Shown here in pieces: positions 1-64,000 of a stretch of DNA of 64,000 nucleotides. The DNA is taken from positions 1,178,001-1,242,000 of the forward strand of contig NZ_CP074149.1 in NCBI RefSeq assembly GCF_019968765.1. Direction: 5' to 3'. Under the pieces are notes generated by a model. That model saw only the letters and a list, made by a program, of their open reading frames with translations. It was not told where the DNA came from and searched no databases. The first letter of the stretch is position 1, and every line of letters begins with the position of its first letter. Both the position numbers and the translations under genes were made by a program. Source of the DNA: Enterobacter sp. JBIWA008 (GTDB taxonomy: Bacteria; Pseudomonadota; Gammaproteobacteria; Enterobacterales; Enterobacteriaceae).

Positions 1-169
1 GGAATGGCGAAAGGTAGTGCTCCACGTTGACGCGTGCGCCGTACACGTCCGGGCTGTAGTTTGCTGCTGCATCACGAAGGTGCTCAGGGCGAATTTCACG
101 CCCGTCAACGGTGGCACCAGAGACAGCAACGCGGAATTTCTTACGGGCTGGTTTAGCTGCGCTAGCCAT
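1..169 (-). CDS. O: Capsid scaffolding protein gpO (N-terminal part only)
   Basis: The gene runs off the left edge; only about 56 N-terminal codons are present, starting at the ATG complementary to 167-169. The visible protein has a basic start followed by FRVAVSGATVDGREI and a DVYGARVNVEHY segment, the conserved N-terminus of P2-type scaffold/protease gpO proteins. In P2 this protein directs procapsid assembly and processes itself and the capsid protein. It is divergent from the terminase gene to its right, as in P2, where the rightward ONML and leftward PQ operons diverge. Confidence 0.85.
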   Translation of the reverse strand, partial: MASAAKPARKKFRVAVSGATVDGREIRPEHLRDAAANYSPDVYGARVNVEHYLSPF

Positions 170-328
170 GTCGATAATCCTGTTGAGTGGTTTCTGTACG
201 GCCATGATGGCAGAGCGTAACTTGCTGTCTCAACGAGGTTTTGTTGTCGGAGGAAGGCCAGACCATAAAGGGGGCGATAGCGGGATCGCGCGCGGGGTAA
301 TCTTCACTCCATAAACGGTGGAGGGCAG
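170..328. promoter_or_regulatory. Divergent late promoter region between O and P
   Basis: This 159-bp gap separates the divergent O and P genes. In P2 the equivalent gap holds two late promoters activated by Ogr, which binds a TGT-N12-ACA dyad near -55. I looked for that dyad; the nearest is TGT at 245 followed twelve bases later by AGA, a mismatch, so no site is assigned. A GGAGGG ribosome-binding site for P lies at 320-325. Confidence 0.45.
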
Positions 329-2059
329 ATGATACAGGACGCTTTTGTACGTCAGAGGGCAAAACAACTTTACTGGCAGGGCTACCCGCCAGCGGAGATC
401 GCGCGCCTGATGGGGATTAATCAGAACACAATTTACGCCTGGAAGAAACGCGATGAATGGGATGAAACGCCGCCCGTCCAGCGCGTCAGCCAGTCTATGG
501 ATGCCCGCCTCATCCAGCTTACGGACAAGAAAGACAAGACCGGGGGAGACTTCAAGGAGATTGATCTGCTGACCCGGCAACTGAAAAAGCTGTCTGACGG
601 ACAACCGGCAGGGGCTGGCGCGGGCAAAAAGCCGCGCAAGCGCAAGCTGAAAAACCACTTCACCGAAGAACAGATCGTCGCGCTGCGGGAGAAAATACTT
701 GATTCCCTTTCGTGGCATCAACGCGGCTGGTACGAGCAACGCCACCACCGAAACCGCATGATACTGAAGTCCCGCCAGATTGGCGCAACCTGGTACTTTG
801 CACGCGAGGCGTTGCTTGATGCGCTGAGAGATGATGTGAAATACCCGTACCAGCGCAACCAGATATTTCTGTCTGCATCCCGCCGTCAGGCTCACCAGTT
901 CAGGGGATTCATTCAGAAAATGGCTGAAGAGGTGGACGTTGAGCTTAAGGGCGGTGACAAAATCGTACTGAGTAACGGCGCAGAGCTGCATTTCCTCGGC
1001 ACGTCCGCTGCAACGGCGCAGTCATATACGGGCAACCTGAAGTTTGACGAATTCTTCTGGGTCAGCAACTTCACCAACCTGCGAAAGGTTGCGGGGGCGA
1101 TGGCTACGCTGAAGGGGCTGACGCGTACCTACTTTTCAACGCCGTCAGGTGAGACCCATGAGGCTTATCCGTTCTGGACGGGCGATCGCTGGAATGAGAA
1201 ACGCCCGAAGGCACAGCGCAAAGCGTTTGATGTGGGCTGGAAAACGCTGAACAGTGGGCTGTTATGCCCGGATAAAACCTGGCGTCAGATTGTCACCCTG
1301 AAGGATGTGATAGACCACGGCTGGGAGTATACCGATCTTGAAGAAATTCAGGATGAAAACAGCGAGGATGAATTCCGCAACCTGTACATGTGCGAGTTCG
1401 TTCGCGATGGCGAGTCCGCCTTCAACCTTAACGCCCTGATTGGGTGCGGGGCAGATGGTTATGACGAATGGCCGGACTGGAAGCCTTTTGCGTCCAGGCC
1501 GATGGGTAATCGTCCGGTCTGGATAGGTTATGACGCCAACGGCAGCAGCGGAAACGGTGACAGCGGCGCGATTTGCGTTGTGGTTCCACCACTTGTGCCG
1601 GGAGGTAAATTCCGCACGGTAGAAACGGAACAGGTGCGTGGCCTTGAGTTTGAAGAGCAGGCGAAAGTTATCGAAAATTTCACCTTCAAATACAACGTCC
1701 AGCATGTCGGTATAGACGTAACGGGCGGTAACGGTGAGGCCGTTTACCAGATAGTGAAGAAGTTTTTCCCGATGGCAATGCCCTACACCATGTCAATGAC
1801 GTCAAAGCGCGCCCTGGTGCTGAAAATGCTACAGCTGATCCGCGCCGGGCGATGGGAATATGACCGCAGTGAGCGCGCCCTGATCAACGCCTTTAACTCT
1901 GTTCGCAAGGTAAAGACGCCTGGCGGATTCATCACCTATGACACTGACCGCTCGCGCGGCGTCAGCCACGGTGATTTAGCTTGGGCGAATATGCTCGCCA
2001 TTATTAACGAACCGCTGGGCCAGGAGAGTGGCAGCGGCGGGTTTGCTATGGAGTTCTGA
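329..2059 (+). CDS. P: Terminase large subunit gpP (ATPase/nuclease)
   Basis: 576-residue protein of the P2 gpP family, which translocates and cuts phage DNA during packaging. Residues 13-45 form a helix-turn-helix (PPAEIARLMGINQNTIYAW). The ATPase region carries a Walker-A-like KSRQIGATW at 147-155 and a Walker-B-like LKFDEFFW at about 237-244. The C-terminal half holds the acidic nuclease core, IGYDANGSSGNGDSG followed by VGIDVTGGNG. The length is typical for the family. The start has a GGAGGG site close upstream, and the stop overlaps the start of Q (TGATG), indicating translational coupling. Confidence 0.95.
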   Translation: MIQDAFVRQRAKQLYWQGYPPAEIARLMGINQNTIYAWKKRDEWDETPPVQRVSQSMDARLIQLTDKKDKTGGDFKEIDLLTRQLKKLSDGQPAGAGAGKKPRKRKLKNHFTEEQIVALREKILDSLSWHQRGWYEQRHHRNRMILKSRQIGATWYFAREALLDALRDDVKYPYQRNQIFLSASRRQAHQFRGFIQKMAEEVDVELKGGDKIVLSNGAELHFLGTSAATAQSYTGNLKFDEFFWVSNFTNLRKVAGAMATLKGLTRTYFSTPSGETHEAYPFWTGDRWNEKRPKAQRKAFDVGWKTLNSGLLCPDKTWRQIVTLKDVIDHGWEYTDLEEIQDENSEDEFRNLYMCEFVRDGESAFNLNALIGCGADGYDEWPDWKPFASRPMGNRPVWIGYDANGSSGNGDSGAICVVVPPLVPGGKFRTVETEQVRGLEFEEQAKVIENFTFKYNVQHVGIDVTGGNGEAVYQIVKKFFPMAMPYTMSMTSKRALVLKMLQLIRAGRWEYDRSERALINAFNSVRKVKTPGGFITYDTDRSRGVSHGDLAWANMLAIINEPLGQESGSGGFAMEF

Positions 2060-3117
2060 TGAAGAAGTGCACCTACAAAAATAAACACACTGCCAACAGT
2101 GGCAGTGCCGGACAGCCTGATATCTCTGACGCGCTCAGAAGCGATCCGGCGCTTAGCGCCTTCACGTTTGACGGGCCATATTCAGTAACAGACGGCTATG
2201 ATCTGCTGGACAGCATGTGTTGCGTCGATAATGGCCGGTACTATGAAACGCCAATTGACTGGAAAGGGCTGACCCGTGCATTCGCACAATCCCCGCTGCA
2301 TCAGTCGGCGCTTTACTTCAAGCGTAATGTGCTGACCGGGTGCTTTATCCCTCACCCCTTGCTGTCACGTCAGGCCTTCTCTGCGTTTGCACTGGACTGG
2401 TTTGTCTTTGGTAATGCCTATCTTGAACGTCGCTCTAACCTCCTTGGCGCTCCGCTCAAACTCCAGCATGTTCCGGCACTGAACACGCGACGCGGGAGCG
2501 ACCTTAATACCTACTGGTTTATCCGACAGTGGAAAGATGAATATGAGTTCAAAGCGGGCGAGGTCTGCCACATCATGAACCCGGACATTCATCAGGAAAT
2601 CTACGGTATGCCGGAATACATGGGGGCGCTTCTTTCCGCCAGCCTGTCACATTCCGCCGATAAATTCCGCAAACTCTATTACGACAACGGCTCCCATGCC
2701 GGATGTATTCTGTATGTCGGTTCGGAGAAGGTGGATCAGGAAAGCATAAAGGTGGTTCAAAAAACGCTGTCACAGGCCAGAGGGAAAGGCTCCTTCAAAA
2801 ACGTGCTGATCCACGCGCCGGGTGGCGGCAAAGACGGTGTGCAACTGTTGCCGTTCAGCCAGATATCGGCAAAGGATGAGTTTCTTAACATCAAATCAGC
2901 AACGCGCAACGATTTACGCGACGCTCACCGCATCCCGCCGCAACTGATGGGCGCAATGCCGGAAGGCAACGGCTCGCTCGGTGATGTTGAGAAGGCCGCG
3001 CGCGTCTTCGCCATCAACGAAATGTTGCCCGTGATGGAAGCCATGAAGGGCGTCAATGACTGGCTCGGTCAGGAAGTGATCCGCTTTAATCCCTACGCTC
3101 TGCTCAAAGACGAGTGA
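2059..3117 (+). CDS. Q: Portal protein gpQ
   Basis: 352 residues, PBSX/P2-type portal (about 344 residues in P2), forming the dodecameric vertex through which DNA enters the head. Recognisable segments are the N-terminal FTFDGPYSV, YYETPIDWKGL, the central LDWFVFGNAYLE, MPEYMGALLSASLSHSA, and the C-terminal RIPPQLMGAMPEGNGSLGDVEKA. It starts inside the P stop codon. Being the last gene of the PQ unit, its 3' end faces the region where P2 carries cos. Confidence 0.95.
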   Translation: MKKCTYKNKHTANSGSAGQPDISDALRSDPALSAFTFDGPYSVTDGYDLLDSMCCVDNGRYYETPIDWKGLTRAFAQSPLHQSALYFKRNVLTGCFIPHPLLSRQAFSAFALDWFVFGNAYLERRSNLLGAPLKLQHVPALNTRRGSDLNTYWFIRQWKDEYEFKAGEVCHIMNPDIHQEIYGMPEYMGALLSASLSHSADKFRKLYYDNGSHAGCILYVGSEKVDQESIKVVQKTLSQARGKGSFKNVLIHAPGGGKDGVQLLPFSQISAKDEFLNIKSATRNDLRDAHRIPPQLMGAMPEGNGSLGDVEKAARVFAINEMLPVMEAMKGVNDWLGQEVIRFNPYALLKDE

Positions 3118-3127
3118 TCCGCACCAC

Positions 3128-3148
3128 CCGCCGCACATCCTGCGGCGG
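3128..3148 (+). terminator. Hairpin after Q
   Basis: CCGCCGCA, a 5-base loop (CATCC) and TGCGGCGG make a perfect 8-bp GC-rich stem 10 bases after the Q stop. There is no long T tract (TTGTCCTTC follows), so it is a possible weak terminator or 3'-end-stabilising hairpin. Confidence 0.55.
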
Positions 3149-3531
3149 TTGTCCTTCAGTAATTTTCAATCTTCGCATGACCGGCCAGCACCCGATTACC
3201 ACCCGGTACGACCTTTAACGCCCCTCACTCAGAGCGCATGAGCGCCATTCTGGCAGGCGCAAACTGCAATCGACTCCGCACACACCCGGAAGCGAGAAAA
3301 CGCGCTAAGAAGGCGGAAATGGCCGAAGAATGGCATTTAATGGCACCCCCTCCCTGACCCCTGTCGCGTGGGCTGTTCCCCCGTCACCTGCGCGCGACAT
3401 TTGCTTCGTTTTTTGTGCACTTCCCGATCCTGAGCCAGACCGCGCCGCCACAGGGCGGAAAGGGCATAAACAGCATCAAAAAAATTGTGCAAATTTGTGC
3501 GCTATTGTGCAGCTCTAAAAGGCCCATCCAT
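3149..3531. other. Non-coding stretch between Q and the cargo promoter (expected cos side)
   Basis: No convincing gene is present; the one 62-codon ORF here has no ribosome-binding site or family resemblance. In P2 the cohesive end lies a few hundred bases beyond the Q stop, so cos is expected in or just after this stretch, but no good copy of the P2/186 cos sequence was found. The right end contains the TTGTGC repeats listed separately. Confidence 0.4.
3485..3510 (+). repeat. Three TTGTGC hexamers at exact 10-bp spacing
   Basis: TTGTGC occurs at 3485-3490, 3495-3500 and 3505-3510, so the copies lie on the same DNA face one helical turn apart. They end about 20 bases before the -35 box of the cargo promoter. 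A fourth copy lies upstream near 3414. The arrangement suggests cooperative binding of an activator or repressor, but no protein can be named. Confidence 0.5.
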
Positions 3532-3560
3532 TTGACTACCGATTACCTTTAGGGTAATTT
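3532..3560 (+). promoter_or_regulatory. Predicted sigma-70 promoter of the cargo leader
   Basis: TTGACT (3532-3537), a 17-bp spacer and TAATTT (3555-3560). A small inverted repeat, ATTACC/GGTAAT, sits within the spacer and -10 region. The promoter points at the leader ORF and DUF4760-like gene. Confidence 0.55.
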
Positions 3561-3571
3561 TGTCGTATTAC

Positions 3572-3605
3572 TTCACTAATAAGTGAATCTTCACCAATAA
3601 GTGAA
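3572..3605. promoter_or_regulatory. Two tandem near-identical palindromes (candidate operators)
   Basis: TTCACTAATAAGTGAA (3572-3587, perfect 6-bp arms) and TTCACCAATAAGTGAA (3590-3605, one mismatch) are repeated 18 bp apart. They start about 12 bp after the predicted -10 box, so they cover the start of transcription or the first transcribed bases. The layout fits dimeric-repressor operators; alternatively they fold as two small RNA hairpins. Confidence 0.6.
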
Positions 3606-3633
3606 CTACGAAATGCTTTCAAAGGGGGTTATT

Positions 3634-3669
3634 ATGAGAAAATTGTTTGATGAGTTCGACGGCTTCTAA
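3634..3669 (+). CDS. 11-codon leader ORF upstream of an intrinsic terminator
   Basis: ATG with AAAGGGGG about 8 bases upstream, encoding MRKLFDEFDGF and ending in TAA. It lies downstream of a predicted promoter and 20 bases before a strong hairpin terminator that precedes the DUF4760-like gene. The layout recalls an attenuation leader or a small RNA carrying a micro-ORF. I do not recognise the peptide; the good ribosome-binding site is the only evidence of translation. Confidence 0.4.
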   Translation: MRKLFDEFDGF

Positions 3670-3688
3670 GCTGAATCTAACCTCTACG

Positions 3689-3715
3689 AGGCGGGGAACT
3701 TACCCCGCCTTTTTT
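3689..3715 (+). terminator. Intrinsic terminator between leader ORF and DUF4760-like gene
   Basis: AGGCGGGG, a 6-base loop and CCCCGCCT form a perfect 8-bp stem followed by a run of T (3710-3715). It lies 14 bases before the start of the DUF4760-like gene, so transcripts from the 3532 promoter must read through it to reach that gene. A smaller CCTC/GAGG hairpin (3681-3691) overlaps its left arm. Confidence 0.8.
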
Positions 3716-3728
3716 ATGGATAAAAAAC

Positions 3729-4232
3729 ATGACATTAGACGCCAATACCCTGCAAATTATCAGTAACGCCCTTGTGCTGCTCGGCGTTGTCGTTGCCATC
3801 TGGACAATCGTCTATAACGTCCGCACCGCAAAGAAAACGCAAACGGCGAACTTTCTGTTCGAAAGTCGCCAGGATACGCAGTACATAGAATCGCTGCATG
3901 TCCTCAAGCAAGTGCATCGTTCAGGAAAATCGTTCCGTGCTTACGTCTTTCCATGCGAAGGCAAAGCGATCACCGAAGAAGAAATGACTGAGCGTCGCAA
4001 ATTTCAGTACATCCTGAACTTTTACGAAAGGGTTGCCGTGAGCATCCGCGAGGGGATTTATAACGAGCAGATGATCAAACGAACATCGTATACCACCGTG
4101 ATAGAGACCTACGATATTGCCGAACCACTGATCAAAGCCATCAGGGAGCACATCAAGTCAGAAACTACCTATCAAGAATTTGAATGGCTGGTTAAGCGAT
4201 GGAAAGCCAAACCGCTTAAGAAGAATAAATAA
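3729..4232 (+). CDS. DUF4760-like membrane-anchored cargo protein
   Basis: 167 residues. Residues about 9-30 form one hydrophobic segment (ISNALVLLGVVVAIWTIVYNV), followed by a basic stretch and a helical cytoplasmic domain (ILNFYERVAVSIREGIYNEQMI) that recalls DUF4760 proteins of phages and bacteria; their function is not established. It sits between Q and A, the P2 position of tin/old. A modest GGA lies 10 bases before the ATG. An attenuator-like leader precedes it and a long perfect hairpin follows it. The location suggests a lysogenic-conversion or anti-phage gene, but that is inference from position only. Confidence 0.75.
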   Translation: MTLDANTLQIISNALVLLGVVVAIWTIVYNVRTAKKTQTANFLFESRQDTQYIESLHVLKQVHRSGKSFRAYVFPCEGKAITEEEMTERRKFQYILNFYERVAVSIREGIYNEQMIKRTSYTTVIETYDIAEPLIKAIREHIKSETTYQEFEWLVKRWKAKPLKKNK

Positions 4233-4241
4233 CTATCGGCG

Positions 4242-4274
4242 TTGAGGAAGCCGCCAGCTAGGCGGCTTCCTCAA
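4242..4274. terminator. Perfect 14-bp inverted repeat between convergent cargo genes
   Basis: TTGAGGAAGCCGCC, a 5-base loop (AGCTA) and its exact complement GGCGGCTTCCTCAA, starting 10 bases after the DUF4760-like gene. Neither side has a T tract. It can act as a bidirectional barrier between convergent transcripts or as an mRNA 3' stabiliser. The remaining 210 bases up to 4485 hold only a weak ACACAAA/TTTTTGT dyad near 4446-4466, beyond the end of the leftward gene. Confidence 0.6.
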
Positions 4275-4484
4275 ACTACCGCGATGAACCGGAAACGATT
4301 TAGTTACGAGATGCAGGGGACTAAAACCTGTTTTGATAATATCAATCCTATCTCAGGTCTCAGCGCGTGCCTAAATCGTACTCAGTTATCCCGCTTTTTG
4401 CGCAAACCTGCAGCAGGCCCATTCCAATATGGTTAGCTCGAAAACATACAAAAATAGTTTGTGTATTTATAGGAAATTTGCGCA

Positions 4485-5975
4485 TCATTTTTCTTCACCT
4501 TTTACTTCCACTGTTTTTTCTTTATCTTGCCCGCGAGATTTGAGGGTTTCCATAACCTCTTTAAATAGCTCAGACTGAATACCTCTCAGCATCTTAGACT
4601 CTTCTTTGAACTGATTCTTTTCCAGAGAATCAAGAGGTGGTTGGTGTAATTGTTCCAAAACTGACTTTATATACTCAGTAACACTGTCAGGAGAACTATC
4701 CGTCAACTCATTACGGAAACTTACCATTGATAAGGCAAGAACTTTTTTATATGCATAATCTTCAATTATATGTTTTTGCTTAATATACTGGCTTGAGCAA
4801 AACCATAGTCCCGCAAGAATTAGCGGAACGATACTTAACCTTGAGAATAGATAGGGTATTTCGCTCGCTGCATCAAAACTCCATAAGGCCCATACGCAAA
4901 CCCCTACAGCACACGCTAATAGCACACCGCTTGCAATTAACCATTTGCCAACATTTTCTTTTGCTTCTGTGTGCTGCTCTTTAAAAAACTGGCCTAAACT
5001 AACAGTCCCGGTTATGTTTAGAATGGAAATCGCTTTTTCTTTTATCTTCTCAAGTTCATTGGCTTTTGCATCAAAATACTCGACTATATTTGATGCACTT
5101 CGGTTATTATCCTCTGCGATTTCGACCAGTGCCTTTAACTGCCTTCTAATATCTCCAGATGATTTGTAAAGCTCATCAATTCTTGAATGTACATCTTCAA
5201 CTTCATCCTTGACTCTATCCATTTCAACAACTTTTTGATCCCAATCGTTTTTAGAGGTGGCTATAGACTCTATTTTCTTATTAACTTTATCAAGTTCAAT
5301 TTCAAGCTCGCTGAATTTTTCTTCGGCTTGACCATGAATAGCCTCAACCTTATCATAATATTCTTCTATGGATGTCAGGCATTCGTTAGCTTCTTTTTTA
5401 TACCTCTGAGCATAGTCTAAATTATTAACAAAATCTCCCTTTAAATTTTCTAATGCAACTTGATCTTCCAATAATCGTCTATAGCTATCCCCTCTAGTTT
5501 CTGCCCCTTTGAAAGCAAAAACGCGGAGATATGGCTTCAAAACATCCAATTCGTTTGGAATGAGATTGAGTGAAAGTGGAGACCGTGGCCTAAGACGCTT
5601 TTCATGCTGAGTTGCAGAAATGTTAGGCATATCGAATATATCATTATTTAGCTGCACATCATCTTTTGTAAGAGTTTTATCACCATTTTCATCTCGTAAT
5701 TGCCTTTCGCAAGCATCTAAAGCGGAATCAATTCTATGCAAACTATCTTCAATAATTTGAATTTCACTTGCACTATAAAACACAGATAGAGTAAAGCTTT
5801 TCTTATTGAAATACTGAATACTCGATTTTAGTAGTGTACTTAAGTCATTCAAAATACCTTTAATGGATTTTCCTTCGTAATTACTAGTCGAATAATCCAA
5901 ATCAAACCCAGAGGCAATCAGTTCAGTTTGGAGGTTATCTTTTTTTGCTATTATGTTTTTAACTAAAGATTCCAT
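4485..5975 (-). CDS. Coiled-coil two-TM membrane protein of unknown function (hotspot cargo)
   Basis: 496 residues, not recognised. Residues 1-160 are mixed; about 165-320 are charged, heptad-rich and predicted coiled coil. Two transmembrane segments follow at about 345-367 and 376-397 with a short linker, then a charged helical tail of about 100 residues with a Lys/Glu-rich end. No enzymatic motif (Walker, HNH, protease, TIR) is visible. The gene is markedly more AT-rich than its phage neighbours, has its own promoter, an AGGAA ribosome-binding site, and lies in the Q-A hotspot where P2 carries tin/old. A membrane-anchored sensor or effector of phage defence is plausible by location and architecture, but unproven. 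Confidence 0.85.
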   Translation of the reverse strand: MESLVKNIIAKKDNLQTELIASGFDLDYSTSNYEGKSIKGILNDLSTLLKSSIQYFNKKSFTLSVFYSASEIQIIEDSLHRIDSALDACERQLRDENGDKTLTKDDVQLNNDIFDMPNISATQHEKRLRPRSPLSLNLIPNELDVLKPYLRVFAFKGAETRGDSYRRLLEDQVALENLKGDFVNNLDYAQRYKKEANECLTSIEEYYDKVEAIHGQAEEKFSELEIELDKVNKKIESIATSKNDWDQKVVEMDRVKDEVEDVHSRIDELYKSSGDIRRQLKALVEIAEDNNRSASNIVEYFDAKANELEKIKEKAISILNITGTVSLGQFFKEQHTEAKENVGKWLIASGVLLACAVGVCVWALWSFDAASEIPYLFSRLSIVPLILAGLWFCSSQYIKQKHIIEDYAYKKVLALSMVSFRNELTDSSPDSVTEYIKSVLEQLHQPPLDSLEKNQFKEESKMLRGIQSELFKEVMETLKSRGQDKEKTVEVKGEEK

Positions 5976-6013
5976 TTATGTTCCTAGCTAATGTAAGTGC
6001 ATAGTCCTCATCA

Positions 6014-6041
6014 ATCATATGACAACTCACTGAGTAATCAA
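6014..6041 (-). promoter_or_regulatory. Predicted promoter of the coiled-coil cargo gene
   Basis: On the minus strand, TTGATT, a 16-bp spacer and TATGAT lie in the 74-bp gap between the A stop and the cargo start, leaving a leader of roughly 35 bases. This indicates transcription independent of the early phage operon, as expected for a gene expressed from the prophage. Confidence 0.55.
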
Positions 6042-6049
6042 ATACTTTG

Positions 6050-8449
6050 CTATTCCTCCCGCTTACTCTTATCACATGCTATTTTCCATCTTTGCAAAAG
6101 TTTTTGTGTCTGTTTAGATGCCAATAGTCTTTGCAATGGCTGTTTATCTATCCCGGACTCGGCGCGGTTGCGCAATACCAGCCGCCCGTCATGCACAGTG
6201 ATAATGAGATCGCCGCACGCCACTGACGCACCGTCCATAATCGATCTGACCATTCCGGCGCTAGCATCAACCCCACGCAGCGCCAGCAATTCACTGATCT
6301 GCTGTTCTTTCACGGATAGCCGTCCCCGCTCTTCCCGTTCCGGTGGCCGCTTTTTACGCTTACTTCTCACATCGTCACTAAGTCTCTGTGCCAGTTCTCT
6401 CTTTTCCTGCCGTGAAAGCCCGTCAAAATTCACCGTCACGCCCTCAGCTGGAACAGTCATTTCCGACTGCCCTGCAGATTCGCTGGCGGCATGTTCAACA
6501 CCGTCAGCACCTGCCGCAGGATCCCGCGTACAGTTATTGACAGAACTCCGAGGGGCGGCGATGCCGCCTGAAAAACCAACGTCAACGGCCACACCGTCAG
6601 CGTTCTGGCGCTTCGGCACGATTTTGTATTGAGTGGTGCGGGTGAAGATCAAAGAGTCATTGCCCGTTATCGGGCAGTAAATACCGGTGATGCGCTGGAC
6701 GTCATCGCCGTAGGCGTTGCCGTTTTCGGTGGTTTCATAGTTCAGACGAATGCGCAGCTTATCGCGCTCAACCAACGGGCCACCCTGGGCTAATACGTAG
6801 TTATCCCACTCGCCAGCATCAGCGGCCTGTCGTGCGGTTTCCAGTTCAGGGTGTAACACCAGTTCGCGATTACCCAGGCGGCGAAGTTCACGATATACCG
6901 TGACCGGCGCACCGCCGATCTGCTGAAACTGGCGAATAGACCAGCGCGACGCCCACGCGCTAACGCGGAGTGACATTTCTTTCAGGTCTTCCCCGGTTTC
7001 GTCGTCTTTTTCGCCATCCAGCGCGAAGCCGTCGATATTCTTCGAAATGTATTTCGCTATGTAGCCGGTTGCGCTGCCTAAAGCGTCCTCAATCGGCTTA
7101 AATTCAAGGCGGTGCTCCCATGCTCCTGGCTCGTTGCCGTCTTCTCTAAGGGCATATTTACGGAAGATATCGCGCGCCTGTTCGACCTTTTCCGGGCGCA
7201 TGAAAAGAAGTAAGTGCCAGTGCGGCGTTGCATCGTGGTGCGGTTCAACCACGCGGAAGCCAAAAACACGGATCCCTTTTCTCTTCCACGCGGCGCGGGT
7301 TCTCGCCCAGACCTTGCAAAGGTATTGCTGCGTCTCGCGAGGTGACGCGCCACAGTATTTATTATTACGACGCCCGTTATGCTGCATAGCGTGATAGCGG
7401 GAAGGTGCAGTCAGCGTGTAGAAGTCACCGGCCAGCCCTTCCAGCTTTGCCAGTTCTTCAAATCCGCGCATTCTCGTCATGAGTTCGCGGCGACGGTTGG
7501 CTGGATTGGCAACACTGCCGGCGACTTTATCGATCAAAGAAATGCGCTCGCCCGTGTCCTGGTCTTCCAGTTCCATAGCCTTAAGGTATTCACGGTTAGC
7601 CTTTTTCTGGGCCAGCCATTCCGTAAGGCACGGGGCGCTGCTATATGGAGAGGATTTTTTCTGGACATATCCCGCTGCGATCATCAAATGCTCACGCCAA
7701 CGGGCATGGATACGGCGCAGGCGGTTTAACCACCACTGCGGTGACTCAAGACGGAGAACCGCGCGTAACGCGTCCTCCGCTTCAAGTTCTTCATTGCAAT
7801 ATGCTGTCCAACCGGGGATCGGCGTTTTCAAATGCACCGCCAGCGACGCAATACGGCCATAGCCAGAAAGCGCCGCGAACTCAGGATCGCCGGTGCGCGC
7901 CAACTGGTGATCGGACTCGCGTATAAACTCGCTCGTAAAGATATCGGCAAGCGTATAAGCCAGTCTTTTTAACTCTTTTTTCCCTGCCCAGAGCATACGG
8001 AAAAGCTGATCGCGGATTGGCAGCAGAATGCCGGGCATCACAGTGTCAGGCTGGTAAACACTGTTCACGCCATCAATACGCGTTAATACGTGGCGCTCAA
8101 AGGTGTTAAGCAGCCAGTGGTCTGCCGCTTTGCGGTCTTTCGCGTCCAGCGCATCCAGCTTCGCGGCAAAGTGACGGCGGACATACTGCGGAAGAGAAGC
8201 CAGACGGCGGCGCAGCAGCTTGCTGCGTTCCGGCTTTTCGTCCTCCGCTACCAGTTCACTGAACGCAATATGCTTGCGGGTGCCGTCCGGCGTGAGATAG
8301 TCGAAACCATCCAGCCCCGGCGCTACATCAACGCCAATCGGCTGGTATGGTTTGTTCCCGCCATAAGCGTAAGGGGTAGCATTATCAGTGCTACCCGGAT
8401 ACGGTGGAGGTGGAGAAGGGGCGCGACGGCCACGGGTTGCCGTGGTCAT
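6050..8449 (-). CDS. A: Replication initiation endonuclease gpA (HUH family)
   Basis: 799 residues, close to P2 gpA (about 760). It nicks the origin and stays joined to the 5' end to drive rolling-circle replication. After a proline-rich start, residues 340-355 carry FYTLTAPSRYHA, the HUH metal motif is PHWHLLLF (His410, His412), and the two catalytic tyrosines lie in ATGYIAKYISKN (Tyr463, Tyr467). In P2 the origin lies within A itself. The start overlaps the stop of the cytosine methyltransferase by four bases (ATGA), implying coupling at the end of the early operon. Confidence 0.96.
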   Translation of the reverse strand: MTTATRGRRAPSPPPPYPGSTDNATPYAYGGNKPYQPIGVDVAPGLDGFDYLTPDGTRKHIAFSELVAEDEKPERSKLLRRRLASLPQYVRRHFAAKLDALDAKDRKAADHWLLNTFERHVLTRIDGVNSVYQPDTVMPGILLPIRDQLFRMLWAGKKELKRLAYTLADIFTSEFIRESDHQLARTGDPEFAALSGYGRIASLAVHLKTPIPGWTAYCNEELEAEDALRAVLRLESPQWWLNRLRRIHARWREHLMIAAGYVQKKSSPYSSAPCLTEWLAQKKANREYLKAMELEDQDTGERISLIDKVAGSVANPANRRRELMTRMRGFEELAKLEGLAGDFYTLTAPSRYHAMQHNGRRNNKYCGASPRETQQYLCKVWARTRAAWKRKGIRVFGFRVVEPHHDATPHWHLLLFMRPEKVEQARDIFRKYALREDGNEPGAWEHRLEFKPIEDALGSATGYIAKYISKNIDGFALDGEKDDETGEDLKEMSLRVSAWASRWSIRQFQQIGGAPVTVYRELRRLGNRELVLHPELETARQAADAGEWDNYVLAQGGPLVERDKLRIRLNYETTENGNAYGDDVQRITGIYCPITGNDSLIFTRTTQYKIVPKRQNADGVAVDVGFSGGIAAPRSSVNNCTRDPAAGADGVEHAASESAGQSEMTVPAEGVTVNFDGLSRQEKRELAQRLSDDVRSKRKKRPPEREERGRLSVKEQQISELLALRGVDASAGMVRSIMDGASVACGDLIITVHDGRLVLRNRAESGIDKQPLQRLLASKQTQKLLQRWKIACDKSKREE

Positions 8450-9360
8450 TGCGCGATCTCCATGTAGGCTTTTAAGAAAGTAGCGGCTGCATAGATATTT
8501 ACGGCGTTTCCGCTGGCGCGTAGTTTTCCCACTCTGGAGGGAACCCCATCAACCAGAGGCTTAAGGCCGGGTTTAACTGGCCTCCACTTTCCATCTCTGC
8601 AAAAGAGCCAGTCAGCAGATCCCCAGAATCCGTTAACCGGGCCGGGCCTGCTATCTGCGCTGTCACATCCAGCGTATCCGTTGACAGCTTCCCGTGCCGC
8701 ATCCTTCCTCCCTGATACCCGCCCTTTCCATCCCTCGCCGCAGGGGTGGGCCAGCCCGCAAGACAAGCAAAGTCCTGTAAGTTCGACTGCCGACCAGCCA
8801 GCTTCCTGGCGATCACCTTCTCGGCATCCTGATAAGCGTTCTTCGTATTGCTCGCGGTTGGAGTCGGCCAGCCAGTAAGTACGCTCCCGGATGTGCGGCG
8901 CACCGACGCCCGCAGACGGAAACGCCGACGCCCCGAAGGCATAGCCCAAACTTTCCATGTCAGTTTGTACAAGGTCGATCCAGACTTCTGCATCTTTGCT
9001 TGAAGACTGTTCGCCAAATATAACGACAGGGCGTTGCTGGCCTGCAAGCCAATGAACGGCGGGCCATAGGTGCCGCTCATCATCAAATTGTTTTCCTTCG
9101 CCTGCCTGGCTGAAAGGTTGGCATGGGCAACTTGCTGTCCATATTGGGCGGTCGTCCGGCCATCCTGCAACGCGCAAAGCACGGGGCCAGCCTCCAAAAC
9201 CTGCAAACAGGTGGACTTGAGAGAATCCTTTAATGTCATTTGGGGTTACATCCTCAACGGAACGAGTATCAACAACGCCGGAAGCGATAAGCCCAGCATC
9301 AATGAGGTTGCGCAGGTATTGCGCGGCGAAGGGGTCGATTTCGTTGTAGTAGGCAGTCAT
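8446..9360 (-). CDS. DNA (cytosine-5) methyltransferase
   Basis: 304 residues from the ATG complementary to 9358-9360, 10 bases after the upstream dam stop; a longer frame exists but would run back over dam. Motif I is LFAGFGGW (51-58), the catalytic loop is SCPCQPFSQAG (Cys80), motif VI is shortened to GEQ, motif VIII is RERTYWLA, and the final motif is ASGNAVN. The target-recognition region is short, typical of phage enzymes. With no restriction partner visible, it probably protects phage DNA from host restriction. The start has no strong ribosome-binding site, so coupling to dam is likely. Confidence 0.9.
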   Translation of the reverse strand: MTAYYNEIDPFAAQYLRNLIDAGLIASGVVDTRSVEDVTPNDIKGFSQVHLFAGFGGWPRALRVAGWPDDRPIWTASCPCQPFSQAGEGKQFDDERHLWPAVHWLAGQQRPVVIFGEQSSSKDAEVWIDLVQTDMESLGYAFGASAFPSAGVGAPHIRERTYWLADSNREQYEERLSGCREGDRQEAGWSAVELTGLCLSCGLAHPCGEGWKGRVSGRKDAAREAVNGYAGCDSADSRPGPVNGFWGSADWLFCRDGKWRPVKPGLKPLVDGVPSRVGKLRASGNAVNIYAAATFLKAYMEIAQ

Positions 9361-9370
9361 AGAGGGCGTC

Positions 9371-10369
9371 TCACAGTGGAATCGGGTTTTCTTCTGATTC
9401 CCAATAGCCGGGGAGCACATCGCTATCGGATTCATCTCCACATCCGGCTGAATACCCAGCGCATGGCCCGCAGTCCGGGCAATGACCACCACCATAACGC
9501 CCGCAGCAGTCGCAGACAGGCAGCACGCCGATCACTTCTTTGGCCTTCTGGCGGTTGTCCTTGTCAGTGCTGACGGAACGTTGCACGCTGATTTCGTGCA
9601 TCTTGAATGGCTGATAAATCGCGCGGGTGGCTTCGGTGTCGCTGTTGGAAATGACGACCTTCACGCCATGCTTACGGTTAACTTCCAGCAGTGCCTTGAC
9701 TAACTGGCGGTGGTTGTCTTCCTTGAATGGTTCGGTGTGGTACTGGGTGAAATCCGCTGTTTTGCTCTCAGGCAGGTAAGGCGGATCGCAGTACACGAGA
9801 ACATCGCCACTCGTGACGACTTGTAGAGAACGCTGGAACGGCGCGCAAAGAAATATTGCCTTTGTATCGTTGGCCTTTTCGGCAAACAGGCGGATTTCAT
9901 TTTCAGGAAAGTAGACGCTCTTATACTTGCCAAACGGCACGTTAAAGCCGGTCTTCCGGCTGTATCGACATAAGCCGTTATAACCGTGGCGATTCAAATA
10001 CAGGAATTGAGCAGCGCGCATAATGCACGCCATTTCAGCGCCATAACGCAACCCACCGCTTTTTACCATACCCACCTGCTTATTGAACGCGGCGCGGACT
10101 TCGTTGTATCCCTGCGGGCTGTTCTTACTGTTGAACAGTTCGCGGGCCGCATCGATCACTAAGTCCGGGTAACGGGTGACTTCCCGATACAGGTTAATAA
10201 GATCCGGGTTGATATCAGCCAGCACATATCGGCGGTATTCAGTCGCCAGAAATACCGATGCGCCGCCTACGAACGGTTCGATCAGGCAGTCGGCTTTAGG
10301 AAGATGCGGCAGCAGGTCAGGGAGGACACGGGTTTTACCCCCTGCCCATTTGATGAACGGGCGGATCAT
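9371..10369 (-). CDS. dam: Dam-type adenine methyltransferase with C-terminal cysteine cluster
   Basis: 332 residues from the ATG at 10369, preceded by GGAG at good distance; an upstream in-frame ATG would overlap the neighbouring ORF. Motifs are FIKWAGGK (5-12), EPFVGGASVF, ADINPDLINLY and the catalytic DPPY (195-198), as in Dam/T4Dam enzymes that methylate N6 of adenine, usually in GATC. Unlike the cellular enzyme (278 residues), it has an extension after about residue 284 with seven cysteines between 286 and 310 (CDCC...C..C..C......C) and an acidic end, probably zinc-binding. The stop lies 10 bases before the cytosine methyltransferase start. Confidence 0.9.
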   Translation of the reverse strand: MIRPFIKWAGGKTRVLPDLLPHLPKADCLIEPFVGGASVFLATEYRRYVLADINPDLINLYREVTRYPDLVIDAARELFNSKNSPQGYNEVRAAFNKQVGMVKSGGLRYGAEMACIMRAAQFLYLNRHGYNGLCRYSRKTGFNVPFGKYKSVYFPENEIRLFAEKANDTKAIFLCAPFQRSLQVVTSGDVLVYCDPPYLPESKTADFTQYHTEPFKEDNHRQLVKALLEVNRKHGVKVVISNSDTEATRAIYQPFKMHEISVQRSVSTDKDNRQKAKEVIGVLPVCDCCGRYGGGHCPDCGPCAGYSAGCGDESDSDVLPGYWESEENPIPL

Positions 10370-10370
10370 T

Positions 10371-10583
10371 TTATAGGACTCCGTAATGGGAAGCTGGAAT
10401 AGAAGGGCGCTGCAATTCTTCAATGCAATGCTGGCGCAGATTGCTTATAAAATTGGTTGCTACTGACCCACTGGCTGAAAGGGTTAACTCACCATCACGG
10501 CGGGTTTTGATGGTTAATCCTTCATTTTCGATAGCAGGTAAAAGAACATGCAAAATGAAGCTATATTGATCACGTCTGGTCAT
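10371..10583 (-). CDS. Small early phage protein, unknown
   Basis: 70 residues, good AGGAAGAG ribosome-binding site, stop nearly touching the dam start at 10369, so part of the same early operon. The protein (DQYSFILHVLLPAIENEGL) has no feature I can assign. It occupies the place of the small P2 orf80-83 genes. Confidence 0.7.
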   Translation of the reverse strand: MTRRDQYSFILHVLLPAIENEGLTIKTRRDGELTLSASGSVATNFISNLRQHCIEELQRPSIPASHYGVL

Positions 10584-10667
10584 AATCTCTTCCTCAAAAA
10601 AGAATGAGTTAAACCGCCGCCACTTAATAAAGGGGCGGAGAAAACAGAGTCGATTTTTTAAACAGAA

Positions 10668-10898
10668 TTACTTAATTAGCGTTTTAAATAATTCAGCCAG
10701 TGTAAACAGGAAGCCTTTATTTATTTTTTGGGTATAAATAAACGGTTTATTTTTACCTTTGATAAATTGAACCTTCGCCGGTTCGGGCTTAAAAAATCTT
10801 CCGTCCGGCGTTTCCAGCCAGCCGCGTGAGTTCTTGAAGTGCGTGACCTGACAACCGTGCTTTAAGAGGCTGGCAAGTGATGGGGCGTTATCGTTCAT
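10668..10898 (-). CDS. Fil-like (DUF2724) small early phage protein
   Basis: 76 residues with AGGT before the ATG. The SLASLLKHG opening and the SRGWLETPDGRFFKP core resemble the phage 186 Fil / DUF2724 family, small early proteins associated in 186 with transient inhibition of host cell division. Recognition rests on the short GW..PDGR motif, so the family is likely but the activity is not shown. An 84-bp gap with nothing recognisable separates it from the next gene downstream. Confidence 0.6.
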   Translation of the reverse strand: MNDNAPSLASLLKHGCQVTHFKNSRGWLETPDGRFFKPEPAKVQFIKGKNKPFIYTQKINKGFLFTLAELFKTLIK

Positions 10899-10910
10899 AT
10901 CGTGTACCTG

Positions 10911-11084
10911 CTACAGTTGTCTACGTGCTTTTAGTTCAACTTCTTCACGGCGGGCTTTATATTCAGAAAGCGCCTTAATTCTTTTCTGCTTAGTGTTTTC
11001 TATTCGCTGCCTGATTAGGAATTGAGTTAGGTACAAAACAAGCACAGCAAAAATAGAAAGACCGATAATCATTTCAACCCTCAT
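10911..11084 (-). CDS. Single-pass small membrane protein of the early operon
   Basis: 57 residues from the ATG at 11084 (GGAAG seven bases upstream; a GTG at 11096 is the alternative). Residues 5-25 (MIIGLSIFAVLVLYLTQFLI) are a transmembrane helix and the rest is a highly basic amphipathic tail. It overlaps the end of the preceding gene by 11 bases. Function unknown. Confidence 0.65.
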   Translation of the reverse strand: MRVEMIIGLSIFAVLVLYLTQFLIRQRIENTKQKRIKALSEYKARREEVELKARRQL

Positions 11085-11334
11085 GATTTCTTCCACTATT
11101 CAGCCGTTCAATTGTTCGCATTGCTTCAGATAAGGCAAAGTCACGGCCAAAATAATTATCAACATTGCCGTTATCATCCCGCTTATTAATCAGATATGAA
11201 TTACTTCTGTTAAAAGCATTGCGCGGTGATTTACGGATAGTGAAGCCGTTAAAGACATAAACGTTTTTGCTTACCTGAACCAAACCCGGAATGCTCCCAG
11301 CATCTGACCCATGTTGTGAATAGCGCTTTTTCAT
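11074..11334 (-). CDS. Small early phage protein, unknown
   Basis: 86 residues starting 12 bases after the cox-like gene. The sequence has a VSKNVYVFNGFTIRKSP segment and a LSEAMRTIERLN helix near the end, compatible with a small nucleic-acid-binding fold, but I do not recognise it. It corresponds in position to P2 orf78 or B; it does not look like the DnaB-loading protein B. Confidence 0.65.
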   Translation of the reverse strand: MKKRYSQHGSDAGSIPGLVQVSKNVYVFNGFTIRKSPRNAFNRSNSYLINKRDDNGNVDNYFGRDFALSEAMRTIERLNSGRNHEG

Positions 11335-11346
11335 GTCTGCTTTTCC

Positions 11347-11811
11347 CTATGCCCGGCCATGCGAAAGTGTATTGCGGCTATTACGCTTCAACACATTGTG
11401 TTTGTTTCCGGTGGTGCGTCGATAAGTGGCTTTGTCGTGCATCAGTCTGTCGATGTAATGCCTTTCTTCTGGGGTGATCAGAGCGCGGCAATGTGCAACA
11501 GCATCCCAATATTCTTGCAGCATGACGAAACGTTTTGGACGCTTTGAACCTGGCATACCTTCGCGATGAACTGGAAGCTGCGCGCGATCCATCAGGTTGC
11601 GAACTGATTTTAGTGTGCGGCCAGTCAGATAAGCGAATTCTGCCGGCGTGACGAAAATCTGCTTTTGCAGTTCTTCGGTATTCATATCCCGGATGCTTTC
11701 AGCCTGCGCGGTGGTCATTTTGCACGTGCGAGCAACGCGGGCATTGTCTAACGGGAATTGGCGTAAATGTTGAGATCCCGAAGTTAAATTGATTTCTCGT
11801 GATTCTGTCAT
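11347..11811 (-). CDS. cox: Cox-like regulator/excisionase, first gene of the early operon
   Basis: 154 residues with AGGAG before the ATG. The central part, FVTPAEFAYLTGRTLKSVRNLMDRAQLPVH, is a MerR/excisionase-type winged helix like that of P2 Cox, which both excises the prophage and represses the lysogenic promoter. It is longer than P2 Cox (91 residues), with extra segments at both ends including a basic tail. It diverges from the C repressor as cox does in P2. Confidence 0.75.
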   Translation of the reverse strand: MTESREINLTSGSQHLRQFPLDNARVARTCKMTTAQAESIRDMNTEELQKQIFVTPAEFAYLTGRTLKSVRNLMDRAQLPVHREGMPGSKRPKRFVMLQEYWDAVAHCRALITPEERHYIDRLMHDKATYRRTTGNKHNVLKRNSRNTLSHGRA

Positions 11812-11832
11812 TTGTTAGACTCCTAAGTTAAC

Positions 11833-11862
11833 CATTTATGAGGCTTACTAAGTTCATTTATG
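11833..11862. promoter_or_regulatory. Candidate C-repressor operator: two CATTTATG direct repeats 22 bp apart
   Basis: CATTTATG occurs at 11833-11840 and 11855-11862, exactly 22 bp apart, each preceded by AAGTT (11825 and 11850). P2-type C repressors, as I recall, bind short direct repeats about two helical turns apart near the early promoter, so these are good operator candidates. They lie 20-50 bp upstream of the cox-like start. Confidence 0.6.
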
Positions 11863-11875
11863 GCTTGTATGACAT

Positions 11876-11901
11876 TGTCTCGACTTGAGCTAAATGTCTC
11901 G
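11876..11901. promoter_or_regulatory. Second direct repeat in the C/cox switch: TGTCTCG twice
   Basis: TGTCTCG at 11876-11882 and 11895-11901, 19 bp apart, 33-58 bp before the C start. They may be Cox boxes or a second repressor site controlling the lysogenic promoter; the sequence alone does not decide. Confidence 0.4.
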
Positions 11902-11933
11902 TATGTAGGTAACTATATGGAGAACTCGTAATA

Positions 11934-12233
11934 GTGTCAATTTCCCAAGGCGAAAAACTAGCCCTGATCCGTGACTCTGAAAGGCTAACAAAACAACAAC
12001 TTGTTGATTTAGTTGGGCTTAACTACACGACTTATCACGGATATGAACGCAATAAATCCAAAATGACTTTAGAGGCAGCTGTAAAAATCTTCGGACATCC
12101 CAGATTCAACAAATATCAAGACTGGTTCATGTACGATCGGATCGACCCAAGTCGGGGCCAGATCGCACCGGCTCTCGCACACTATGGGCACGAAACAACT
12201 CAATCAGACCACTCTGGGAAACAGATTGGTTAA
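11934..12233 (+). CDS. C: Immunity repressor C
   Basis: 99 residues, the same length as P2 C. Residues 5-45 form a helix-turn-helix (LTKQQLVDLVGLNYTTYHGYE). The C-terminus GQIAPALAHYGHETTQSDHSGK is nearly that of P2 C. It keeps the prophage silent by blocking the early promoter. The start is a GTG with GGAG 11 bases upstream. The integrase follows on the same strand, as in P2. Confidence 0.93.
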   Translation: MSISQGEKLALIRDSERLTKQQLVDLVGLNYTTYHGYERNKSKMTLEAAVKIFGHPRFNKYQDWFMYDRIDPSRGQIAPALAHYGHETTQSDHSGKQIG

Positions 12234-12302
12234 CTTTATATAAACATTACATTTTCACTATTTGTTACCAGGATAGTGAATTCACCATTGGAGGGCTTCA
12301 CT

Positions 12303-13325
12303 ATGTCAGTTAAGAAGCTCGAAGATGGACGCTACGAAGTTGATGTAAGGCCGCGCGGGCGCGATGGAAAACGCATTCGGCGGAAGTTTGATAGAAAGGC
12401 AGATGCCCACGCTTTTGAACGCAGTATCATTGCCAAATTTCAGAATCATGATTACCTGAACAAACCGGCAGATAAACGAAAACTAAGCGAGTTTATTGCG
12501 CTCTGGTGGCAGTTGATCGGACGAAACAAAAACTATGCAAATCGCAGATTGAGTGCGGTTAAATGTATTTGCCAAGATATGGGTGACCCTATGCTTTACC
12601 AGCTTGATGCACGATGCATTATTGATTACCGGGCATACCGGCTGGAGCAGGGGATCAAGGCTTCAACGATAAATCATGACCTTTTCGCCTTAAGTGGGAT
12701 TTTCAAGTCAATGGCGGAGATCGACGAGTTCCACGGAGAAAACCCCGTGACGTCTGTTGCCGCGTTGAAAGAACCCAAAACCGAAATGTCATATCTCACT
12801 CAGACCGAAGTTGATCGGCTTTTGTCGTTATGTACGGGTGATTACTACCGCATAGCAATTTTGCTGTTGGCTACCGGTGCGAGGTGGGGGGAAGCATACA
12901 ATCTGAAAGCGGAAAACATTGTCGGTAACAGAGTCATGTTTACCCTGACAAAAAACGGCGAAAGGCGCGTTGTTCCGATATCGGATGATATCGCCAGGAT
13001 AATTAAACACAGGGAATCAGGGCGGCTTTTCCGAGTCAGTTACAAGACATTCCGTTTGAGGATGAAAGAAGCAAAACCCAACTTGCCAGATGGACAGGCG
13101 GCCCACGCTTTGCGGCATACGTTCGCAACGCACTTCATGATGAAGGGGGGCAACATCATTGCCTTACAGCGAATTTTGGGTCATGCGGATATTTCGCAAA
13201 CGATGGTTTACGCACACTTTGCACCAGACTATTTACTGGACGCTGTGAGCTATAATCCTCTCAGTGGAATGTCCACATTGTGTCCACACTCTGGAGGCAA
13301 AGCGGGGGATTTGCGGGTTAGTTAA
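12303..13325 (+). CDS. int: Site-specific integrase (P2-type tyrosine recombinase)
   Basis: 340 residues from the ATG at 12303, preceded by GGAGGG; an in-frame ATG 27 bases upstream lacks a site. The N-terminal arm-binding segment is KKLEDGRYEVDVRPRGRDGKR. Catalytic residues are Arg194 (TGARWGEA), His268/Arg271 (HALRHTFA), His294 (LGH) and Tyr303 (TMVYAHFAP). It catalyses integration at attB, and excision together with Cox. It is the last phage gene before cueR. Confidence 0.96.
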   Translation: MSVKKLEDGRYEVDVRPRGRDGKRIRRKFDRKADAHAFERSIIAKFQNHDYLNKPADKRKLSEFIALWWQLIGRNKNYANRRLSAVKCICQDMGDPMLYQLDARCIIDYRAYRLEQGIKASTINHDLFALSGIFKSMAEIDEFHGENPVTSVAALKEPKTEMSYLTQTEVDRLLSLCTGDYYRIAILLLATGARWGEAYNLKAENIVGNRVMFTLTKNGERRVVPISDDIARIIKHRESGRLFRVSYKTFRLRMKEAKPNLPDGQAAHALRHTFATHFMMKGGNIIALQRILGHADISQTMVYAHFAPDYLLDAVSYNPLSGMSTLCPHSGGKAGDLRVS

Positions 13326-13344
13326 GTCTGTAAAATACTGATTC

Positions 13345-13370
13345 GGCGCAGTACCTTACGGGGCTGCGCC
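13345..13370 (+). terminator. Hairpin after int, next to the attachment junction
   Basis: GGCGCAG (13345-13351) and CTGCGCC (13364-13370) form a 7-bp stem with a smaller CC/GG pair inside, 20 bases after the int stop. No T tract follows. It may end int transcription before cueR. The phage-host junction must lie near or just after it. Confidence 0.5.
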
Positions 13371-13383
13371 TGTCAGAATCCCA

Positions 13384-13402
13384 CCATCAAGGGGAAGGTC
13401 AA
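13384..13402 (-). promoter_or_regulatory. Split CueR/copA promoter (half-site only)
   Basis: Read on the minus strand, TTGACC and the arm TTCCCC match the -35 box and right arm of the E. coli copA promoter, whose CueR dyad lies just before cueR. The other arm, expected as GGAAGGT, reads TGGTGGGA here, and the expected -10 TAACCT is replaced by TCTGAC. Together with the integrase 60 bp away, this suggests the prophage was inserted in or beside the operator. Confidence 0.6.
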
Positions 13403-13411
13403 GGGGGAAAT

Positions 13412-13822
13412 GTGAATATCAGTGACGTGGCAAAAAAAACCGGCTTAACCAGCAAGGCAATCCGCTTTTATGAAGAGAAGGGGCTAGTAACGCCACCGCT
13501 GCGCAGTGAAAACGGCTATCGCAGCTACACGCAGCTGCATCTGGATGAACTGACGCTGCTGCGCCAGGCAAGACAGGTGGGGTTTAATCTGGAAGAGTGC
13601 GGCGAGCTGGTTAACCTGTTTAACGATCCGAAGCGTCACAGCGCCGACGTGAAAAAACGCACGCTGGAAAAAGTAGCCGAGATTGAACGCCACATCATCG
13701 AGCTGCAGTCGATGCGCGAACAGCTGCTACAGCTCGCGGAAACCTGTCCGGGGGATGACAGCGCCGACTGCCCGATTATCGATAACCTTGCCGGCTGCTG
13801 TCATCGTAAGGCCTCTGCTTAG
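13412..13822 (+). CDS. cueR: Cu(I)-responsive MerR-family regulator CueR
   Basis: 136 residues. The N-terminal winged helix-turn-helix ([23 protein letters not shown]) is followed by a dimerisation helix and the Cu(I)-binding loop with Cys112 and Cys120 (CPGDDSADC), then the CC near the end. It senses cytoplasmic Cu+ and activates copA and cueO by DNA distortion. The start is a GTG with GGGGGA upstream. In E. coli copA is divergent immediately upstream; here prophage sequence intervenes. The 3' end overlaps ybbJ by four bases, convergent. Confidence 0.97.
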
Positions 13823-14271
13823 CAGGCTTTCACCCGCAGGGTAATGCCTTCCACCGCGATGACCTCAACCCGCGTGCCGGCGCTGAGGTCGTCGTCGGCG
13901 ACCACCGGCCACGAGCTGTCGCCCACGCGCATATGCCCGCGTCCATTCACCAGCGCGGCGTCGAGCGTAAAACGCTTGCCGACAATCTGCTGTCCGCGCT
14001 GGTTAAGGTGCGCGTCCAGCGGTTTCTGCTCCTTAACCCGCCGGTTTAGCCAGCGCCACCACAGCCACGCGGCCACCAGCGTGAGCACGGCGAACAGTGC
14101 GCCCTGCCACGTCCAGTCCAGGGGAAGGATCCAGACCAGAAGGCCAGTAATGACGGCGGCAACACCGCTCCAGAGCAGGTAGCCGTTGCCGCCCAGCATC
14201 TCCGCCGCCAGCAATAAGCCACCGAGGCTTAGCCAGAAGGCATGAGGATGTGCAACGATCAGCTCAATCAT
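13819..14271 (-). CDS. ybbJ: NfeD-like membrane protein YbbJ
   Basis: 150 residues. Two or three hydrophobic segments in the first 75 residues ([51 protein letters not shown]) are followed by a soluble OB-fold-like domain ([25 protein letters not shown]), the NfeD C-terminal domain. These proteins partner with SPFH proteins; it overlaps qmcA by four bases downstream of it in one operon. Confidence 0.93.
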
Positions 14272-15182
14272 TTTTTACGCTCGTTTCCGCTGTCTTTGAT
14301 CAGCTCGGCAATACCGGCGATAGAGCCCATCAGGCTGCTGGCGTCCAGCGGCATCATCACCACTTTGCTGTTGTTCGCGGAGCCGATCTGTTTTAGCGCG
14401 TCGGTATATTTTTGCGCGACAAAGTAGTTCACGGCCTGGATATCGCCGGCGGCAATCGCCTCTGACACCATCTGGGTGGCGCGGGCTTCCGCCTCGGCTG
14501 AACGTTCACGCGCTTCCGCCTGTAAGAATGCGGACTGACGATCGCCTTCCGCTTTCAGGATCTGCGACTGCTTTTCCCCTTCCGCTTTGAGGATCTCCGC
14601 CTGACGCACCCCTTCGGCTTCCAGAATGTAGGCGCGCTTGGTTCGCTCGGCCTTCATCTGGGCGTTCATGGAGGCGATCAGCTCCGCCGGCGGGCGCACG
14701 TCGCGGATCTCGATACGGGTGACCTTGATCCCCCACGGGTTCGTTGCCTCGTCGACAATGTGCAGCAGGCGGGTATTGATGCTGTCGCGCTGGGAAAGCA
14801 TCTCGTCTAGCTCCATCGAGCCGAGCACGGTACGGATGTTGGTCATCGTCAGGTTGACGATCGCCAGCTCCAGGTTGCTGACCTCATAGGCCGCCTTCGG
14901 CGCATCAATCACCTGAATAAAGCAGACGGCGTCGATGGTGACGTTGGCGTTATCCTTGGAGATCACTTCCTGGGACGGAATGTCCAGAACCTGTTCCATC
15001 ATGTTGATCTTGCGACCAATCCGGTCCATGAACGGAACAATCAGGCTTAAGCCCGGCTGGAGGGTGTTGGTATATCGACCGAAACGCTCAACGGTCCACT
15101 GATACCCTTGCGGGACAATTTTGACGCCTGCGCCCACGATAACCAGCGCAACGAAAATAAGGACAGGAACAACGATAAGCAT
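14268..15182 (-). CDS. qmcA: SPFH-domain membrane protein QmcA
   Basis: 304 residues from the ATG at 15182, which has an excellent AGGAGG site; the longer open frame has no support. One N-terminal transmembrane helix ([19 protein letters not shown]) precedes the SPFH/stomatin domain ([22 protein letters not shown]) and a long Ala/Glu-rich coiled coil ([20 protein letters not shown]). In E. coli QmcA forms large membrane assemblies with FtsH and HflKC-like functions. It lies upstream of ybbJ with overlapping ends. Confidence 0.96.
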
Positions 15183-15225
15183 AAAAACCTCCTGTTTTGC
15201 ATGCTGTGACGAGAGATGTGTGTGT

Positions 15226-16077
15226 TTATTGCTCGTAAGTATAGGTAAAGTCAGAGATGAAGCCATCACCGGCTTCGGCAATGGCTTTGGATAATCCCTG
15301 GTAGTACTTCTCCAGCCCCAGCGCTTCGATACGCTGGATCTGTTCGCGGACAGGGGCGCAGAACAGAACGGCATTCCCCGCTTCTACGCGCTTGTTATTG
15401 GGGGGAAGGTCGCCCGCGATGGCTTTGAACCAGGTTCTGATGCCCTGCTTTAAATTATGCGGCGCTTTTGTCAGGTTATCCATGCCCGTCAGGACCTGCA
15501 GGGTGGGAAACTCATCGGCCAGCACGGCGGTTTTCATGCGTGCAAAGAACTGGCTGAACAATTCAAACGATCCCAGATCGGTCACGCGCGGTTTGGTCGT
15601 TTTACCGTTTTTATTGCCGATTTTCCCTGCGGCTGACGTTGCGGTCGGAACCGCATTCACCTTTTCCAGCTCCAGCCCGAATAACAAATTGCAGTGCGCG
15701 CGGCGCGCTTTCAGCGGGTAGGACATCAGCACGTCAATGAATTGGGTGGCCTTTACATCCGCAAGATCGTGGTTGATAAGCCACTGGGTACGAGAAAATT
15801 CAGCCGGAGAGACGAACCAGTCGGGTACCTCATTGAAACGTTTTGATTTTCCCTTGCCGTCAAATTCCAGAAAGTGTGTCCCGTTGTCGAAGGCGAAATA
15901 GCAATTTTTGAAACTGCCGATCGTGGTGTTCACGATGAGCGCCTTCTTAACAAAATCCACCACCTCTGCACCAATGACAAAACGCGTGAGTTCCGACGAT
16001 TTGATGACTTCCATTAATGTTTCGACATCAGGAACACCAGGCTTCAGGGAAGGAAACTCATAAAAGATATGTGCCAT
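15226..16077 (-). CDS. Unrecognised protein inserted between qmcA and fetA
   Basis: 283 residues from the ATG at 16077 (AGGAAG upstream; an in-frame GTG-type start 33 bases earlier is less likely). No signal peptide, transmembrane segment or known motif is visible. It has a Lys/Gly/Asn-rich central linker ([16 protein letters not shown], about 155-170) joining two globular parts. In E. coli qmcA and fetA are direct neighbours, so this is an accessory insertion in a conserved block. Codon use looks like its neighbours, so it is probably not very recent. It ends 43 bases before the qmcA start. Confidence 0.8.
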
Positions 16078-16220
16078 GCTGCTTACTTCCTGTAGTGATG
16101 GTGGTGACAAATTACAAACAAAAAGTTTAACACTTGCTTTAGCGTGAGGCTATTCGCTCTGTGCAGGCGAAAGGATTATGCTACAGACGGTTATTACACG
16201 AAGCGGTTAACGGAAGCGTA

Positions 16221-16892
16221 ATGAACGATAAAAAAAAGCTATTACATGTCAGGGATATCGGATTTCGTGTCGGGGAAAACATTATTCTTCAGCACGTCGG
16301 ATTTAGCCTCTCGCCGGGCGAGTTTAAATTAATCACGGGACCGTCAGGCTGCGGTAAAAGCACGCTGCTGAAGATTGTGGCTTCCCTCCTCAGCCCGACG
16401 GAGGGAAACATTCTGTTTGAAGGACAGGATATCGCGACCCTGTCCCCGGAAAGCTACCGCCAGCAGGTCTCCTACTGCGTGCAGACCCCCGTGCTTTTTG
16501 GCGATACGGTCTATGACAACCTGATTTTCCCGTGGCAAATCCGTAATAAAACGCCGGAGCCGGAAAAATTTATCAGCGATCTCGCACGCTTTGGCCTGGC
16601 GCAGGAGACGTTGACCAAATCCATCACTGCGCTGTCGGGTGGAGAAAAGCAGCGCGTCTCGCTGATCCGCAACCTGCAGTTTTTACCGAAGGTGTTGCTG
16701 CTCGACGAAATCACCAGCGCGCTCGATGACGCCAACAAGCGCAACGTTAACGAGATTATTCATCGCTACGCCCGGGAGCAGAACATTGCCGTGCTGTGGG
16801 TGACGCACGACGCTAACGAAATTACCCATGCGGATGACGTGATTACGCTTCAGCCGCACGGCGGGAAAATGCAGGAGGCTAACCGTGGGTGA
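16221..16892 (+). CDS. fetA: Iron exporter ATP-binding subunit FetA
   Basis: 223 residues from the ATG at 16221 with GGAAG upstream. ABC ATPase: Walker A GPSGCGKST, signature LSGGEKQR, Walker B VLLLDEIT, H-loop VTHD. The sequence follows E. coli FetA (YbbL) closely. With FetB it exports iron and raises resistance to oxidative stress. The 3' end overlaps fetB by eight bases. Confidence 0.95.
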   Translation: MNDKKKLLHVRDIGFRVGENIILQHVGFSLSPGEFKLITGPSGCGKSTLLKIVASLLSPTEGNILFEGQDIATLSPESYRQQVSYCVQTPVLFGDTVYDNLIFPWQIRNKTPEPEKFISDLARFGLAQETLTKSITALSGGEKQRVSLIRNLQFLPKVLLLDEITSALDDANKRNVNEIIHRYAREQNIAVLWVTHDANEITHADDVITLQPHGGKMQEANRG

Positions 16893-17667
16893 GCATAACA
16901 TTACCAATGAATCCCTGGCGTTTTCGATGGTGCTGGTGCTGATTGCGATTGTGGTCAGCTACCGGGAAAAGCTGGGGCTGGAAAAAGATATTGTGTGGAG
17001 TATCTGCCGCGCGGTGATTCAGCTCATCATCGTCGGCTATGTGCTGAAGTATATATTCAACGTCAACCACGCGATGCTTACGCTGCTGATGGTGCTCTTT
17101 ATCTGCTTTAACGCAGCGTGGAATGCGAAAAAACGCAGTAAATACATTGATAAAGCGTTTATCTCGTCGTTTATCGCCATTACCACCGGGACGGCGCTCA
17201 CGCTGGCGGTGCTGGTGCTCTCCGGCTCGATTGCGTTTACGCCGATGCAGGTTATCCCCATCTCCGGGATGATTGCGGGGAACGCCATGGTGGCCGTTGG
17301 GCTGTGTTATAACAATCTCGGCCAGCGTTTCAGCAGTGAACAGCAGCAGCTACAGGAGAAATTAAGCCTGGGAGCGACGCCTAAAGTGGCCTCGGCGCGG
17401 CTGATCCGTGAGAGCATTCGCTCATCGCTGATCCCCACGGTAGATTCAGCCAAAACGGTGGGGCTGGTGAGCCTGCCGGGCATGATGTCGGGGCTGATTT
17501 TTGCAGGTATCGATCCGGTTAAAGCGATTAAGTATCAGATCATGGTGACGTTCATGCTGCTTTCCACGGCAAGCCTGTCAACCATCATTGCCTGCTACCT
17601 GACCTATCGGAAGTTCTACAACGCGCGCCACCAGCTGGTGGTGACGCAGTTGAAAAAGACGGGGTAA
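16885..17667 (+). CDS. fetB: Iron exporter permease subunit FetB
   Basis: 260 residues, UPF0014 family membrane protein with about seven hydrophobic segments. Family marks are AVGLCYNNLGQRF and the cytoplasmic SARLIRESIRSSLIPTVDSAKTVGLVSLPGMMSG. The start is a GTG with AGGAGG six bases upstream, within the end of fetA, so the two are translationally coupled. It forms the membrane channel of the FetAB exporter. Confidence 0.95.
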   Translation: MGEHNITNESLAFSMVLVLIAIVVSYREKLGLEKDIVWSICRAVIQLIIVGYVLKYIFNVNHAMLTLLMVLFICFNAAWNAKKRSKYIDKAFISSFIAITTGTALTLAVLVLSGSIAFTPMQVIPISGMIAGNAMVAVGLCYNNLGQRFSSEQQQLQEKLSLGATPKVASARLIRESIRSSLIPTVDSAKTVGLVSLPGMMSGLIFAGIDPVKAIKYQIMVTFMLLSTASLSTIIACYLTYRKFYNARHQLVVTQLKKTG

Positions 17668-17682
17668 TATCGGTTTGTGTAG

Positions 17683-17717
17683 GCCCGGTAAGGCGAAGCC
17701 GCCACCGGGCTTTTTTT
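17683..17717. terminator. REP-like hairpin and T tract between fetB and cnoX
   Basis: GCCCGGT (17683-17689) and ACCGGGC (17704-17710) enclose the REP-like AAGGCGAAGCCGCC, followed by seven T. It terminates fetB; the inverted form can also serve the convergent cnoX. Confidence 0.85.
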
Positions 17718-17718
17718 A

Positions 17719-19402
<1,684 letters not shown>

Positions 19403-19430
19403 AACTTTACCTGTCAGGATCTCCGCTTAA

Positions 19431-20057
19431 TCAGGAGTCATGTTTAACTAAAGGAGCCAGCCGCGTTGCCATCCAGTCGGCAATAAACGGCTGAGCATCG
19501 CGATTGGGGTGGATCCCGTCGTCTTGCATCCACTGGGGTTTGAGATAGACCTCTTCCATGAAAAATGGCAGCAGCGGAATATCAAACTCTTTGGCAAGCT
19601 TAGGGTAGATCGCGCTAAAGGCTTCATTATACCGACGACCGTAGTTAGCGGGCAGGCGAATTTGCATCAGCAGCGGCTGGGCGTTTGCCGCCTTGATATC
19701 CTGCAAAATGGTGCGCAGCGTTTGCTCGGTTTGCTGAGGCTGAAAACCGCGCAATCCATCGTTACCGCCAAGCTCCACCAGCACCCAGCGCGGCTGATGC
19801 TGTTTGAGCAGCGCAGGCAGGCGCGACAGGCCCTGCTGCGAGGTATCGCCGCTGATGCTGGCGTTGATTACCGACGTCTTGCTCTGCCATTTGTCGTTAA
19901 GCAGAGCGGGCCAGGCCGCGCTGGCCGCCATGCGATAGCCAGCGCTCAGGCTGTCGCCGAGAACCAGTAACGTGTCCGCTGCCGCCGCGCGGAAGGTCAT
20001 CAGAATCAAAAACAGGAAGGGCAAATGCCAGCGGAAAACAGTGTTGAAGTTCATCAT
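19431..20057 (-). CDS. tesA: Thioesterase I / lysophospholipase L1 TesA
   Basis: 208 residues from the ATG at 20057, the E. coli length; the long open frame upstream is antisense to ybbA. A signal peptide (FLFLILMTFRAAAA) is cleaved before ADTLLVLGDS. It is an SGNH hydrolase: GDSLS with the catalytic Ser, GGNDG, and DGIHPN with Asp and His. It hydrolyses acyl-thioesters and lysophospholipids in the periplasm. Its first 33 bases overlap the divergent ybbA start. Confidence 0.96.
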   Translation of the reverse strand: MMNFNTVFRWHLPFLFLILMTFRAAAADTLLVLGDSLSAGYRMAASAAWPALLNDKWQSKTSVINASISGDTSQQGLSRLPALLKQHQPRWVLVELGGNDGLRGFQPQQTEQTLRTILQDIKAANAQPLLMQIRLPANYGRRYNEAFSAIYPKLAKEFDIPLLPFFMEEVYLKPQWMQDDGIHPNRDAQPFIADWMATRLAPLVKHDS

Positions 20058-20711
20058 CTTAAGAAGTCCGTCGGTCAGGGGGAACACGAGCTTTCCATCC
20101 TTACTGGAGTTGAACTCGTTGTCAAACGCGCTGAAACCATCGCGCTGATTGGCGAATCCGGCTCCGGCAAGTCCACGCTGCTGGCGATTTTGGCCGGTCT
20201 GGACGACGGCAGCAGCGGTGAGGTCCACCTTGTCGGGCAGCCGCTGCATCAGCTTGATGAAGAGGCGAGGGCCGCGCTGCGCGCGCGTCACGTAGGTTTT
20301 GTCTTTCAGTCCTTTATGCTGATCCCGACCCTGAACGCGCTGGAAAACGTCGAGCTCCCGGCGCTGTTGCGCGGTGAAAATAGCCGTGAAAGCCGCGCGC
20401 ACGCGAAGGCGCTGCTGGAACAGCTCGGTCTGGGCAAGCGTCTCGACCATCTTCCCGCACAGCTTTCCGGCGGCGAACAGCAGCGCGTGGCGCTGGCGCG
20501 GGCGTTTAACGGCCGTCCCGAAGTACTGTTTGCCGATGAGCCCACCGGTAACCTCGACCGTAAAACCGGAGACCGGATTGCTGACCTGCTGTTTTCGCTT
20601 AACCGCGAGCACGGCACCACGCTGATCCTCGTGACCCACGATCCGCAGCTCGCCGCCCGCTGCGACCGCCGCCTGCGGCTGGTGAACGGTATTCTTCAGG
20701 AGGAGGCATGA
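20025..20711 (+). CDS. ybbA: ABC transporter ATP-binding protein YbbA
   Basis: 228 residues, LolD/MacB-type ATPase: Walker A GESGSGKST, Q-loop FQSFMLIP, signature LSGGEQQR, Walker B VLFADEPTGNLD, H-loop VTHD. The start lies inside the 5' end of tesA on the other strand, as in E. coli. The stop overlaps ybbP by four bases. With YbbP it forms a type VII ABC system of the mechanotransmission kind, function not established. Confidence 0.95.
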   Translation: MPAENSVEVHHLKKSVGQGEHELSILTGVELVVKRAETIALIGESGSGKSTLLAILAGLDDGSSGEVHLVGQPLHQLDEEARAALRARHVGFVFQSFMLIPTLNALENVELPALLRGENSRESRAHAKALLEQLGLGKRLDHLPAQLSGGEQQRVALARAFNGRPEVLFADEPTGNLDRKTGDRIADLLFSLNREHGTTLILVTHDPQLAARCDRRLRLVNGILQEEA

Positions 20712-23122
20712 TTACCCGCTGGTTCTGGCGCGAGTGGCGCTCGCCCTCGCTGCTGATTGTCTGGCTGGCGCTAAGCCTGGCGGTGGCCTGCGTGCTGGCG
20801 CTAGGGAGCGTCAGCGACCGCATGGAAAAAGGGCTTAGCCAGCAGAGCCGGGAGTTTATGGCGGGGGACAGGGCGCTGCAAAGCTCCCGCCCGGTGCCGT
20901 TGGGCTGGATTGAAGAGGCGCGCAAAGAAGGGCTGAAGGTGGGGGAGCAGCTCACCTTCCAGACTATGACCTTTGCGGGCGACACGCCTCAGCTGGCAAG
21001 CGTTAAAGCCGTCGATGATATCTACCCGATGTACGGCGAACTGCAGACCAACCCGCCTGGGCTGAAGCCAAAGCCCGGCACGGTGCTGCTGGCATCACGT
21101 CTGATGGCGCTTCTGAACCTGAAACCCGGCGATAGCATCGACGTCGGCGACGCCACCCTCAAGATTGCCGGGGAAGTGGTGCAGGAGCCCGATTCCGGCT
21201 TTAACCCCTTCCAGCTCGCGCCGCGCCTGCTGATGAACACCGCGGATGTCGCGGCAACCCATGCGGTACAGCCGGGCAGCCGCGTCACCTGGCGCTATAA
21301 GTTTGGCGGCACGCCTGCCCAGCTGGATGCGTACGAAAAATGGCTTCTGCCGCAGCTCAAACCGGAACACCGCTGGTACGGGCTGGAGCAGGACGAAGGG
21401 GCGCTCGGTAAATCTCTTGAACGTTCTCAGCAGTTCCTGCTGCTGTCGGCACTGTTGACCCTGCTGCTGGCGGTGGCGGCGGTTGCCGTGGCGATGGGGC
21501 ATTACTGCCGCAGCCGTTACGATCTGGTGGCGATCCTCAAAACCCTGGGGGCGGGCAGGGCGCAGCTGCGCAAGCTGATCGTCGGCCAGTGGCTGATGCT
21601 GCTGGTACTGTCCGCGCTGACCGGCGGAATAATGGGGCTGCTGTTTGAAAAACTGCTGATGGTGATGCTGAAGCCGGTGCTCCCGGCCGCATTGCCGCCG
21701 GCCAGCCTCTGGCCGTGGCTGTGGGCGATGGGCGCAATGACGGTGATTTCGCTGCTGGTGGGGCTCCGACCTTACCGCCTGCTGCTCGCCACGCAGCCGC
21801 TGCGCGTGCTTCGCAACGATGTGGTGGCGAACGTCTGGCCGCTGAAGTTCTACCTTCCGGTGATTATTGTCGTAGCGGTGGGGCTGCTGGCCTGGCTGAT
21901 GGGGGGCAGCACGCTGCTGTGGGCGGTACTGGCCGGGGCGGTTGTGCTGGCGCTGCTGTGCGGCGTGCTGGGCTGGATATTGCTCAACGTCCTGAAGCGG
22001 CTAACGGTAAAATCGCTGCCCGTGCGCCTGGCGGTCAACCGCCTGCTGCATCAGCCGTGGTCAACGCTCAGCCAGCTGTCGGCGTTTTCGCTGTCGTTTA
22101 TGCTGCTGGCGCTGCTGTTAGTGCTGCGCGGCGATCTGCTCGATCGCTGGCAGCAGCAGCTTCCGCCTGAAAGCCCGAACTATTTCCTGATCAACATTGC
22201 CCCTGAGCAGGTTACGCCGCTGAAGGGCTTCCTGTCGGAGCATCACATTATCCCCGAGTCGTTCTATCCCATCGTGCGTGCGCGTCTGACGCAGATCAAC
22301 GGTCAGCCAACGGAGGGGAACAAGGACGAGTCGCTTAACCGCGAGCTGAACCTGACCTGGCAGGAGAAACGCCCTGACCATAACCCGATAACCGCCGGCA
22401 CCTGGCCGCCGAAAGCGGGTGAGGTGTCGATGGAGGAGGGGCTGGCGACGCGGCTGAACGTGAAGCTCGGGGACCGCGTCACCTTTACCGGGGATACCCA
22501 GGACTTCAGCGCCAAAGTGACCAGCCTGCGTAAAGTGGACTGGGAAAGCCTGCGGCCCAACTTCTTCTTTATCTTCCCGCCGGGGGCGCTGGACGGACAG
22601 CCGCAGAGCTGGCTGACCAGCTTCCGCTGGGAAAACGGCAACGGCATGCTGACCCAGCTTAACCGGGAGTTTCCGACGGTCAGCCTGCTGGATATTGGGG
22701 CGATCCTGAAGCAGGTGGGGCAGGTGCTGGAGCAGGTGAGCCGCGCGCTGGAGGTCATGGTGGTGCTGGTAACCCTCTGCGGCGTGCTGTTGCTGCTGGC
22801 CCAGGTGCAGGTGGGCATGCGCCAGCGCTATCAGGAGCTGGTGGTCTACCGCACGCTGGGGGCCGGAAAGCGGCTGCTGCGGATGACGCTCTGGAGCGAG
22901 TTTGCGCTGCTGGGGCTGGTGGCCGGTCTGGTGGCGGCCATTGGCGCAGAGACGGCGCTGGCGATGCTGCAGACAAAGGTCTTTGACTTCCCGTGGGAGC
23001 CTGACTGGCGCCTCTGGTTGATCCTGCCTCTCAGCGGCGCGGTGCTGCTTTCTCTCTGCGGAGGCTGGCTCGGCACGCGGCTGTTAAAGGGCAAAGCCCT
23101 GTTCCGTCAGTTTGCGAGTTGA
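20708..23122 (+). CDS. ybbP: ABC transporter permease YbbP (FtsX/MacB family)
   Basis: 804 residues, typical length. An N-terminal transmembrane helix (LLIVWLALSLAVACVLALG) and a large periplasmic domain (about 40-245) are followed by three helices with an FtsX-type loop (RYDLVAILKTLGAGRAQLRKL). A second half repeats this, ending with RYQELVVYRTLGAGKRLLRMTLWSEF and the last helices. It lies four bases inside ybbA and forms one transporter with it. Confidence 0.95.
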   Translation: MITRWFWREWRSPSLLIVWLALSLAVACVLALGSVSDRMEKGLSQQSREFMAGDRALQSSRPVPLGWIEEARKEGLKVGEQLTFQTMTFAGDTPQLASVKAVDDIYPMYGELQTNPPGLKPKPGTVLLASRLMALLNLKPGDSIDVGDATLKIAGEVVQEPDSGFNPFQLAPRLLMNTADVAATHAVQPGSRVTWRYKFGGTPAQLDAYEKWLLPQLKPEHRWYGLEQDEGALGKSLERSQQFLLLSALLTLLLAVAAVAVAMGHYCRSRYDLVAILKTLGAGRAQLRKLIVGQWLMLLVLSALTGGIMGLLFEKLLMVMLKPVLPAALPPASLWPWLWAMGAMTVISLLVGLRPYRLLLATQPLRVLRNDVVANVWPLKFYLPVIIVVAVGLLAWLMGGSTLLWAVLAGAVVLALLCGVLGWILLNVLKRLTVKSLPVRLAVNRLLHQPWSTLSQLSAFSLSFMLLALLLVLRGDLLDRWQQQLPPESPNYFLINIAPEQVTPLKGFLSEHHIIPESFYPIVRARLTQINGQPTEGNKDESLNRELNLTWQEKRPDHNPITAGTWPPKAGEVSMEEGLATRLNVKLGDRVTFTGDTQDFSAKVTSLRKVDWESLRPNFFFIFPPGALDGQPQSWLTSFRWENGNGMLTQLNREFPTVSLLDIGAILKQVGQVLEQVSRALEVMVVLVTLCGVLLLLAQVQVGMRQRYQELVVYRTLGAGKRLLRMTLWSEFALLGLVAGLVAAIGAETALAMLQTKVFDFPWEPDWRLWLILPLSGAVLLSLCGGWLGTRLLKGKALFRQFAS

Positions 23123-23140
23123 TTTAGAACGGTGATAGTT

Positions 23141-23167
23141 GCGCACCGGGTTTTAATTCCGGTGCGC
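23141..23167 (+). terminator. Hairpin after ybbP
   Basis: GCGCACCGG, a 9-base loop and CCGGTGCGC form a perfect 9-bp stem 18 bases after the ybbP stop, followed by GTGTTTAAAT. The downstream bases to 23305 are AT-rich and should carry the porin promoter, but no clear hexamers were chosen. Confidence 0.65.
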
Positions 23168-23305
23168 AGTGTTTAAATAGCACAAAGTGATAATACCCAC
23201 TCATTTAGTAGCACAAAACATTAAAAACCCGACCACACGGCCCGATTATTTCCAGTTAATATTCACCCGCTAAATATTTAGCAGCGTGTCTATTAAGGAA
23301 AAATA

Positions 23306-24451
23306 ATGACTATAAAAAAATCAGCGCTGGCGGCAACGATCGGCGCGGCAGTGGCATTGACTACCTTCGCTTCTCAGGCGGAAATCACCGTTCTTAAGCA
23401 GGATCCTCAGGCGGGTAATCCGCTGAGCCGCCTGAACTTTACCGTTGGCGGCAGTATTCGTCCTCAGTTCCAGAACATGACCGGCGACGACGGTAAAAAC
23501 AGCTACAAGCGTAACGGCTTTGACGGCGGCACCCGTTTCCGTTTCGCAGCAGATTACTACCTGTTTGATGACATCAGCTGGATCAGCTACTACGAGCTGG
23601 GTGTCAATATTCCTGCGCAGTTCAACTGGGATCACCACTACGCCGACGGCGCACACGACACCACGCGTCGTATGCTCTACACCGGTCTGAAGAGCGACAC
23701 CTGGGGTACGCTGACCTTCGGTCAACAGAACAGCGTTTACTATGATGTGGTGGGCGCGAAAACCGATATCTGGGACTACGACATGATCGGTCAGGCTCCG
23801 GGTAACGGTATCAACGGCGATTACGACGGTTCTTACCGTTCACGCCAGATGCTGAAATATAAGAAAACCGTGGGTGATGCCGATATTTATGCATCCTACC
23901 TGTTTGAAGACAGCGAATACCTGCCGGGCAACGGCCTGCGCTACAAGCGTAAAGGCGGCGGCTCGCTGGGTCTGGATTACCACCTGACCACCGACCTGAC
24001 CTGGGGCGCGGCGTGGAACTACACCCGCGCGGACATGCGTAACCCGGACAACGGCGACAGCAAAACCTACGACCAGAACATCCTCGGTACCGCGCTGAGC
24101 TGGACCCCGGACAACTGGACCTTCTCCGCTGGCGGCGGCTGGTATCAGAACTTCCTGACCACCAAAAAAGTGTCTGTTAACGACTACTTTGCGGGTGACG
24201 CGTGGGGTATTGAATACTTCGCAGGGTACAAATTCCCAATCGGCCAGTACGCGGTTAAATCCATCCAGCCTTACTTCATGGGCGACCGCATTGAGTACGT
24301 GAACGGCCGTAACTACCAGCGCATCGACAACGGCGTTGGTATCAGCTTCCAGTTGGACTACGGTTTCCGCGTGGATTACGAACACGTGTTCACCTCCAGC
24401 ACCGACAACCTGGGCGACATGAACCTGGTGCGTCTGCGTTACGACTTCTAA
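23306..24451 (+). CDS. Outer-membrane porin (general porin fold, specific type not assigned)
   Basis: 381 residues with a 25-residue signal peptide (AATIGAAVALTTFASQA|EITVL). The rest shows alternating aromatic/polar beta strands, a GLKSDTWGTLTFGQQNSVYYD strand-turn with YDVVGAKTDIWDYD (candidate constriction loop), and a terminal RLRYDF whose last Phe is the BAM insertion signal. It is not OmpC, OmpF or PhoE. In E. coli K-12 this place between ybbP and selU holds rhsD. AAGGAA precedes the ATG. Confidence 0.88.
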   Translation: MTIKKSALAATIGAAVALTTFASQAEITVLKQDPQAGNPLSRLNFTVGGSIRPQFQNMTGDDGKNSYKRNGFDGGTRFRFAADYYLFDDISWISYYELGVNIPAQFNWDHHYADGAHDTTRRMLYTGLKSDTWGTLTFGQQNSVYYDVVGAKTDIWDYDMIGQAPGNGINGDYDGSYRSRQMLKYKKTVGDADIYASYLFEDSEYLPGNGLRYKRKGGGSLGLDYHLTTDLTWGAAWNYTRADMRNPDNGDSKTYDQNILGTALSWTPDNWTFSAGGGWYQNFLTTKKVSVNDYFAGDAWGIEYFAGYKFPIGQYAVKSIQPYFMGDRIEYVNGRNYQRIDNGVGISFQLDYGFRVDYEHVFTSSTDNLGDMNLVRLRYDF

Positions 24452-24472
24452 GTCGTCTTGTTGGGTGCGGTC

Positions 24473-24510
24473 TGATGCCCTCACCCTGACCCTCTCCCAC
24501 GAGGAGAGGG
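24473..24510. repeat. Palindromic intergenic repeat, copy 1 of 4
   Basis: GATGCCCTCACCCTGACC followed by CTCTCCC, a short loop and GAGAGGG. It belongs to the same family as copies at 30608, 34049 and 59366. This copy lacks the distal GGGTGAGGG arm. It lies just after the porin gene. Confidence 0.75.
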
Positions 24511-24520
24511 AATAAACATT

Positions 24521-24550
24521 AAAACGGCAACTCCGGTTGCCGTTTTGCTT
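24521..24550. terminator. Bidirectional terminator between porin and selU
   Basis: AAAACGGCAAC, loop TCCG and GTTGCCGTTTT make an 11-bp stem with A and T runs on the two sides, so it can stop transcripts from both convergent genes. Confidence 0.85.
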
Positions 24551-24575
24551 TTACCTCGCCACCCGGCCTTGTTTT

Positions 24576-25646
24576 TCAGCGATCAAGCCACTCGGCAACG
24601 TCTTCAAACGTCCCGCGATAGACGATCTTCTCCGCTTTCTTCTCCAGCTGATAGCCGTACATCGGGTCGTAATAGTCGTTCAGGAGCGGTACAAGCCAGC
24701 TGAAGTGCGCGTCCGTGCTACCGGAGCGTTGCTGTTCCAGCAGCGCGGAATCTAACAGCGCGGTGAATTCTGCATACCGCTGCAGCCCCAGACGGCGGCG
24801 AATGGCGAACAGGCCGTGATGCAGGTACTCGCTGTATTCCTTCCAGCCTGCTTCCTCGCCGTAGGCGGCAGAAAAATCCGCCCACATATGGTCGAAATAC
24901 TCTTCGCGCAGGCGTTCAAGACGAATTTCAAACGGGTCTTCGACGACAGCGATAGGGGCTTCAGCCATGCGGTCGCGCAGGCACTCCGGCAGGTGGTTGG
25001 AGCCAATCATCCGGCCCTCGTCCTCCAGCACCCAGCGCGCGGCGTCTTTTTTCAGCAGCTCAACCGCAAGGTGATTTTCAAAGCTTGCCTGGGAAAGCTG
25101 CGGCGTCAGCGTGCGGCCAAACGACGAACCGCGATGGTGCGCCAGCCCTTCCAGATCGATTCCCTGCGCGTGCTGCTTCACCAGCAGGGTTTTACCGTTC
25201 CCGGTACAGCCGCCAATAAGCACCATCGGCTTTTGTGACTGCTCGATGGTCACCTGAATTGCCGTCTGGCGCAGGGCCTTATAGCCGCCGCGGATCAGCG
25301 GGTAGTCGACGCCCGCCTCTTTCAGCCAGGCCTGGGAGATATGCGAGCGCTGGCCGCCGCGCGCGCAGCAGAGAAAGCCCTCAGGATGGGCAAGGCTGGC
25401 TTCCCGCCAGGCGTTGATGCGTGCCTCACGCGTCTCGCCGTTCACCAGCTGATGGCCGAGCGCCATCGCGGCCTCGGGGCCCTGGCGTTTATAGCAGGTA
25501 CCAACGGCGGCACGTTCGTTGTCATTCATTAAAGGCAGGTTGATCGCCGCAGGCATCGCGCCCTGGGCAAATTCGATCGGCGCGCGAACGTCGATTAAAG
25601 GGGTATCAGACGCGAGGATCGCGCGATAGTCCGTTCCATCGTTCAT
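24576..25646 (-). CDS. selU: tRNA 2-selenouridine synthase SelU (MnmH)
   Basis: 356 residues from the ATG at 25646. The N-terminal rhodanese domain (IDVRAPIEF) carries the active cysteine in [10 protein letters not shown] (Cys94, equivalent to E. coli Cys97). A P-loop domain follows with GGCTGNGKT. It replaces sulphur by selenium in the wobble base of tRNA Lys, Glu and Gln, through a geranylated intermediate. It stands alone between the porin and purK. Confidence 0.95.
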
Positions 25647-25690
25647 GGTTATTCCAGAAGAAAACTCAGCAGCAATGGGCGGGGATTGTA

Positions 25691-25722
25691 CGCCGGGGAA
25701 GGGGAAGGTCAACTCCCCGGCG
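25691..25722. terminator. Inverted repeat after purK
   Basis: CGCCGGGGA (25691-25699) and TCCCCGGCG (25714-25722) form a 9-bp stem with a 14-base loop, 9 bases beyond the purK stop on the minus strand. No T tract follows, so efficiency is uncertain. Confidence 0.45.
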
Positions 25723-25730
25723 CGGATGTC

Positions 25731-26798
25731 TTACTTGAGCTTTGACTGCGCCCAGACAATACCGCTCGCATATTCCGGCGGCAGGAGAGGGATCATCGCT
25801 TCCAGGGTGGCGCTCAGGCGGCCCGTGTCGCTGTCGTTCAGGTTCAGGTGACCGACCTTACGACCCGCGCGAACCTCTTTGTCATACCAGTGCAGATGCA
25901 CCAGCGGCAGCTTCAGCCAGTCGTAGTTCAGATCGGTGCCGATCAGGTTGATCATCACCGACGGGCTGTTCACCACCGGCTGCGGCAGCGGCAGGTCGGT
26001 AATTGCGCGCAGGTGCAGCTCGAACTGGCTGATGGATGCGCCGTTTTGCGTCCAGTGGCCGCTGTTGTGCACGCGCGGCGCGAGTTCGTTGATCAGCAGG
26101 CCGGACGGGGTGATAAAGCACTCCATCGCCATGACGCCCACATAGCCCAGTTCGTGCATGATGGCAGAGAGCATATCTTCCGCCTGCGCCTGCTGGTCAG
26201 CATTGGCATGCGGGAAGGCGACGCTGGTGCGCAGAATGCCGTCCTGATGCAGGTTATGCGTCAGCGGATAAAAGACGGTATGCCCGTCGTGCCCGCGCGC
26301 GCCAACCAGCGACACTTCACCGCTGAAGTTAATGCCTTGCTCAACGATGCACTCGCCGTAGCAGTCGTCCGGCAGTTCTGCCGTTTCATCTGCACGCAGG
26401 CGCCACTGGCCGCGGCCATCGTAGCCGCCCACGCGGCGCTTTACGATTGCCAGCTCGCCCAGCATCGCGAAAACGTCATTCCACTCGCTTTTATCGGACA
26501 GGAGCTGCCACGGCGCGGTCGGCAGACCGAGCTTGTCGAACAGCTGCTTTTGCGTCAGGCGGTCGGCGATGATCGGGAATACGTCGCGGTTAACGAAGGC
26601 GTTATGACGCGCCAGCTCGCGCGTCAGGGCCGTCTCCGGCCAGCGTTCGATCTCAGCGGTGATCACGCTCTGGTGGAACGGTACGGCTTCAGGTTCAGCA
26701 TCCAGCCCCACGGGCCAGACGGCAATACCCAGCGGCTCACCGGCCTGACGCAGCATGCGGCCTAGCTGGCCGTTACCGAGGACGCAAACCTGCTTCAT
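25731..26798 (-). CDS. purK: 5-(carboxyamino)imidazole ribonucleotide synthase PurK
   Basis: 355 residues, ATP-grasp enzyme that carboxylates AIR to N5-CAIR using ATP and bicarbonate. The N-terminal [20 protein letters not shown], the grasp-fold [13 protein letters not shown] and [15 protein letters not shown] are family marks. The start overlaps purE by four bases in the purEK operon under PurR control. Confidence 0.97.
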
Positions 26799-27304
26799 GC
26801 CGCACCCCGCGGGTCCGGATTGTCCAGCACTTCGTCGGTCTGGGCTTTACGCCACTCCGCCAGACGCTGATGCAATGCTTTATCGTGCGTCGCGAGAATT
26901 TGCGCCGCCAGCAGGGCGGCGTTCGCCGCACCCGCTTTACCAATCGCCAGCGTGCCGACAGGAATACCGCGCGGCATCTGGACGATGGAGTAGAGGCTAT
27001 CCACACCGCTTAACGCGGCGCTTTGTACCGGGACGCCCAGTACCGGCACCAGGGTTTTGGCGGCAATCATGCCCGGCAGGTGTGCTGCGCCGCCCGCACC
27101 GGCAACGATCACCTCATAACCGTTCTCTTCGGCGCTTTCGGCGAAGCTGAACAGTTTGTCCGGTGTACGGTGCGCGGAGACCACTTCAACGTGGTGCGGA
27201 ACATTCAGGATTTCAAAGATTTCGGCGGCGAACTGCATGGTAGCCCAGTCGCTTTTGGACCCCATCACGATGGCGACACGCGCCGGATTATTGCGGGAAG
27301 ACAT
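26795..27304 (-). CDS. purE: N5-CAIR mutase PurE
   Basis: 169 residues from the ATG at 27304, the exact E. coli length, with AGGAG upstream. Class I Pur[12 protein letters not shown] (substrate-binding Ser and Asp), SAHRTPD with the catalytic His, [11 protein letters not shown]. It moves the carboxyl group of N5-CAIR to make CAIR. First gene of purEK; a PurR box lies about 70 bp upstream. Confidence 0.97.
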
Positions 27305-27374
27305 GCGTCTTAAAACTCCTGTGGTGCGAAACACACTGCTTTCGAGGGCACAGAGAATAGCATGTTATACGGGC

Positions 27375-27390
27375 AAGGAAAACGGTTGCG
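27375..27390 (-). promoter_or_regulatory. PurR operator of purEK
   Basis: Read on the minus strand, CGCAACCGTTTTCCTT matches the known E. coli purEK PurR site, as I recall it, and the consensus ACGCAAACGTTTGCGT with the central CG. It is located about 70-85 bp before the purE start. Confidence 0.75.
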
Positions 27391-27429
27391 CGGTTAAATC
27401 TTGAGCCGTTGTTGCCATCCGTTCATAAC

Positions 27430-27457
27430 AAAACAGACCGCGTTCTGGCGGTCTGTT
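27430..27457 (-). terminator. Terminator of the DUF1471 gene
   Basis: AAACAGACCGC and GCGGTCTGTTT form an 11-bp stem with a 6-base loop; on the minus strand it is followed by TTTTGTT. It lies about 20 bases after the stop of the small DUF1471 gene and separates it from the purE promoter. Confidence 0.8.
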
Positions 27458-27475
27458 TTCGTTGTTTGCCAATCA

Positions 27476-27685
27476 TTATTTAGTCAGTTCGGCTGTCATG
27501 TGTACGCGGTTGTTGAACTGCGCACTGGTAATTTTGTAAGAGGCACCCTGTTCAGCGGCCTGCGCGGCGATTTTCGCTTCTGCGCGGTCAAGGGTAGAGG
27601 CGGTTGCGCTCACGCTCTGCGCGAAAGAACCGAAAGAAACCAGGGAAAGAGCGGCAACTGCAACGAAAGTTTTGATGGATTTCAT
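27476..27685 (-). CDS. Small periplasmic DUF1471 (YhcN/BhsA-like) protein
   Basis: 69 residues from the ATG at 27685. A signal peptide (VAVAALSLVSFGSFA|QSVSA) is followed by a short BhsA/YhcN-type domain with EAKIAAQAAEQGASYKITSAQFNNRVHMTAELTK, the usual beta-rich end. Such proteins are stress-induced envelope proteins affecting biofilm and copper or peroxide sensitivity. The specific paralogue is not assigned. Confidence 0.85.
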   Translation of the reverse strand: MKSIKTFVAVAALSLVSFGSFAQSVSATASTLDRAEAKIAAQAAEQGASYKITSAQFNNRVHMTAELTK

Positions 27686-27822
27686 GGTCGTATTCCTCAA
27701 GTATTTTATCTGGGATAGGGCGTGTTGCCCTGATGTGATAAATAATAGGTCGACCACGAGCTGATTAAAATCGAAACAATTTGCCGATGTTATTCAAAAA
27801 AATAGAATGATGGCGTGAGGGG

Positions 27823-28545
27823 TTAAAACGAAAACGCGATCAGCTCCACGCCCTCTGGCGTGACTTTGACCATGGAGCCTTCTGAGTGCCATGCACCCAA
27901 CACCACGCGATGGGCCTGTTCGCCGTTGGCGATAAGGGAATGGACGTCAGGACGATGGGTATGGCCGTGGATCAACCACTGAACGCCATGCTTTTCCATC
28001 ACGCTCACCACCGCCTGCGGGTTAACGTCCATGATGGTCATGGATTTGCTGCTGTTGGCGGCTTTACTGCCCGCGCGCATTCTGGCGGCGATGCGGTTGC
28101 GGATAAACAGCGGCAGGGCAAGGAACACCTTTTGGATCCACGGGGTGTGGACTTTAGCGCGAAACGCCAGGTAGCCGGTATCGTCGGTGCAGAGCGTGTC
28201 GCCGTGCATGATCAGGCCCCTGCGGCCATAGAGATCGAGCACCTTTTCTTCCGGCAGCAGCGTCATGCCGCTTTCGCGGGCGTAGCGCTTGCCGATCAGG
28301 AAATCGCGGTTGCCGTGAATGAAGTAGCAGGGGACGCCGGAATCCACGAGCGCGTGAATGGCGGCTGCCATTTCACGGTGCAGCGGGTTAGGGTCGTCGT
28401 CGCCAATCCAGGCTTCAAACAGGTCGCCCAGGATGTACAGCGCATCGGCGCTTTTCGCTTCACCGCGTAAAAAACGCAGAAAACCGGCGGTTATCGCCGG
28501 TTCTTCTGTTTGCAGATGCAGATCCGCAATAAAGAGTGTCGCCAC
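27823..28545 (-). CDS. lpxH: UDP-2,3-diacylglucosamine diphosphatase LpxH
   Basis: 240 residues, calcineurin-like metallophosphoesterase: IADLHL (Asp, His), [20 protein letters not shown], and HGHTHRP near residue 200. It cleaves UDP-diacylglucosamine to lipid X at the inner membrane in lipid A synthesis. It starts three bases after the ppiB stop, so the pair is an operon as in E. coli. Confidence 0.97.
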
Positions 28546-28548
28546 GAA

Positions 28549-29043
28549 TTACTCGCTGACGGTCACGCTTGTAATCACAACGTCTTCTTTAGGAACGTCC
28601 TGGTGCATACCGCTGCGACCGGTAGAGACGGCTTTGATCTTGTCAACCACGTCCATACCTTCAACCACTTCTGCGAATACGCAGTAGCCCCAACCCTGCA
28701 GGCTTTCGCCGGAGAAGTTCAGGAAGTCGTTGTCCGCTACGTTGATGAAGAACTGCGCGGTGGCAGAGTGAGGCGCCTGAGTACGGGCCATTGCCAGCGT
28801 ACCGCGGGTGTTTTTCAGACCGTTGTTCGCTTCGTTTTTGATCGCTTCTTTGGTCTCTTTCTGGTTCATGCCAGGTTCGAAACCGCCGCCCTGGATCATA
28901 AAGCCGTTGATCACGCGGTGGAAAATGGTGTTGTTGTAGAAACCTTCGCGGCAGTAGTCCAGGAAGTTTTTAACTGTTTCAGGCGCTTTGTCATCAAAGG
29001 TTTTGATTACGATATCGCCATGATTAGTGTGGAAAGTAACCAT
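28549..29043 (-). CDS. ppiB: Cytoplasmic peptidyl-prolyl isomerase PpiB
   Basis: 164 residues, cyclophilin fold with no signal peptide. Active-site marks are [13 protein letters not shown] and [20 protein letters not shown]. It accelerates cis-trans isomerisation of prolyl bonds. First gene of ppiB-lpxH, divergent from cysS. Confidence 0.97.
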
Positions 29044-29217
29044 TTTTGCATCCTGTTCCGTTATTGTGGTACGTCGACCCGCGTTCGGGTCATCTATAGG
29101 GGCTTGTTATAGCATAACCACAGGATGCGATCACCTTGCATTGTGTGCTGCTTCGGGTTTGAATTACGGGTAGAATAGCCGGTTTTCAACCACACACGTG
29201 TTTACATGGAATCTTCG

Positions 29218-30603
29218 ATGTTAAAAATCTTTAATACAATGACGCGCCAAAAAGAGGAATTTAAACCTATCCATGCCGGGGAAGTTGGCATGTACGTGTG
29301 TGGTATTACGGTTTACGATCTCTGTCACATTGGCCATGGCCGTACCTTTGTCGCTTTTGACGTGGTGTCACGCTACCTGCGTTTCCTGGGCTATACCCTG
29401 AAATACGTGCGTAATATCACCGACATCGATGACAAAATCATCAAGCGCGCTAATGAAAACGGCGAAAGCTTCGTTGCACTGGTCGATCGCATGATCGTCG
29501 AAATGCACAAAGATTTCGACGCCCTGAATATTCAGCGCCCGGACAGCGAGCCGCGAGCGACCCACCATATTCACGAAATCATCGAGATCACGGAAAAGCT
29601 GATCGCACGCGGTCACGCCTACGTTGCGGACAACGGTGACGTGATGTTCTCGGTGCCGACGGACCCAACCTACGGTTCGCTTTCCCGTCAGGATCTGGAC
29701 CAGCTTCAGGCCGGTGCACGCGTCGACGTGGTCGACGTGAAGCGTAACCCGATGGACTTCGTGCTGTGGAAAATGTCGAAAGAGGGTGAACCAAGTTGGC
29801 CATCCCCGTGGGGCGAAGGCCGTCCGGGCTGGCACATTGAATGTTCCGCGATGAACTGCAAACAGCTGGGCAAACACTTCGACATTCACGGCGGTGGTTC
29901 GGATCTGATGTTCCCGCACCACGAAAACGAAATCGCGCAGTCCACCTGCGCCCATGGCGGCGAGTACGTGAACTACTGGATGCACTCCGGAATGGTAATG
30001 GTTGATCGCGAGAAGATGTCTAAATCGCTGGGTAACTTCTTCACCGTGCGCGACGTGCTGAAGTATTACGACGCGGAAACCGTGCGCTACTTCCTGATGT
30101 CCGGCCACTATCGCAGCCAGCTGAACTACAGCGAAGAGAACCTGAAGCAGGCGCGCTCGGCGCTGGAGCGTCTATACACCGCGCTGCGCGGTACCGACAG
30201 GTCTGTTCCTGCTGCAGGCGGCGAAGCGTTTGAAGCACGCTTTGTTGAGGTGATGAACGACGACTTCAACACCCCGGAAGCCTACTCCGTGCTGTTCGAC
30301 ATGGCGCGCGAAGTGAACCGCCTGAAGTCAGAAGATATGGCCGCGGCGAATGCGCTGGCGTCCCATCTGCGTAAGCTTTCCTCCGTGCTCGGCCTGCTGG
30401 AGCAGGATCCGGACGTGTTCCTGCAGAGCGGTGCGCAGGCGGACGACGGTGAAGTGGCGGAAATTGAAGCGTTGATCAAAGCGCGTCTGGAAGCGCGTCA
30501 GGCAAAAGACTGGGCGGCGGCAGATGCGGCGCGTAACCGTCTGACCGAGATGGGCATCATTCTGGAAGATGGCCCGCAGGGCACCACCTGGCGCCGTAAG
30601 TAA
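29218..30603 (+). CDS. cysS: Cysteinyl-tRNA synthetase
   Basis: 461 residues from the ATG at 29218, the E. coli length. Class I synthetase: zinc Cys in [13 protein letters not shown] motif as HIGHGRT (Cys28 and His ligands further on in [13 protein letters not shown] and HHENE), and KMSKS at [12 protein letters not shown]. It charges tRNA-Cys. A likely -10 TAGAAT sits at about 29171-29176; the divergent ppiB promoter shares the 174-bp gap. Confidence 0.97.
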
Positions 30604-30607
30604 TTTT

Positions 30608-30658
30608 CCCCTCACCCTAACCCTCTCCCCGTGGGAGAGGGCCGGGGTGAGGGCATCA
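30608..30658. repeat. Palindromic intergenic repeat, copy 2 of 4 (full length)
   Basis: The most complete copy: CCCTCACCC, TAA, CCCTCTCCCC, GT, GGGAGAGGG, CCG, GGGTGAGGG, then CATCA. Two nested palindromic arm pairs give a long hairpin between convergent cysS and ybcI. Its last bases include the ybcI stop codon. Confidence 0.85.
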
Positions 30659-31183
30659 GCGCGCAAGTTTCCTCCACCACAGCAACCCCATCAGCACGAC
30701 TCCCGGCAGCCACACCCACAGCAGTTCTGAAACGATCACCTGATGCCCGTACGGCGTGGTATAGCGCGACAGCGCAAACGGCGCGACCTTAATGACCTGC
30801 CACGGCGCAAAGAAGCGTTCATCTGACCACGGCCACAGCCAGCCGACACCTTTCCCGCCCGTGGTAATCGAATCCAGCAGGCTGTGCGACAGCAATGACA
30901 CCGTTAAAAACAGCCAGCACCGCGTCAGGCTGGTCCTGAACCATCGTCGGCCAATCAGCACGCAAAGTATCGGCACCACAAAGGCGAACAGCAGGGAGTG
31001 GGTAAAGCCGCGGTGGCCGAAAACATTGCCGTACGCGACGCCGAACTTGAACGCCAGCACGTCGGCATCCGGCAGCATGGCGAGGACAATCCCGGCAAAC
31101 AGCAGGCGGGGAGGAATAACTTTGGTTCACAGGCCTAAGCCCAGGCAAAGCGGAACAGCAGCGTGCGTAATAACGGTAGGCAT
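30656..31183 (-). pseudogene. ybcI: ybcI, membrane metal-dependent hydrolase, interrupted by TGA at codon 19
   Basis: The ATG at 31183 opens MPTVITHAAVPLCLGLGL, then an in-frame TGA (31127-31129) stands where E. coli YbcI has a Gly codon, and the frame continues with TKVIPPRLLFAGIVLAMLPDAD and the rest of the DUF457 protein (HRGFTHSLLF, HSLLDSITTGGKGVGWLWPW). One substitution, such as GGA to TGA, explains it. Restart at the ATG at 31078 would give 140 residues lacking the first helix and conserved early His. Sequencing error is the alternative. Confidence 0.85.
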
Positions 31184-31256
31184 TGCTATTATCCATGGCA
31201 AATCATGGAAATATAGCAGCAATCCCGCGCCGGCAGACCTGTTTTAAATTCTGATT

Positions 31257-32273
31257 TTACGCCGACTCGCGCGCGATAAGCTGCCCGGAAAGCGTAATGC
31301 GCTGGGTTTGCAGCGTCGGCTCCTTCAGCGTGCGAATAATCAGCCCGGCCGCCTGACGCCCCGTCTCTTCGCTGGCGGACGACACGTAGGTAAAGGACGG
31401 CGAGGTGAGGTTAACGTGGAGCATATCTTCGAAACCGACCAGCGCGACCTGCTGCGTCAGAAACACATCTTTGCCCACCGTTCGTCCTACCTGATGAATA
31501 CCGGAGATGGAGCCGATCATGGCATCCGGCGAGTGGCAGAGCAGGGCGGTGATGGTGTTGTTTTTTTCCAGCAGCTGGCGGGTCGCGAAACCCGCGGCCA
31601 GGGTGTCATCGCTGCAGGCCGGAGAGTATTCATCGCGCCAGACCAGCCCGTTCTGCGTCATCGCGCTGCGAAAACCGAGCAGGCGCTGTTCGCGGATAAG
31701 ACATCCTTCACGTCCGCCAATGTAGGCGATATTGCGATGGCCGCGCTCGATAAGATAACGCACCGCCAGATTTGCCGCCTGACGGTTGTCGCGCATCACC
31801 AGATTGCATTTTTCATCCAACAGCGACTGAGAGACCACAACCAGCGGCAACGGGCAGCGGCGAATGTGTTCCGGTAGGGTAGAGGTGCGGGTATCCGAAG
31901 CCAGATAGATAACCCCGGCGACGCCCTGCTGCTTAAACGACAGCAGGCAGCGCTCAAGATGGTCATGGTCGTTCTGGGGCTGGCCGAGAAAAACCATATA
32001 CCCCTGTTTTTCAAGATCCTGGACGATGCTCGCCATCACCTTGATGGAGAAACTGTCGCTAAAGTCACGGAGGATCAGGCCAATCAGGTTGGACGTATTG
32101 GCGCGGAGGTTGGCAGCGGCGACGTTATGAACATAGCCCAGCGTATTGATGGCAGCGTTGACCTTCTCGATCGTTGCCTCTGAGATTTTCCCTTTCTGGC
32201 GCAAAACCAGCGAGACGGTTGAGACCGACACGCCCGCGTGCTTTGCGACATCAATAATGCTGACTTTCTTCAA
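31257..32273 (-). CDS. LacI-family repressor, MalI-like
   Basis: 338 residues. The N-terminal helix-turn-helix is SIIDVAKHAGVSVSTVSLVLRQKG with the following hinge helix (AANLRANTSN); the rest is a periplasmic-binding-like effector domain (GLILRDFSDSF, YIGGREGCLIREQRLLGF). It resembles E. coli MalI. It lies 86 bases downstream of, and in the same direction as, a MalX-like PTS gene whose promoter carries two LacI-type palindromes, so it probably represses that operon and itself. The inducer is unknown. Confidence 0.88.
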   Translation of the reverse strand: MKKVSIIDVAKHAGVSVSTVSLVLRQKGKISEATIEKVNAAINTLGYVHNVAAANLRANTSNLIGLILRDFSDSFSIKVMASIVQDLEKQGYMVFLGQPQNDHDHLERCLLSFKQQGVAGVIYLASDTRTSTLPEHIRRCPLPLVVVSQSLLDEKCNLVMRDNRQAANLAVRYLIERGHRNIAYIGGREGCLIREQRLLGFRSAMTQNGLVWRDEYSPACSDDTLAAGFATRQLLEKNNTITALLCHSPDAMIGSISGIHQVGRTVGKDVFLTQQVALVGFEDMLHVNLTSPSFTYVSSASEETGRQAAGLIIRTLKEPTLQTQRITLSGQLIARESA

Positions 32274-32359
32274 AACCGCTCCCTGAAATTCACCGATTAT
32301 CAGTCAGATACGACAATGCGTCTCCCAGACTACAGGAGACGCGTCGTTCAGGCATCTTA

Positions 32360-33859
32360 TTATTTGCCGACCATAGTGGACATGCTCTGGGCAATAAACT
32401 GTGCTCTGGCACCGAATATCACCTGAATACCGTTGTCGCCGACAAACACCACGCCGCGCGCGCCGAGTCCGTTCAGGCCATCTTTATCGACCGCCTCGCT
32501 TTTTGCCACTTCCAGGCGCAGACGGGTGATACAGGCGCCGACGGAGTCGATGTTATGCGCCCCGCCCAGCAGGGTGATGATCTCGGTCGCGAGTTCTGAA
32601 TCAGACTTATCATCCGCGTTAGCGGTCACCTCAGTACGGCCAGGCGTCTTCACGTCGAAGCGACGGATCACGAAGCGGAACGTGAAGTAATAAATCAGGC
32701 CCATTGGGATACCGATAATAATCGCATTCAGGAAGTTGGTCTTGTAGCCGTTAAAGGACGGCAGGATCCCGAATGACAGATAGTCGATAAAGCCTGCGGA
32801 GAACGACTTGGCGATATGCGCATGCAGCAGATACATGGTCATGTACGCCAGGCCCGCCATGATGGCGTTAAAGACGTACAGGATCGGCGCCACGAAGATA
32901 AAGGTAAACTCGACCGGCTCGGTGATCCCCGTGAGGAAGCAGGTCAGCGCCGCGGAGAACAGAATACCGGCCGCGATTTTCTTATTCTTCGTATGGGCTT
33001 CGTGATACATCGCCAGGCACGCGGCGGGCAGCGCGAACAGCATCAGCGGGAATTCGCCCTGCATGAACTTACCGGCGTTCTGGTAGGTGTCGCTGCTGAA
33101 GGACTTCACCCCTTCTTCCAGCATTTTGAACCAGATGGTCTGGTCGCCGTGGATCACCTGGCCTGCCTGGGTAGTGTAATCCCCGAACGAATACCAGAAG
33201 GACGGATACCAGATGTGGTGCAGGCCAAGCGGGATCAGCGCACGCTCCACCAGTCCGAAGATAAAGGTCGACGCCGCCTGATTATCGCCGTTCACCACCA
33301 CGGAGAGCGCGTCGATACCGGCCTGAATATGCTGCCAGACGTACGGCAGCAGCAGCCCCATCAGGAACGACAGAAACGCCGTTGCAATGGCCACGAAGCG
33401 CTTGCCGGAGAAGAAGCCCAGGAACTCCGGCAGCTGCATGGTGTGGAAGCGGTTATAGCACCAGGCCGCGAGGATACCGCAGATCAGGCCGCCGAAGACG
33501 CCCATCTGCAGCGTCGGGATGCCGACCACCATGGCGTATTTCCCGCCCTGAGAGGCCATTTCCGGCGTGATGCTCAGCACGGTGCTGATGGTGATATTGG
33601 TGACAAACACCGATACCGCCGCAGACAGCGCCGCGATGCCGGATTCTGAAGCCAGACCCACGGCGGAGCCAATGGCAAACAGCATCGGCAGGTTATCAAA
33701 AATAACCCCGCCCGCGTTCATCATCAGCGGCAGATGGAACTTATCGCCGAAGGCCAGCAGAAGGCCCGCAGCGGGAAGCAGTGAAATTGGCAGCATTAAG
33801 GCGCGACCAATCATCGATAACTTAGACAGCGATTTAACAAACCCTGATATCAGACTCAT
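32360..33859 (-). CDS. Glucose-family PTS permease, EIICB (MalX-like)
   Basis: 499 residues. The IIC membrane domain (residues 1 to about 390) has ten or so hydrophobic segments and the substrate signature GITEPVEF; the IIB domain at the C-terminus carries the phospho-cysteine in SVGACITRLRLEV (Cys443). No IIA domain is present, so it should take phosphate from the general EIIA-Glc. It resembles MalX and glucose/N-acetylglucosamine permeases; the sugar cannot be named from sequence. First gene of an operon with the LacI-type regulator. Confidence 0.9.
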   Translation of the reverse strand: MSLISGFVKSLSKLSMIGRALMLPISLLPAAGLLLAFGDKFHLPLMMNAGGVIFDNLPMLFAIGSAVGLASESGIAALSAAVSVFVTNITISTVLSITPEMASQGGKYAMVVGIPTLQMGVFGGLICGILAAWCYNRFHTMQLPEFLGFFSGKRFVAIATAFLSFLMGLLLPYVWQHIQAGIDALSVVVNGDNQAASTFIFGLVERALIPLGLHHIWYPSFWYSFGDYTTQAGQVIHGDQTIWFKMLEEGVKSFSSDTYQNAGKFMQGEFPLMLFALPAACLAMYHEAHTKNKKIAAGILFSAALTCFLTGITEPVEFTFIFVAPILYVFNAIMAGLAYMTMYLLHAHIAKSFSAGFIDYLSFGILPSFNGYKTNFLNAIIIGIPMGLIYYFTFRFVIRRFDVKTPGRTEVTANADDKSDSELATEIITLLGGAHNIDSVGACITRLRLEVAKSEAVDKDGLNGLGARGVVFVGDNGIQVIFGARAQFIAQSMSTMVGK

Positions 33860-33902
33860 GCTGATTTCCCCCGAGTAGCGCTTTATTGGCGCTGTTATTG
33901 TA

Positions 33903-33931
33903 AGTAGAACGTTTTAGTAGAACGTTCTACT
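33903..33931. promoter_or_regulatory. Tandem LacI-type operators before the PTS gene
   Basis: AGTAGAACGTTCTACT (33916-33931) is a perfect 16-bp palindrome with central CG; an imperfect copy, AGTAGAACGTTTTA, starts at 33903, 13 bp away. On the minus strand a TACAAT -10 box (33897-33902) directly abuts, so bound repressor would cover the promoter. The likely ligand is the LacI-family protein of the same operon. Confidence 0.75.
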
Positions 33932-34048
33932 TATCGTGGGCAAAGAGTGAAAAACGCGCAACTGAATTTTCACTTTTCAACAGATGAAATAGTGATTATT
34001 TGAAGTGGATCGATAAATAACCGCGATGGGGGGTATGGGGATTTTTAT

Positions 34049-34087
34049 CCCCTCTCCCGGGGGAGAGGGTTAGGGTGAGGGCATCAG
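34049..34087. repeat. Palindromic intergenic repeat, copy 3 of 4
   Basis: CCTCTCCC, loop, GGGAGAGGG, TTA, GGGTGAGGG, CATCAG: same family, opposite orientation to copy 1, lying just after the ybcJ stop on the minus strand. Confidence 0.8.
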
Positions 34088-34092
34088 AATGC

Positions 34093-34305
34093 TCAGGCCG
34101 TAACGGTGACGCTCTGTCCTTCAAAGCTCACGGTCTGGCCCGCGACAATCTTGCAGCGCTTGCGCGTTTCTACCGCGCCGTCGACTAACACCCGCCCGTC
34201 GGCGATGACGATTTTCGCCTGCGCGCCGCTTTCGCTCCAGCCTTCCAGCTTGAGCAGATCGCACAGCTCAACGTGCGGGTGTTTGCCTAATGAAAATGTG
34301 GCCAT
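34093..34305 (-). CDS. ybcJ: S4-domain RNA-binding protein YbcJ
   Basis: 70 residues, an S4 fold: VELCDLLKLEGWSESGAQAKIVIADGRVLVDGAVETRKRCKI, with the usual basic end. It probably binds structured RNA. It starts one base after the folD stop and follows it in one operon, as in E. coli. Confidence 0.94.
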   Translation of the reverse strand: MATFSLGKHPHVELCDLLKLEGWSESGAQAKIVIADGRVLVDGAVETRKRCKIVAGQTVSFEGQSVTVTA

Positions 34306-34306
34306 C

Positions 34307-35173
34307 TTATGCGTCCTCTACGTCGTGATATTCTTCGCACGCCTGCAAAGTATTCTGAATCAGTGTGGCAACGGTCATCGGGCCTACGCCGCCCGGTACC
34401 GGCGTGATGTAGGAGGCACGAGCCGCGGCATCTTCATACACCACGTCGCCGACCACTTTGCCGTTTTCCAGACGGTTAATCCCGACGTCCACGACAATCG
34501 CACCCTCTTTAATCCACTCGCCCGGAATAAAGCCCGGCTTGCCGACTGCGACGATCAGCAGATCGGCGTTCTCGACGTGGTGACGCAGGTTTTTGGTGAA
34601 GCGGTGGGTGACGGTGGTGGTGCAGCCGGCCAGCAGCAGCTCCATGCTCATCGGGCGGCCCACGATGTTGGACGCACCGATGACCACGGCATTCAGACCG
34701 TAGGTGTCGATGTTATAACGCTCCAGCAGCGTCACAATACCGCGCGGCGTGCAGGGGCGCAGACGCGGCGCGCGCTGGCACAGGCGGCCAACGTTGTACG
34801 GGTGGAAGCCGTCTACGTCTTTATCCGGCGCGATACGCTCCAGCACCTTCACGTTGTCGATACCTGCTGGCAGCGGCAACTGAACCAGAATACCGTCGAT
34901 CTCTTTGTCGGCATTCAGGGTGTCAATAAGTTCCAGCAGTTCTGCTTCGCTGGTGGTTTCCGGCAAATCGTAAGAGCGGGAGACGAAGCCGACCTCTTCA
35001 CACGCTTTGCGCTTGCTGCCGACATAAATCTGCGATGCCGGGTTGCTACCAACCAGCACAACGGCCAGCCCGGGGGCGCGTTTTCCGGCTGCTTTTCGCG
35101 CCTTCACTTTTTCAGCGACCTCAGAGCGCACCTGCTGCGCAATCGTTTTACCGTCAATAATCTTTGCTGCCAT
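34307..35173 (-). CDS. folD: Methylenetetrahydrofolate dehydrogenase/cyclohydrolase FolD
   Basis: 288 residues. Motifs: [23 protein letters not shown] with the catalytic Lys, [21 protein letters not shown] (NADP site) and [14 protein letters not shown]. It interconverts 5,10-methylene-, methenyl- and formyl-tetrahydrofolate. Upstream of ybcJ in one operon and divergent from fimA. Confidence 0.97.
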
Positions 35174-35483
35174 CAGAGAGAAGATTCCGTCTGTAACGTT
35201 TGAAAGGGGGGATGGCGTGTATTTTGTCAGAAGCGAGCGTCGCTGTCAGTCACCCTTTACGCGTTTTTATCAGCGAGACGCAAAAACCCTTCTTAGGGGA
35301 TGGTCAATTTCTTAGGCGGGATTAGGATGTGACCTGGCGAAATGGCAGCGTTTTGACATATTTAAAAATCGCCTCCTGAGCTACTTTGTCTCCTCCGAAA
35401 TAAGCTTTCAATTACTCAATTGAACGTATTTCTTATTCCCGATTATTCGCGGGAAGGGTTATTTACATTTTAAAGGAATAGAC
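35174..35483. promoter_or_regulatory. Intergenic region between folD and fimA (fim promoter)
   Basis: 310 bp, becoming AT-rich from about 35390. AAAGGA lies just before the fimA ATG. FimZ/FimY-controlled transcription would start here by analogy with Salmonella. No invertible-element inverted repeats and no fimB/fimE-type recombinase are visible, so switching by inversion is unlikely. No promoter hexamers are assigned. Confidence 0.4.
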
Positions 35484-36035
35484 ATGAAACTCAGCAACAT
35501 TGCTTCTACTGTTATTGCAACTCTGGCTCTGGTCGCGGGTGCCGCTCATGCAGATCCGGTTTCCGTCAATGGCGGTACCGTGCATTTTAAAGGGGAGCTG
35601 GTTAATGCTGCTTGTTCAGTAAATACTGATTCTTCCGAGCAGACCGTTAATCTGGGTCAGTATCGTACCGCGAAATTTACCAAAGTGGGCGACACCACCT
35701 CGAATATTCCATTCAACATTGAACTGAATGACTGCGATCCGCAGGTTGCTCAAACGGCAGCGGTTGCGTTCACCGGTCAGATCGACCCAACGGACAAAAC
35801 CCTGCTGGCTGTCACTTCCGGTAACAACGACAACACCGCGAAAGGCGTGGGCATTGAGATCCTCGACAGCAAATCCAGCGTGCTGACCCCAGACGGTGCG
35901 ACCTTCTCTGCTGCGCAGACGCTGATCGAAGGGACAAACACCCTGAAGTTCACCGCGCGTTATAAATCAACGGCTGCCACTACCGAGCCAGGCCAGGCGA
36001 ACGCTGACGCCACCTTCGTAATGAAATACGAATAA
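35484..36035 (+). CDS. fimA: Type 1 fimbrial major subunit FimA
   Basis: 183 residues. Signal peptide of 23 residues ([15 protein letters not shown]), then the pilin fold with the disulphide pair Cys44 and Cys84 (NAACSV, LNDCDP) and the penultimate-Tyr terminus FVMKYE used for donor-strand assembly. It forms the fimbrial rod. First gene of the fim operon, of Salmonella and Sfm type. Confidence 0.94.
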
Positions 36036-36103
36036 TTCCTCCGCACAGGGATGTTCAGGCCTCAGGGACGAGGCCCGTCATACGCTATTGCCAGGAACGA
36101 AGG

Positions 36104-36649
36104 ATGACAAGGACTGGAACACTACTGCTGTTAACCCTTGCGATGGCTTGCCCGGCATCGGCGCATACCGTGGTGATCGAGGGCGGCAAGGTTCATCTCA
36201 GAGGTGAACTGGTGAACGGCGGCTGCGCCGTGGCGCCCGACAGCCAGAATATGCGCATCGACATGGGGCAGTACCGAACCAATTCATTTTCCGGCGTGGG
36301 CAGTTTTTCCACGGTGAATGTGCCTTTTACCGTGCGGCTGCTGGACTGCAGCGTTGATGTTTCGCGCACCGTGGGGATCCAGTTTCAGGGCGTCACGCCC
36401 GCGGAAGATCCGCAGGTCTTTCTGGCGACATCGCGGCCCGGTGAAACCCCTGTCAGCAGCGGCGTGGGGCTGGCGCTCTTTGATGAACAGCAGCGTCAGA
36501 TAATCCCAAACGCCACGGCCGTCAGCTGGCTGCCGATCGATACCCGCGAGCTCGCGTTCCATTTTAGCGCCCGCTACCGGGCTATTTCCGAACACCTCGA
36601 GCCAGGCAAAATTCAGTCGGATGTCTGGTTTACGTTGATTTATCCATAA
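36104..36649 (+). CDS. fimI: Fimbrial protein FimI
   Basis: 181 residues, pilin-like, signal peptide ending [11 protein letters not shown], disulphide Cys41/Cys82, terminus WFTLIYP. It shares the [17 protein letters not shown] pattern with FimA. FimI is thought to end or anchor the rod at the usher. It starts 68 bases after fimA. Confidence 0.9.
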
Positions 36650-36683
36650 CACCTGCGAACACATTATTAAAGGTACGGTTGTG

Positions 36684-37376
36684 ATGAATACCCTAATTAA
36701 ACCAGGATTGTTTCTATCGTTTATTTTGATGATGGTTTCTGCATGCGCAAATGCATCCGGCGGTATTGCGCTGGGGGCCACGCGCGTTATTTATCCCGCA
36801 GAGGCGAAACAAACGTCACTGGCGATCACCAACAGCAACAAACAGGAACGCTATTTAATTAACGCGTGGATCGAAAATGCGAGCGGGCAAAAAGAAAAAA
36901 CGTTTGCCGTCACTCCGCCCCTGTTTGTTAGCGAGCCGAACAGTGAAAACACGCTGCGTATTATTTACGCCGGGCCTGCGCTGCCTGCCGATCGCGAATC
37001 GCTGTTTTACATGAACGTGAAGGCTATCCCGTCGGTGAACAAAGCGAAAACGGAAAACAATAACGTGCTGCAGCTGGCGATCCTGTCACGCATCAAGCTG
37101 TTTGTGCGCCCGAATAACCTGGCGATGCAGCCGGAAGAGGCGCTTTCCCAGCTGCGGTTTGAGCGCGCGGGCAACCATCTCAAAGTCAGCAACGCTTCCC
37201 CGTATTACATCACCCTCGTCAATATGAAGCTGGGCGGGCAGAAGCTGGATAACCTGATGGTTGCGCCGAAAAGCTCGGCTCAGCAGGCGCTGCCAGCCGG
37301 TGCCAGCGGCACGCTTTCCTGGCAGAGCGTGAATGACTACGGTGCCATCACCCCGGCGCGTAGCGTCAACCTGTGA
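36684..37376 (+). CDS. fimC: Periplasmic fimbrial chaperone FimC
   Basis: About 230 residues from the ATG at 36684 (a GTG three bases earlier is possible). Signal peptide ending [10 protein letters not shown], then PapD-like immunoglobulin domains: [37 protein letters not shown]. It caps subunits by donor-strand complementation and delivers them to FimD. The stop overlaps a possible GTG start of fimD. Confidence 0.94.
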
Positions 37377-37390
37377 GCAGAGTCAGGGCG

Positions 37391-39952
37391 ATGAAAAACC
37401 ACCAGAGACGTTACTGCCCGGTTGCACTGGCGCTGATGGCTGCGCTCTGGCCGCAGGCTGGCTGGAGCGAAAGTTATTTCAACCCGGCCTTCTTGTCCGA
37501 CGACACCGCCAGCGTGGCGGATTTGTCGCGTTTTGAACAAGGACACCAGCAGGCACCCGGCGTTTATCGCGTGGATATCTGGCGTAACGATGAGTTTATC
37601 GGTACCCAGGACGTGCGTTTTGAGCAGGCCGAAAACACGCCCCCGGTGGCGGGCGGTTTGTCGGCGTGCATTACGCGCGCGATGCTCGATCGCTTTGGCG
37701 TCAACGTTACGGCGTTTCCCGAGCTCGCTAAGGTGCAGGGCGAGACCTGCGTTCCGTTGAACACGGCTATACCCGGCAGCGAAACGGTATTCAACTTTGC
37801 CTCACAGCGTTTGGACGTCAGCCTGCCGCAGGTGGCGTTACAAAACAGCGCCCGGGGCTATATTCCCCCTGAACAGTGGGATGAAGGCATTCCCGCCGCA
37901 CTGGTGAATTACAGCTTCACCGGTAACCGGGGAAGCGAAGACGACAGCTATTATCTGAACCTGCAAAGCGGGCTGAACTATGGCGCCTGGCGTTTACGTA
38001 ACAACGGCGCATGGCGGTACACGCAGAATAACGGGCAGCGGCACAGCGAGTGGCAGAATATTGGCACCTGGGCGCAGCGCACCGTTATTCCGCTTAAAAG
38101 CGAACTGGTGCTGGGCGACAGCAATACCGGGAATGACGTCTTCGACAGCATGGGTTTTCGCGGTGGGCGGCTTTTCTCGTCTGACAGCATGTACCCGGAC
38201 AGCCTGCAGGGCTACGCGCCGACCGTGCGCGGGATCGCCCGTACGCCTGCTAAAGTGGTGGTTCGCCAGAACGGCTACGTTATCTATCAAAGCTATGTGC
38301 AGCCGGGCGCATTTGCGATTACCGATCTCAACCCGACCTCCTCAAGCGGTGACCTGGAAGTGACGGTGGAAGAGAAAGACGGTACCCAGCAGCGTTATAC
38401 CGTGCCGTACTCCACCGTGCCGCTTCTGCAGCGTGAAGGGCGCTGGAAGTATGATCTCGTCGCGGGGAATTATCGCAGCGGTAACAGCGATCAGGATACG
38501 CCGTTCTTCACCCAGGGAACCCTGATTACCGGTCTTGCCAACGGTTACACGCTCTACGGCGGGACACAGCTGGCGTCACGCTATACCGCGGTGGCCCTCG
38601 GGGCCGGAAAAAACCTGGGCGACTGGGGCGCGGTCTCGCTCGATATCACCCACGCCCGCAGCCAGCTCGCGGACGACAGCAAGCATGAAGGGCAGTCTCT
38701 GCGCTTCCTCTATGCGAAATCCCTTAACGGCTTCGGCACCAACTTCCAGCTGCTGGGCTACCGCTACTCCACAAAAGGGTTTTACACCCTCGACGATGTG
38801 GCCTGGCGCTCAATGGAGGGCTATCAGTATGCCGATAGCCAGAACGATAACGATGTGCCGGACGTGCAGAGTTATCACAACCTGACGTGGAATAAAAAAG
38901 GCCGCTTCCAGCTCAACGTATCTCAGTCTCTGGGGGACTACGGCTCGGTCTATATCTCCGGTAGCGAGCAGACCTACTGGGGAACAGACGAGACGAACCT
39001 CTGGTACCAGCTGGGCTACGCGGGAGGCGTGAAGGGGATCAACTACTCCGTCTCGTGGTCGTGGAATAAATCCGTTGGGATAGACGGCACCGACCGGATC
39101 GCGTCGTTTAACGTCTCCGTGCCGTTCAGCCTCTTTACCCGTCAGGGCTATCGCCGGGACAGCGCGATTGACCGCGCCTACGCTACGGCGTCCGCCAGTC
39201 GAAACAGCGATGGCGACACAAGCTGGCAAACCGGCGTCAGCGGAACGCTGCTCGAGGACCGCAACCTGAACTACAGCGTCACCCAGGGACACGCCAGCAC
39301 CAACGGCTCAAGCGGAAGCGCCAGCGCCAACTGGCAGGCGACCTACGGCACGCTGGGCGTGGGCTACAACTATTCCCGCGATCAGCACGATCTCAACTGG
39401 CAGCTCTCCGGCGGGGTGGTCGGCCACGCCGACGGCGTGACCTTCAGCCAGCCGCTGGGCGACACCAACGTGCTGATCAAAGCCCCGGGGGCATCGGGCG
39501 TCAGTATTGAAAACCAGACCGGTGTGAAAACCGACTGGCGAGGCTACGCGGTGATGCCGTATGCCACCGTCTATCGTTACAACCGCGTGGCGCTGGATAC
39601 CAACACCATGAGCAACAACACCGATATCGAAAACAACGTGAGCAGCGTGGTGCCGACCAAAGGCGCGCTGGTACGCGCCAGCTTTGATACCCGCATTGGC
39701 GTGCGCGCCCTGCTGACGGTAACGCGCGGCAACCAGCCGGTGCCGTTCGGCGCGGTGGTGCGTGAGACCAAAAGCGGCGTCACCAGCATGGTGGGGGATG
39801 ACGGGCAAATTTACCTGAGTGGGCTGCCGCTGGAAGGCGAACTGCTGATCCAGTGGGGAGACGGGGCGCAGTCCCAGTGTCGCGCGCCTTACAGCTTGTC
39901 TGAACAGAGCCTGCAACAGGCAATCACACTTAAGGGGATCGGCTGTGATTAA
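37391..39952 (+). CDS. fimD: Outer-membrane fimbrial usher FimD
   Basis: 853 residues from the ATG at 37391; a GTG at 37373 overlapping fimC would add six. Signal peptide [22 protein letters not shown]. The N-terminal chaperone-binding domain, the 24-strand barrel with plug ([24 protein letters not shown]) and the two C-terminal domains ([28 protein letters not shown]) are all present, with a Cys pair at the end. The middle is closest to Salmonella FimD as I recall it. Confidence 0.95.
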
Positions 39953-40952
39953 AACCCAAATCTTTGCCCTGTCGCTGCTGGCGTTACTGCCCGCGACAAA
40001 CGCATTGGCGACCGTGTGCGTCAATGAAAATGGTGTGCCGACGGAGGTGCATTACGACCTGACGGATAAATTCAATAGCTCGAATAACCAGGTCGGGCAG
40101 GTCGTGACGCTCAGCGAGAAATCGCAGTGGGTAGGGGTGAATGCCGTCTGTCCGAAGGGCACGTCCGGGAATACCACCAAGCGCAGCTATGTGACCGATT
40201 ATCCGGTAACGGGAACGAGTGATGGCTATCAATATCTGAAGCTTAACGACTATCTGGACGGGGCCATGAAAATCACGGACAGCTATGCTGGCGTGTTTTA
40301 CCCGCCCAAAAGCTATATCCAGATGGGGAGCCATCCTAACGTCTCCAAAAACAAACCGTTTGGCGTTCAGGACTCCAGCCTGGTCTTCCGCCTGAAGGTG
40401 ACCCGGCGTTTTATTAACATGGTAGTGATTCCGCGTGCCACCATGTTCCGCGTCTACGTCACCACCACCTCCTCCGATCCGTTAACCTCGCCGGTCTATA
40501 CCATCAGCTACAGCGGAACTATTCAGGTGCCGCAAAGCTGCGCCATTAATGCCGGTAACGTGGTGGAGTTTGATTTCGGCGACATTGGCGCTTCCTTGTT
40601 CAGCAAGGCGGGCGTGGGTAACAAGCCGGAGGGGGTCTCATCGCAAAGCAAAACCATCGCCATTAAATGCACCAACGTGGAGGCGAACGCCATGCTGACG
40701 ATGCGCGTCGAGGCGGAAAAGGTCTCTGATAATGTGCTGGTGTCGGATAACCCGGATGTGGGGTTCATCATTGCCAACGAAAGCGGGACGCCGCTCACGC
40801 CCAACAACCTGACGAGCAAAATCCCGTTCCGCCTCGACGACAGCGCGCAGGCGCAGGTGGGGATCCGCGTCTGGCCGGTAAGCGTAACGGGCAATAAGCC
40901 AGCGGAAGGGCGCTTCACCTCGCGCGGGTATTTGCGCGTGGATTACGACTAA
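39945..40952 (+). CDS. fimH: Fimbrial tip adhesin FimH
   Basis: 335 residues, GTG start with AAGGGG upstream, overlapping fimD by eight bases. Signal peptide ends NALA|TVCVN. The N-terminal lectin domain (Cys-bearing TVCVNENG and [33 protein letters not shown]) and the C-terminal pilin domain ([35 protein letters not shown]) match Salmonella-type FimH far better than E. coli FimH. Binding is presumably to mannosides. Confidence 0.93.
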
Positions 40953-40961
40953 GGAGCCGAT

Positions 40962-41483
40962 ATGCGAAACGGGATCCGTTTTATCACCGTGGCGCTCTTT
41001 GCGCTTTGCACTCAGGCTCAGGCGGACACCGCGTTGGGCGAGATTAACATTCGACTCTACGGCAATGTCGTCGATTTTACCTGCGTTGCTGAGGGCAGCG
41101 ACAGCGACAAGACCGTCCCGCTGGGCACCTGGCCCACGAAACAGCTCCGCACCACCGGGAGCCGCACGCAGCCCATGCCGTTTACGCTGAAGCTGACCGG
41201 CTGCCCACCGGGCGCTGCGTCCATTACGTTTTCGGGGAAAGCCGACGGGAGCAACAGCGGCTTGCTGGCGCTGAATGACGCCAGTACAGCAAGCCATGTC
41301 GCCGTTGAGATCAGGGATGCGGATAAAACGCGCCTTGCGCTTCAACAGGCCAGCCAGCCGGTCTCGGTTGATGCGCAGGGGAATGCGATTTTGTCATTTT
41401 ATGCCAATTATATTGCCACTGCCGATAACCCTGAGCCCGGACGGGCTGATGCGGATGCCACCTTCATGATTAATTATAATTAG
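40962..41483 (+). CDS. fimF: Minor fimbrial subunit FimF
   Basis: 173 residues, signal peptide ending TQAQA|DTALG, pilin fold with Cys pair (VDFTCVAEGS, LTGCPPG) and terminus TFMINYN. It joins the adhesin to the rod. Last gene of the fim operon, followed by a strong hairpin; no fimG is present, as in Salmonella. Confidence 0.92.
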   Translation: MRNGIRFITVALFALCTQAQADTALGEINIRLYGNVVDFTCVAEGSDSDKTVPLGTWPTKQLRTTGSRTQPMPFTLKLTGCPPGAASITFSGKADGSNSGLLALNDASTASHVAVEIRDADKTRLALQQASQPVSVDAQGNAILSFYANYIATADNPEPGRADADATFMINYN

Positions 41484-41492
41484 CACTGACCG

Positions 41493-41526
41493 CACTCCCT
41501 GCAGCTCAGATAAGCTGCAGGGAGTG
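41493..41526. terminator. Perfect 14-bp hairpin between fimF and fimZ
   Basis: CACTCCCTGCAGCT, loop CAGATA and the exact complement, ending nine bases before the fimZ stop. It separates the convergent operons; T tracts are weak on both sides. Confidence 0.8.
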
Positions 41527-41534
41527 AATTCAGG

Positions 41535-42167
41535 TTATAGCAGTTCGTGCGCTTTAGCGTAATCAATTAATTCCACGATGCTTTGCACACCCAGCTTAGA
41601 ATAAATATTGGATTTATGCGCACTAATGGTCTTGTTACTTAATAGTAGCTGTTCAGCAATTTCCTTGTTGGATAATCCATTCGCCAGGTATCGTAATACC
41701 GTGACCTCGCGATTCGATAATGGCATATCTACTGCCATCCCTTTCCCCGATCCCAGATGGTTTATAAAGTTCAGCGTTTCCGACGGGAAAAAAGAATAGC
41801 CCATCAGGATCATTTCTACGGCGTTGTAGATCTCCCCCAAATCTTTTCGTTTACTGACAAAGCCATTTGCCCCAGCGCGAATGGCGCGACCTGCGTAAAA
41901 TAACTCTGATTTAGAGGAGAGGAACAAAACCTTAATATTTTTGTTTAGGTTCTTGATTCTCTTGAGTAAAACGAAAGCATCCGTGCCCGTGAGTTCAATG
42001 TCAAGGATCACCAGATCGATCGGGTGATTGCGGATACAGTCAAGGACTTCATGGCTATCGCCAGACTTGAGCTTGACTGTGATATTCTTATTTTTCTGTA
42101 GCAGGACTTCTATCGACATTCTGACGATAGGATGTTCGTCCATAATGATAACGGATGCCGGTTTCAT
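41535..42167 (-). CDS. fimZ: LuxR-type response regulator FimZ
   Basis: 210 residues. Receiver domain with IIMDEHPIVR, the phospho-Asp in VILDIELTG and Lys in FLSSKSE; C-terminal LuxR helix-turn-helix LSNREVTVLRYLANGLSNKEIAEQLLLSNKTISAH. FimZ activates fimA and, in Salmonella, represses flagellar genes. GAGG lies before the ATG. Confidence 0.95.
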   Translation of the reverse strand: MKPASVIIMDEHPIVRMSIEVLLQKNKNITVKLKSGDSHEVLDCIRNHPIDLVILDIELTGTDAFVLLKRIKNLNKNIKVLFLSSKSELFYAGRAIRAGANGFVSKRKDLGEIYNAVEMILMGYSFFPSETLNFINHLGSGKGMAVDMPLSNREVTVLRYLANGLSNKEIAEQLLLSNKTISAHKSNIYSKLGVQSIVELIDYAKAHELL

Positions 42168-42967
42168 TTTTAATGCCTCAGATTGTTAAAAGCGTTATGC
42201 AGAGTTTTGTAAAACTCTCGAAATGCCGGAAGGATATAATGTGAAGATCCCTATACCGTAGTATTTCCCTGGAAAGAGCGAAAGCATCCTTGTTTACGTA
42301 ATGAAAAGAACTATGCCTCAGCGCGGTCATCTCATTAGGCTGGTGTTGGCAAAAAGGTTTTTCTTATTCATATTTGATACGCATCTTATTATACAGGGTA
42401 AGTTTTTTCCGAAAACCCTGTAAATTAATATCCGTGTATGGGTTTATATTATCTTCTGGATCTGAATCGCTATTTTTTTAAAATTAGCGGAAATATCCTG
42501 TTATCCCATTTACCGCATATTTTCATCTTTATGTAATAACAAAAAATAACAGATATCTCTGTATGTTGATTAATTGTTAACAAAAATCCCCCTTTTTTAA
42601 ATGGGCAAACCTGCAAATATGAGGTTAAAAATTGCCCTCGCAGGCCGCCAGACCTTCATACGAAAGTGGTTGCGTTGACCTGGATAACGGCGTCAGGTGC
42701 ACAGGAGAACATGCTACCCGCTTCGCTTTTTACTCCAGGCAGTTGTCGCTAAGTTGCTTGTTTTTACATCATTATCATCTTGTTAACGCCTTCTGTATTC
42801 ACTTAACGGATGGAGGAAAGTGCTGCCGTTCCGTTAATCTGTGGTATTTCACAAGGTTCTCGCCCATAAATTAGGAATAGTTATAAATTCGAATTAATTG
42901 TTAAGAATTAACAATTGTGCAACGTTGGTGGTAAGTAAATTCCTAAACATCTTTAGGAAATAAGGGG
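42168..42967. other. 800-bp AT-rich gap between fimZ and the fimY-like gene
   Basis: No gene is supported; the only ORF of note (80 codons, plus strand near 42632) lacks a ribosome-binding site or recognisable content. An inverted repeat ACAGGGT (42393-42399) / ACCCTGT (42415-42421) with an inner TTTT/AAAA pair lies about 230 bp before fimZ and is a candidate regulator site. Salmonella has a long regulatory gap here too, holding the fimZ promoter. Confidence 0.4.
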
Positions 42968-43696
42968 TTAGGAGGTCAGTGAAAATGTGCAGTCTGAGAG
43001 GTTATTAAGAAGATGCAGCAATTCCTGACGATGGCTCAGCCCCAGCTTCACCAGGATGCAGCTGAGACGATAGATAATGCGGCTATAGGGGCGATTCTGC
43101 ATAAGGGCAATCTGACGTAATGTCTTGCCCCGGGAAAGCTCCTGCAGGATGGGCCATTCGTTGCGCGAGAACCAGTCTTTCTCGGTACCCTGCGGAGGGA
43201 GGGTATCCAGCAGGCTGTGTTGGAGCTCAGCGGCGTTCAGCTGGCGTTCGAGCACATGAAAGGGACCGGCTGCTTTGCAGAAGAGGCGGGTGTCGTAATT
43301 ATCGGCCCTGACCAACAGCCAGGGCGTCAGGAACGGAGGAAACAGGCTATGCCTTCTCAACTGATCCAGTTTCTCCAGAAGCCCCGTAGACCGGCTCTCA
43401 ATATCCACGACCAGACGGGCTGAGGGCCACTGGGTCTGAGCGATGAGGGCGTCGTCCAGCGTGGCGTAGTCGCAGCAGCTGCTCAGGGGAAATTGCCCGT
43501 TGAGAAAACCGGTGCGCAGGTAGTGATCCTCCGTCACCAGAAGAATACACGGGGCGTCTGTTTTGCGGGGCTGGCTGATGGACTGGCTCAAAAATTCAAG
43601 TCGGTCGAAAAAGGGGGGACCAAAAGGTGAGCGCGTAAATCCCAGCGCATCACTTCCTGTACGCCGCCGCCGGTAACGGCGCACTGTCATTCGCAT
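42968..43696 (-). CDS. fimY: FimY-like fimbrial regulator
   Basis: 242 residues with a strong AGGAGG. A basic N-terminus (RRYRRRR) is followed by a receiver-like region (APCILLVTEDHYLRTGF) lacking the full phospho-Asp set, and a C-terminal LuxR-type helix-turn-helix (LQELSRGKTLRQIALMQNRPYSRIIYRLSCILVKLGL). Position between fimZ and the EAL gene, and the RLEFLSQS and RADNYDTRLFCKAAGPFHVL stretches, fit Salmonella FimY, which coactivates fimZ and fimA. FimW is the alternative. Confidence 0.75.
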   Translation of the reverse strand: MRMTVRRYRRRRTGSDALGFTRSPFGPPFFDRLEFLSQSISQPRKTDAPCILLVTEDHYLRTGFLNGQFPLSSCCDYATLDDALIAQTQWPSARLVVDIESRSTGLLEKLDQLRRHSLFPPFLTPWLLVRADNYDTRLFCKAAGPFHVLERQLNAAELQHSLLDTLPPQGTEKDWFSRNEWPILQELSRGKTLRQIALMQNRPYSRIIYRLSCILVKLGLSHRQELLHLLNNLSDCTFSLTS

Positions 43697-43720
43697 GGTC
43701 TCCCTCCTGGAAATGGCTTT

Positions 43721-44419
43721 TTAATCCTCCGGCCATGTCCAGGACGGCCAGTAATACCCCTGGCCGAGATCTGCGCCTGCCTGCAGTGCCCAGGTACGAT
43801 CGCGTTCAGTCTCAATACCTTCGATAAGCACTTTCCCGGCCAGCTGAAAGCAAAGGGAAACCAGTTGCCTCAGCGCAGGAGTGTTGCGTAAACGCCAGAA
43901 TGCTTCCTTATCTATTTTGATGCCGCTTAACGGGAGTCGGCAGGATAAAAACGACTGCACTGTGACGTCATCCACGTCATCAAGCCATATTGCGTGTCCC
44001 TGTCTGTTAAGTTGCCGTAAATTTTGAACGACATGCTGCTTCTGTACGACGGACAGCGCCAAAAAGGACGCAACGTCGACAATCTCAATATTGAGCGGCG
44101 CGTCTGACAATCGGATAAGTCGTTGAAAAGACGCTTGCTCTGTCAGGACGGTTATCGGCAGATTAATAAAAAGGTTATGACTTTGCGGCGTTTTTTTTAA
44201 TGTCGCAAGCTGCGCTTCAAGCAGCGTTATCGACCAGTCAGCGGACCTATCGTAAAAAAAGTCCTCGCTGTGGCGCATGTCGGACAGGACGCTGAGTACC
44301 TCCACGCCAACCTGGCGCAAAGAGGTGAGGGCAACGATGGGCTCAAGCTTAATGCCGACGATGTCCTGAGAAATGTACTGTAATCGGGGGGGCGTATCGA
44401 TCAGGTTTTGCGCTGTCAC
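43721..44419 (-). CDS. Degenerate EAL-domain protein of the fim locus (STM0551-like)
   Basis: 232 residues from a GTG start, AGGA seven bases upstream. EAL fold with altered motifs: EVL for EAL (GVEVLS), LFINLP, LDDVDD in place of DDFGTG, IKIDKEAFW, EGIETERDR and GYYWP. The key Glu and LDD acidic pair remain, so weak phosphodiesterase activity or a c-di-GMP-sensing role are both possible. Salmonella has an EAL gene (STM0551) in this place between fimY and fimW. It ends 24 bases before the fimY start. Confidence 0.8.
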   Translation of the reverse strand: MTAQNLIDTPPRLQYISQDIVGIKLEPIVALTSLRQVGVEVLSVLSDMRHSEDFFYDRSADWSITLLEAQLATLKKTPQSHNLFINLPITVLTEQASFQRLIRLSDAPLNIEIVDVASFLALSVVQKQHVVQNLRQLNRQGHAIWLDDVDDVTVQSFLSCRLPLSGIKIDKEAFWRLRNTPALRQLVSLCFQLAGKVLIEGIETERDRTWALQAGADLGQGYYWPSWTWPED

Positions 44420-44630
44420 TCCATTGTCCTGTTGTCTGTCAGCCTCCAGGCGGCCGGGATACCAGACTCTAGTGTGGCGAGCTGACGTTCAGGAAAACAG
44501 CAGGCGTTACTTAAATGCAACTAAGCCTTTTCGCAGCGCTAAATTTTACGGTGAAACAGGGGGGAATGTTGAGAAAATAGCCGTATTTACAATCGGCTAG
44601 CGGTAATTGCCGTGGAAAACGGAAAAGGCA

Positions 44631-44658
44631 TTGACTCACCTGCCATTGACCGTATAAT
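44631..44658 (+). promoter_or_regulatory. Promoter of tRNA-Arg
   Basis: TTGACT (44631-44636), 16-bp spacer, TATAAT (44653-44658), followed by a CGCG discriminator, the pattern of stringently controlled tRNA promoters, 40 bases before the tRNA. Confidence 0.8.
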
Positions 44659-44697
44659 TCTTCGCGTTTCACCACCGCGAAGTTCACGCATATCAGT

Positions 44698-44774
44698 GCG
44701 CCCTTAGCTCAGTTGGATAGAGCAACGGCCTTCTAAGCCGTAGGTCGTAGGTTCGAATCCTACAGGGCGTGCCA
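44698..44774 (+). tRNA. argU: tRNA-Arg (anticodon UCU)
   Basis: 77 bases with encoded CCA. Acceptor stem GCGCCCT/AGGGCGT (first pair G-U), D-loop AGTTGGATAGA, anticodon stem and loop CCTTCTAAG with TCT, and T-loop GGTTCGAATCC. It reads AGA codons. Position after the fim cluster matches argU of E. coli (DLP12 integration site) and fimU of Salmonella. No prophage is integrated here. Confidence 0.97.
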
Positions 44775-45040
44775 TTTAGCCTCAGCGCTTAATCCAGTCA
44801 ATTCTTCCTCTGACCACCAACTACTACCTGTCCTTCACCCTGTGCCTGATATTAACCGTCGGATTTGCATGGTTAATTCTGGATGTGTATCATCTTGCTC
44901 CCGATTCTATAGCCTGTCGGTGAGAACGTTTTTTCCGTCATCGACCGGTCATTGCCGCGTAGTTCCAGCAAGGGCTACCGCACCGCCACTCGCTCCCCGG
45001 GAAGAGCAACAACCGTACATACCGATCATCAAGGACATAT

Positions 45041-45871
45041 ATGTGGTATCTACTCGCAACTTCGCTTGCCGCACTTTCCCTTAATAAAAGCCTGGCTTAC
45101 CTGATGCTGGGATTAACGGCATTTCTCGGCTGGAAACAGAGTATTCTTGACGTCCCGGCGCTGCTGGTAATTGCATCAATCGTTGTTGGCTGGTCTGTTG
45201 TTGAATGGCTACGTAATAAAAATAATAAATATACTTATCTGGTCGAAGGCCTGTGCGTGGTCATCGCCGTTGCCCTGGTTTTGCATGTGATCCCGGGCTT
45301 CCATAACCCCAAAGTGCTGGATGCAGTCGTCGTTGGTCCGCAAAGCATACCGTTCAGTATGTACTTTAATATGGACAAGGCAGTGGTGCCGTTCTTTTTA
45401 ATTACGTGCATGCCAACGTTATTCGTCGCAAAACCCCTCTATAAAGCTGGCAAGGTCGGCTGGGGAATATTGGTTCTTGCGATACCCGCGCTGTTACTTC
45501 TGGCTGTTGCGTTAGGCGGACTCAGAATTGAGCTGCATGCGCCAGAATGGTTCACTCAATTTGCCCTTGCGAATATTTTTTTCGTTTCTTTGGCCGAGGA
45601 AGCCTTGTTCAGAGGCTACCTGCAGCAACGCTTGTCCCGGATTATTCATCCTGTTGTCGCGCTGTTGATTGCCTCAGTCATCTTTGGGCTGATGCATTAT
45701 AGCGGCGGTTTACTACTGATTATTTTTGCCAGCCTCTCCGGCATTATTTACGGTCTGGCGTGGATGTGGAGCGGCAGGCTCTGGGTTGCAACGTTATTCC
45801 ATTTTGGGCTGAACTGCGTGCATTTATTGTTCTTCACCTATCCGATGTATGCCCCTCATGCGGCAATGTAA
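45041..45871 (+). CDS. CPBP-family intramembrane metalloprotease
   Basis: 276 residues, about eight hydrophobic segments. The CPBP (Abi) motifs are present: EEALFRGYLQ with the glutamate pair and Arg, FGLMHYSGG with His, and LFHFGLN with His. These are candidate site-2-type membrane proteases, often involved in bacteriocin self-immunity or peptide processing. The target is unknown. The 266 bp between the tRNA and this gene hold no recognisable feature. Confidence 0.85.
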   Translation: MWYLLATSLAALSLNKSLAYLMLGLTAFLGWKQSILDVPALLVIASIVVGWSVVEWLRNKNNKYTYLVEGLCVVIAVALVLHVIPGFHNPKVLDAVVVGPQSIPFSMYFNMDKAVVPFFLITCMPTLFVAKPLYKAGKVGWGILVLAIPALLLLAVALGGLRIELHAPEWFTQFALANIFFVSLAEEALFRGYLQQRLSRIIHPVVALLIASVIFGLMHYSGGLLLIIFASLSGIIYGLAWMWSGRLWVATLFHFGLNCVHLLFFTYPMYAPHAAM

Positions 45872-45921
45872 TGCGTTTTAAAATAGTAGCTTTATAAATT
45901 TGGCTACCTCCGGATAAGCAT

Positions 45922-45949
45922 AAAAAGCCCCGAAATATCGGGGCTTTTT
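45922..45949 (+). terminator. Terminator after the CPBP gene
   Basis: AAAAAGCCCCG, loop AAATAT and CGGGGCTTTTT: an 11-bp stem with a T run 50 bases after the stop codon. The A run on the other side makes it bidirectional. Confidence 0.9.
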
Positions 45950-46135
45950 ATATATAGCGGGCGCGTGAATAACTGATTTATCTTCGCGTCAAAATGAATA
46001 GAAGGCTAATGAATTTCATTGCTTACAGGCTTAAGGTTTTCTTAATCTAAAAATTATCTCAGATTAAAATTTGGGTTTTTATCACTCTAAAACCTGCTAA
46101 AAAGAAATTTTACACTTTTACGCCTAAACTGGATT

Positions 46136-46154
46136 GATACTAATTATCATTAGC
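46136..46154. promoter_or_regulatory. Fur box before the Fe3+ ABC operon
   Basis: GATACTAATTATCATTAGC resembles the 19-bp Fur consensus GATAATGATAATCATTATC, with the TTATCAT core kept. It lies 74 bp before the fbpA-like start, implying repression when iron is sufficient. Confidence 0.75.
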
Positions 46155-46227
46155 GTTGTTGTATGCTTTAATCCTGTCCCACAATGCTATGAGTTGTTAA
46201 TCCCGTTGGTCTATAAAGGATATGTTC

Positions 46228-47244
46228 ATGAATTCTCGCCTGCTGTCCTGCTTCTCGCTTGCCTTGTTGTCTTCATCGCTTTTCCTTTCCACACAATCGG
46301 TTGCGGCCGATAACAACGACGGTATCGTTGTCTATAACGCGCAGCACGAAAACCTGGTGAAGTCATGGGTTGACGGTTTTACCAAAGAAACCGGCATTAA
46401 AGTCACTCTGCGTAACGGTGATGACAGCGAGCTGGGTAACCAGCTGGTTCAGGAAGGCAGCGCATCGCCGGCAGACGTATTCCTGACCGAGAACTCGCCG
46501 TCAATGGTGCTGGTGGATAACGCCAACCTGTTTGCGCCGCTGGATGCAGGCACCCTGAAGCAGGTACCGGCAGAATATCGTCCTGCGCACGGCCGCTGGA
46601 TCGGCATTGCCGCCCGCAGCACGGTGTTTGTCTATAACCCGGAAAAGCTGAACGAACAGCAGTTGCCTAAATCGCTGATGGATCTGGCAAAACCCGAGTG
46701 GAAAGGCCGCTGGGCGGCATCACCGTCAGGCGCGGATTTCCAGGCCATCGTGAGCGCGATGCTGGCTCTGAAAGGCGAAAAGGCCACCCTGGAATGGCTC
46801 AAGGCAATGAAAGCCAACTTCGTTGCCTATAAAGGCAACAGCACGGTGATGAAAGCGGTCAATGCCGGCCAGATTGATGGCGGCGTGATTTATCACTACT
46901 ACCGTTTTGTCGATCAGTCCAAAACCGGTGAAAACAGCAAAAACACCCAGCTCTACTACTTCAAACACCAGGATCCGGGCGCGTTCGTAAGCCTCTCTGG
47001 CGGCGGCGTCCTGGCGTCCAGCAAACACAAAGCGCAGGCGCAGGCCTTCATCAAATACATTACCGGTAAAGAAGGTCAGGAAAGTCTGCGTACCAACAAT
47101 GCCTTTGAATATGCAGTGGGCGTGAACGCGGCCTCAAACCCGAAGCTGGTCCCGCTGAAAGATCTTGATGCACCGAAGGTTGAACCTTCAACGCTCAATA
47201 GCAAAAAAGTTATCGAGCTGATGACGCAAGCCGGTCTGCTGTGA
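46228..47244 (+). CDS. fbpA: Fe3+ ABC importer, periplasmic binding protein (SfuA/FbpA type)
   Basis: 338 residues from the ATG at 46228; the in-frame ATG six bases earlier lies directly on the AAGGA ribosome-binding site. Signal peptide LSTQSVAA|DNNDG. Binding-protein marks are IVVYNAQHENLVKSW, DVFLTENSP and the paired tyrosines in GGVIYHYYRFVD that hold Fe3+ in FbpA. First gene of a three-gene operon behind a Fur box. Confidence 0.93.
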   Translation: MNSRLLSCFSLALLSSSLFLSTQSVAADNNDGIVVYNAQHENLVKSWVDGFTKETGIKVTLRNGDDSELGNQLVQEGSASPADVFLTENSPSMVLVDNANLFAPLDAGTLKQVPAEYRPAHGRWIGIAARSTVFVYNPEKLNEQQLPKSLMDLAKPEWKGRWAASPSGADFQAIVSAMLALKGEKATLEWLKAMKANFVAYKGNSTVMKAVNAGQIDGGVIYHYYRFVDQSKTGENSKNTQLYYFKHQDPGAFVSLSGGGVLASSKHKAQAQAFIKYITGKEGQESLRTNNAFEYAVGVNAASNPKLVPLKDLDAPKVEPSTLNSKKVIELMTQAGLL

Positions 47245-47268
47245 TCCTGAGAGTGAAGTGAACGTCTT

Positions 47269-48843
47269 ATGTCTGGTCTGAGTTTCGACATCGGAAAAAA
47301 CAAAGTCCAGGAGCCTGTCCGCAGGCGTCCTGCACTGCCGATGGTTGCGTTAGCTGTGTTGTTTTCATTAATGGCGCTTCTGCCTTTGGGTTTTATCATT
47401 GCCATTGGCATTGAGACCGGCTGGGAAACCATTAAGGCTCTGGTGTTTCGCCCGCGTGTTGCTGAGCTGCTCAGCAACACGCTGTGGCTGACGGCTTTAG
47501 CGGTTCCGCTCTGTATTGTGACGGGGGTGGCGATAGCCTGGCTCACCGAGCGCACGCAGCTTGCCGGGCGAGGGATCTGGTCTGCACTGGCGGTCGCCCC
47601 GCTGGCGATCCCCGCGTTTGTGCAAAGCTATGCCTGGGTGAGCGCTGTCCCGTCCATGCATGGGCTCTACGCGGGCGTGTTCCTTTCCGTTCTTGCCTAC
47701 TATCCGTTTATCTATATGCCGGTTGCGGCGGTGCTGCGTCGCCTTGACCCGACGCTTGAAGATGTAGCCGCTTCGCTGGGTACGCCGCCGTGGCGGGTCT
47801 TTTTCCGCGTGGTGCTTCCCCAGCTCAAGCTGGCTATCTGCGGCGGCGCGCTGCTGGTGGCGCTGCACCTGCTGGCGGAATATGGCCTGTACGTGATGAT
47901 CCGCTTTGATACCTTCACCACAGCAATCTATGACCAGTTCCAGTCTACCTTCAGCGGTCCGGCGGCGAACATGCTGGCGGGCGTTCTGGCCTTGTGCTGC
48001 CTTGCTATATTAATGCTGGAAGGCGTGACGCGCGGAAAAGCGCGCTACGCGCGCATTGGCGCCGGGGCAGCGCGCGAGCAGAAACGCTGGCCGCTGAAGC
48101 CTGCGGCTGCCGCGCTGGGTCAGCTGTTTTTCATCGTGCTGATCGTGCTGGCGCTGGGCGTGCCGTTAATTGTCCTGTGTCGCTGGATTTGGCTCGGCGG
48201 CGTGCAAAACTGGATGAGTGCCGATCTCTGGCACTCCCTGCGCCAGACGCTGATGCTCGGCGTGGGCGGAGCGCTCCTGACGACGGCCTGCGTGATCCCC
48301 ATTGCGTGGCTCGGTATCCGCTATCCGCACCGTATCTTCCGGATGCTGGAAGGGTGCATCTATATCACCAGTTCACTGCCGGGCATTGTCACGGCGCTGG
48401 CGCTGGTCACCGTCACTATTCATTACGCTCGTCCCATTTACCAGACGGAAATTACCCTGTTCCTGGCCTACCTGCTGATGTTTATGCCCCGTGCGCTCAT
48501 TAACCTGCGGGCGGGGATTGCGCAGGCGCCGGTCGAGCTGGAGAACGTGGCGCGCAGCCTGGGCAGCACGCCCGCGAAGGCGCTCTGGAGCGTCACGATG
48601 CGTCTGGCCGCGCCGGGTGCGGCAGCGGGTGCCGCGCTGGTTTTTCTCGGCGTCAGCAACGAATTGACCGCCACGCTGTTGCTCTCTCCGCTGGGTACGC
48701 GCACGCTCTCCACCGGATTCTGGGCGCTGACCAGCGAAATTGATTATGTGGCCGCCGCGCCTTACGCGATGCTGATGATCCTGATTTCACTCCCGCTGAC
48801 CGCCATTCTCTATATGCAGTCGAAGAAAATTGCAGGGCTATGA
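47269..48843 (+). CDS. fbpB: Fe3+ ABC importer, fused permease (SfuB/FbpB type)
   Basis: 524 residues with about twelve transmembrane segments in two homologous halves, each with a cytoplasmic EAA loop ([50 protein letters not shown]). It forms the complete channel. 24 bases after fbpA and one base before fbpC. Confidence 0.94.
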
Positions 48844-48844
48844 C

Positions 48845-49876
48845 ATGCTTGAATTAACCGCCATTTCTAAATCGTTTTCTGATGTGCAGGTGCTCGACAG
48901 CGTAAACCTGAGCGTTGCGCCGGGGAGCAGGACGGCGATTGTCGGGCCGTCCGGATCGGGGAAAACCACGCTGCTGCGTATTCTTGCCGGGTTCGAAACG
49001 CCTGACACCGGGCGTATTGTCATGCAGGGGAGAACGCTGTTTGATGAAAACAGTTTTGTTCCCGCCCACCTGCGCCGGGTCGGTTTTGTGCCTCAGGAAG
49101 GCGCGCTGTTTCCGCACCTCAACGTGGCAGACAATATCGCCTGGGGGCTGGACGGCACCCGCCACGAGAAGCGCCAGCGCGTTGAGGCGCTGATGGAGAT
49201 GGTTTCTCTGGACAGGCAGCTCGCAACGCACTGGCCCCACGAGATATCCGGCGGACAGCAGCAGCGCGTGGCGCTTGCCCGTGCGCTGGCCCAGCGTCCT
49301 TCACTGATGCTGCTGGATGAACCATTCTCGGCTCTGGATACCGGCCTGCGCGCGATGACGCGTAAGGCAACGGCCGATCTGCTGGCCGAAGCGGGCGTGG
49401 CCTCGATTCTGGTCACCCACGATCAGAACGAAGCGTTGTCCTTTGCCACGCAGGTTGCCGTCATGCGCTCCGGACGCTTCACACAGGTCGGCACGCCTTA
49501 TGACGTCTACACCCGTCCGGTTGACGAAGAGACGGCACTTTTTCTTGGCGATGCAGTGATCCTGCCAGCTCAGCTCGCTGCCGGGTATGCCGTGTGCGCG
49601 CTGGGTAAAGTGCCGACGGACAACGCGCATGCGACAGGACAGGGCCGGGTAATGATGCGCCCTGAACAATTACGCGTGACGGCATGCGCAGCGCATGAAA
49701 GCCCGATCTCAATTCTTGATGTGGACTTCACCGGCCAGCTGTCGACGCTTACCCTCGGATTAGCCGGGCAGCAGCAGCCCGTGATTCTGAGGACCGTAAG
49801 CCAGCCGGGATGGAACCCGGGCACGGCGGTACGCATTGATATTGCTGGCACCGCGCGCGTATTCGAATATTCTTAA
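48845..49876 (+). CDS. fbpC: Fe3+ ABC importer, ATP-binding subunit (SfuC/FbpC type)
   Basis: 343 residues from the ATG at 48845, one base after the permease stop. Walker A GPSGSGKTT, signature ISGGQQQR, Walker B LMLLDEPFSALD, H-loop VTHD, and a C-terminal regulatory domain (VMMRPEQLRV). It powers Fe3+ uptake with FbpA and FbpB. A terminator follows at 49964. Confidence 0.94.
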   Translation: MLELTAISKSFSDVQVLDSVNLSVAPGSRTAIVGPSGSGKTTLLRILAGFETPDTGRIVMQGRTLFDENSFVPAHLRRVGFVPQEGALFPHLNVADNIAWGLDGTRHEKRQRVEALMEMVSLDRQLATHWPHEISGGQQQRVALARALAQRPSLMLLDEPFSALDTGLRAMTRKATADLLAEAGVASILVTHDQNEALSFATQVAVMRSGRFTQVGTPYDVYTRPVDEETALFLGDAVILPAQLAAGYAVCALGKVPTDNAHATGQGRVMMRPEQLRVTACAAHESPISILDVDFTGQLSTLTLGLAGQQQPVILRTVSQPGWNPGTAVRIDIAGTARVFEYS

Positions 49877-49963
49877 TATTCGTTAGTAATTTCATGCAAC
49901 GGGTTGTTATAAAAGAATTTTCCTGAACGTGTGGCATTTCCTGAGATTCTCTACCATGCTCAT

Positions 49964-49991
49964 AAAACCTCACCACGCTGCGTGAGGTTTT
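49964..49991. terminator. Terminator after the Fe3+ operon
   Basis: AAAACCTCAC and GTGAGGTTTT pair across an 8-base loop, followed by TACG; A and T runs on both sides. Confidence 0.8.
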
Positions 49992-50025
49992 ACGTAGTTG
50001 CTGATTAATCTCAAGGAAAAAGGTT

Positions 50026-50301
50026 ATGAAAAAGACGACTGCTATTTTGTTGGGAACGGCGTTACTGTTTACAACCAATGCTTTTGCTGCTCAGTTGCTG
50101 ACTAAAAGCGAGTTCAAAAAAGTTGCATCTCAATATAAAAAAATCGGTACGGTAAATACCTCAAATGAAGTATCGGTTGATGATGCAAAAAAAGAACTGA
50201 TTGAGAAAGCCGATAAGAAAGGCGCGGATGTCCTGGTGCTCACTTCAGGGAACACCAATAATAAAATTCACGGTACGGCCAATATCTACAAGAAAAAATA
50301 A
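50026..50301 (+). CDS. Small DUF1471 (YdgH/BhsA/McbA-like) periplasmic protein
   Basis: 91 residues, signal peptide [20 protein letters not shown], then the DUF1471 fold: [73 protein letters not shown] precedes the ATG. A stress-linked envelope protein by family; specific role unknown. Confidence 0.88.
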
Positions 50302-50307
50302 CTCATT

Positions 50308-50332
50308 GCAGCCCCCCATGCGGGGTGGCTGC
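50308..50332. terminator. Hairpin between DUF1471 and EAL genes
   Basis: GCAGCC-CCCC-ATGC-GGGG-T-GGCTGC, a compact GC-rich hairpin with one bulged T, between convergent genes. T tract is poor. Confidence 0.65.
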
Positions 50333-50338
50333 GCTTTA

Positions 50339-51157
50339 TCAGGTATGAATGCTTCCAATGAGTTCGTTAATTTTCATCGGTTTGCAGAAATAGTAGCCTT
50401 GTAAAAAATCGCTGTTCTTAAAGCGCAGGTAGTTAGCCTGAGCCTCTGTTTCAACTCCTTCTGCAATAATGCTGAGCTGCATTCTTTTTGCCAGTTCGAT
50501 AAGACTGTCAACTAGCCGGGTATCGCCATTTTCACTAATCTGGCTAACAAAAAGTTTGTCTATCTTGATGAATTCGGGTTTCAGCGCGTGAATATAAGCG
50601 AGGTTTGAATAACCTGTCCCAAAGTCATCCAACGCCAGAGCTATATTTGATTGTCGAAGCCTTGCAAACCATTCGCTCAGCCGTGGCGTAAAATGCAGCG
50701 GATTTCGTTCCGTGATTTCAATAACCAGCTGAATCTGGCCCGACGAAAGTTTTTGCAAAAGCTCAAGCGTATCCGTTTCAAAGCGCGGATCGAGACAGTT
50801 ATCCGTGCTCAGATTAAGGCTGATGTAGAGCCGCTCAGGAAAAAGGTGGATACGAGGCTGGAGATCGGCAATAACCTGCTGAATCAGATGATGCATTAGT
50901 GGAGCAATCAGCCGGTGCTTCTCCGCCAGCGGGATAAACGTATCCGGAGACACTGGGCCATACAGCGGATGATTCCAGCGAGCGAGCACTTCGATACCCG
51001 CAATCTTGCCCGTCAGGCTGTCAAAAAAGGGCTGGTAGACTGGCACGATCTCGCGCCTTTCAATGGCCGCGCTCAGGGTGCTTTCCCGGGAGAGGGGAAA
51101 GAGGCGAGCCTGCAGGGTGTTCAAGCTGCCGGGCAATCCCGGCGTTGTCTTTGTCAT
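50339..51157 (-). CDS. EAL-domain c-di-GMP phosphodiesterase
   Basis: 272 residues from the ATG at 51157 (a GTG nine bases earlier is possible). Apparently a single EAL domain with catalytic motifs: EVL for EAL (IEVLARW), LNLS with Asn, EITER, DDFGTGYSN, KIDKLFV and EGVETEAQ, ending YYFCKPM. The signature Glu, Asp pair and Lys are kept, so it should cleave c-di-GMP. No sensor domain or membrane segment. It lies 59 bases downstream of the chemoreceptor on the same strand. Confidence 0.9.
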   Translation of the reverse strand: MTKTTPGLPGSLNTLQARLFPLSRESTLSAAIERREIVPVYQPFFDSLTGKIAGIEVLARWNHPLYGPVSPDTFIPLAEKHRLIAPLMHHLIQQVIADLQPRIHLFPERLYISLNLSTDNCLDPRFETDTLELLQKLSSGQIQLVIEITERNPLHFTPRLSEWFARLRQSNIALALDDFGTGYSNLAYIHALKPEFIKIDKLFVSQISENGDTRLVDSLIELAKRMQLSIIAEGVETEAQANYLRFKNSDFLQGYYFCKPMKINELIGSIHT

Positions 51158-51216
51158 GGTTATCACCGAGAGCCTTAAACGCGCGGCGACCTGTCCCGGT
51201 AGCCGCGCGGCAGTTA

Positions 51217-53154
51217 TCAGAATTTAACCCATTCGTCCTGTCCACGGGCGGGAGGGCGTTTAAAAGGTGCAACGCTGGCGGTTTGTTTGCTCTCTTTTGG
51301 CAGGGTTTCAGGACGCGTGGTATGAGCTTTTGAGACACGGAAAATCGACACCACTTTTTCAAGCTGAACAGCCTGCTCCTCCAGCGAAATGGCCGCAGCA
51401 GAAGACTCTTCCACCAGGGCGGCGTTCTGCTGAGTAGTGGTGTCCATTTCAGCCATGGCCTGGGCAATTTGTGAAATTCCGCGGCTTTGTTCATCAGTGG
51501 CAGCGGCAATTTCGTTCATGATGTCGCGTACCTGCGCCACGGATGTCTCAATTTTCGACATTGCATCACCCGCGCTTTCAACCAGGCTAAAGCCGGTATC
51601 CACATGCACGACCGATTCGTTGATCAGGTTTTCAATCTCTTTTGCAGACTGCGCGCTGCGCTGGGCAAGCGTTCGCACTTCGGCGGCTACAACAGCGAAG
51701 CCTTTACCCTGATCGCCTGCCCGGGCGGCTTCAACGGCGGCATTCAGCGCTAAAATATTGGTCTGGAAGGCGATACTGTTAATTACGGTGGTGATCTCAG
51801 AAATGCGGTGCGAACTGCTGCGCACGTTTTTCATCGTATCTATCACCCTCAATGAGAGCTGGCTTCCTTCCGTCGCATTTTGCGCGGCTTCATCTGCCAG
51901 ACGTCGCGCGTGGTTGGCATTTTCAGCGTTGAGCGCGACGGTAGAGGTTAACTCTTCCATGCTGGCGGCGGTTTCAACGACGGCGGCTGACTGCTGCTCG
52001 GTCCGCGACGACAAATCCATATTGCCCGCGGCAATTTCAGAAGACGAACGCGCGACGCTATCTACTCCATTACGTACATCATTAATGATGTTTTTCAGGT
52101 TTGCATTCATGGTAGCGACGGCCTGCATTAACAGTCCAGGCTCATCACGACGTGTGCTGGTCACGGTGCTGGTGAGATCGCCACTGGCGATTTGCTCCGC
52201 GACGCGCAGCGTTTCATTAAGCGGACGGGTGATGGACAGGGTGATGCCCATTGCCAGCAAGATGCCAAGCGCAAGACCGATTGCGGCAACAATGCCCATC
52301 TCTAGCTGAACGCTATTCACCGTATCGGCCACTTTTTTCTGCTGCAGAGCAAATAACGTCTGTATGGCGTGCGTTAGTGTTAAGGCCTTTCCGGTTAAGG
52401 TCTCCGAGAGCGTCGACTGTTGATCCCAGACTTTTTGGTAATTCAGCAACTCAGCCGCGATGCTTTCCATGCTTTCAAGACCGGACTGCAACCAAACCTT
52501 TTGTTCCGTGGTAGCAACCGGTAACAGTTGTTCGGTATCTGATTTCGCTACATCCAGGCGATCGCGGATCCCTTTCATTAACTCATCTGTAGGATGCTGT
52601 TTATAAAGCGTTACCTGAGAGTCAATGTCGCTCATGATAAAAGCAATCTGTGCAGCCACAAGGGTGTGCTGAGCGTCCAGCGTACTATTACGGCTTAGCG
52701 TTGAAGCCAGCACGGAGTTATCGCATAAACTCTGTGTGCTGAGTTTTTTTTCACTGATTCTTTTTTCTGAAAGGGATTTTGTGAAAGGCAGCAGGGTAGC
52801 AACATAGCTATTCACTGCATTTGCTGTATCATCCAGCGCTTTTTTCCCTTCCGGAGACCAGGGCAACTTATCCATACTGGCGACAATGCTCTGCATGCGT
52901 TGCATGCCTGAGTTGGTCTGCTCCAGGTACTTCTGATCAAGTGTATATTGGAAATTCGTCCGCCCTAAACGGACCTGCGAAAGTGAGTTAAATAGATCGG
53001 CGGTATAGCCGTTTTTTTTGACTTTATCCTGAATGTTGCTAAAACCCAGTAAACCTGACATCAGAATAACAATCGTCACGAGCAATACGAGGGAAAAACC
53101 AAAAAACAACTTCTTACGGACTTTTAAATTGGCAAAATGGTTGATTATATTCAT
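51217..53154 (-). CDS. Methyl-accepting chemotaxis protein
   Basis: 645 residues. First transmembrane segment at about 16-36 (LFFGFSLVLLVTIVILMSGLL), a large four-helix-bundle-type periplasmic sensor, a second segment at about 287-310, HAMP (PLNETLRVAEQIASGDLT) and the signalling domain with the hairpin tip EIENLINESVVHVD and invariant NILALNAAVEAARAGDQGKGFAVVAAEVR. It ends in EWVKF, a variant of the xWxxF CheR-docking pentapeptide. Ligand unknown. Confidence 0.94.
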   Translation of the reverse strand: MNIINHFANLKVRKKLFFGFSLVLLVTIVILMSGLLGFSNIQDKVKKNGYTADLFNSLSQVRLGRTNFQYTLDQKYLEQTNSGMQRMQSIVASMDKLPWSPEGKKALDDTANAVNSYVATLLPFTKSLSEKRISEKKLSTQSLCDNSVLASTLSRNSTLDAQHTLVAAQIAFIMSDIDSQVTLYKQHPTDELMKGIRDRLDVAKSDTEQLLPVATTEQKVWLQSGLESMESIAAELLNYQKVWDQQSTLSETLTGKALTLTHAIQTLFALQQKKVADTVNSVQLEMGIVAAIGLALGILLAMGITLSITRPLNETLRVAEQIASGDLTSTVTSTRRDEPGLLMQAVATMNANLKNIINDVRNGVDSVARSSSEIAAGNMDLSSRTEQQSAAVVETAASMEELTSTVALNAENANHARRLADEAAQNATEGSQLSLRVIDTMKNVRSSSHRISEITTVINSIAFQTNILALNAAVEAARAGDQGKGFAVVAAEVRTLAQRSAQSAKEIENLINESVVHVDTGFSLVESAGDAMSKIETSVAQVRDIMNEIAAATDEQSRGISQIAQAMAEMDTTTQQNAALVEESSAAAISLEEQAVQLEKVVSIFRVSKAHTTRPETLPKESKQTASVAPFKRPPARGQDEWVKF

Positions 53155-53234
53155 ATGTAACTCCAGTGTTGGTATAAACCAAACAACAGTGCTAATACAT
53201 CATTAACGAAAGAATTGATAGTGAAGAGGGATAA

Positions 53235-53269
53235 TAAAAAAAAGCCCCTCACACATGTGTGCTCAGGGC
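53235..53269 (-). terminator. Terminator of the orphan winged-helix gene
   Basis: GCCC..CACACATGTGTG..GGGC (53244-53269), the central 12 bases a perfect palindrome; on the minus strand an eight- or nine-base T run follows. It ends the leftward gene at 53289. Confidence 0.85.
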
Positions 53270-53288
53270 AAAAAAACCTGAGTTGACA

Positions 53289-53759
53289 TCACTTACTCAG
53301 GCTATCTGTCGTCTCCTCTTTTTTAACGGAATGAGCCGGGAGTTCGCTCATTCTGTAATAAACGGGGATTACATCCGGGTAATTAATGATGTAACCACGC
53401 CCTTTAATATTACGAATAAAATCCTCGGGTAAACCCAAGACATTAAGCTTGTTCGTTAGATTATGTAAAACCTGCCATAATCGCTGTGTGGAAGGGCTCA
53501 GATTATGTGCCTCCCAAATTTCTTCAAATAACTCTTCTTTTGAGACTGGTCTTGTTCTGCCATTCATCAATAAAAAAAGAAAAAGTCTAAGCATCGTTTC
53601 ATTTAAGTAAATTGATGCGAATGCAATGCTTTTATCTGTATGACTGCCTGTGAGTCGGTATAGTCTGCGATTAGAAATATCAAAATGAATTTCTTCGCCA
53701 ATCATAAATCCATATAGACGATAGCCCATATCATTTGCCCACAATTGAGAAACTAACAT
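53289..53759 (-). CDS. Orphan winged-helix (OmpR/PhoB-type) regulator
   Basis: 156 residues, start chosen for AGGAG just before the ATG (spacing of three bases is short; an internal ATG at 53729 lacks a site). Residues 40-125 form a winged helix: LRLFLFLLMNGRTRPVSKEELFEEIWEAHNLSPSTQRLWQVLHNLTNKL and IRNIKGRGYIINYP. No receiver or transmembrane segment is seen, so it lacks the membrane half of CadC/ToxR proteins. Divergent from a MarT-like gene 514 bp away. Confidence 0.8.
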   Translation of the reverse strand: MLVSQLWANDMGYRLYGFMIGEEIHFDISNRRLYRLTGSHTDKSIAFASIYLNETMLRLFLFLLMNGRTRPVSKEELFEEIWEAHNLSPSTQRLWQVLHNLTNKLNVLGLPEDFIRNIKGRGYIINYPDVIPVYYRMSELPAHSVKKEETTDSLSK

Positions 53760-54273
53760 GCACTCCTACATATAAGCCTGAGATAATCCATACTCTTCAT
53801 GTGGTGGATTATATGGCTGCTATGAATGCTTTCCAATACACATCCCTACGCGCTATAAGAAACAGGATCTGCCATCCCTCGGCGTGAAGTTTTTGTCGAT
53901 GTAAGTCGTTTTTTCAGACTAAAAAACTACTGTAAATACATTCTCAGTGCACTTGTTCTGAAAATTAATGTCTACCTGATGACTCAAGATAAAATGCTTA
54001 TTTTAGAAAAGTCTTAGAATTTGTCTCCTTCTTAGTCTGGCAATGGTCTTCAACACGTTACGGCGCGTCAGCGATAGAGTGGAGTGAAGTTAAATGATTT
54101 ATACTGATTGAAGTGAGCCTTAATCATGGCGCTACGATACAAGGCGTCGTCTTCGGAAGGGTGAAGTTGATTGATTTTAAAGCCTTAATTTCTGAATCAG
54201 AAAGCGGATACGGACGCGTAAACATAGCAATGATGAATGTACTATTACCCTTTGCCTTAATGGTTGATGCTTC
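53760..54273. other. 514-bp gap between divergent winged-helix genes
   Basis: AT-rich, with no gene or RNA I can recognise. It must carry the promoters of both flanking regulators. The marT-like gene has no strong ribosome-binding site just before its ATG (GATGCTTC). Confidence 0.4.
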
Positions 54274-55068
54274 ATGAAGCCTGTTTTTTTGATAAATGGT
54301 TTAGTGTTTTTTGAACCCGATCGGCGTCGTCTCTGTTCGCTTTCGGGCTACCCCGAGCGTGCTGTTATCCTTCACGGTCCGGTTAGTGAATGCCTGCTTC
54401 AACTGCTTGAACACAACGGCGAAGTGCTGTCGCAACGTTATCTTTTTTCGGCGGTATGGGAAAAACAGGGCGCGATAGTCTCGACCAATGCGTTATACCA
54501 GACTATTGCCTCCATTCGTAAAGCGCTCAAGATGGCGGGGCTGGCAGAGAATGTTGTGCAAACGGTACCAAAAGCAGGGTTTAAGCTCGTTGCACAAATA
54601 CAAACGGGGACGGTCGATAATTTTATCTCGATGGCCGTCGCAACCCCGGAGAGTTTACCCTCTAAACCAGATGTTCCGTCACCATCCGTTACAGATAGCA
54701 GGTTCAATCTTTTCTCGAAAAAAATTGCATATGGGGTGGCCGCAGCGGTCTTATTTATCCTCTCTTGTACGGTTCTATTTCAACAGCTTCATGTACAGGA
54801 TTCTGGATTTAAGGCATATCAACCGATAGGTAATATTGCAGGTTGCGACGTTTACTCTTCGTGGCATGACGATATAAAAAGCCAGCGTATTTATACCACC
54901 TTGATAAAACGTTATCCCATTCATTGCAATGCTGGCGGGGTAGCCTATATGACGATCAATCGTTTTCCAAATGGTACTTCGGTGATCGTATGCGATAAGT
55001 TGCCCGATATTGCTGGCGCTGACTGTGATTCAATCATGTACAGGAACCAATATAATGAAAACGACTAG
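54274..55068 (+). CDS. Membrane-bound winged-helix regulator, MarT/CadC-like
   Basis: 264 residues. N-terminal winged helix (LLQLLEHNGEVLSQRYLFSAVWEKQGAIVSTNALYQTIASIRKAL, then VVQTVPKAGFKLVA), a Pro/Ser-rich linker, a transmembrane helix at about 150-170 (YGVAAAVLFILSCTVLFQQL) and a periplasmic domain of about 95 residues with four or five cysteines. The layout is that of CadC/ToxR/MarT one-component regulators. The following FidL-like gene supports the MarT comparison. Confidence 0.82.
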   Translation: MKPVFLINGLVFFEPDRRRLCSLSGYPERAVILHGPVSECLLQLLEHNGEVLSQRYLFSAVWEKQGAIVSTNALYQTIASIRKALKMAGLAENVVQTVPKAGFKLVAQIQTGTVDNFISMAVATPESLPSKPDVPSPSVTDSRFNLFSKKIAYGVAAAVLFILSCTVLFQQLHVQDSGFKAYQPIGNIAGCDVYSSWHDDIKSQRIYTTLIKRYPIHCNAGGVAYMTINRFPNGTSVIVCDKLPDIAGADCDSIMYRNQYNEND

Positions 55069-55519
55069 TCGGAGTGCGATCGGATTGATCATCATACTGA
55101 TGATTGCCGCGCCATTATTTTACGCCTGGTACATTCATTATCAGCAGAATCACTTTACCTGCGAGAGCCGTTTAATCATTGTTGAAGATGATTCCCAGGT
55201 GGATTCCCTTATGACGTTTACATTTAATAATGGCAATGGCACCTATGATTCCTCCGGAGAATACAGTCAGTCGGGCCAGCAGACGGTCATCTTCAGCAAT
55301 AAGATAACCTTCAACTACTGGCGTGAAGAGGGTAGAGTGATTATGGTCTCCAGTGAGACTAACGAACTGCCGAAAAAAGACGAACTCTTTCGCCGACATA
55401 TTCCTGATTTTTTCCATTATCGCGATCGTGGTATTAGTGTGGAAATCCTTCCGGTAAATACCTCAGGTTATCTCTTCTCCTTCGGAAATTCTCCCGCGTT
55501 CTACTGCGCTAAAGGATGA
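55055..55519 (+). CDS. FidL-like inner-membrane protein
   Basis: 154 residues from the ATG at 55055 with AGGAA upstream, overlapping the marT-like gene by 14 bases. An N-terminal anchor (AIGLIIILMIAAPLFYAWYI) precedes a periplasmic beta-rich domain beginning with FTCESRL; a second Cys lies near the end (AFYCAKG). It recalls FidL of the Salmonella marT-fidL pair, a candidate partner that modulates the regulator's sensor, as ToxS does for ToxR. Confidence 0.72.
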   Translation: MKTTSRSAIGLIIILMIAAPLFYAWYIHYQQNHFTCESRLIIVEDDSQVDSLMTFTFNNGNGTYDSSGEYSQSGQQTVIFSNKITFNYWREEGRVIMVSSETNELPKKDELFRRHIPDFFHYRDRGISVEILPVNTSGYLFSFGNSPAFYCAKG

Positions 55520-55588
55520 GCTGAAGCCCTTTTGTTATGCGTTCTTTGTACAAGATCTTACGGATGTTTACGCTTGATTATGCAAAGA

Positions 55589-55607
55589 TAATGCGTATAG
55601 TTCTCAT
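55589..55607. promoter_or_regulatory. Fur box before the siderophore receptor
   Basis: TAATGCGTATAGTTCTCAT keeps the AATG..AT....CTCAT pattern of Fur sites and lies about 72-90 bp before the receptor start. A promoter overlapping it is likely but not assigned. Confidence 0.6.
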
Positions 55608-55678
55608 TTACATTGAAGCCAAACATTCTAAGGCCCGACAAAGGGTCATTTTTGCGCGCACGTTTAAATGAGTTAACG

Positions 55679-57862
55679 ATGAACAACACCAAAATACACA
55701 GGACGCTGCTGGCGCTCGCCGTTGGCGCGGCGACACATTCCTCCTTCGCGGCGGACGATCAAAAAGAGGACACCCTCGTTGTCCAGTCTGCACCAGCCGG
55801 CGATTTCAAACCCGGTGGCGACCAGCTGGTACCGGCCTTCCTTGACGGGCAGGTGGCGAACGGCGGGCGCATGGGGATGCTGGGCCAGCAGAACGCCATG
55901 GACGTGCCGTTCAACATCATCAGCTACACCTCGAAGCTGGTGGAAGATCAGCAGGCGAAAACCATTGCCGATGTCGTCGCGAACGACGCGGGCGTACAGT
56001 TTGTTCAGGGGTACGGCAACAGCGCGGAGACCTACCGTATCCGTGGCCTGAAGTTTGACGGCGACGACATGACCTTTGGCGGTCTGTCCGGCGTGCTGCC
56101 GCGCCAGGTGGTGGATACCCAGATGGTCGAGCGCATCGAGATCTTCAAAGGGGCCAACTCGCTGATGAACGGCGCGGCAAGCTCCGGCGTGGGCGGGATG
56201 ATTAACCTTGAGCCAAAACACGCGGGCGAACTCCCGCAGGCCAAAGTCGGCGTGGACTATACCTCGGATTCCCAGATTGGCACCACGCTGGATGCGGGCC
56301 GTCGCTACGGCGACAATGACCAGTTTGGCGCGCGGGTGAACCTGGTCCATCGCGAAGGGGAAACCGGCATACCGAACGATCGCCGCCGCACCACGCTGCT
56401 CTCCACCGGCCTGGATTACACCGGCGACCGCTTCCGCACCTCGCTGGATCTGGGCTATCAGAAGAAAACTTTCCACGGCAGCCCGACCAGCGTCAATATT
56501 TCCGCGGTGGATTTCGTGCCCGAGCCGCCGAAAAACGATCGCAACTTCTCGCAGAAGTGGGCCTACAGCAACATCGAAAACGAATTTGGGATGTGGCGCA
56601 GCGAGTACGACATTACCGACGGCTGGACCGCCTATACCGGTCTGGGCGCGCAGCACGCGCATGAGGAAGGCATCTACAGCGCGCCGAAGCTGGTGGATAA
56701 AAGCGGCAAGGCAACGGTCAGCCGCCTTGATACCAACCGCATAAGCGATTCCGTCAGCGGCATGGCGGGCGTTCGCGGCAACTTCAATACGGGATTCGTC
56801 TCGCACAAGATCAACGTCGGCTATTCGGCGATGACCAAAAACGAAAAAATCGCGTGGAAAATGTCGGCGGCGAAGGATAACCCGACCACCAACATCTATC
56901 ACAATACCGGCGTCGATATGCCGGATAGCACCAACTTCAACGGCTCTGGCGGGAAGTACAGCGATCCGCTGACCAGCGGGCGCACCCGTACACAGGGCTG
57001 GCTGCTGAGCGATACCCTGGGCGTGCTTGACGATAAACTGCTGTTTACTGCGGGCGCGCGCCACCAGAAAGTGGTCATTCGCGGGTATAACAAAGTCACC
57101 GGTGCGGAAAACGCGGCGGACGGTTTCGACGGCAGCCGCTGGATGCCAACCTACGGCGTGGTCTACAAGCCGTGGGAGGCGATCTCCCTCTATGCTAACC
57201 ACACTGAAGCGCTGCAGCCGGGCAAAACCGCGCCTAACACCGCCACCAACTACGGCCAGAGCACCGGTATCGTTCACTCTAAGCAGAACGAAGTGGGCGT
57301 GAAGGCGGATTTTGGCCGCGTGGGCGGATCGCTTGCGCTGTTCGAAATCAAAATGCCGTCGGCGATCCTCGACGACAGCGGCCACTACGGGCTTGACGCT
57401 GAACAGCGTAACCGTGGCGTGGAGCTGAACGTTTTCGGTGAGCCAATGCTGGGGATGCGTCTGAACGCCAGCGCCACCTGGCTGCAGGCCGAGCTGACCA
57501 AAACCAAAAATGGCGTGAATCAGGGTAACGATGCGATCGGTATTCCGAACTTTTACGCCGTGCTGGGCGCAGAGTACGACATCAAGCCGATTAATGGCCT
57601 GACCGCCACCGCCCGCGTGAACCACTCCGGCGCGCAGTACGCTGACCTGGCAAACACCAAAAAGCTGGACAGCTACACCACGCTGGATCTGGGGATGCGT
57701 TATCGCTTCGCGGTGAATCACAATCAAAACCAGATGACGGTTCGTGCGGGCATCGACAACGTGACCAATGAAAACTACTGGGCCAGCGTGGACGACTCCG
57801 GTACTTATATTACGCAGGGCGAACCGCGCACCTATAAGGTCTCTGTTGGCTACGCGTTTTAA
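55679..57862 (+). CDS. TonB-dependent siderophore receptor (FcuA-like)
   Basis: 727 residues from the ATG at 55679. Signal peptide LLALAVGAATHSSFA|ADDQ, TonB box DTLVV (about residue 31), plug domain with NAMDVPFNIISYTSKLVEDQQ, YRIRGLKFDGDD and IEIFKGANSLMNG..SGVGGMINLEPK, then a 22-strand barrel ending in YKVSVGYAF. It recalls the ferrichrome receptor FcuA of Yersinia; ligand otherwise unproven. A Fur box precedes it. Confidence 0.9.
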   Translation: MNNTKIHRTLLALAVGAATHSSFAADDQKEDTLVVQSAPAGDFKPGGDQLVPAFLDGQVANGGRMGMLGQQNAMDVPFNIISYTSKLVEDQQAKTIADVVANDAGVQFVQGYGNSAETYRIRGLKFDGDDMTFGGLSGVLPRQVVDTQMVERIEIFKGANSLMNGAASSGVGGMINLEPKHAGELPQAKVGVDYTSDSQIGTTLDAGRRYGDNDQFGARVNLVHREGETGIPNDRRRTTLLSTGLDYTGDRFRTSLDLGYQKKTFHGSPTSVNISAVDFVPEPPKNDRNFSQKWAYSNIENEFGMWRSEYDITDGWTAYTGLGAQHAHEEGIYSAPKLVDKSGKATVSRLDTNRISDSVSGMAGVRGNFNTGFVSHKINVGYSAMTKNEKIAWKMSAAKDNPTTNIYHNTGVDMPDSTNFNGSGGKYSDPLTSGRTRTQGWLLSDTLGVLDDKLLFTAGARHQKVVIRGYNKVTGAENAADGFDGSRWMPTYGVVYKPWEAISLYANHTEALQPGKTAPNTATNYGQSTGIVHSKQNEVGVKADFGRVGGSLALFEIKMPSAILDDSGHYGLDAEQRNRGVELNVFGEPMLGMRLNASATWLQAELTKTKNGVNQGNDAIGIPNFYAVLGAEYDIKPINGLTATARVNHSGAQYADLANTKKLDSYTTLDLGMRYRFAVNHNQNQMTVRAGIDNVTNENYWASVDDSGTYITQGEPRTYKVSVGYAF

Positions 57863-57965
57863 GCGTTCCATCTCGTTATCCGGGGCAGGGATGCCCCAAT
57901 CCCTTGCTACCTCCAGCATGAAGTGTTAAAACGTGCCCCTTCTAAAAAAGAGACAGGGGTAGGAC

Positions 57966-59354
57966 GTGAAAGACGCGTCATCCGCTTCAGGCCAAGGTAG
58001 CGCTGAAGCCTCGTCGGATCAGAATCCGACGCTGCAACGTGGTTTGCAAAATCGACATATTCAGTTAATTGCCCTTGGCGGCGCGATCGGTACCGGGCTG
58101 TTTCTCGGCATTGGCCCCGCTATTCAGATGGCTGGTCCGGCGGTGCTGCTGGGTTACGGTATCGCCGGGATTATTGCCTTCCTGATAATGCGCCAGCTTG
58201 GCGAGATGGTCGTTGAAGAGCCGGTTTCAGGCTCCTTCGCGCACTTTGCTTATAAATACTGGGGCCCGTTTGCAGGCTTCCTGTCCGGCTGGAACTACTG
58301 GGTGATGTTCGTGCTGGTGGGGATGGCGGAGCTGACCGCCGCGGGCATTTACATGCAGTACTGGCTGCCGGACGTCCCGACGTGGATCTGGGCGGCGGCC
58401 TTCTTCATCATTATTAACGCCGTTAACCTCGTCAACGTGCGCCTGTATGGCGAAACCGAGTTCTGGTTTGCGCTGATCAAGGTGCTGGCGATTATCGGAA
58501 TGATCGGCTTTGGCCTGTGGCTGCTGTTCTCCGGTCACGGCGGCGAGCGCGCCACGATCGACAACCTGTGGCAGCACGGCGGCTTCCTCGCCACCGGCTG
58601 GAAAGGGCTGATTCTCTCCCTGGCAGTGATCATGTTCTCCTTCGGTGGACTCGAGCTGATCGGCATTACCGCCGCGGAAGCGCGCGACCCGCATAAAAGC
58701 ATTCCTAAAGCGGTCAACCAGGTCGTGTACCGTATTTTGCTGTTCTACATCGGCTCGCTGGTGGTGCTGCTGGCGCTTTACCCGTGGGTGGAAGTGAAGT
58801 CCGACAGCAGCCCGTTCGTGATGATTTTCCACGATCTGAACAGCAACGTGGTGGCCTCGGCGCTGAACTTCGTCATTCTGGTGGCGTCTCTGTCGGTCTA
58901 TAACAGCGGCGTTTACTCCAACAGCCGCATGCTGTTCGGCCTCTCCGTGCAGGGCAACGCGCCGAAGTTTCTTACCCGCGTCAGCCGTCGCGGCGTGCCG
59001 GTGAATTCCTTGTTCCTTTCTGGCGCTATTACGTCGCTGGTGGTGCTGATCAACTATCTGCTGCCGAAAGAGGCCTTTGGCCTGCTGATGGCGCTGGTTG
59101 TTGCTACGCTGCTGCTGAACTGGATCATGATTTGCCTGGCGCACCTGCGCTTTCGCGCCGCGATGCGCCGCAAGGGACGCGAGACGCAGTTCAAAGCGCT
59201 GCTCTATCCGGCGGGGAATTACGTCTGTATCGCTTTCCTGGGGCTGATTCTGGTGCTGATGTGCACTATGGATGAGATGCGTCTTTCGGCGATGCTGCTG
59301 CCGGTGTGGGTTATCTTCCTGTTTGTGGCGTTTAAACTTTCCCGCAAAAAGTAG
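57966..59354 (+). CDS. pheP: Phenylalanine permease PheP
   Basis: 462 residues, twelve transmembrane segments of the APC family: IALGGAIGTGLFLGIG, EEPVSGSFAHFAYKYWG, FSFGGLELIGITAAEA. It follows E. coli PheP closely over nearly its whole length. It imports phenylalanine with protons. GTG start with AGG upstream. A GGGGCA/TGCCCC hairpin (about 57883-57898) before it may end the receptor gene. Confidence 0.96.
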   Translation: MKDASSASGQGSAEASSDQNPTLQRGLQNRHIQLIALGGAIGTGLFLGIGPAIQMAGPAVLLGYGIAGIIAFLIMRQLGEMVVEEPVSGSFAHFAYKYWGPFAGFLSGWNYWVMFVLVGMAELTAAGIYMQYWLPDVPTWIWAAAFFIIINAVNLVNVRLYGETEFWFALIKVLAIIGMIGFGLWLLFSGHGGERATIDNLWQHGGFLATGWKGLILSLAVIMFSFGGLELIGITAAEARDPHKSIPKAVNQVVYRILLFYIGSLVVLLALYPWVEVKSDSSPFVMIFHDLNSNVVASALNFVILVASLSVYNSGVYSNSRMLFGLSVQGNAPKFLTRVSRRGVPVNSLFLSGAITSLVVLINYLLPKEAFGLLMALVVATLLLNWIMICLAHLRFRAAMRRKGRETQFKALLYPAGNYVCIAFLGLILVLMCTMDEMRLSAMLLPVWVIFLFVAFKLSRKK

Positions 59355-59365
59355 CGTGGTTTTAT

Positions 59366-59403
59366 CCCTCTCCCTGTGGGAGAGGGCCGGGGTGAGGGCA
59401 CCA
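59366..59403. repeat. Palindromic intergenic repeat, copy 4 of 4
   Basis: CCCTCTCCC, TGT, GGGAGAGGG, CCG, GGGTGAGGG, CACCAG: same family as copies 1-3, between the convergent pheP and mscM genes. Confidence 0.8.
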
Positions 59404-59440
59404 GACCGTACCAGCCTTCACGCCCGGTGGCGCAAACTGA

Positions 59441-60685
59441 TTATCTGGCGCTAACGCCCGCCAGGGAGCGAATATCGTTCCCCGTCGGGGACTGGTGAAT
59501 ACGCAGCCCAAATTCATCCACTACCGCGAAAATATGGTCGAAGATGTCGGCCTGAATCTCCTCATATTCTGCCCAGACCACCGTGTTGGTGAAGGCATAT
59601 ATTTCAATCGGCAAACCATTCGCATCAGGCGCTAGCTGGCGCACCATCAGCGTCATATCTTTTCGAATACGGGGATGGTTGCGCAGATATTCATTCAGGT
59701 AGGCGCGGAAGGTGCCAATATTGGTCATCTTACGCAGGTTTAATACCGACTCCCCTTCACCGTTCTTCTGATTCCACAGGTTAATTTCCTCATGCCGCGC
59801 GGCCAGATAGGGCTTCAGCAGCTTCGCCTGAATGAGTTTCTGCTGTTCCTGCTCGTCGAGAAAATGAATGCTGGTGGTATCTATATTCAGGCTGCGCTTA
59901 ATGCGTCGCCCGCCGGAGGCAGACATGCCGCTCCAGTTGATAAAGGCATCGGAGACCAGCGCCCACGTCGGAATAGTCGTAATCGTATTATCGAAGTTGC
60001 GCACTTTAACGGTGGTCAGACCGATGTCCGTCACCGTGCCGTTGGCACCGTATTTCGGCATCTCCAGCCAGTCGCCGAGCTTGAGCATGTCGTTGGCGGA
60101 AAGCTGAATCCCCGCCACAAGTCCTAGTATCGGGTCTTTAAACACCAGCATCAGAACGGCGGCCATGGCACCCAGACCGCTTATCAGAATTGCCGGGGAC
60201 TGACCAATCAGCAGGGAGATAATTAATATCCCCACCAGGATGGCGCTCACCAGCTTGATGCCCTGGAAGATCCCTTTCAGCGGCAGCTGCGATGCGGTGG
60301 CCATTTTCTGCGACAGATTAAAAATCACGTCCAGCAGCGAGAAGAAGGAGAGCAGGGCATACACCATGACCCACAGCTTTGCGCATGTCGTGAGAATTTC
60401 CGCCGCTTCGCTACCCTTTTGCAGCCAAAGTACCGCCTGGACGTTGACGATTATCCCCTGAAGGGTGAAGGCCAGACGGTGAAATAATTTATTCTGGGTG
60501 ATGATCTGCAGCCATAAATGGCTGCTGGCCTGCGCGCGTTTTTCGAAAGCGCGAAGCACCCCTTTGTGCAAAATAAAATGAACGATGATGGCGGTAAGAA
60601 AAATAATACCGAAGATAATCACTAAAGAGGTGGTGTGATTAATTTCAATGCCTAACTCTTCAACCTGAGCAATTAATTCCTGCAT
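59441..60685 (-). CDS. mscM: Mechanosensitive channel of miniconductance MscM (YbdG)
   Basis: 414 residues, the E. coli YbdG length. Five N-terminal transmembrane segments, then the MscS core with the pore helix ([44 protein letters not shown]) and the beta domain ([25 protein letters not shown]). It opens under membrane tension on hypo-osmotic shock. Confidence 0.95.
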
Positions 60686-60750
60686 AACGTCTCCTGTATT
60701 GATGCAGCCCCATAATGGCGGCTGCGGATCTATTATGCAAATTCACGGGC

Positions 60751-62187
60751 TTATTTGGTGGCCTGGCAGACGTTGACCACCGGCAGACACAGGCTATGGC
60801 GGATGCGCAGCGTCGCCAGGGCAAGCACCACCATCATCGCCGTTTCCACCGTCAGGAAGACGTTAACCGCCTGGGTGTAATCCCCGTGATGGTTCTGCAG
60901 CGCGTGGAGCAAAATCGCGCCAAAAATGGCCGGGCCAAGCCCCAGCGCGGCCTGCTGGAGCGTGCTGAGAATGGCGCTCGCGGCCCCCGCGTCGTCAGGC
61001 TGAATATCGCGCATCCCGATGCGGTAGAAGCTGTTCACGATCAGTGCCTGCCCGTAGCCGACCAGCCCGGTCGCGGGCGCCAGCGTCAGCTCGGTATTCT
61101 CCATTCCCCAGACGCGGAACGTGGCGATCAGCGCCAGCAGGCCGACAATCTGGATCGCCAGACCCGTAAGCAGAATGGTACTGGTGCTGTAGCGGGCAAT
61201 CAGCCGCGGCGCGAACCACGCGGAAATAAAGTAGGTTACGCCCAGCGCGATAAAGCTGTTTCCGGACTGCCACGGAGCCATCCCCAGACCGGTTTGCATG
61301 GTGAGCGCCATACAGAACATAAACCCGGACCAGACGCTGAAAAAGAGCATCGCAATCAGAATGCCAAAGCGAACGCTGCGAAGCGCAAGCAGACGCGGCG
61401 GGATCAGCGGGTGGGCATTCTCACGCTCCTTTTTGCGCGCGTTCAGCGCCGTCAGCCAGGCCAGCGGAAGAATGGCGAGCAGCATAACCTTTAGCGGCCA
61501 CGACCAGTGCCACTGTGGGCCGAGCGCCATCGGGAACAGCAGGCAGCAAAGGATGACTGCCAGCAGCATGGTGCCCGTCCAGTCGATGCGTGACGGCGTC
61601 TCGCGACGTGTTTCGGGGACGAAATAGCGACTCAGCGCCAGCACCACCAGGCAGATCGGGACGTTGATGAAGAAGGCGTTACGCCAGCCCAGCCCGGCGA
61701 TATCTGCCGATACCAGCCAGCCGCCGCCCATTTGTCCTACGATAAACGCAATCCCACCGATGCCGCCGAACAGGCTAATGGCCTTAGCGTGCGCCGTACC
61801 TTTCAGCGTCACGTGTAGGGTGGCAAGAATTTGCGGCACGATCAGTGCGGCTCCCGCCCCCTGAACGATGCGCGCGGCCAGCAGCTGTTCAATGTTCCCC
61901 GCCATTCCGCACAGCAGCGAGGCCAGGCCAAAGCTCGCGACGCCCCACATGAACAGACGGCGACGGCCAAAGTTATCCCCCAGCTTGCTGCCAAGCGCGA
62001 GGCAGACGGCGAAGGCCACGCCGTAGAGCGCGACAATCAGCTCCAGCTCGGTGGCGGTGGCGTGCAGCGAATGGGTGATGGCGTCCAGCGCCACGTTGGT
62101 GATTGAGGTATCAATCATCGGCAGCATCTGGCCGGTTAATAGCAAAATCAGGCCAGCGCGGCCCGGTGAAACAACTGACGTATTCAT
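60751..62187 (-). CDS. MFS drug exporter, DHA2 (QacA/EmrB-like) family
   Basis: 478 residues with about 14 transmembrane segments. Motif A is GSKLGDNFGRRRLF, motif C-like GGIAFIVGQMGGGWLVS, and the first helix has the DHA2-like MLPMIDTSITNVALDAI. No EmrA-type partner is nearby, so it works in the inner membrane. Divergent from an XRE/MmyB-type regulator with inverted repeats between them, which suggests an inducible exporter. Confidence 0.92.
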   Translation of the reverse strand: MNTSVVSPGRAGLILLLTGQMLPMIDTSITNVALDAITHSLHATATELELIVALYGVAFAVCLALGSKLGDNFGRRRLFMWGVASFGLASLLCGMAGNIEQLLAARIVQGAGAALIVPQILATLHVTLKGTAHAKAISLFGGIGGIAFIVGQMGGGWLVSADIAGLGWRNAFFINVPICLVVLALSRYFVPETRRETPSRIDWTGTMLLAVILCCLLFPMALGPQWHWSWPLKVMLLAILPLAWLTALNARKKERENAHPLIPPRLLALRSVRFGILIAMLFFSVWSGFMFCMALTMQTGLGMAPWQSGNSFIALGVTYFISAWFAPRLIARYSTSTILLTGLAIQIVGLLALIATFRVWGMENTELTLAPATGLVGYGQALIVNSFYRIGMRDIQPDDAGAASAILSTLQQAALGLGPAIFGAILLHALQNHHGDYTQAVNVFLTVETAMMVVLALATLRIRHSLCLPVVNVCQATK

Positions 62188-62211
62188 GGTAACTCCATTG
62201 CGTCATTCATC

Positions 62212-62270
62212 AGATGGTCGTAGCATCAACCATCTAATAAACGGGTACCAGTTCTTGCTTATACTGGTAC
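62212..62270. promoter_or_regulatory. Two inverted repeats in the MFS/XRE divergent promoter
   Basis: AGATGGT (62212-62218) / ACCATCT (62229-62235), and GTACCAG (62245-62251) / CTGGTAC (62264-62270), the second enclosing a TATACT-like -10 box (62260-62265). Both are perfect 7-bp arms with 10- and 12-bp spacers. Likely binding sites for the adjacent regulator, though the two arm sequences differ. Confidence 0.6.
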
Positions 62271-62294
62271 TGGCACTACCATGCAGGGGGATTT

Positions 62295-63164
62295 ATGGCA
62301 TTGATGTCTGAACCCGTCGTCTCTCTTCAGGATGACACCCGAAAACAGCTGGGGGCATTTTTACGCGCGCGACGCGAAAGCCTCGATCCGCAGCGTCTTG
62401 GCCTGCCGCGCAGCGGTCGTCGCCGCACGCCGGGTCTGCGCCGTGAAGAGGTGGCGATGCTTGCTGACGTGGGCGTGACCTGGTACACCTGGCTTGAGCA
62501 GGGCAGGGACGTCAATCCGTCCAGCGCGGTGATGGCGGCCGTGGCAAAAGCGCTGCAATGCACTCCAACCGAGGCCCGGCACCTGTTTGTGTTAGCGGGC
62601 TTACCGCCGGGTGAAGCGCCGCAGGCGGTCTGCTGCGAGGGCATCAGCGAAGGCACCCGGCGCCTGCTTGATACGCTGATGCCGAAACCCGCCAGCATTC
62701 AGAAACCTAACTTCGATATCGTGGCGTGGAACGACAGCTTCGGGCACCTGATGGGCGTCGATTTCAATGACATCCCTCCCGAAGACCGCAACTGTATCTA
62801 CCTGTTCCTCACCCATCCGGCGTGGCGCGCGCGTCTCGGCAGACGCGACGACGTGCTGCCCATATTTGTTTCCTATTTCCGGGCGGCGATGGCCGAGCAC
62901 CGGGGCGATCCGCTGTGGGAGGCCAAACTGGCGCGCTTCTTTGCGGTGTCGGAAGAGTTTAAAACCCTGTGGCGCCAGCGCAACGACGTGCGCGGCGTGG
63001 AGAACCAGCTCAAGCTGTTTACCCATCCCGAGCTGGGGGATTTTACGCTGCAGCAGATGTACTGGTACTCCGCGCCGCGAAACGGGTCGCGGCTGCTGGT
63101 GTATTTGCCGGTGGATGAGGCAGGGGAGCGGGCGATGGACTGGCTGGCGGCGCAGGGGAAATAA
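62295..63164 (+). CDS. XRE-family regulator with MmyB-like ligand domain
   Basis: 289 residues with AGGGGG before the ATG. N-terminal helix-turn-helix (RTPGLRREEVAMLADVGVTWYTWLEQGRDVNPS, about 43-76) and an MmyB-type C-terminal domain (IVAWNDSFGHLMGVDF, NCIYLFLTHPAWRARL, LKLFTHPELGDFTLQQM). Such regulators usually repress a neighbouring gene; here the divergent exporter is the obvious target. Ligand unknown. Confidence 0.88.
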   Translation: MALMSEPVVSLQDDTRKQLGAFLRARRESLDPQRLGLPRSGRRRTPGLRREEVAMLADVGVTWYTWLEQGRDVNPSSAVMAAVAKALQCTPTEARHLFVLAGLPPGEAPQAVCCEGISEGTRRLLDTLMPKPASIQKPNFDIVAWNDSFGHLMGVDFNDIPPEDRNCIYLFLTHPAWRARLGRRDDVLPIFVSYFRAAMAEHRGDPLWEAKLARFFAVSEEFKTLWRQRNDVRGVENQLKLFTHPELGDFTLQQMYWYSAPRNGSRLLVYLPVDEAGERAMDWLAAQGK

Positions 63165-63289
63165 GTTTTTGCGAGGTACTTTCAGGAAATAAGAGCCGTA
63201 TCTGCTGAGTGGAGAGAACTGGCGTAATGTGGGGGTAACTTAAACCCATCACTGAATCGGCATCATTTCGACGGGGTGTTAAAAAGCGT

Positions 63290-63317
63290 AACGGGCCACA
63301 CAGAGCGGCCCGTTTTG
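63290..63317. terminator. Bidirectional terminator between XRE gene and nfsB
   Basis: AACGGGCC, a 9-base spacer ACACAGAGC and GGCCCGTT, followed by TTGTTT; the other side reads towards TTTTT on the minus strand. Confidence 0.85.
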
Positions 63318-63318
63318 T

Positions 63319-63972
63319 TTAGCACTCGGTCACAATCGTGCTCAGCGGCAGGCGAGACTTCGGCAGCGTGGCGTTGAAATCTTCCACGCTGTGGTGCCCA
63401 ACCGGTACCACCACCAGGCTGGTAAAGCCTTTCTCTTTCAGGCCAAACTCTTCGTCGAGAATAGCGGAGTCGAAACCTTCAATCGGTACCGCGTCCAGAC
63501 CCATCGCGCCTACGCCCAGCAGGAAGTTGCCGACGTTCAGGTAAACCTGCTTCGCCATCCACTGGTCGTCATCTTTCAGATCCACACGGTGCATGTCGGC
63601 GAAGTAGGTGCGGCCCTTATGGTTCGCGGCTTTGGCTTCCGGTGTGTTAAAACGGCCATCGGCCTCTTCCTGATCCACGACGCGCTCCAGCCAGGCATCG
63701 TCCATCGCCGTTTTCGCGCAGAACACCACCACGTGAGAGGCGTCCAGCATTTTGCGTTCGTTGAACACATAGGTACCTGCGGCGGATTTCGCCACGCGCG
63801 CTTTACCTTCCTCGGTGCTGGCTACAATAAAGTGCCACGGCTGGGAGTTGGTGCTGGACGGGCTGTACTGCAGCAGGGTTTTGATTTTTTCTGCTTCTTC
63901 AGCGGTCAGTTTTTTAGTCGGATCGAACGCCTTGGTGGAGTGGCGTTTCAGTGCAACAGAAATGATATCCAT
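63319..63972 (-). CDS. nfsB: Oxygen-insensitive NAD(P)H nitroreductase NfsB
   Basis: 217 residues, the E. coli NfsB length. FMN-binding marks are [20 protein letters not shown] and [13 protein letters not shown]. The sequence is almost residue-identical to the E. cloacae nitroreductase I recall, which supports the genus. It reduces nitroaromatics by two electrons using NAD(P)H and FMN. Last gene in the window; 28 bases of upstream sequence remain. Confidence 0.97.
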
Positions 63973-64000
63973 AACAACTCCTGGTGATGAAATTCGCCCG

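Follow-up and report, generated by a model that had tools for sequence, protein, structure and literature searches.

The Q–A interval of a P2-like Enterobacter prophage: a DUF4760 gene with a conserved leader and a rare coiled-coil gene with relatives in defence loci

Between the portal gene Q and the replication gene A of a P2-like prophage in Enterobacter sp. JBIWA008 lie a gene for a DUF4760 one-pass membrane protein and a gene for a coiled-coil protein, hereafter CC. This arrangement raises two questions. What are these genes for, and do they form one system or two? Both were addressed in the window, which is the whole stretch of 64,000 nucleotides that was analysed, and by comparison with related loci.

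The Q–A interval as a cargo slot

The interval is flanked by gene P for the large terminase (329–2059, + strand; Pfam Terminase_6N, 3.7e-54, and Terminase_5, 2.8e-27), gene Q for the portal (2059–3117, +; PF04860, 3.5e-15) and gene A for the replication endonuclease gpA (6050–8449, −; PF05840, 3.6e-105, and phrog_91, 3.2e-261). Between the end of Q at 3117 and the end of A at 6050, the DUF4760 gene (3729–4232, +) and the CC gene (4485–5975, −) are convergent, as an earlier note on this DNA had reported. That note had also set the composition of the CC gene apart from that of the flanking phage genes, which holds for both GC (0.359 versus 0.54–0.56 in P, Q and A) and GC3 (0.29 versus 0.59–0.66). 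A conserved non-coding block of P88-like phages at 3358–3511 (no strand assigned; blastn pieces, query 241–394) lies near the record end of two phages, 500465-2 and P884B11, in a blastn comparison with phage records, and is probably the cos region. No named RNA family was detected in the Q–A interval, the single match (E 0.91) being below the cut-off of its family.

The interval is the Q–A cargo slot of P2-like phages, probably beside cos here too. It had been called a cargo hotspot in the earlier note, rightly and not for the first time, as the relevant passages of one published account (PMC9122126) already describe the cos-proximal gpA–gpQ interval of P2-like phages as a hotspot of anti-phage genes. 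In our survey of close relatives, the content of the slot differs from phage to phage and includes known defence systems. The slot of L062, whose P, Q and DUF4760 are 99.7%, 97.4% and 95.8% identical to those of the window and whose A is only 34% identical, holds GajA and GajB of Gabija (E 6.9e-228 and 1.7e-146, respectively); that of L004 (P 99.3%, Q 97.7%) holds IetA and IetS (E 1.9e-88 and 1.9e-41, respectively), and in L007 CC is found together with a KAP NTPase that matches PDC-S20 and PifA. The old/tin slot of P2 is alike in lying between gpQ and gpA, probably also in its nearness to cos, in its varying cargo and in the known defence systems of its relatives, but the two proteins of the window match no named defence family. 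Old is an OLD-type ATPase, and by this description it is set apart from CC, in which Pfam finds no ATPase. The hotspot, then, was known already; two of its cargo families had been without a lead.

The DUF4760 gene and its leader

The DUF4760 protein consists of 167 residues and matches PF15956 (2.3e-35; 122.3 bits against a Pfam gathering cut-off of 25) and phrog_2284 (1.3e-68). Its single hydrophobic segment, residues 5–34, bears out the one-pass description given earlier. The predicted model (pLDDT 92.8) weakly resembles the EP domain of the plant immune receptors EDS1/PAD4/SAG101, and no PADLOC family matches the protein at E ≤ 1. The gene lies outside the P2-like Q–A slot in 11 of 27 viral stretches, following the repressor in Pseudomonas phage D14E, and is absent from the relatives L004, L007 and L008.

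The earlier account of the interval had its genes right and overlooked two small elements ahead of DUF4760. One is a mini-ORF of 11 codons (MRKLFDEFDGF, then stop; 3634–3669, +) with a Shine-Dalgarno-like GGGGG; the other is a terminator-like hairpin with a T tail (3688–3711, +) in the gap between the mini-ORF and DUF4760, which is kept in most leaders of relatives. All 24 viral loci with upstream DNA carry such a mini-ORF (9–21 codons, mostly ending in DEFDGF-stop) ahead of DUF4760, interrupted by an insertion in one of them. A hairpin with a T tail precedes DUF4760 in 19 of 22 distinct leaders, compared with 88 of 4400 shuffles, and the stem sequences vary. Among the DEFDGF codons of 14 leaders, the variable columns number 0/6, 0/6 and 6/6 at the first, second and third codon positions, respectively, that is, only third positions vary; judged from sequence, the mini-ORF shows selection at the level of the peptide. 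This conserved leader of mini-ORF and hairpin is new here, and no paper on it was found in the literature searched. ORFs of about 8–21 codons are readily overlooked by annotation.

Mini-ORFs ending in DEFDGF-stop or DEFEGF-stop are also found in many phages without DUF4760, some of them ATGA-coupled to the upstream gene and some with a doubled motif, and three variant-motif matches were traced back to DUF4760 genes. Some DEFDGF matches (the 'YFLNDEFDGF' group) may represent a gene start read in another frame.

The mini-ORF could act in attenuation or encode a micropeptide with a function of its own. Its layout, a short ORF with a ribosome-site-like sequence followed by a T-tailed hairpin and then the gene, is that of leader-peptide attenuators, whereas the mini-ORF has a conserved acidic-aromatic C-terminus in place of a run of control codons. 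A CCTC..GAGG pairing, which inspection by eye shows in only some of the leaders, is a candidate antiterminator. The mini-ORF suggests that what looks like a one-gene module either makes another conserved product or contains its own switch, and consequently clones without it could be false negatives in screens.

CC and its relatives in defence loci

In the window, CC is a 496-residue ORF with a helical N-terminal domain, a long helix at residues 158–315 in the predicted structure, two TM-like segments (342–370 and 375–394) and a conserved QYIKQ/EDYAYK block, so that its earlier description as an AT-rich coiled-coil protein is confirmed. The conserved part, by sequence comparison, is the TM/juxtamembrane block: residues 321–424 keep 35–52% identity to the relatives P0013–P0022, versus 11–21% for the coil and 11–24% for the N-terminal domain.

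CC has no family name. The statement that neither protein belongs to a known defence family holds for CC as well, its eight PADLOC matches at E ≤ 1 being weak and confined to residues 170–337, in the coil. Names from PADLOC/NCBIfam matches (DruC, JetC, SMC and others) were rejected for the window protein, as all fall in the coil, and so were those from Pfam/PHROG, most of which lie in the coil while the remainder have E > 0.03, under any cut-off. DUF4131, which covers the TM region, is matched in 6 of 25 members with E down to 0.022 but stays under its cut-off. Fold searches of the CC model returned only helical arrangements and named no function, and sequence searches of solved structures gave no lead. 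The family is rare. At E ≤ 1e-3, CC matches occur in 8 of 295 Enterobacteriaceae genomes, four convincing (the window's own included) and four in the coil only; at E ≤ 1e-10, a search of 321 genomes in the class and one of 349 genomes in the family of G295 each gave a single genome, the own or centre one.

Some of its relatives sit same-strand inside defence operons. On two Acinetobacter plasmids, one lies between pglX and pglZ of BREX with a 4-nt overlap with each; its similarity to CC is remote (tblastn E 1e-5, 22% identity), and a profile comparison for the first plasmid's copy gave a probability of 97.6% and E 4.8e-12, a score to which the coil adds. Among 35 loci in genome contigs, 34 of which allow the CC ORF to be placed, the gene immediately 5′ of CC is hsdS of type I restriction-modification (R-M) in six, 12–20 nt away; in one of the six, L025, CC is divided between two ORFs. 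Single loci have hsdM/hsdR within 7 kb (L046), ZorA/ZorB nearby (L021), or a C5 MTase and MzaB nearby (L027). As judged by eight marker proteins, taken from L021, L027 and L030 themselves, 25 of the 34 loci lack a called defence neighbour, some of these having R-M-like genes. In these loci, the PADLOC models matched at E ≤ 1e-15 number 288 for 118 near neighbours and 32 for 98 far genes, a contrast that counts redundant models rather than genes in sets of unequal size. Prophage copies, with neighbouring genes named by eye, occupy the Q–A slot (L007, L008), sites following the repressor (L010, L011, L012, L014, L017) and a site between portal and terminase (L015).

The earlier note had read both genes as one exclusion or abortive-infection system. 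For CC this reading is independently supported, because it has relatives within BREX operons, within type I R-M operons and close to Zorya genes; for DUF4760 it has only location in its favour, and for a joint system it is not supported. CC connects prophage cargo with an unnamed gene that forms part of BREX and type I R-M operons and also occurs close to Zorya, so that 'guard' effectors become specifically testable.

The literature on BREX and hsd accessory genes gave no lead for CC; two known systems are nevertheless comparable. BxaP, in the parts of PMC10799925 that describe it, is a rare single gene of BREX loci, type I R-M loci and phages that reportedly acts alone, probably by abortive infection, and protects a laboratory strain free of R-M and BREX. 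By this description it is like CC in its setting, but there it is treated alongside HEPN toxins rather than as a membrane protein, whereas CC combines a coil with two TM-like segments. PrrC is described as associated with type I R-M and as switched on by an anti-restriction factor of phage origin, and could serve as a model for a guard next to hsdS; it is, however, an ABC-type anticodon nuclease. CC has no ATPase or nuclease domain among the 15 Pfam families listed for it at E ≤ 1, which does not fit an ATPase nuclease of the PrrC/RloC type. The exclusion genes of Pseudomonas phage Fc02, as presented in the relevant part of PMC9936078, are a different case.

Proposed roles and transcription of the two genes

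We lean, with modest conviction, towards two independently acquired modules in the Q–A slot: mini-ORF, hairpin and DUF4760 as one, and CC as the other. CC would most likely work by itself, as an effector of abortive infection or exclusion that is anchored in the membrane. A cue of infection would be sensed by the variable N-terminal domain and coil, presumably in the cytoplasm, whereupon the conserved block of two TM segments and juxtamembrane residues would perturb the inner membrane or halt the cell; in this it would resemble genes embedded in BREX and R-M operons that come into play once the main system is encountered or blocked. DUF4760 would most likely be a membrane protein expressed in the lysogen and serving broadly similar ends, with a terminator behind the translated mini-ORF to keep its output low. 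A bolder version makes DUF4760 an EP-like-fold membrane receptor dosed by a mini-ORF of a new class, ending in DEFDGF or variants, that would sense translation during infection and release the terminator, CC the stand-alone form of a membrane effector that bacteria build into BREX/type I R-M operons and keep near Zorya as a last-resort guard, and the wider DEFDGF family of unrelated phages a new class of phage micropeptide; we regard this combination as quite unlikely.

Could the two genes instead make up one exclusion system? They adjoin in the window, but none of the 27 viral stretches with DUF4760 (6.1–12.5 kb each) encodes CC, and no match to DUF4760 occurs in L007 or L008, which carry CC. 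Since the genes do not co-occur, they are separate modules and a two-gene system is rejected; the convergent orientation and unlike composition also speak against it, and we consider it most improbable. CC might also support R-M or BREX complexes as their scaffold, regulator or tether to the membrane rather than being an effector, the prophage copy helping or blocking host systems. The 4-nt overlaps in BREX and the short distance behind hsdS are component-like, but the prophage copies are orphans with no R-M or BREX genes seen alongside by eye, and the partners (type I R-M, BREX, Zorya, C5 MTase locus) are unrelated, which makes this role unlikely.

For the first module, the peptide itself might be the working product, with the hairpin ending the transcript and DUF4760 a partner made by low-level read-through. 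The many mini-ORFs in phages without DUF4760 and the third-position-only variation favour this, while the T-tailed hairpin kept despite differing stems and the three variant motifs that led back to DUF4760 genes count against it; we judge it a real possibility that falls somewhat short of probable. It is also possible, if rather doubtful, that DUF4760 is a lysogenic-conversion or phage-housekeeping protein with no role against other phages, as might fit its lack of PADLOC matches and its positions outside the slot and behind the D14E repressor. Against this, it sits here in the slot of exclusion genes and is missing from L004, L007 and L008.

The earlier assertion that each gene has its own promoter is not upheld, as a consensus promoter scan of the interval found 6 sites compared with 6.3 ± 2.3 in shuffled sequence, and none over the threshold ahead of DUF4760. 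One of the promoter-like sites, TTGATT-16-TATGAT (6014–6041, −; 9 of 12), lies before CC in the 74-nt gap between A and CC, in a scan that does not rise above shuffles; CC could be co-transcribed with gpA. A weak promoter-like TTGACT-17-TAATTT (3532–3560, +), noticed by eye below the scan threshold, precedes the mini-ORF; its TTGAC recurs in L064, L003 and L005. Between this site and the mini-ORF lie two tandem dyads, TTCAC-N6-GTGAA (3572–3605, no strand assigned), both matched on both strands; shuffles average 0.23 matches and 0 of 100 have at least 4, for a pattern that was defined after the sites were seen. Relatives carry different dyads at this place, as seen by eye.

The Q–A interval and its cargo

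The interval between the P2-like portal gene Q (2059–3117) and the replication gene A (6050–8449) is real, and at 3118–6049 it contains two genes, as the earlier note had described. One, on the plus strand at 3729–4232, encodes a DUF4760 protein (PF15956, E = 2.3e-35). The other, on the minus strand at 4485–5975, encodes a 496-residue coiled-coil protein (CC), predicted to comprise an N-terminal helical domain, a ~150-residue helix and two transmembrane-like segments (model pLDDT 74, pTM 0.38). The base composition of CC is indeed unlike that of the flanking phage genes, with GC3 being 0.29 versus 0.59–0.66 for the large terminase gene P, Q and A. The proposal that each gene has its own promoter is not established, promoter-like sites being no commoner than in shuffled sequence.

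Between the two convergent genes lies a 14-bp inverted repeat without a T run (4242–4274, by eye), possibly a two-way terminator. Immediately upstream of gpA, the early region holds two DNA methyltransferase genes on the minus strand, of C5 type (PF00145, 8446–9495) and D12 type (PF02086, 9371–10369). An integrase gene closely followed by a MerR-type regulator resembling cueR (both named by eye) occupies 12276–13822, which is probably the prophage end.

The location is already known; the cargo has no name. Rousset et al. (PMC9122126) describe the cos-proximal gpA–gpQ region of E. coli as a hotspot, with 18,150 occurrences in 1,650 arrangements, and count old and tin among its cargo. Relatives of the window phage confirm this nature of the slot, and the claim that related phages hold varied anti-phage genes there is borne out by two compared stretches. 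L062 (identity to the window: P 99.7%, Q 97.4%, DUF4760 95.8%, A only 34%) carries Gabija (GajA, E = 6.9e-228; GajB, E = 1.7e-146), and L004, Enterobacter phage phiT5282H (P 99.3%, Q 97.7%), carries IetA/IetS. L007 (P 58%, Q 53%, A 87%) carries a CC 83% identical to that of the window, together with a KAP NTPase matching PADLOC PDC-S20 (5.7e-72) and PifA. The slot holds a methyltransferase-like gene in L061 and, by eye, a ParA-like gene in L074; the slot ORFs of L068 and L005 gave no strong PADLOC match.

A single module made of DUF4760 and CC was rejected. CC is encoded in none of the 27 viral stretches (6.1–12.5 kb each) that encode a DUF4760 relative, of which 16 also carry P2-like P, Q and/or A and 11 do not; L007 and L008, in which CC occupies the Q–A slot after gpA on the same strand, gave no DUF4760 match.

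Distribution and neighbours of CC

A protein search gave 22 relatives of CC. The transmembrane block is far better conserved than the coil or the N-domain, and in alignment A2 every invariant residue besides Met1 falls in 345–447. In phages and prophages, with neighbours named by eye, CC also follows a repressor-like gene (L010, L011, L012, L014, L017; integrase downstream in L012, L014 and L017), lies between portal and terminase (L015) or stands beside early genes (L009). L013, outside this by-eye reading, has match figures identical to L012. One further phage record, Microcystis phage Mwe-JY31, matches CC.

Among 35 CC loci in the genome collection, 34 could be placed (L050 has no whole CC ORF). 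The preceding gene is hsdS in six of these (L020, L025, L026, L028, L029, L030), and in four of the six a type I R gene lies downstream. ZorA/ZorB lie 1–2 kb from CC in L021, L027 has a C5 methyltransferase and MzaB after CC, and hsdM/hsdR are within 7 kb in L046. A search with marker proteins drawn from L021, L027 and L030 themselves, once named by PADLOC, gives a defence neighbour in 9/34 placed loci; Pfam adds some, and the remainder are without a call. The Pfam search covered nine neighbouring proteins and returned a YhcG nuclease and an N6/N4 methyltransferase (L031), an Eco57I-type enzyme (L045), a type I R-like protein (L050) and a helicase (L044), with no match for the L039 neighbour. 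An AAA_16 ATPase (L018), a RelA/SpoT-domain protein (L019) and a DUF4062 protein (L032), also from this Pfam search, lie beside CC and are possible further partners. The 118 near neighbours of CC (≤2 genes away) matched 288 PADLOC models at 1e-15, six of these proteins matching type I S models; the 98 far genes matched 32 models at the same threshold, with no S model among the 25 matches listed.

A distant relative, carried by plasmids of A. pittii and A. haemolyticus, sits between BREX pglX and pglZ; in the annotated records it overlaps each of these neighbours by 4 nt. The tblastn search found 27 plasmid records (24 Acinetobacter, 3 Vibrio) at distant similarity (E 1e-5 to 3e-4), the BREX context having been inspected in two of the 27. 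In profile comparison with CC, the first of these two gave a probability of 97.6% (E = 4.8e-12), the match reaching through the EDYAYK block and the coil adding to the score. The distribution of CC is that of a defence cargo gene, and CC is probably defence cargo; for DUF4760 the same role is plausible. Judged from architecture and conservation only, CC would combine a sensing coil with a membrane-acting block.

The DUF4760 leader

The leader, a mini-ORF plus a hairpin, is the least expected part of the interval. In the window, an 11-codon mini-ORF (MRKLFDEFDGF-stop) has a ribosome-site-like GGGGG and stops 59 nt ahead of the DUF4760 start; a 9-bp hairpin with a T tail lies between the two. 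Among 27 viral DUF4760 loci found via protein, 24 had upstream DNA (three had none), and the DEFDGF-stop mini-ORF is in place at 23 of them; at the 24th, L070, it lies ~1.4 kb upstream, separated by an insertion within the hairpin. Phages Shae_phiSM and 569R5 (L003, L005) carry it as well. The 13 whole-genome loci, window included, show the exact motif in six, one ahead of a truncated DUF4760, and a variant in four (DEYEGF-stop, DEYEGL-stop, DEFDGF with TGA, DEFDGFYIMK-stop); these counts leave out L214 and L221, and none was seen in L219, which is cut short. Pseudomonas phage D14E has MAIKREPLLVAVVVREEYEGI-stop and a hairpin (by eye) between cI and DUF4760, while ahead of DUF4760 no mini-ORF was seen in Acinetobacter phage A3926.3 and no clear one in Alteromonas phage P24.

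The hairpin test covered 26 leaders, 22 of them distinct (L098, L139, L142 and L160 were motif-found, L160 being the Pfam-found L211). A hairpin with a T tail follows the mini-ORF in 19 of the 22, against 88/4400 mononucleotide shuffles, and was not found in L207, L212 or L217; the stem sequences differ. Among 17 mini-ORFs found by protein, Pfam or DNA similarity (L218 and L220 left out, repeats merged), 14 encode DEFDGF, and in these 14 the variable columns number 0/6, 0/6 and 6/6 at the first, second and third codon positions. Upstream of the window mini-ORF, two tandem 16-bp dyads (TTCAC-N6-GTGAA) lie at 3572–3605, with other dyads at a similar place in several relatives; since they differ among relatives, these dyads may act as operators for regulators that vary.

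Scanning viral_contigs for the DEFDGF-stop codons gave 118 stretches, many from related phages, versus five for a control with the first two codons swapped. By a residue-pattern rule, a DUF4760-type gene follows in 28, and a T run at ≤80 nt was present in 28/28 of these versus 12/90 of the others, a group in which a few DUF4760 leaders, interrupted or cut, are still present. All five motif-found candidates submitted to Pfam were DUF4760. Variant scans gave one DEYEGF-stop and 16 DEFEGF-stop stretches, of which the former and two of the latter precede DUF4760 (E 1.9e-33 to 3.4e-35); the two DEFEGF-stop leaders, L231 and L234, have a GC-rich hairpin with only four T and so miss the five-T rule.

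Such a C-terminus may resemble the SSB tail. Mini-ORFs ending in DEFDGF or DEFEGF also occur away from DUF4760 in many phages (L086–L201, L226–L241). Other contexts include MYDEFDGF-stop, MKDEFDGF-stop coupled through ATGA to the gene before it, forms with the motif doubled, and T4-like phages, in which some such mini-ORFs lie ahead of genes identified by eye as gp61-like and gp47-like.
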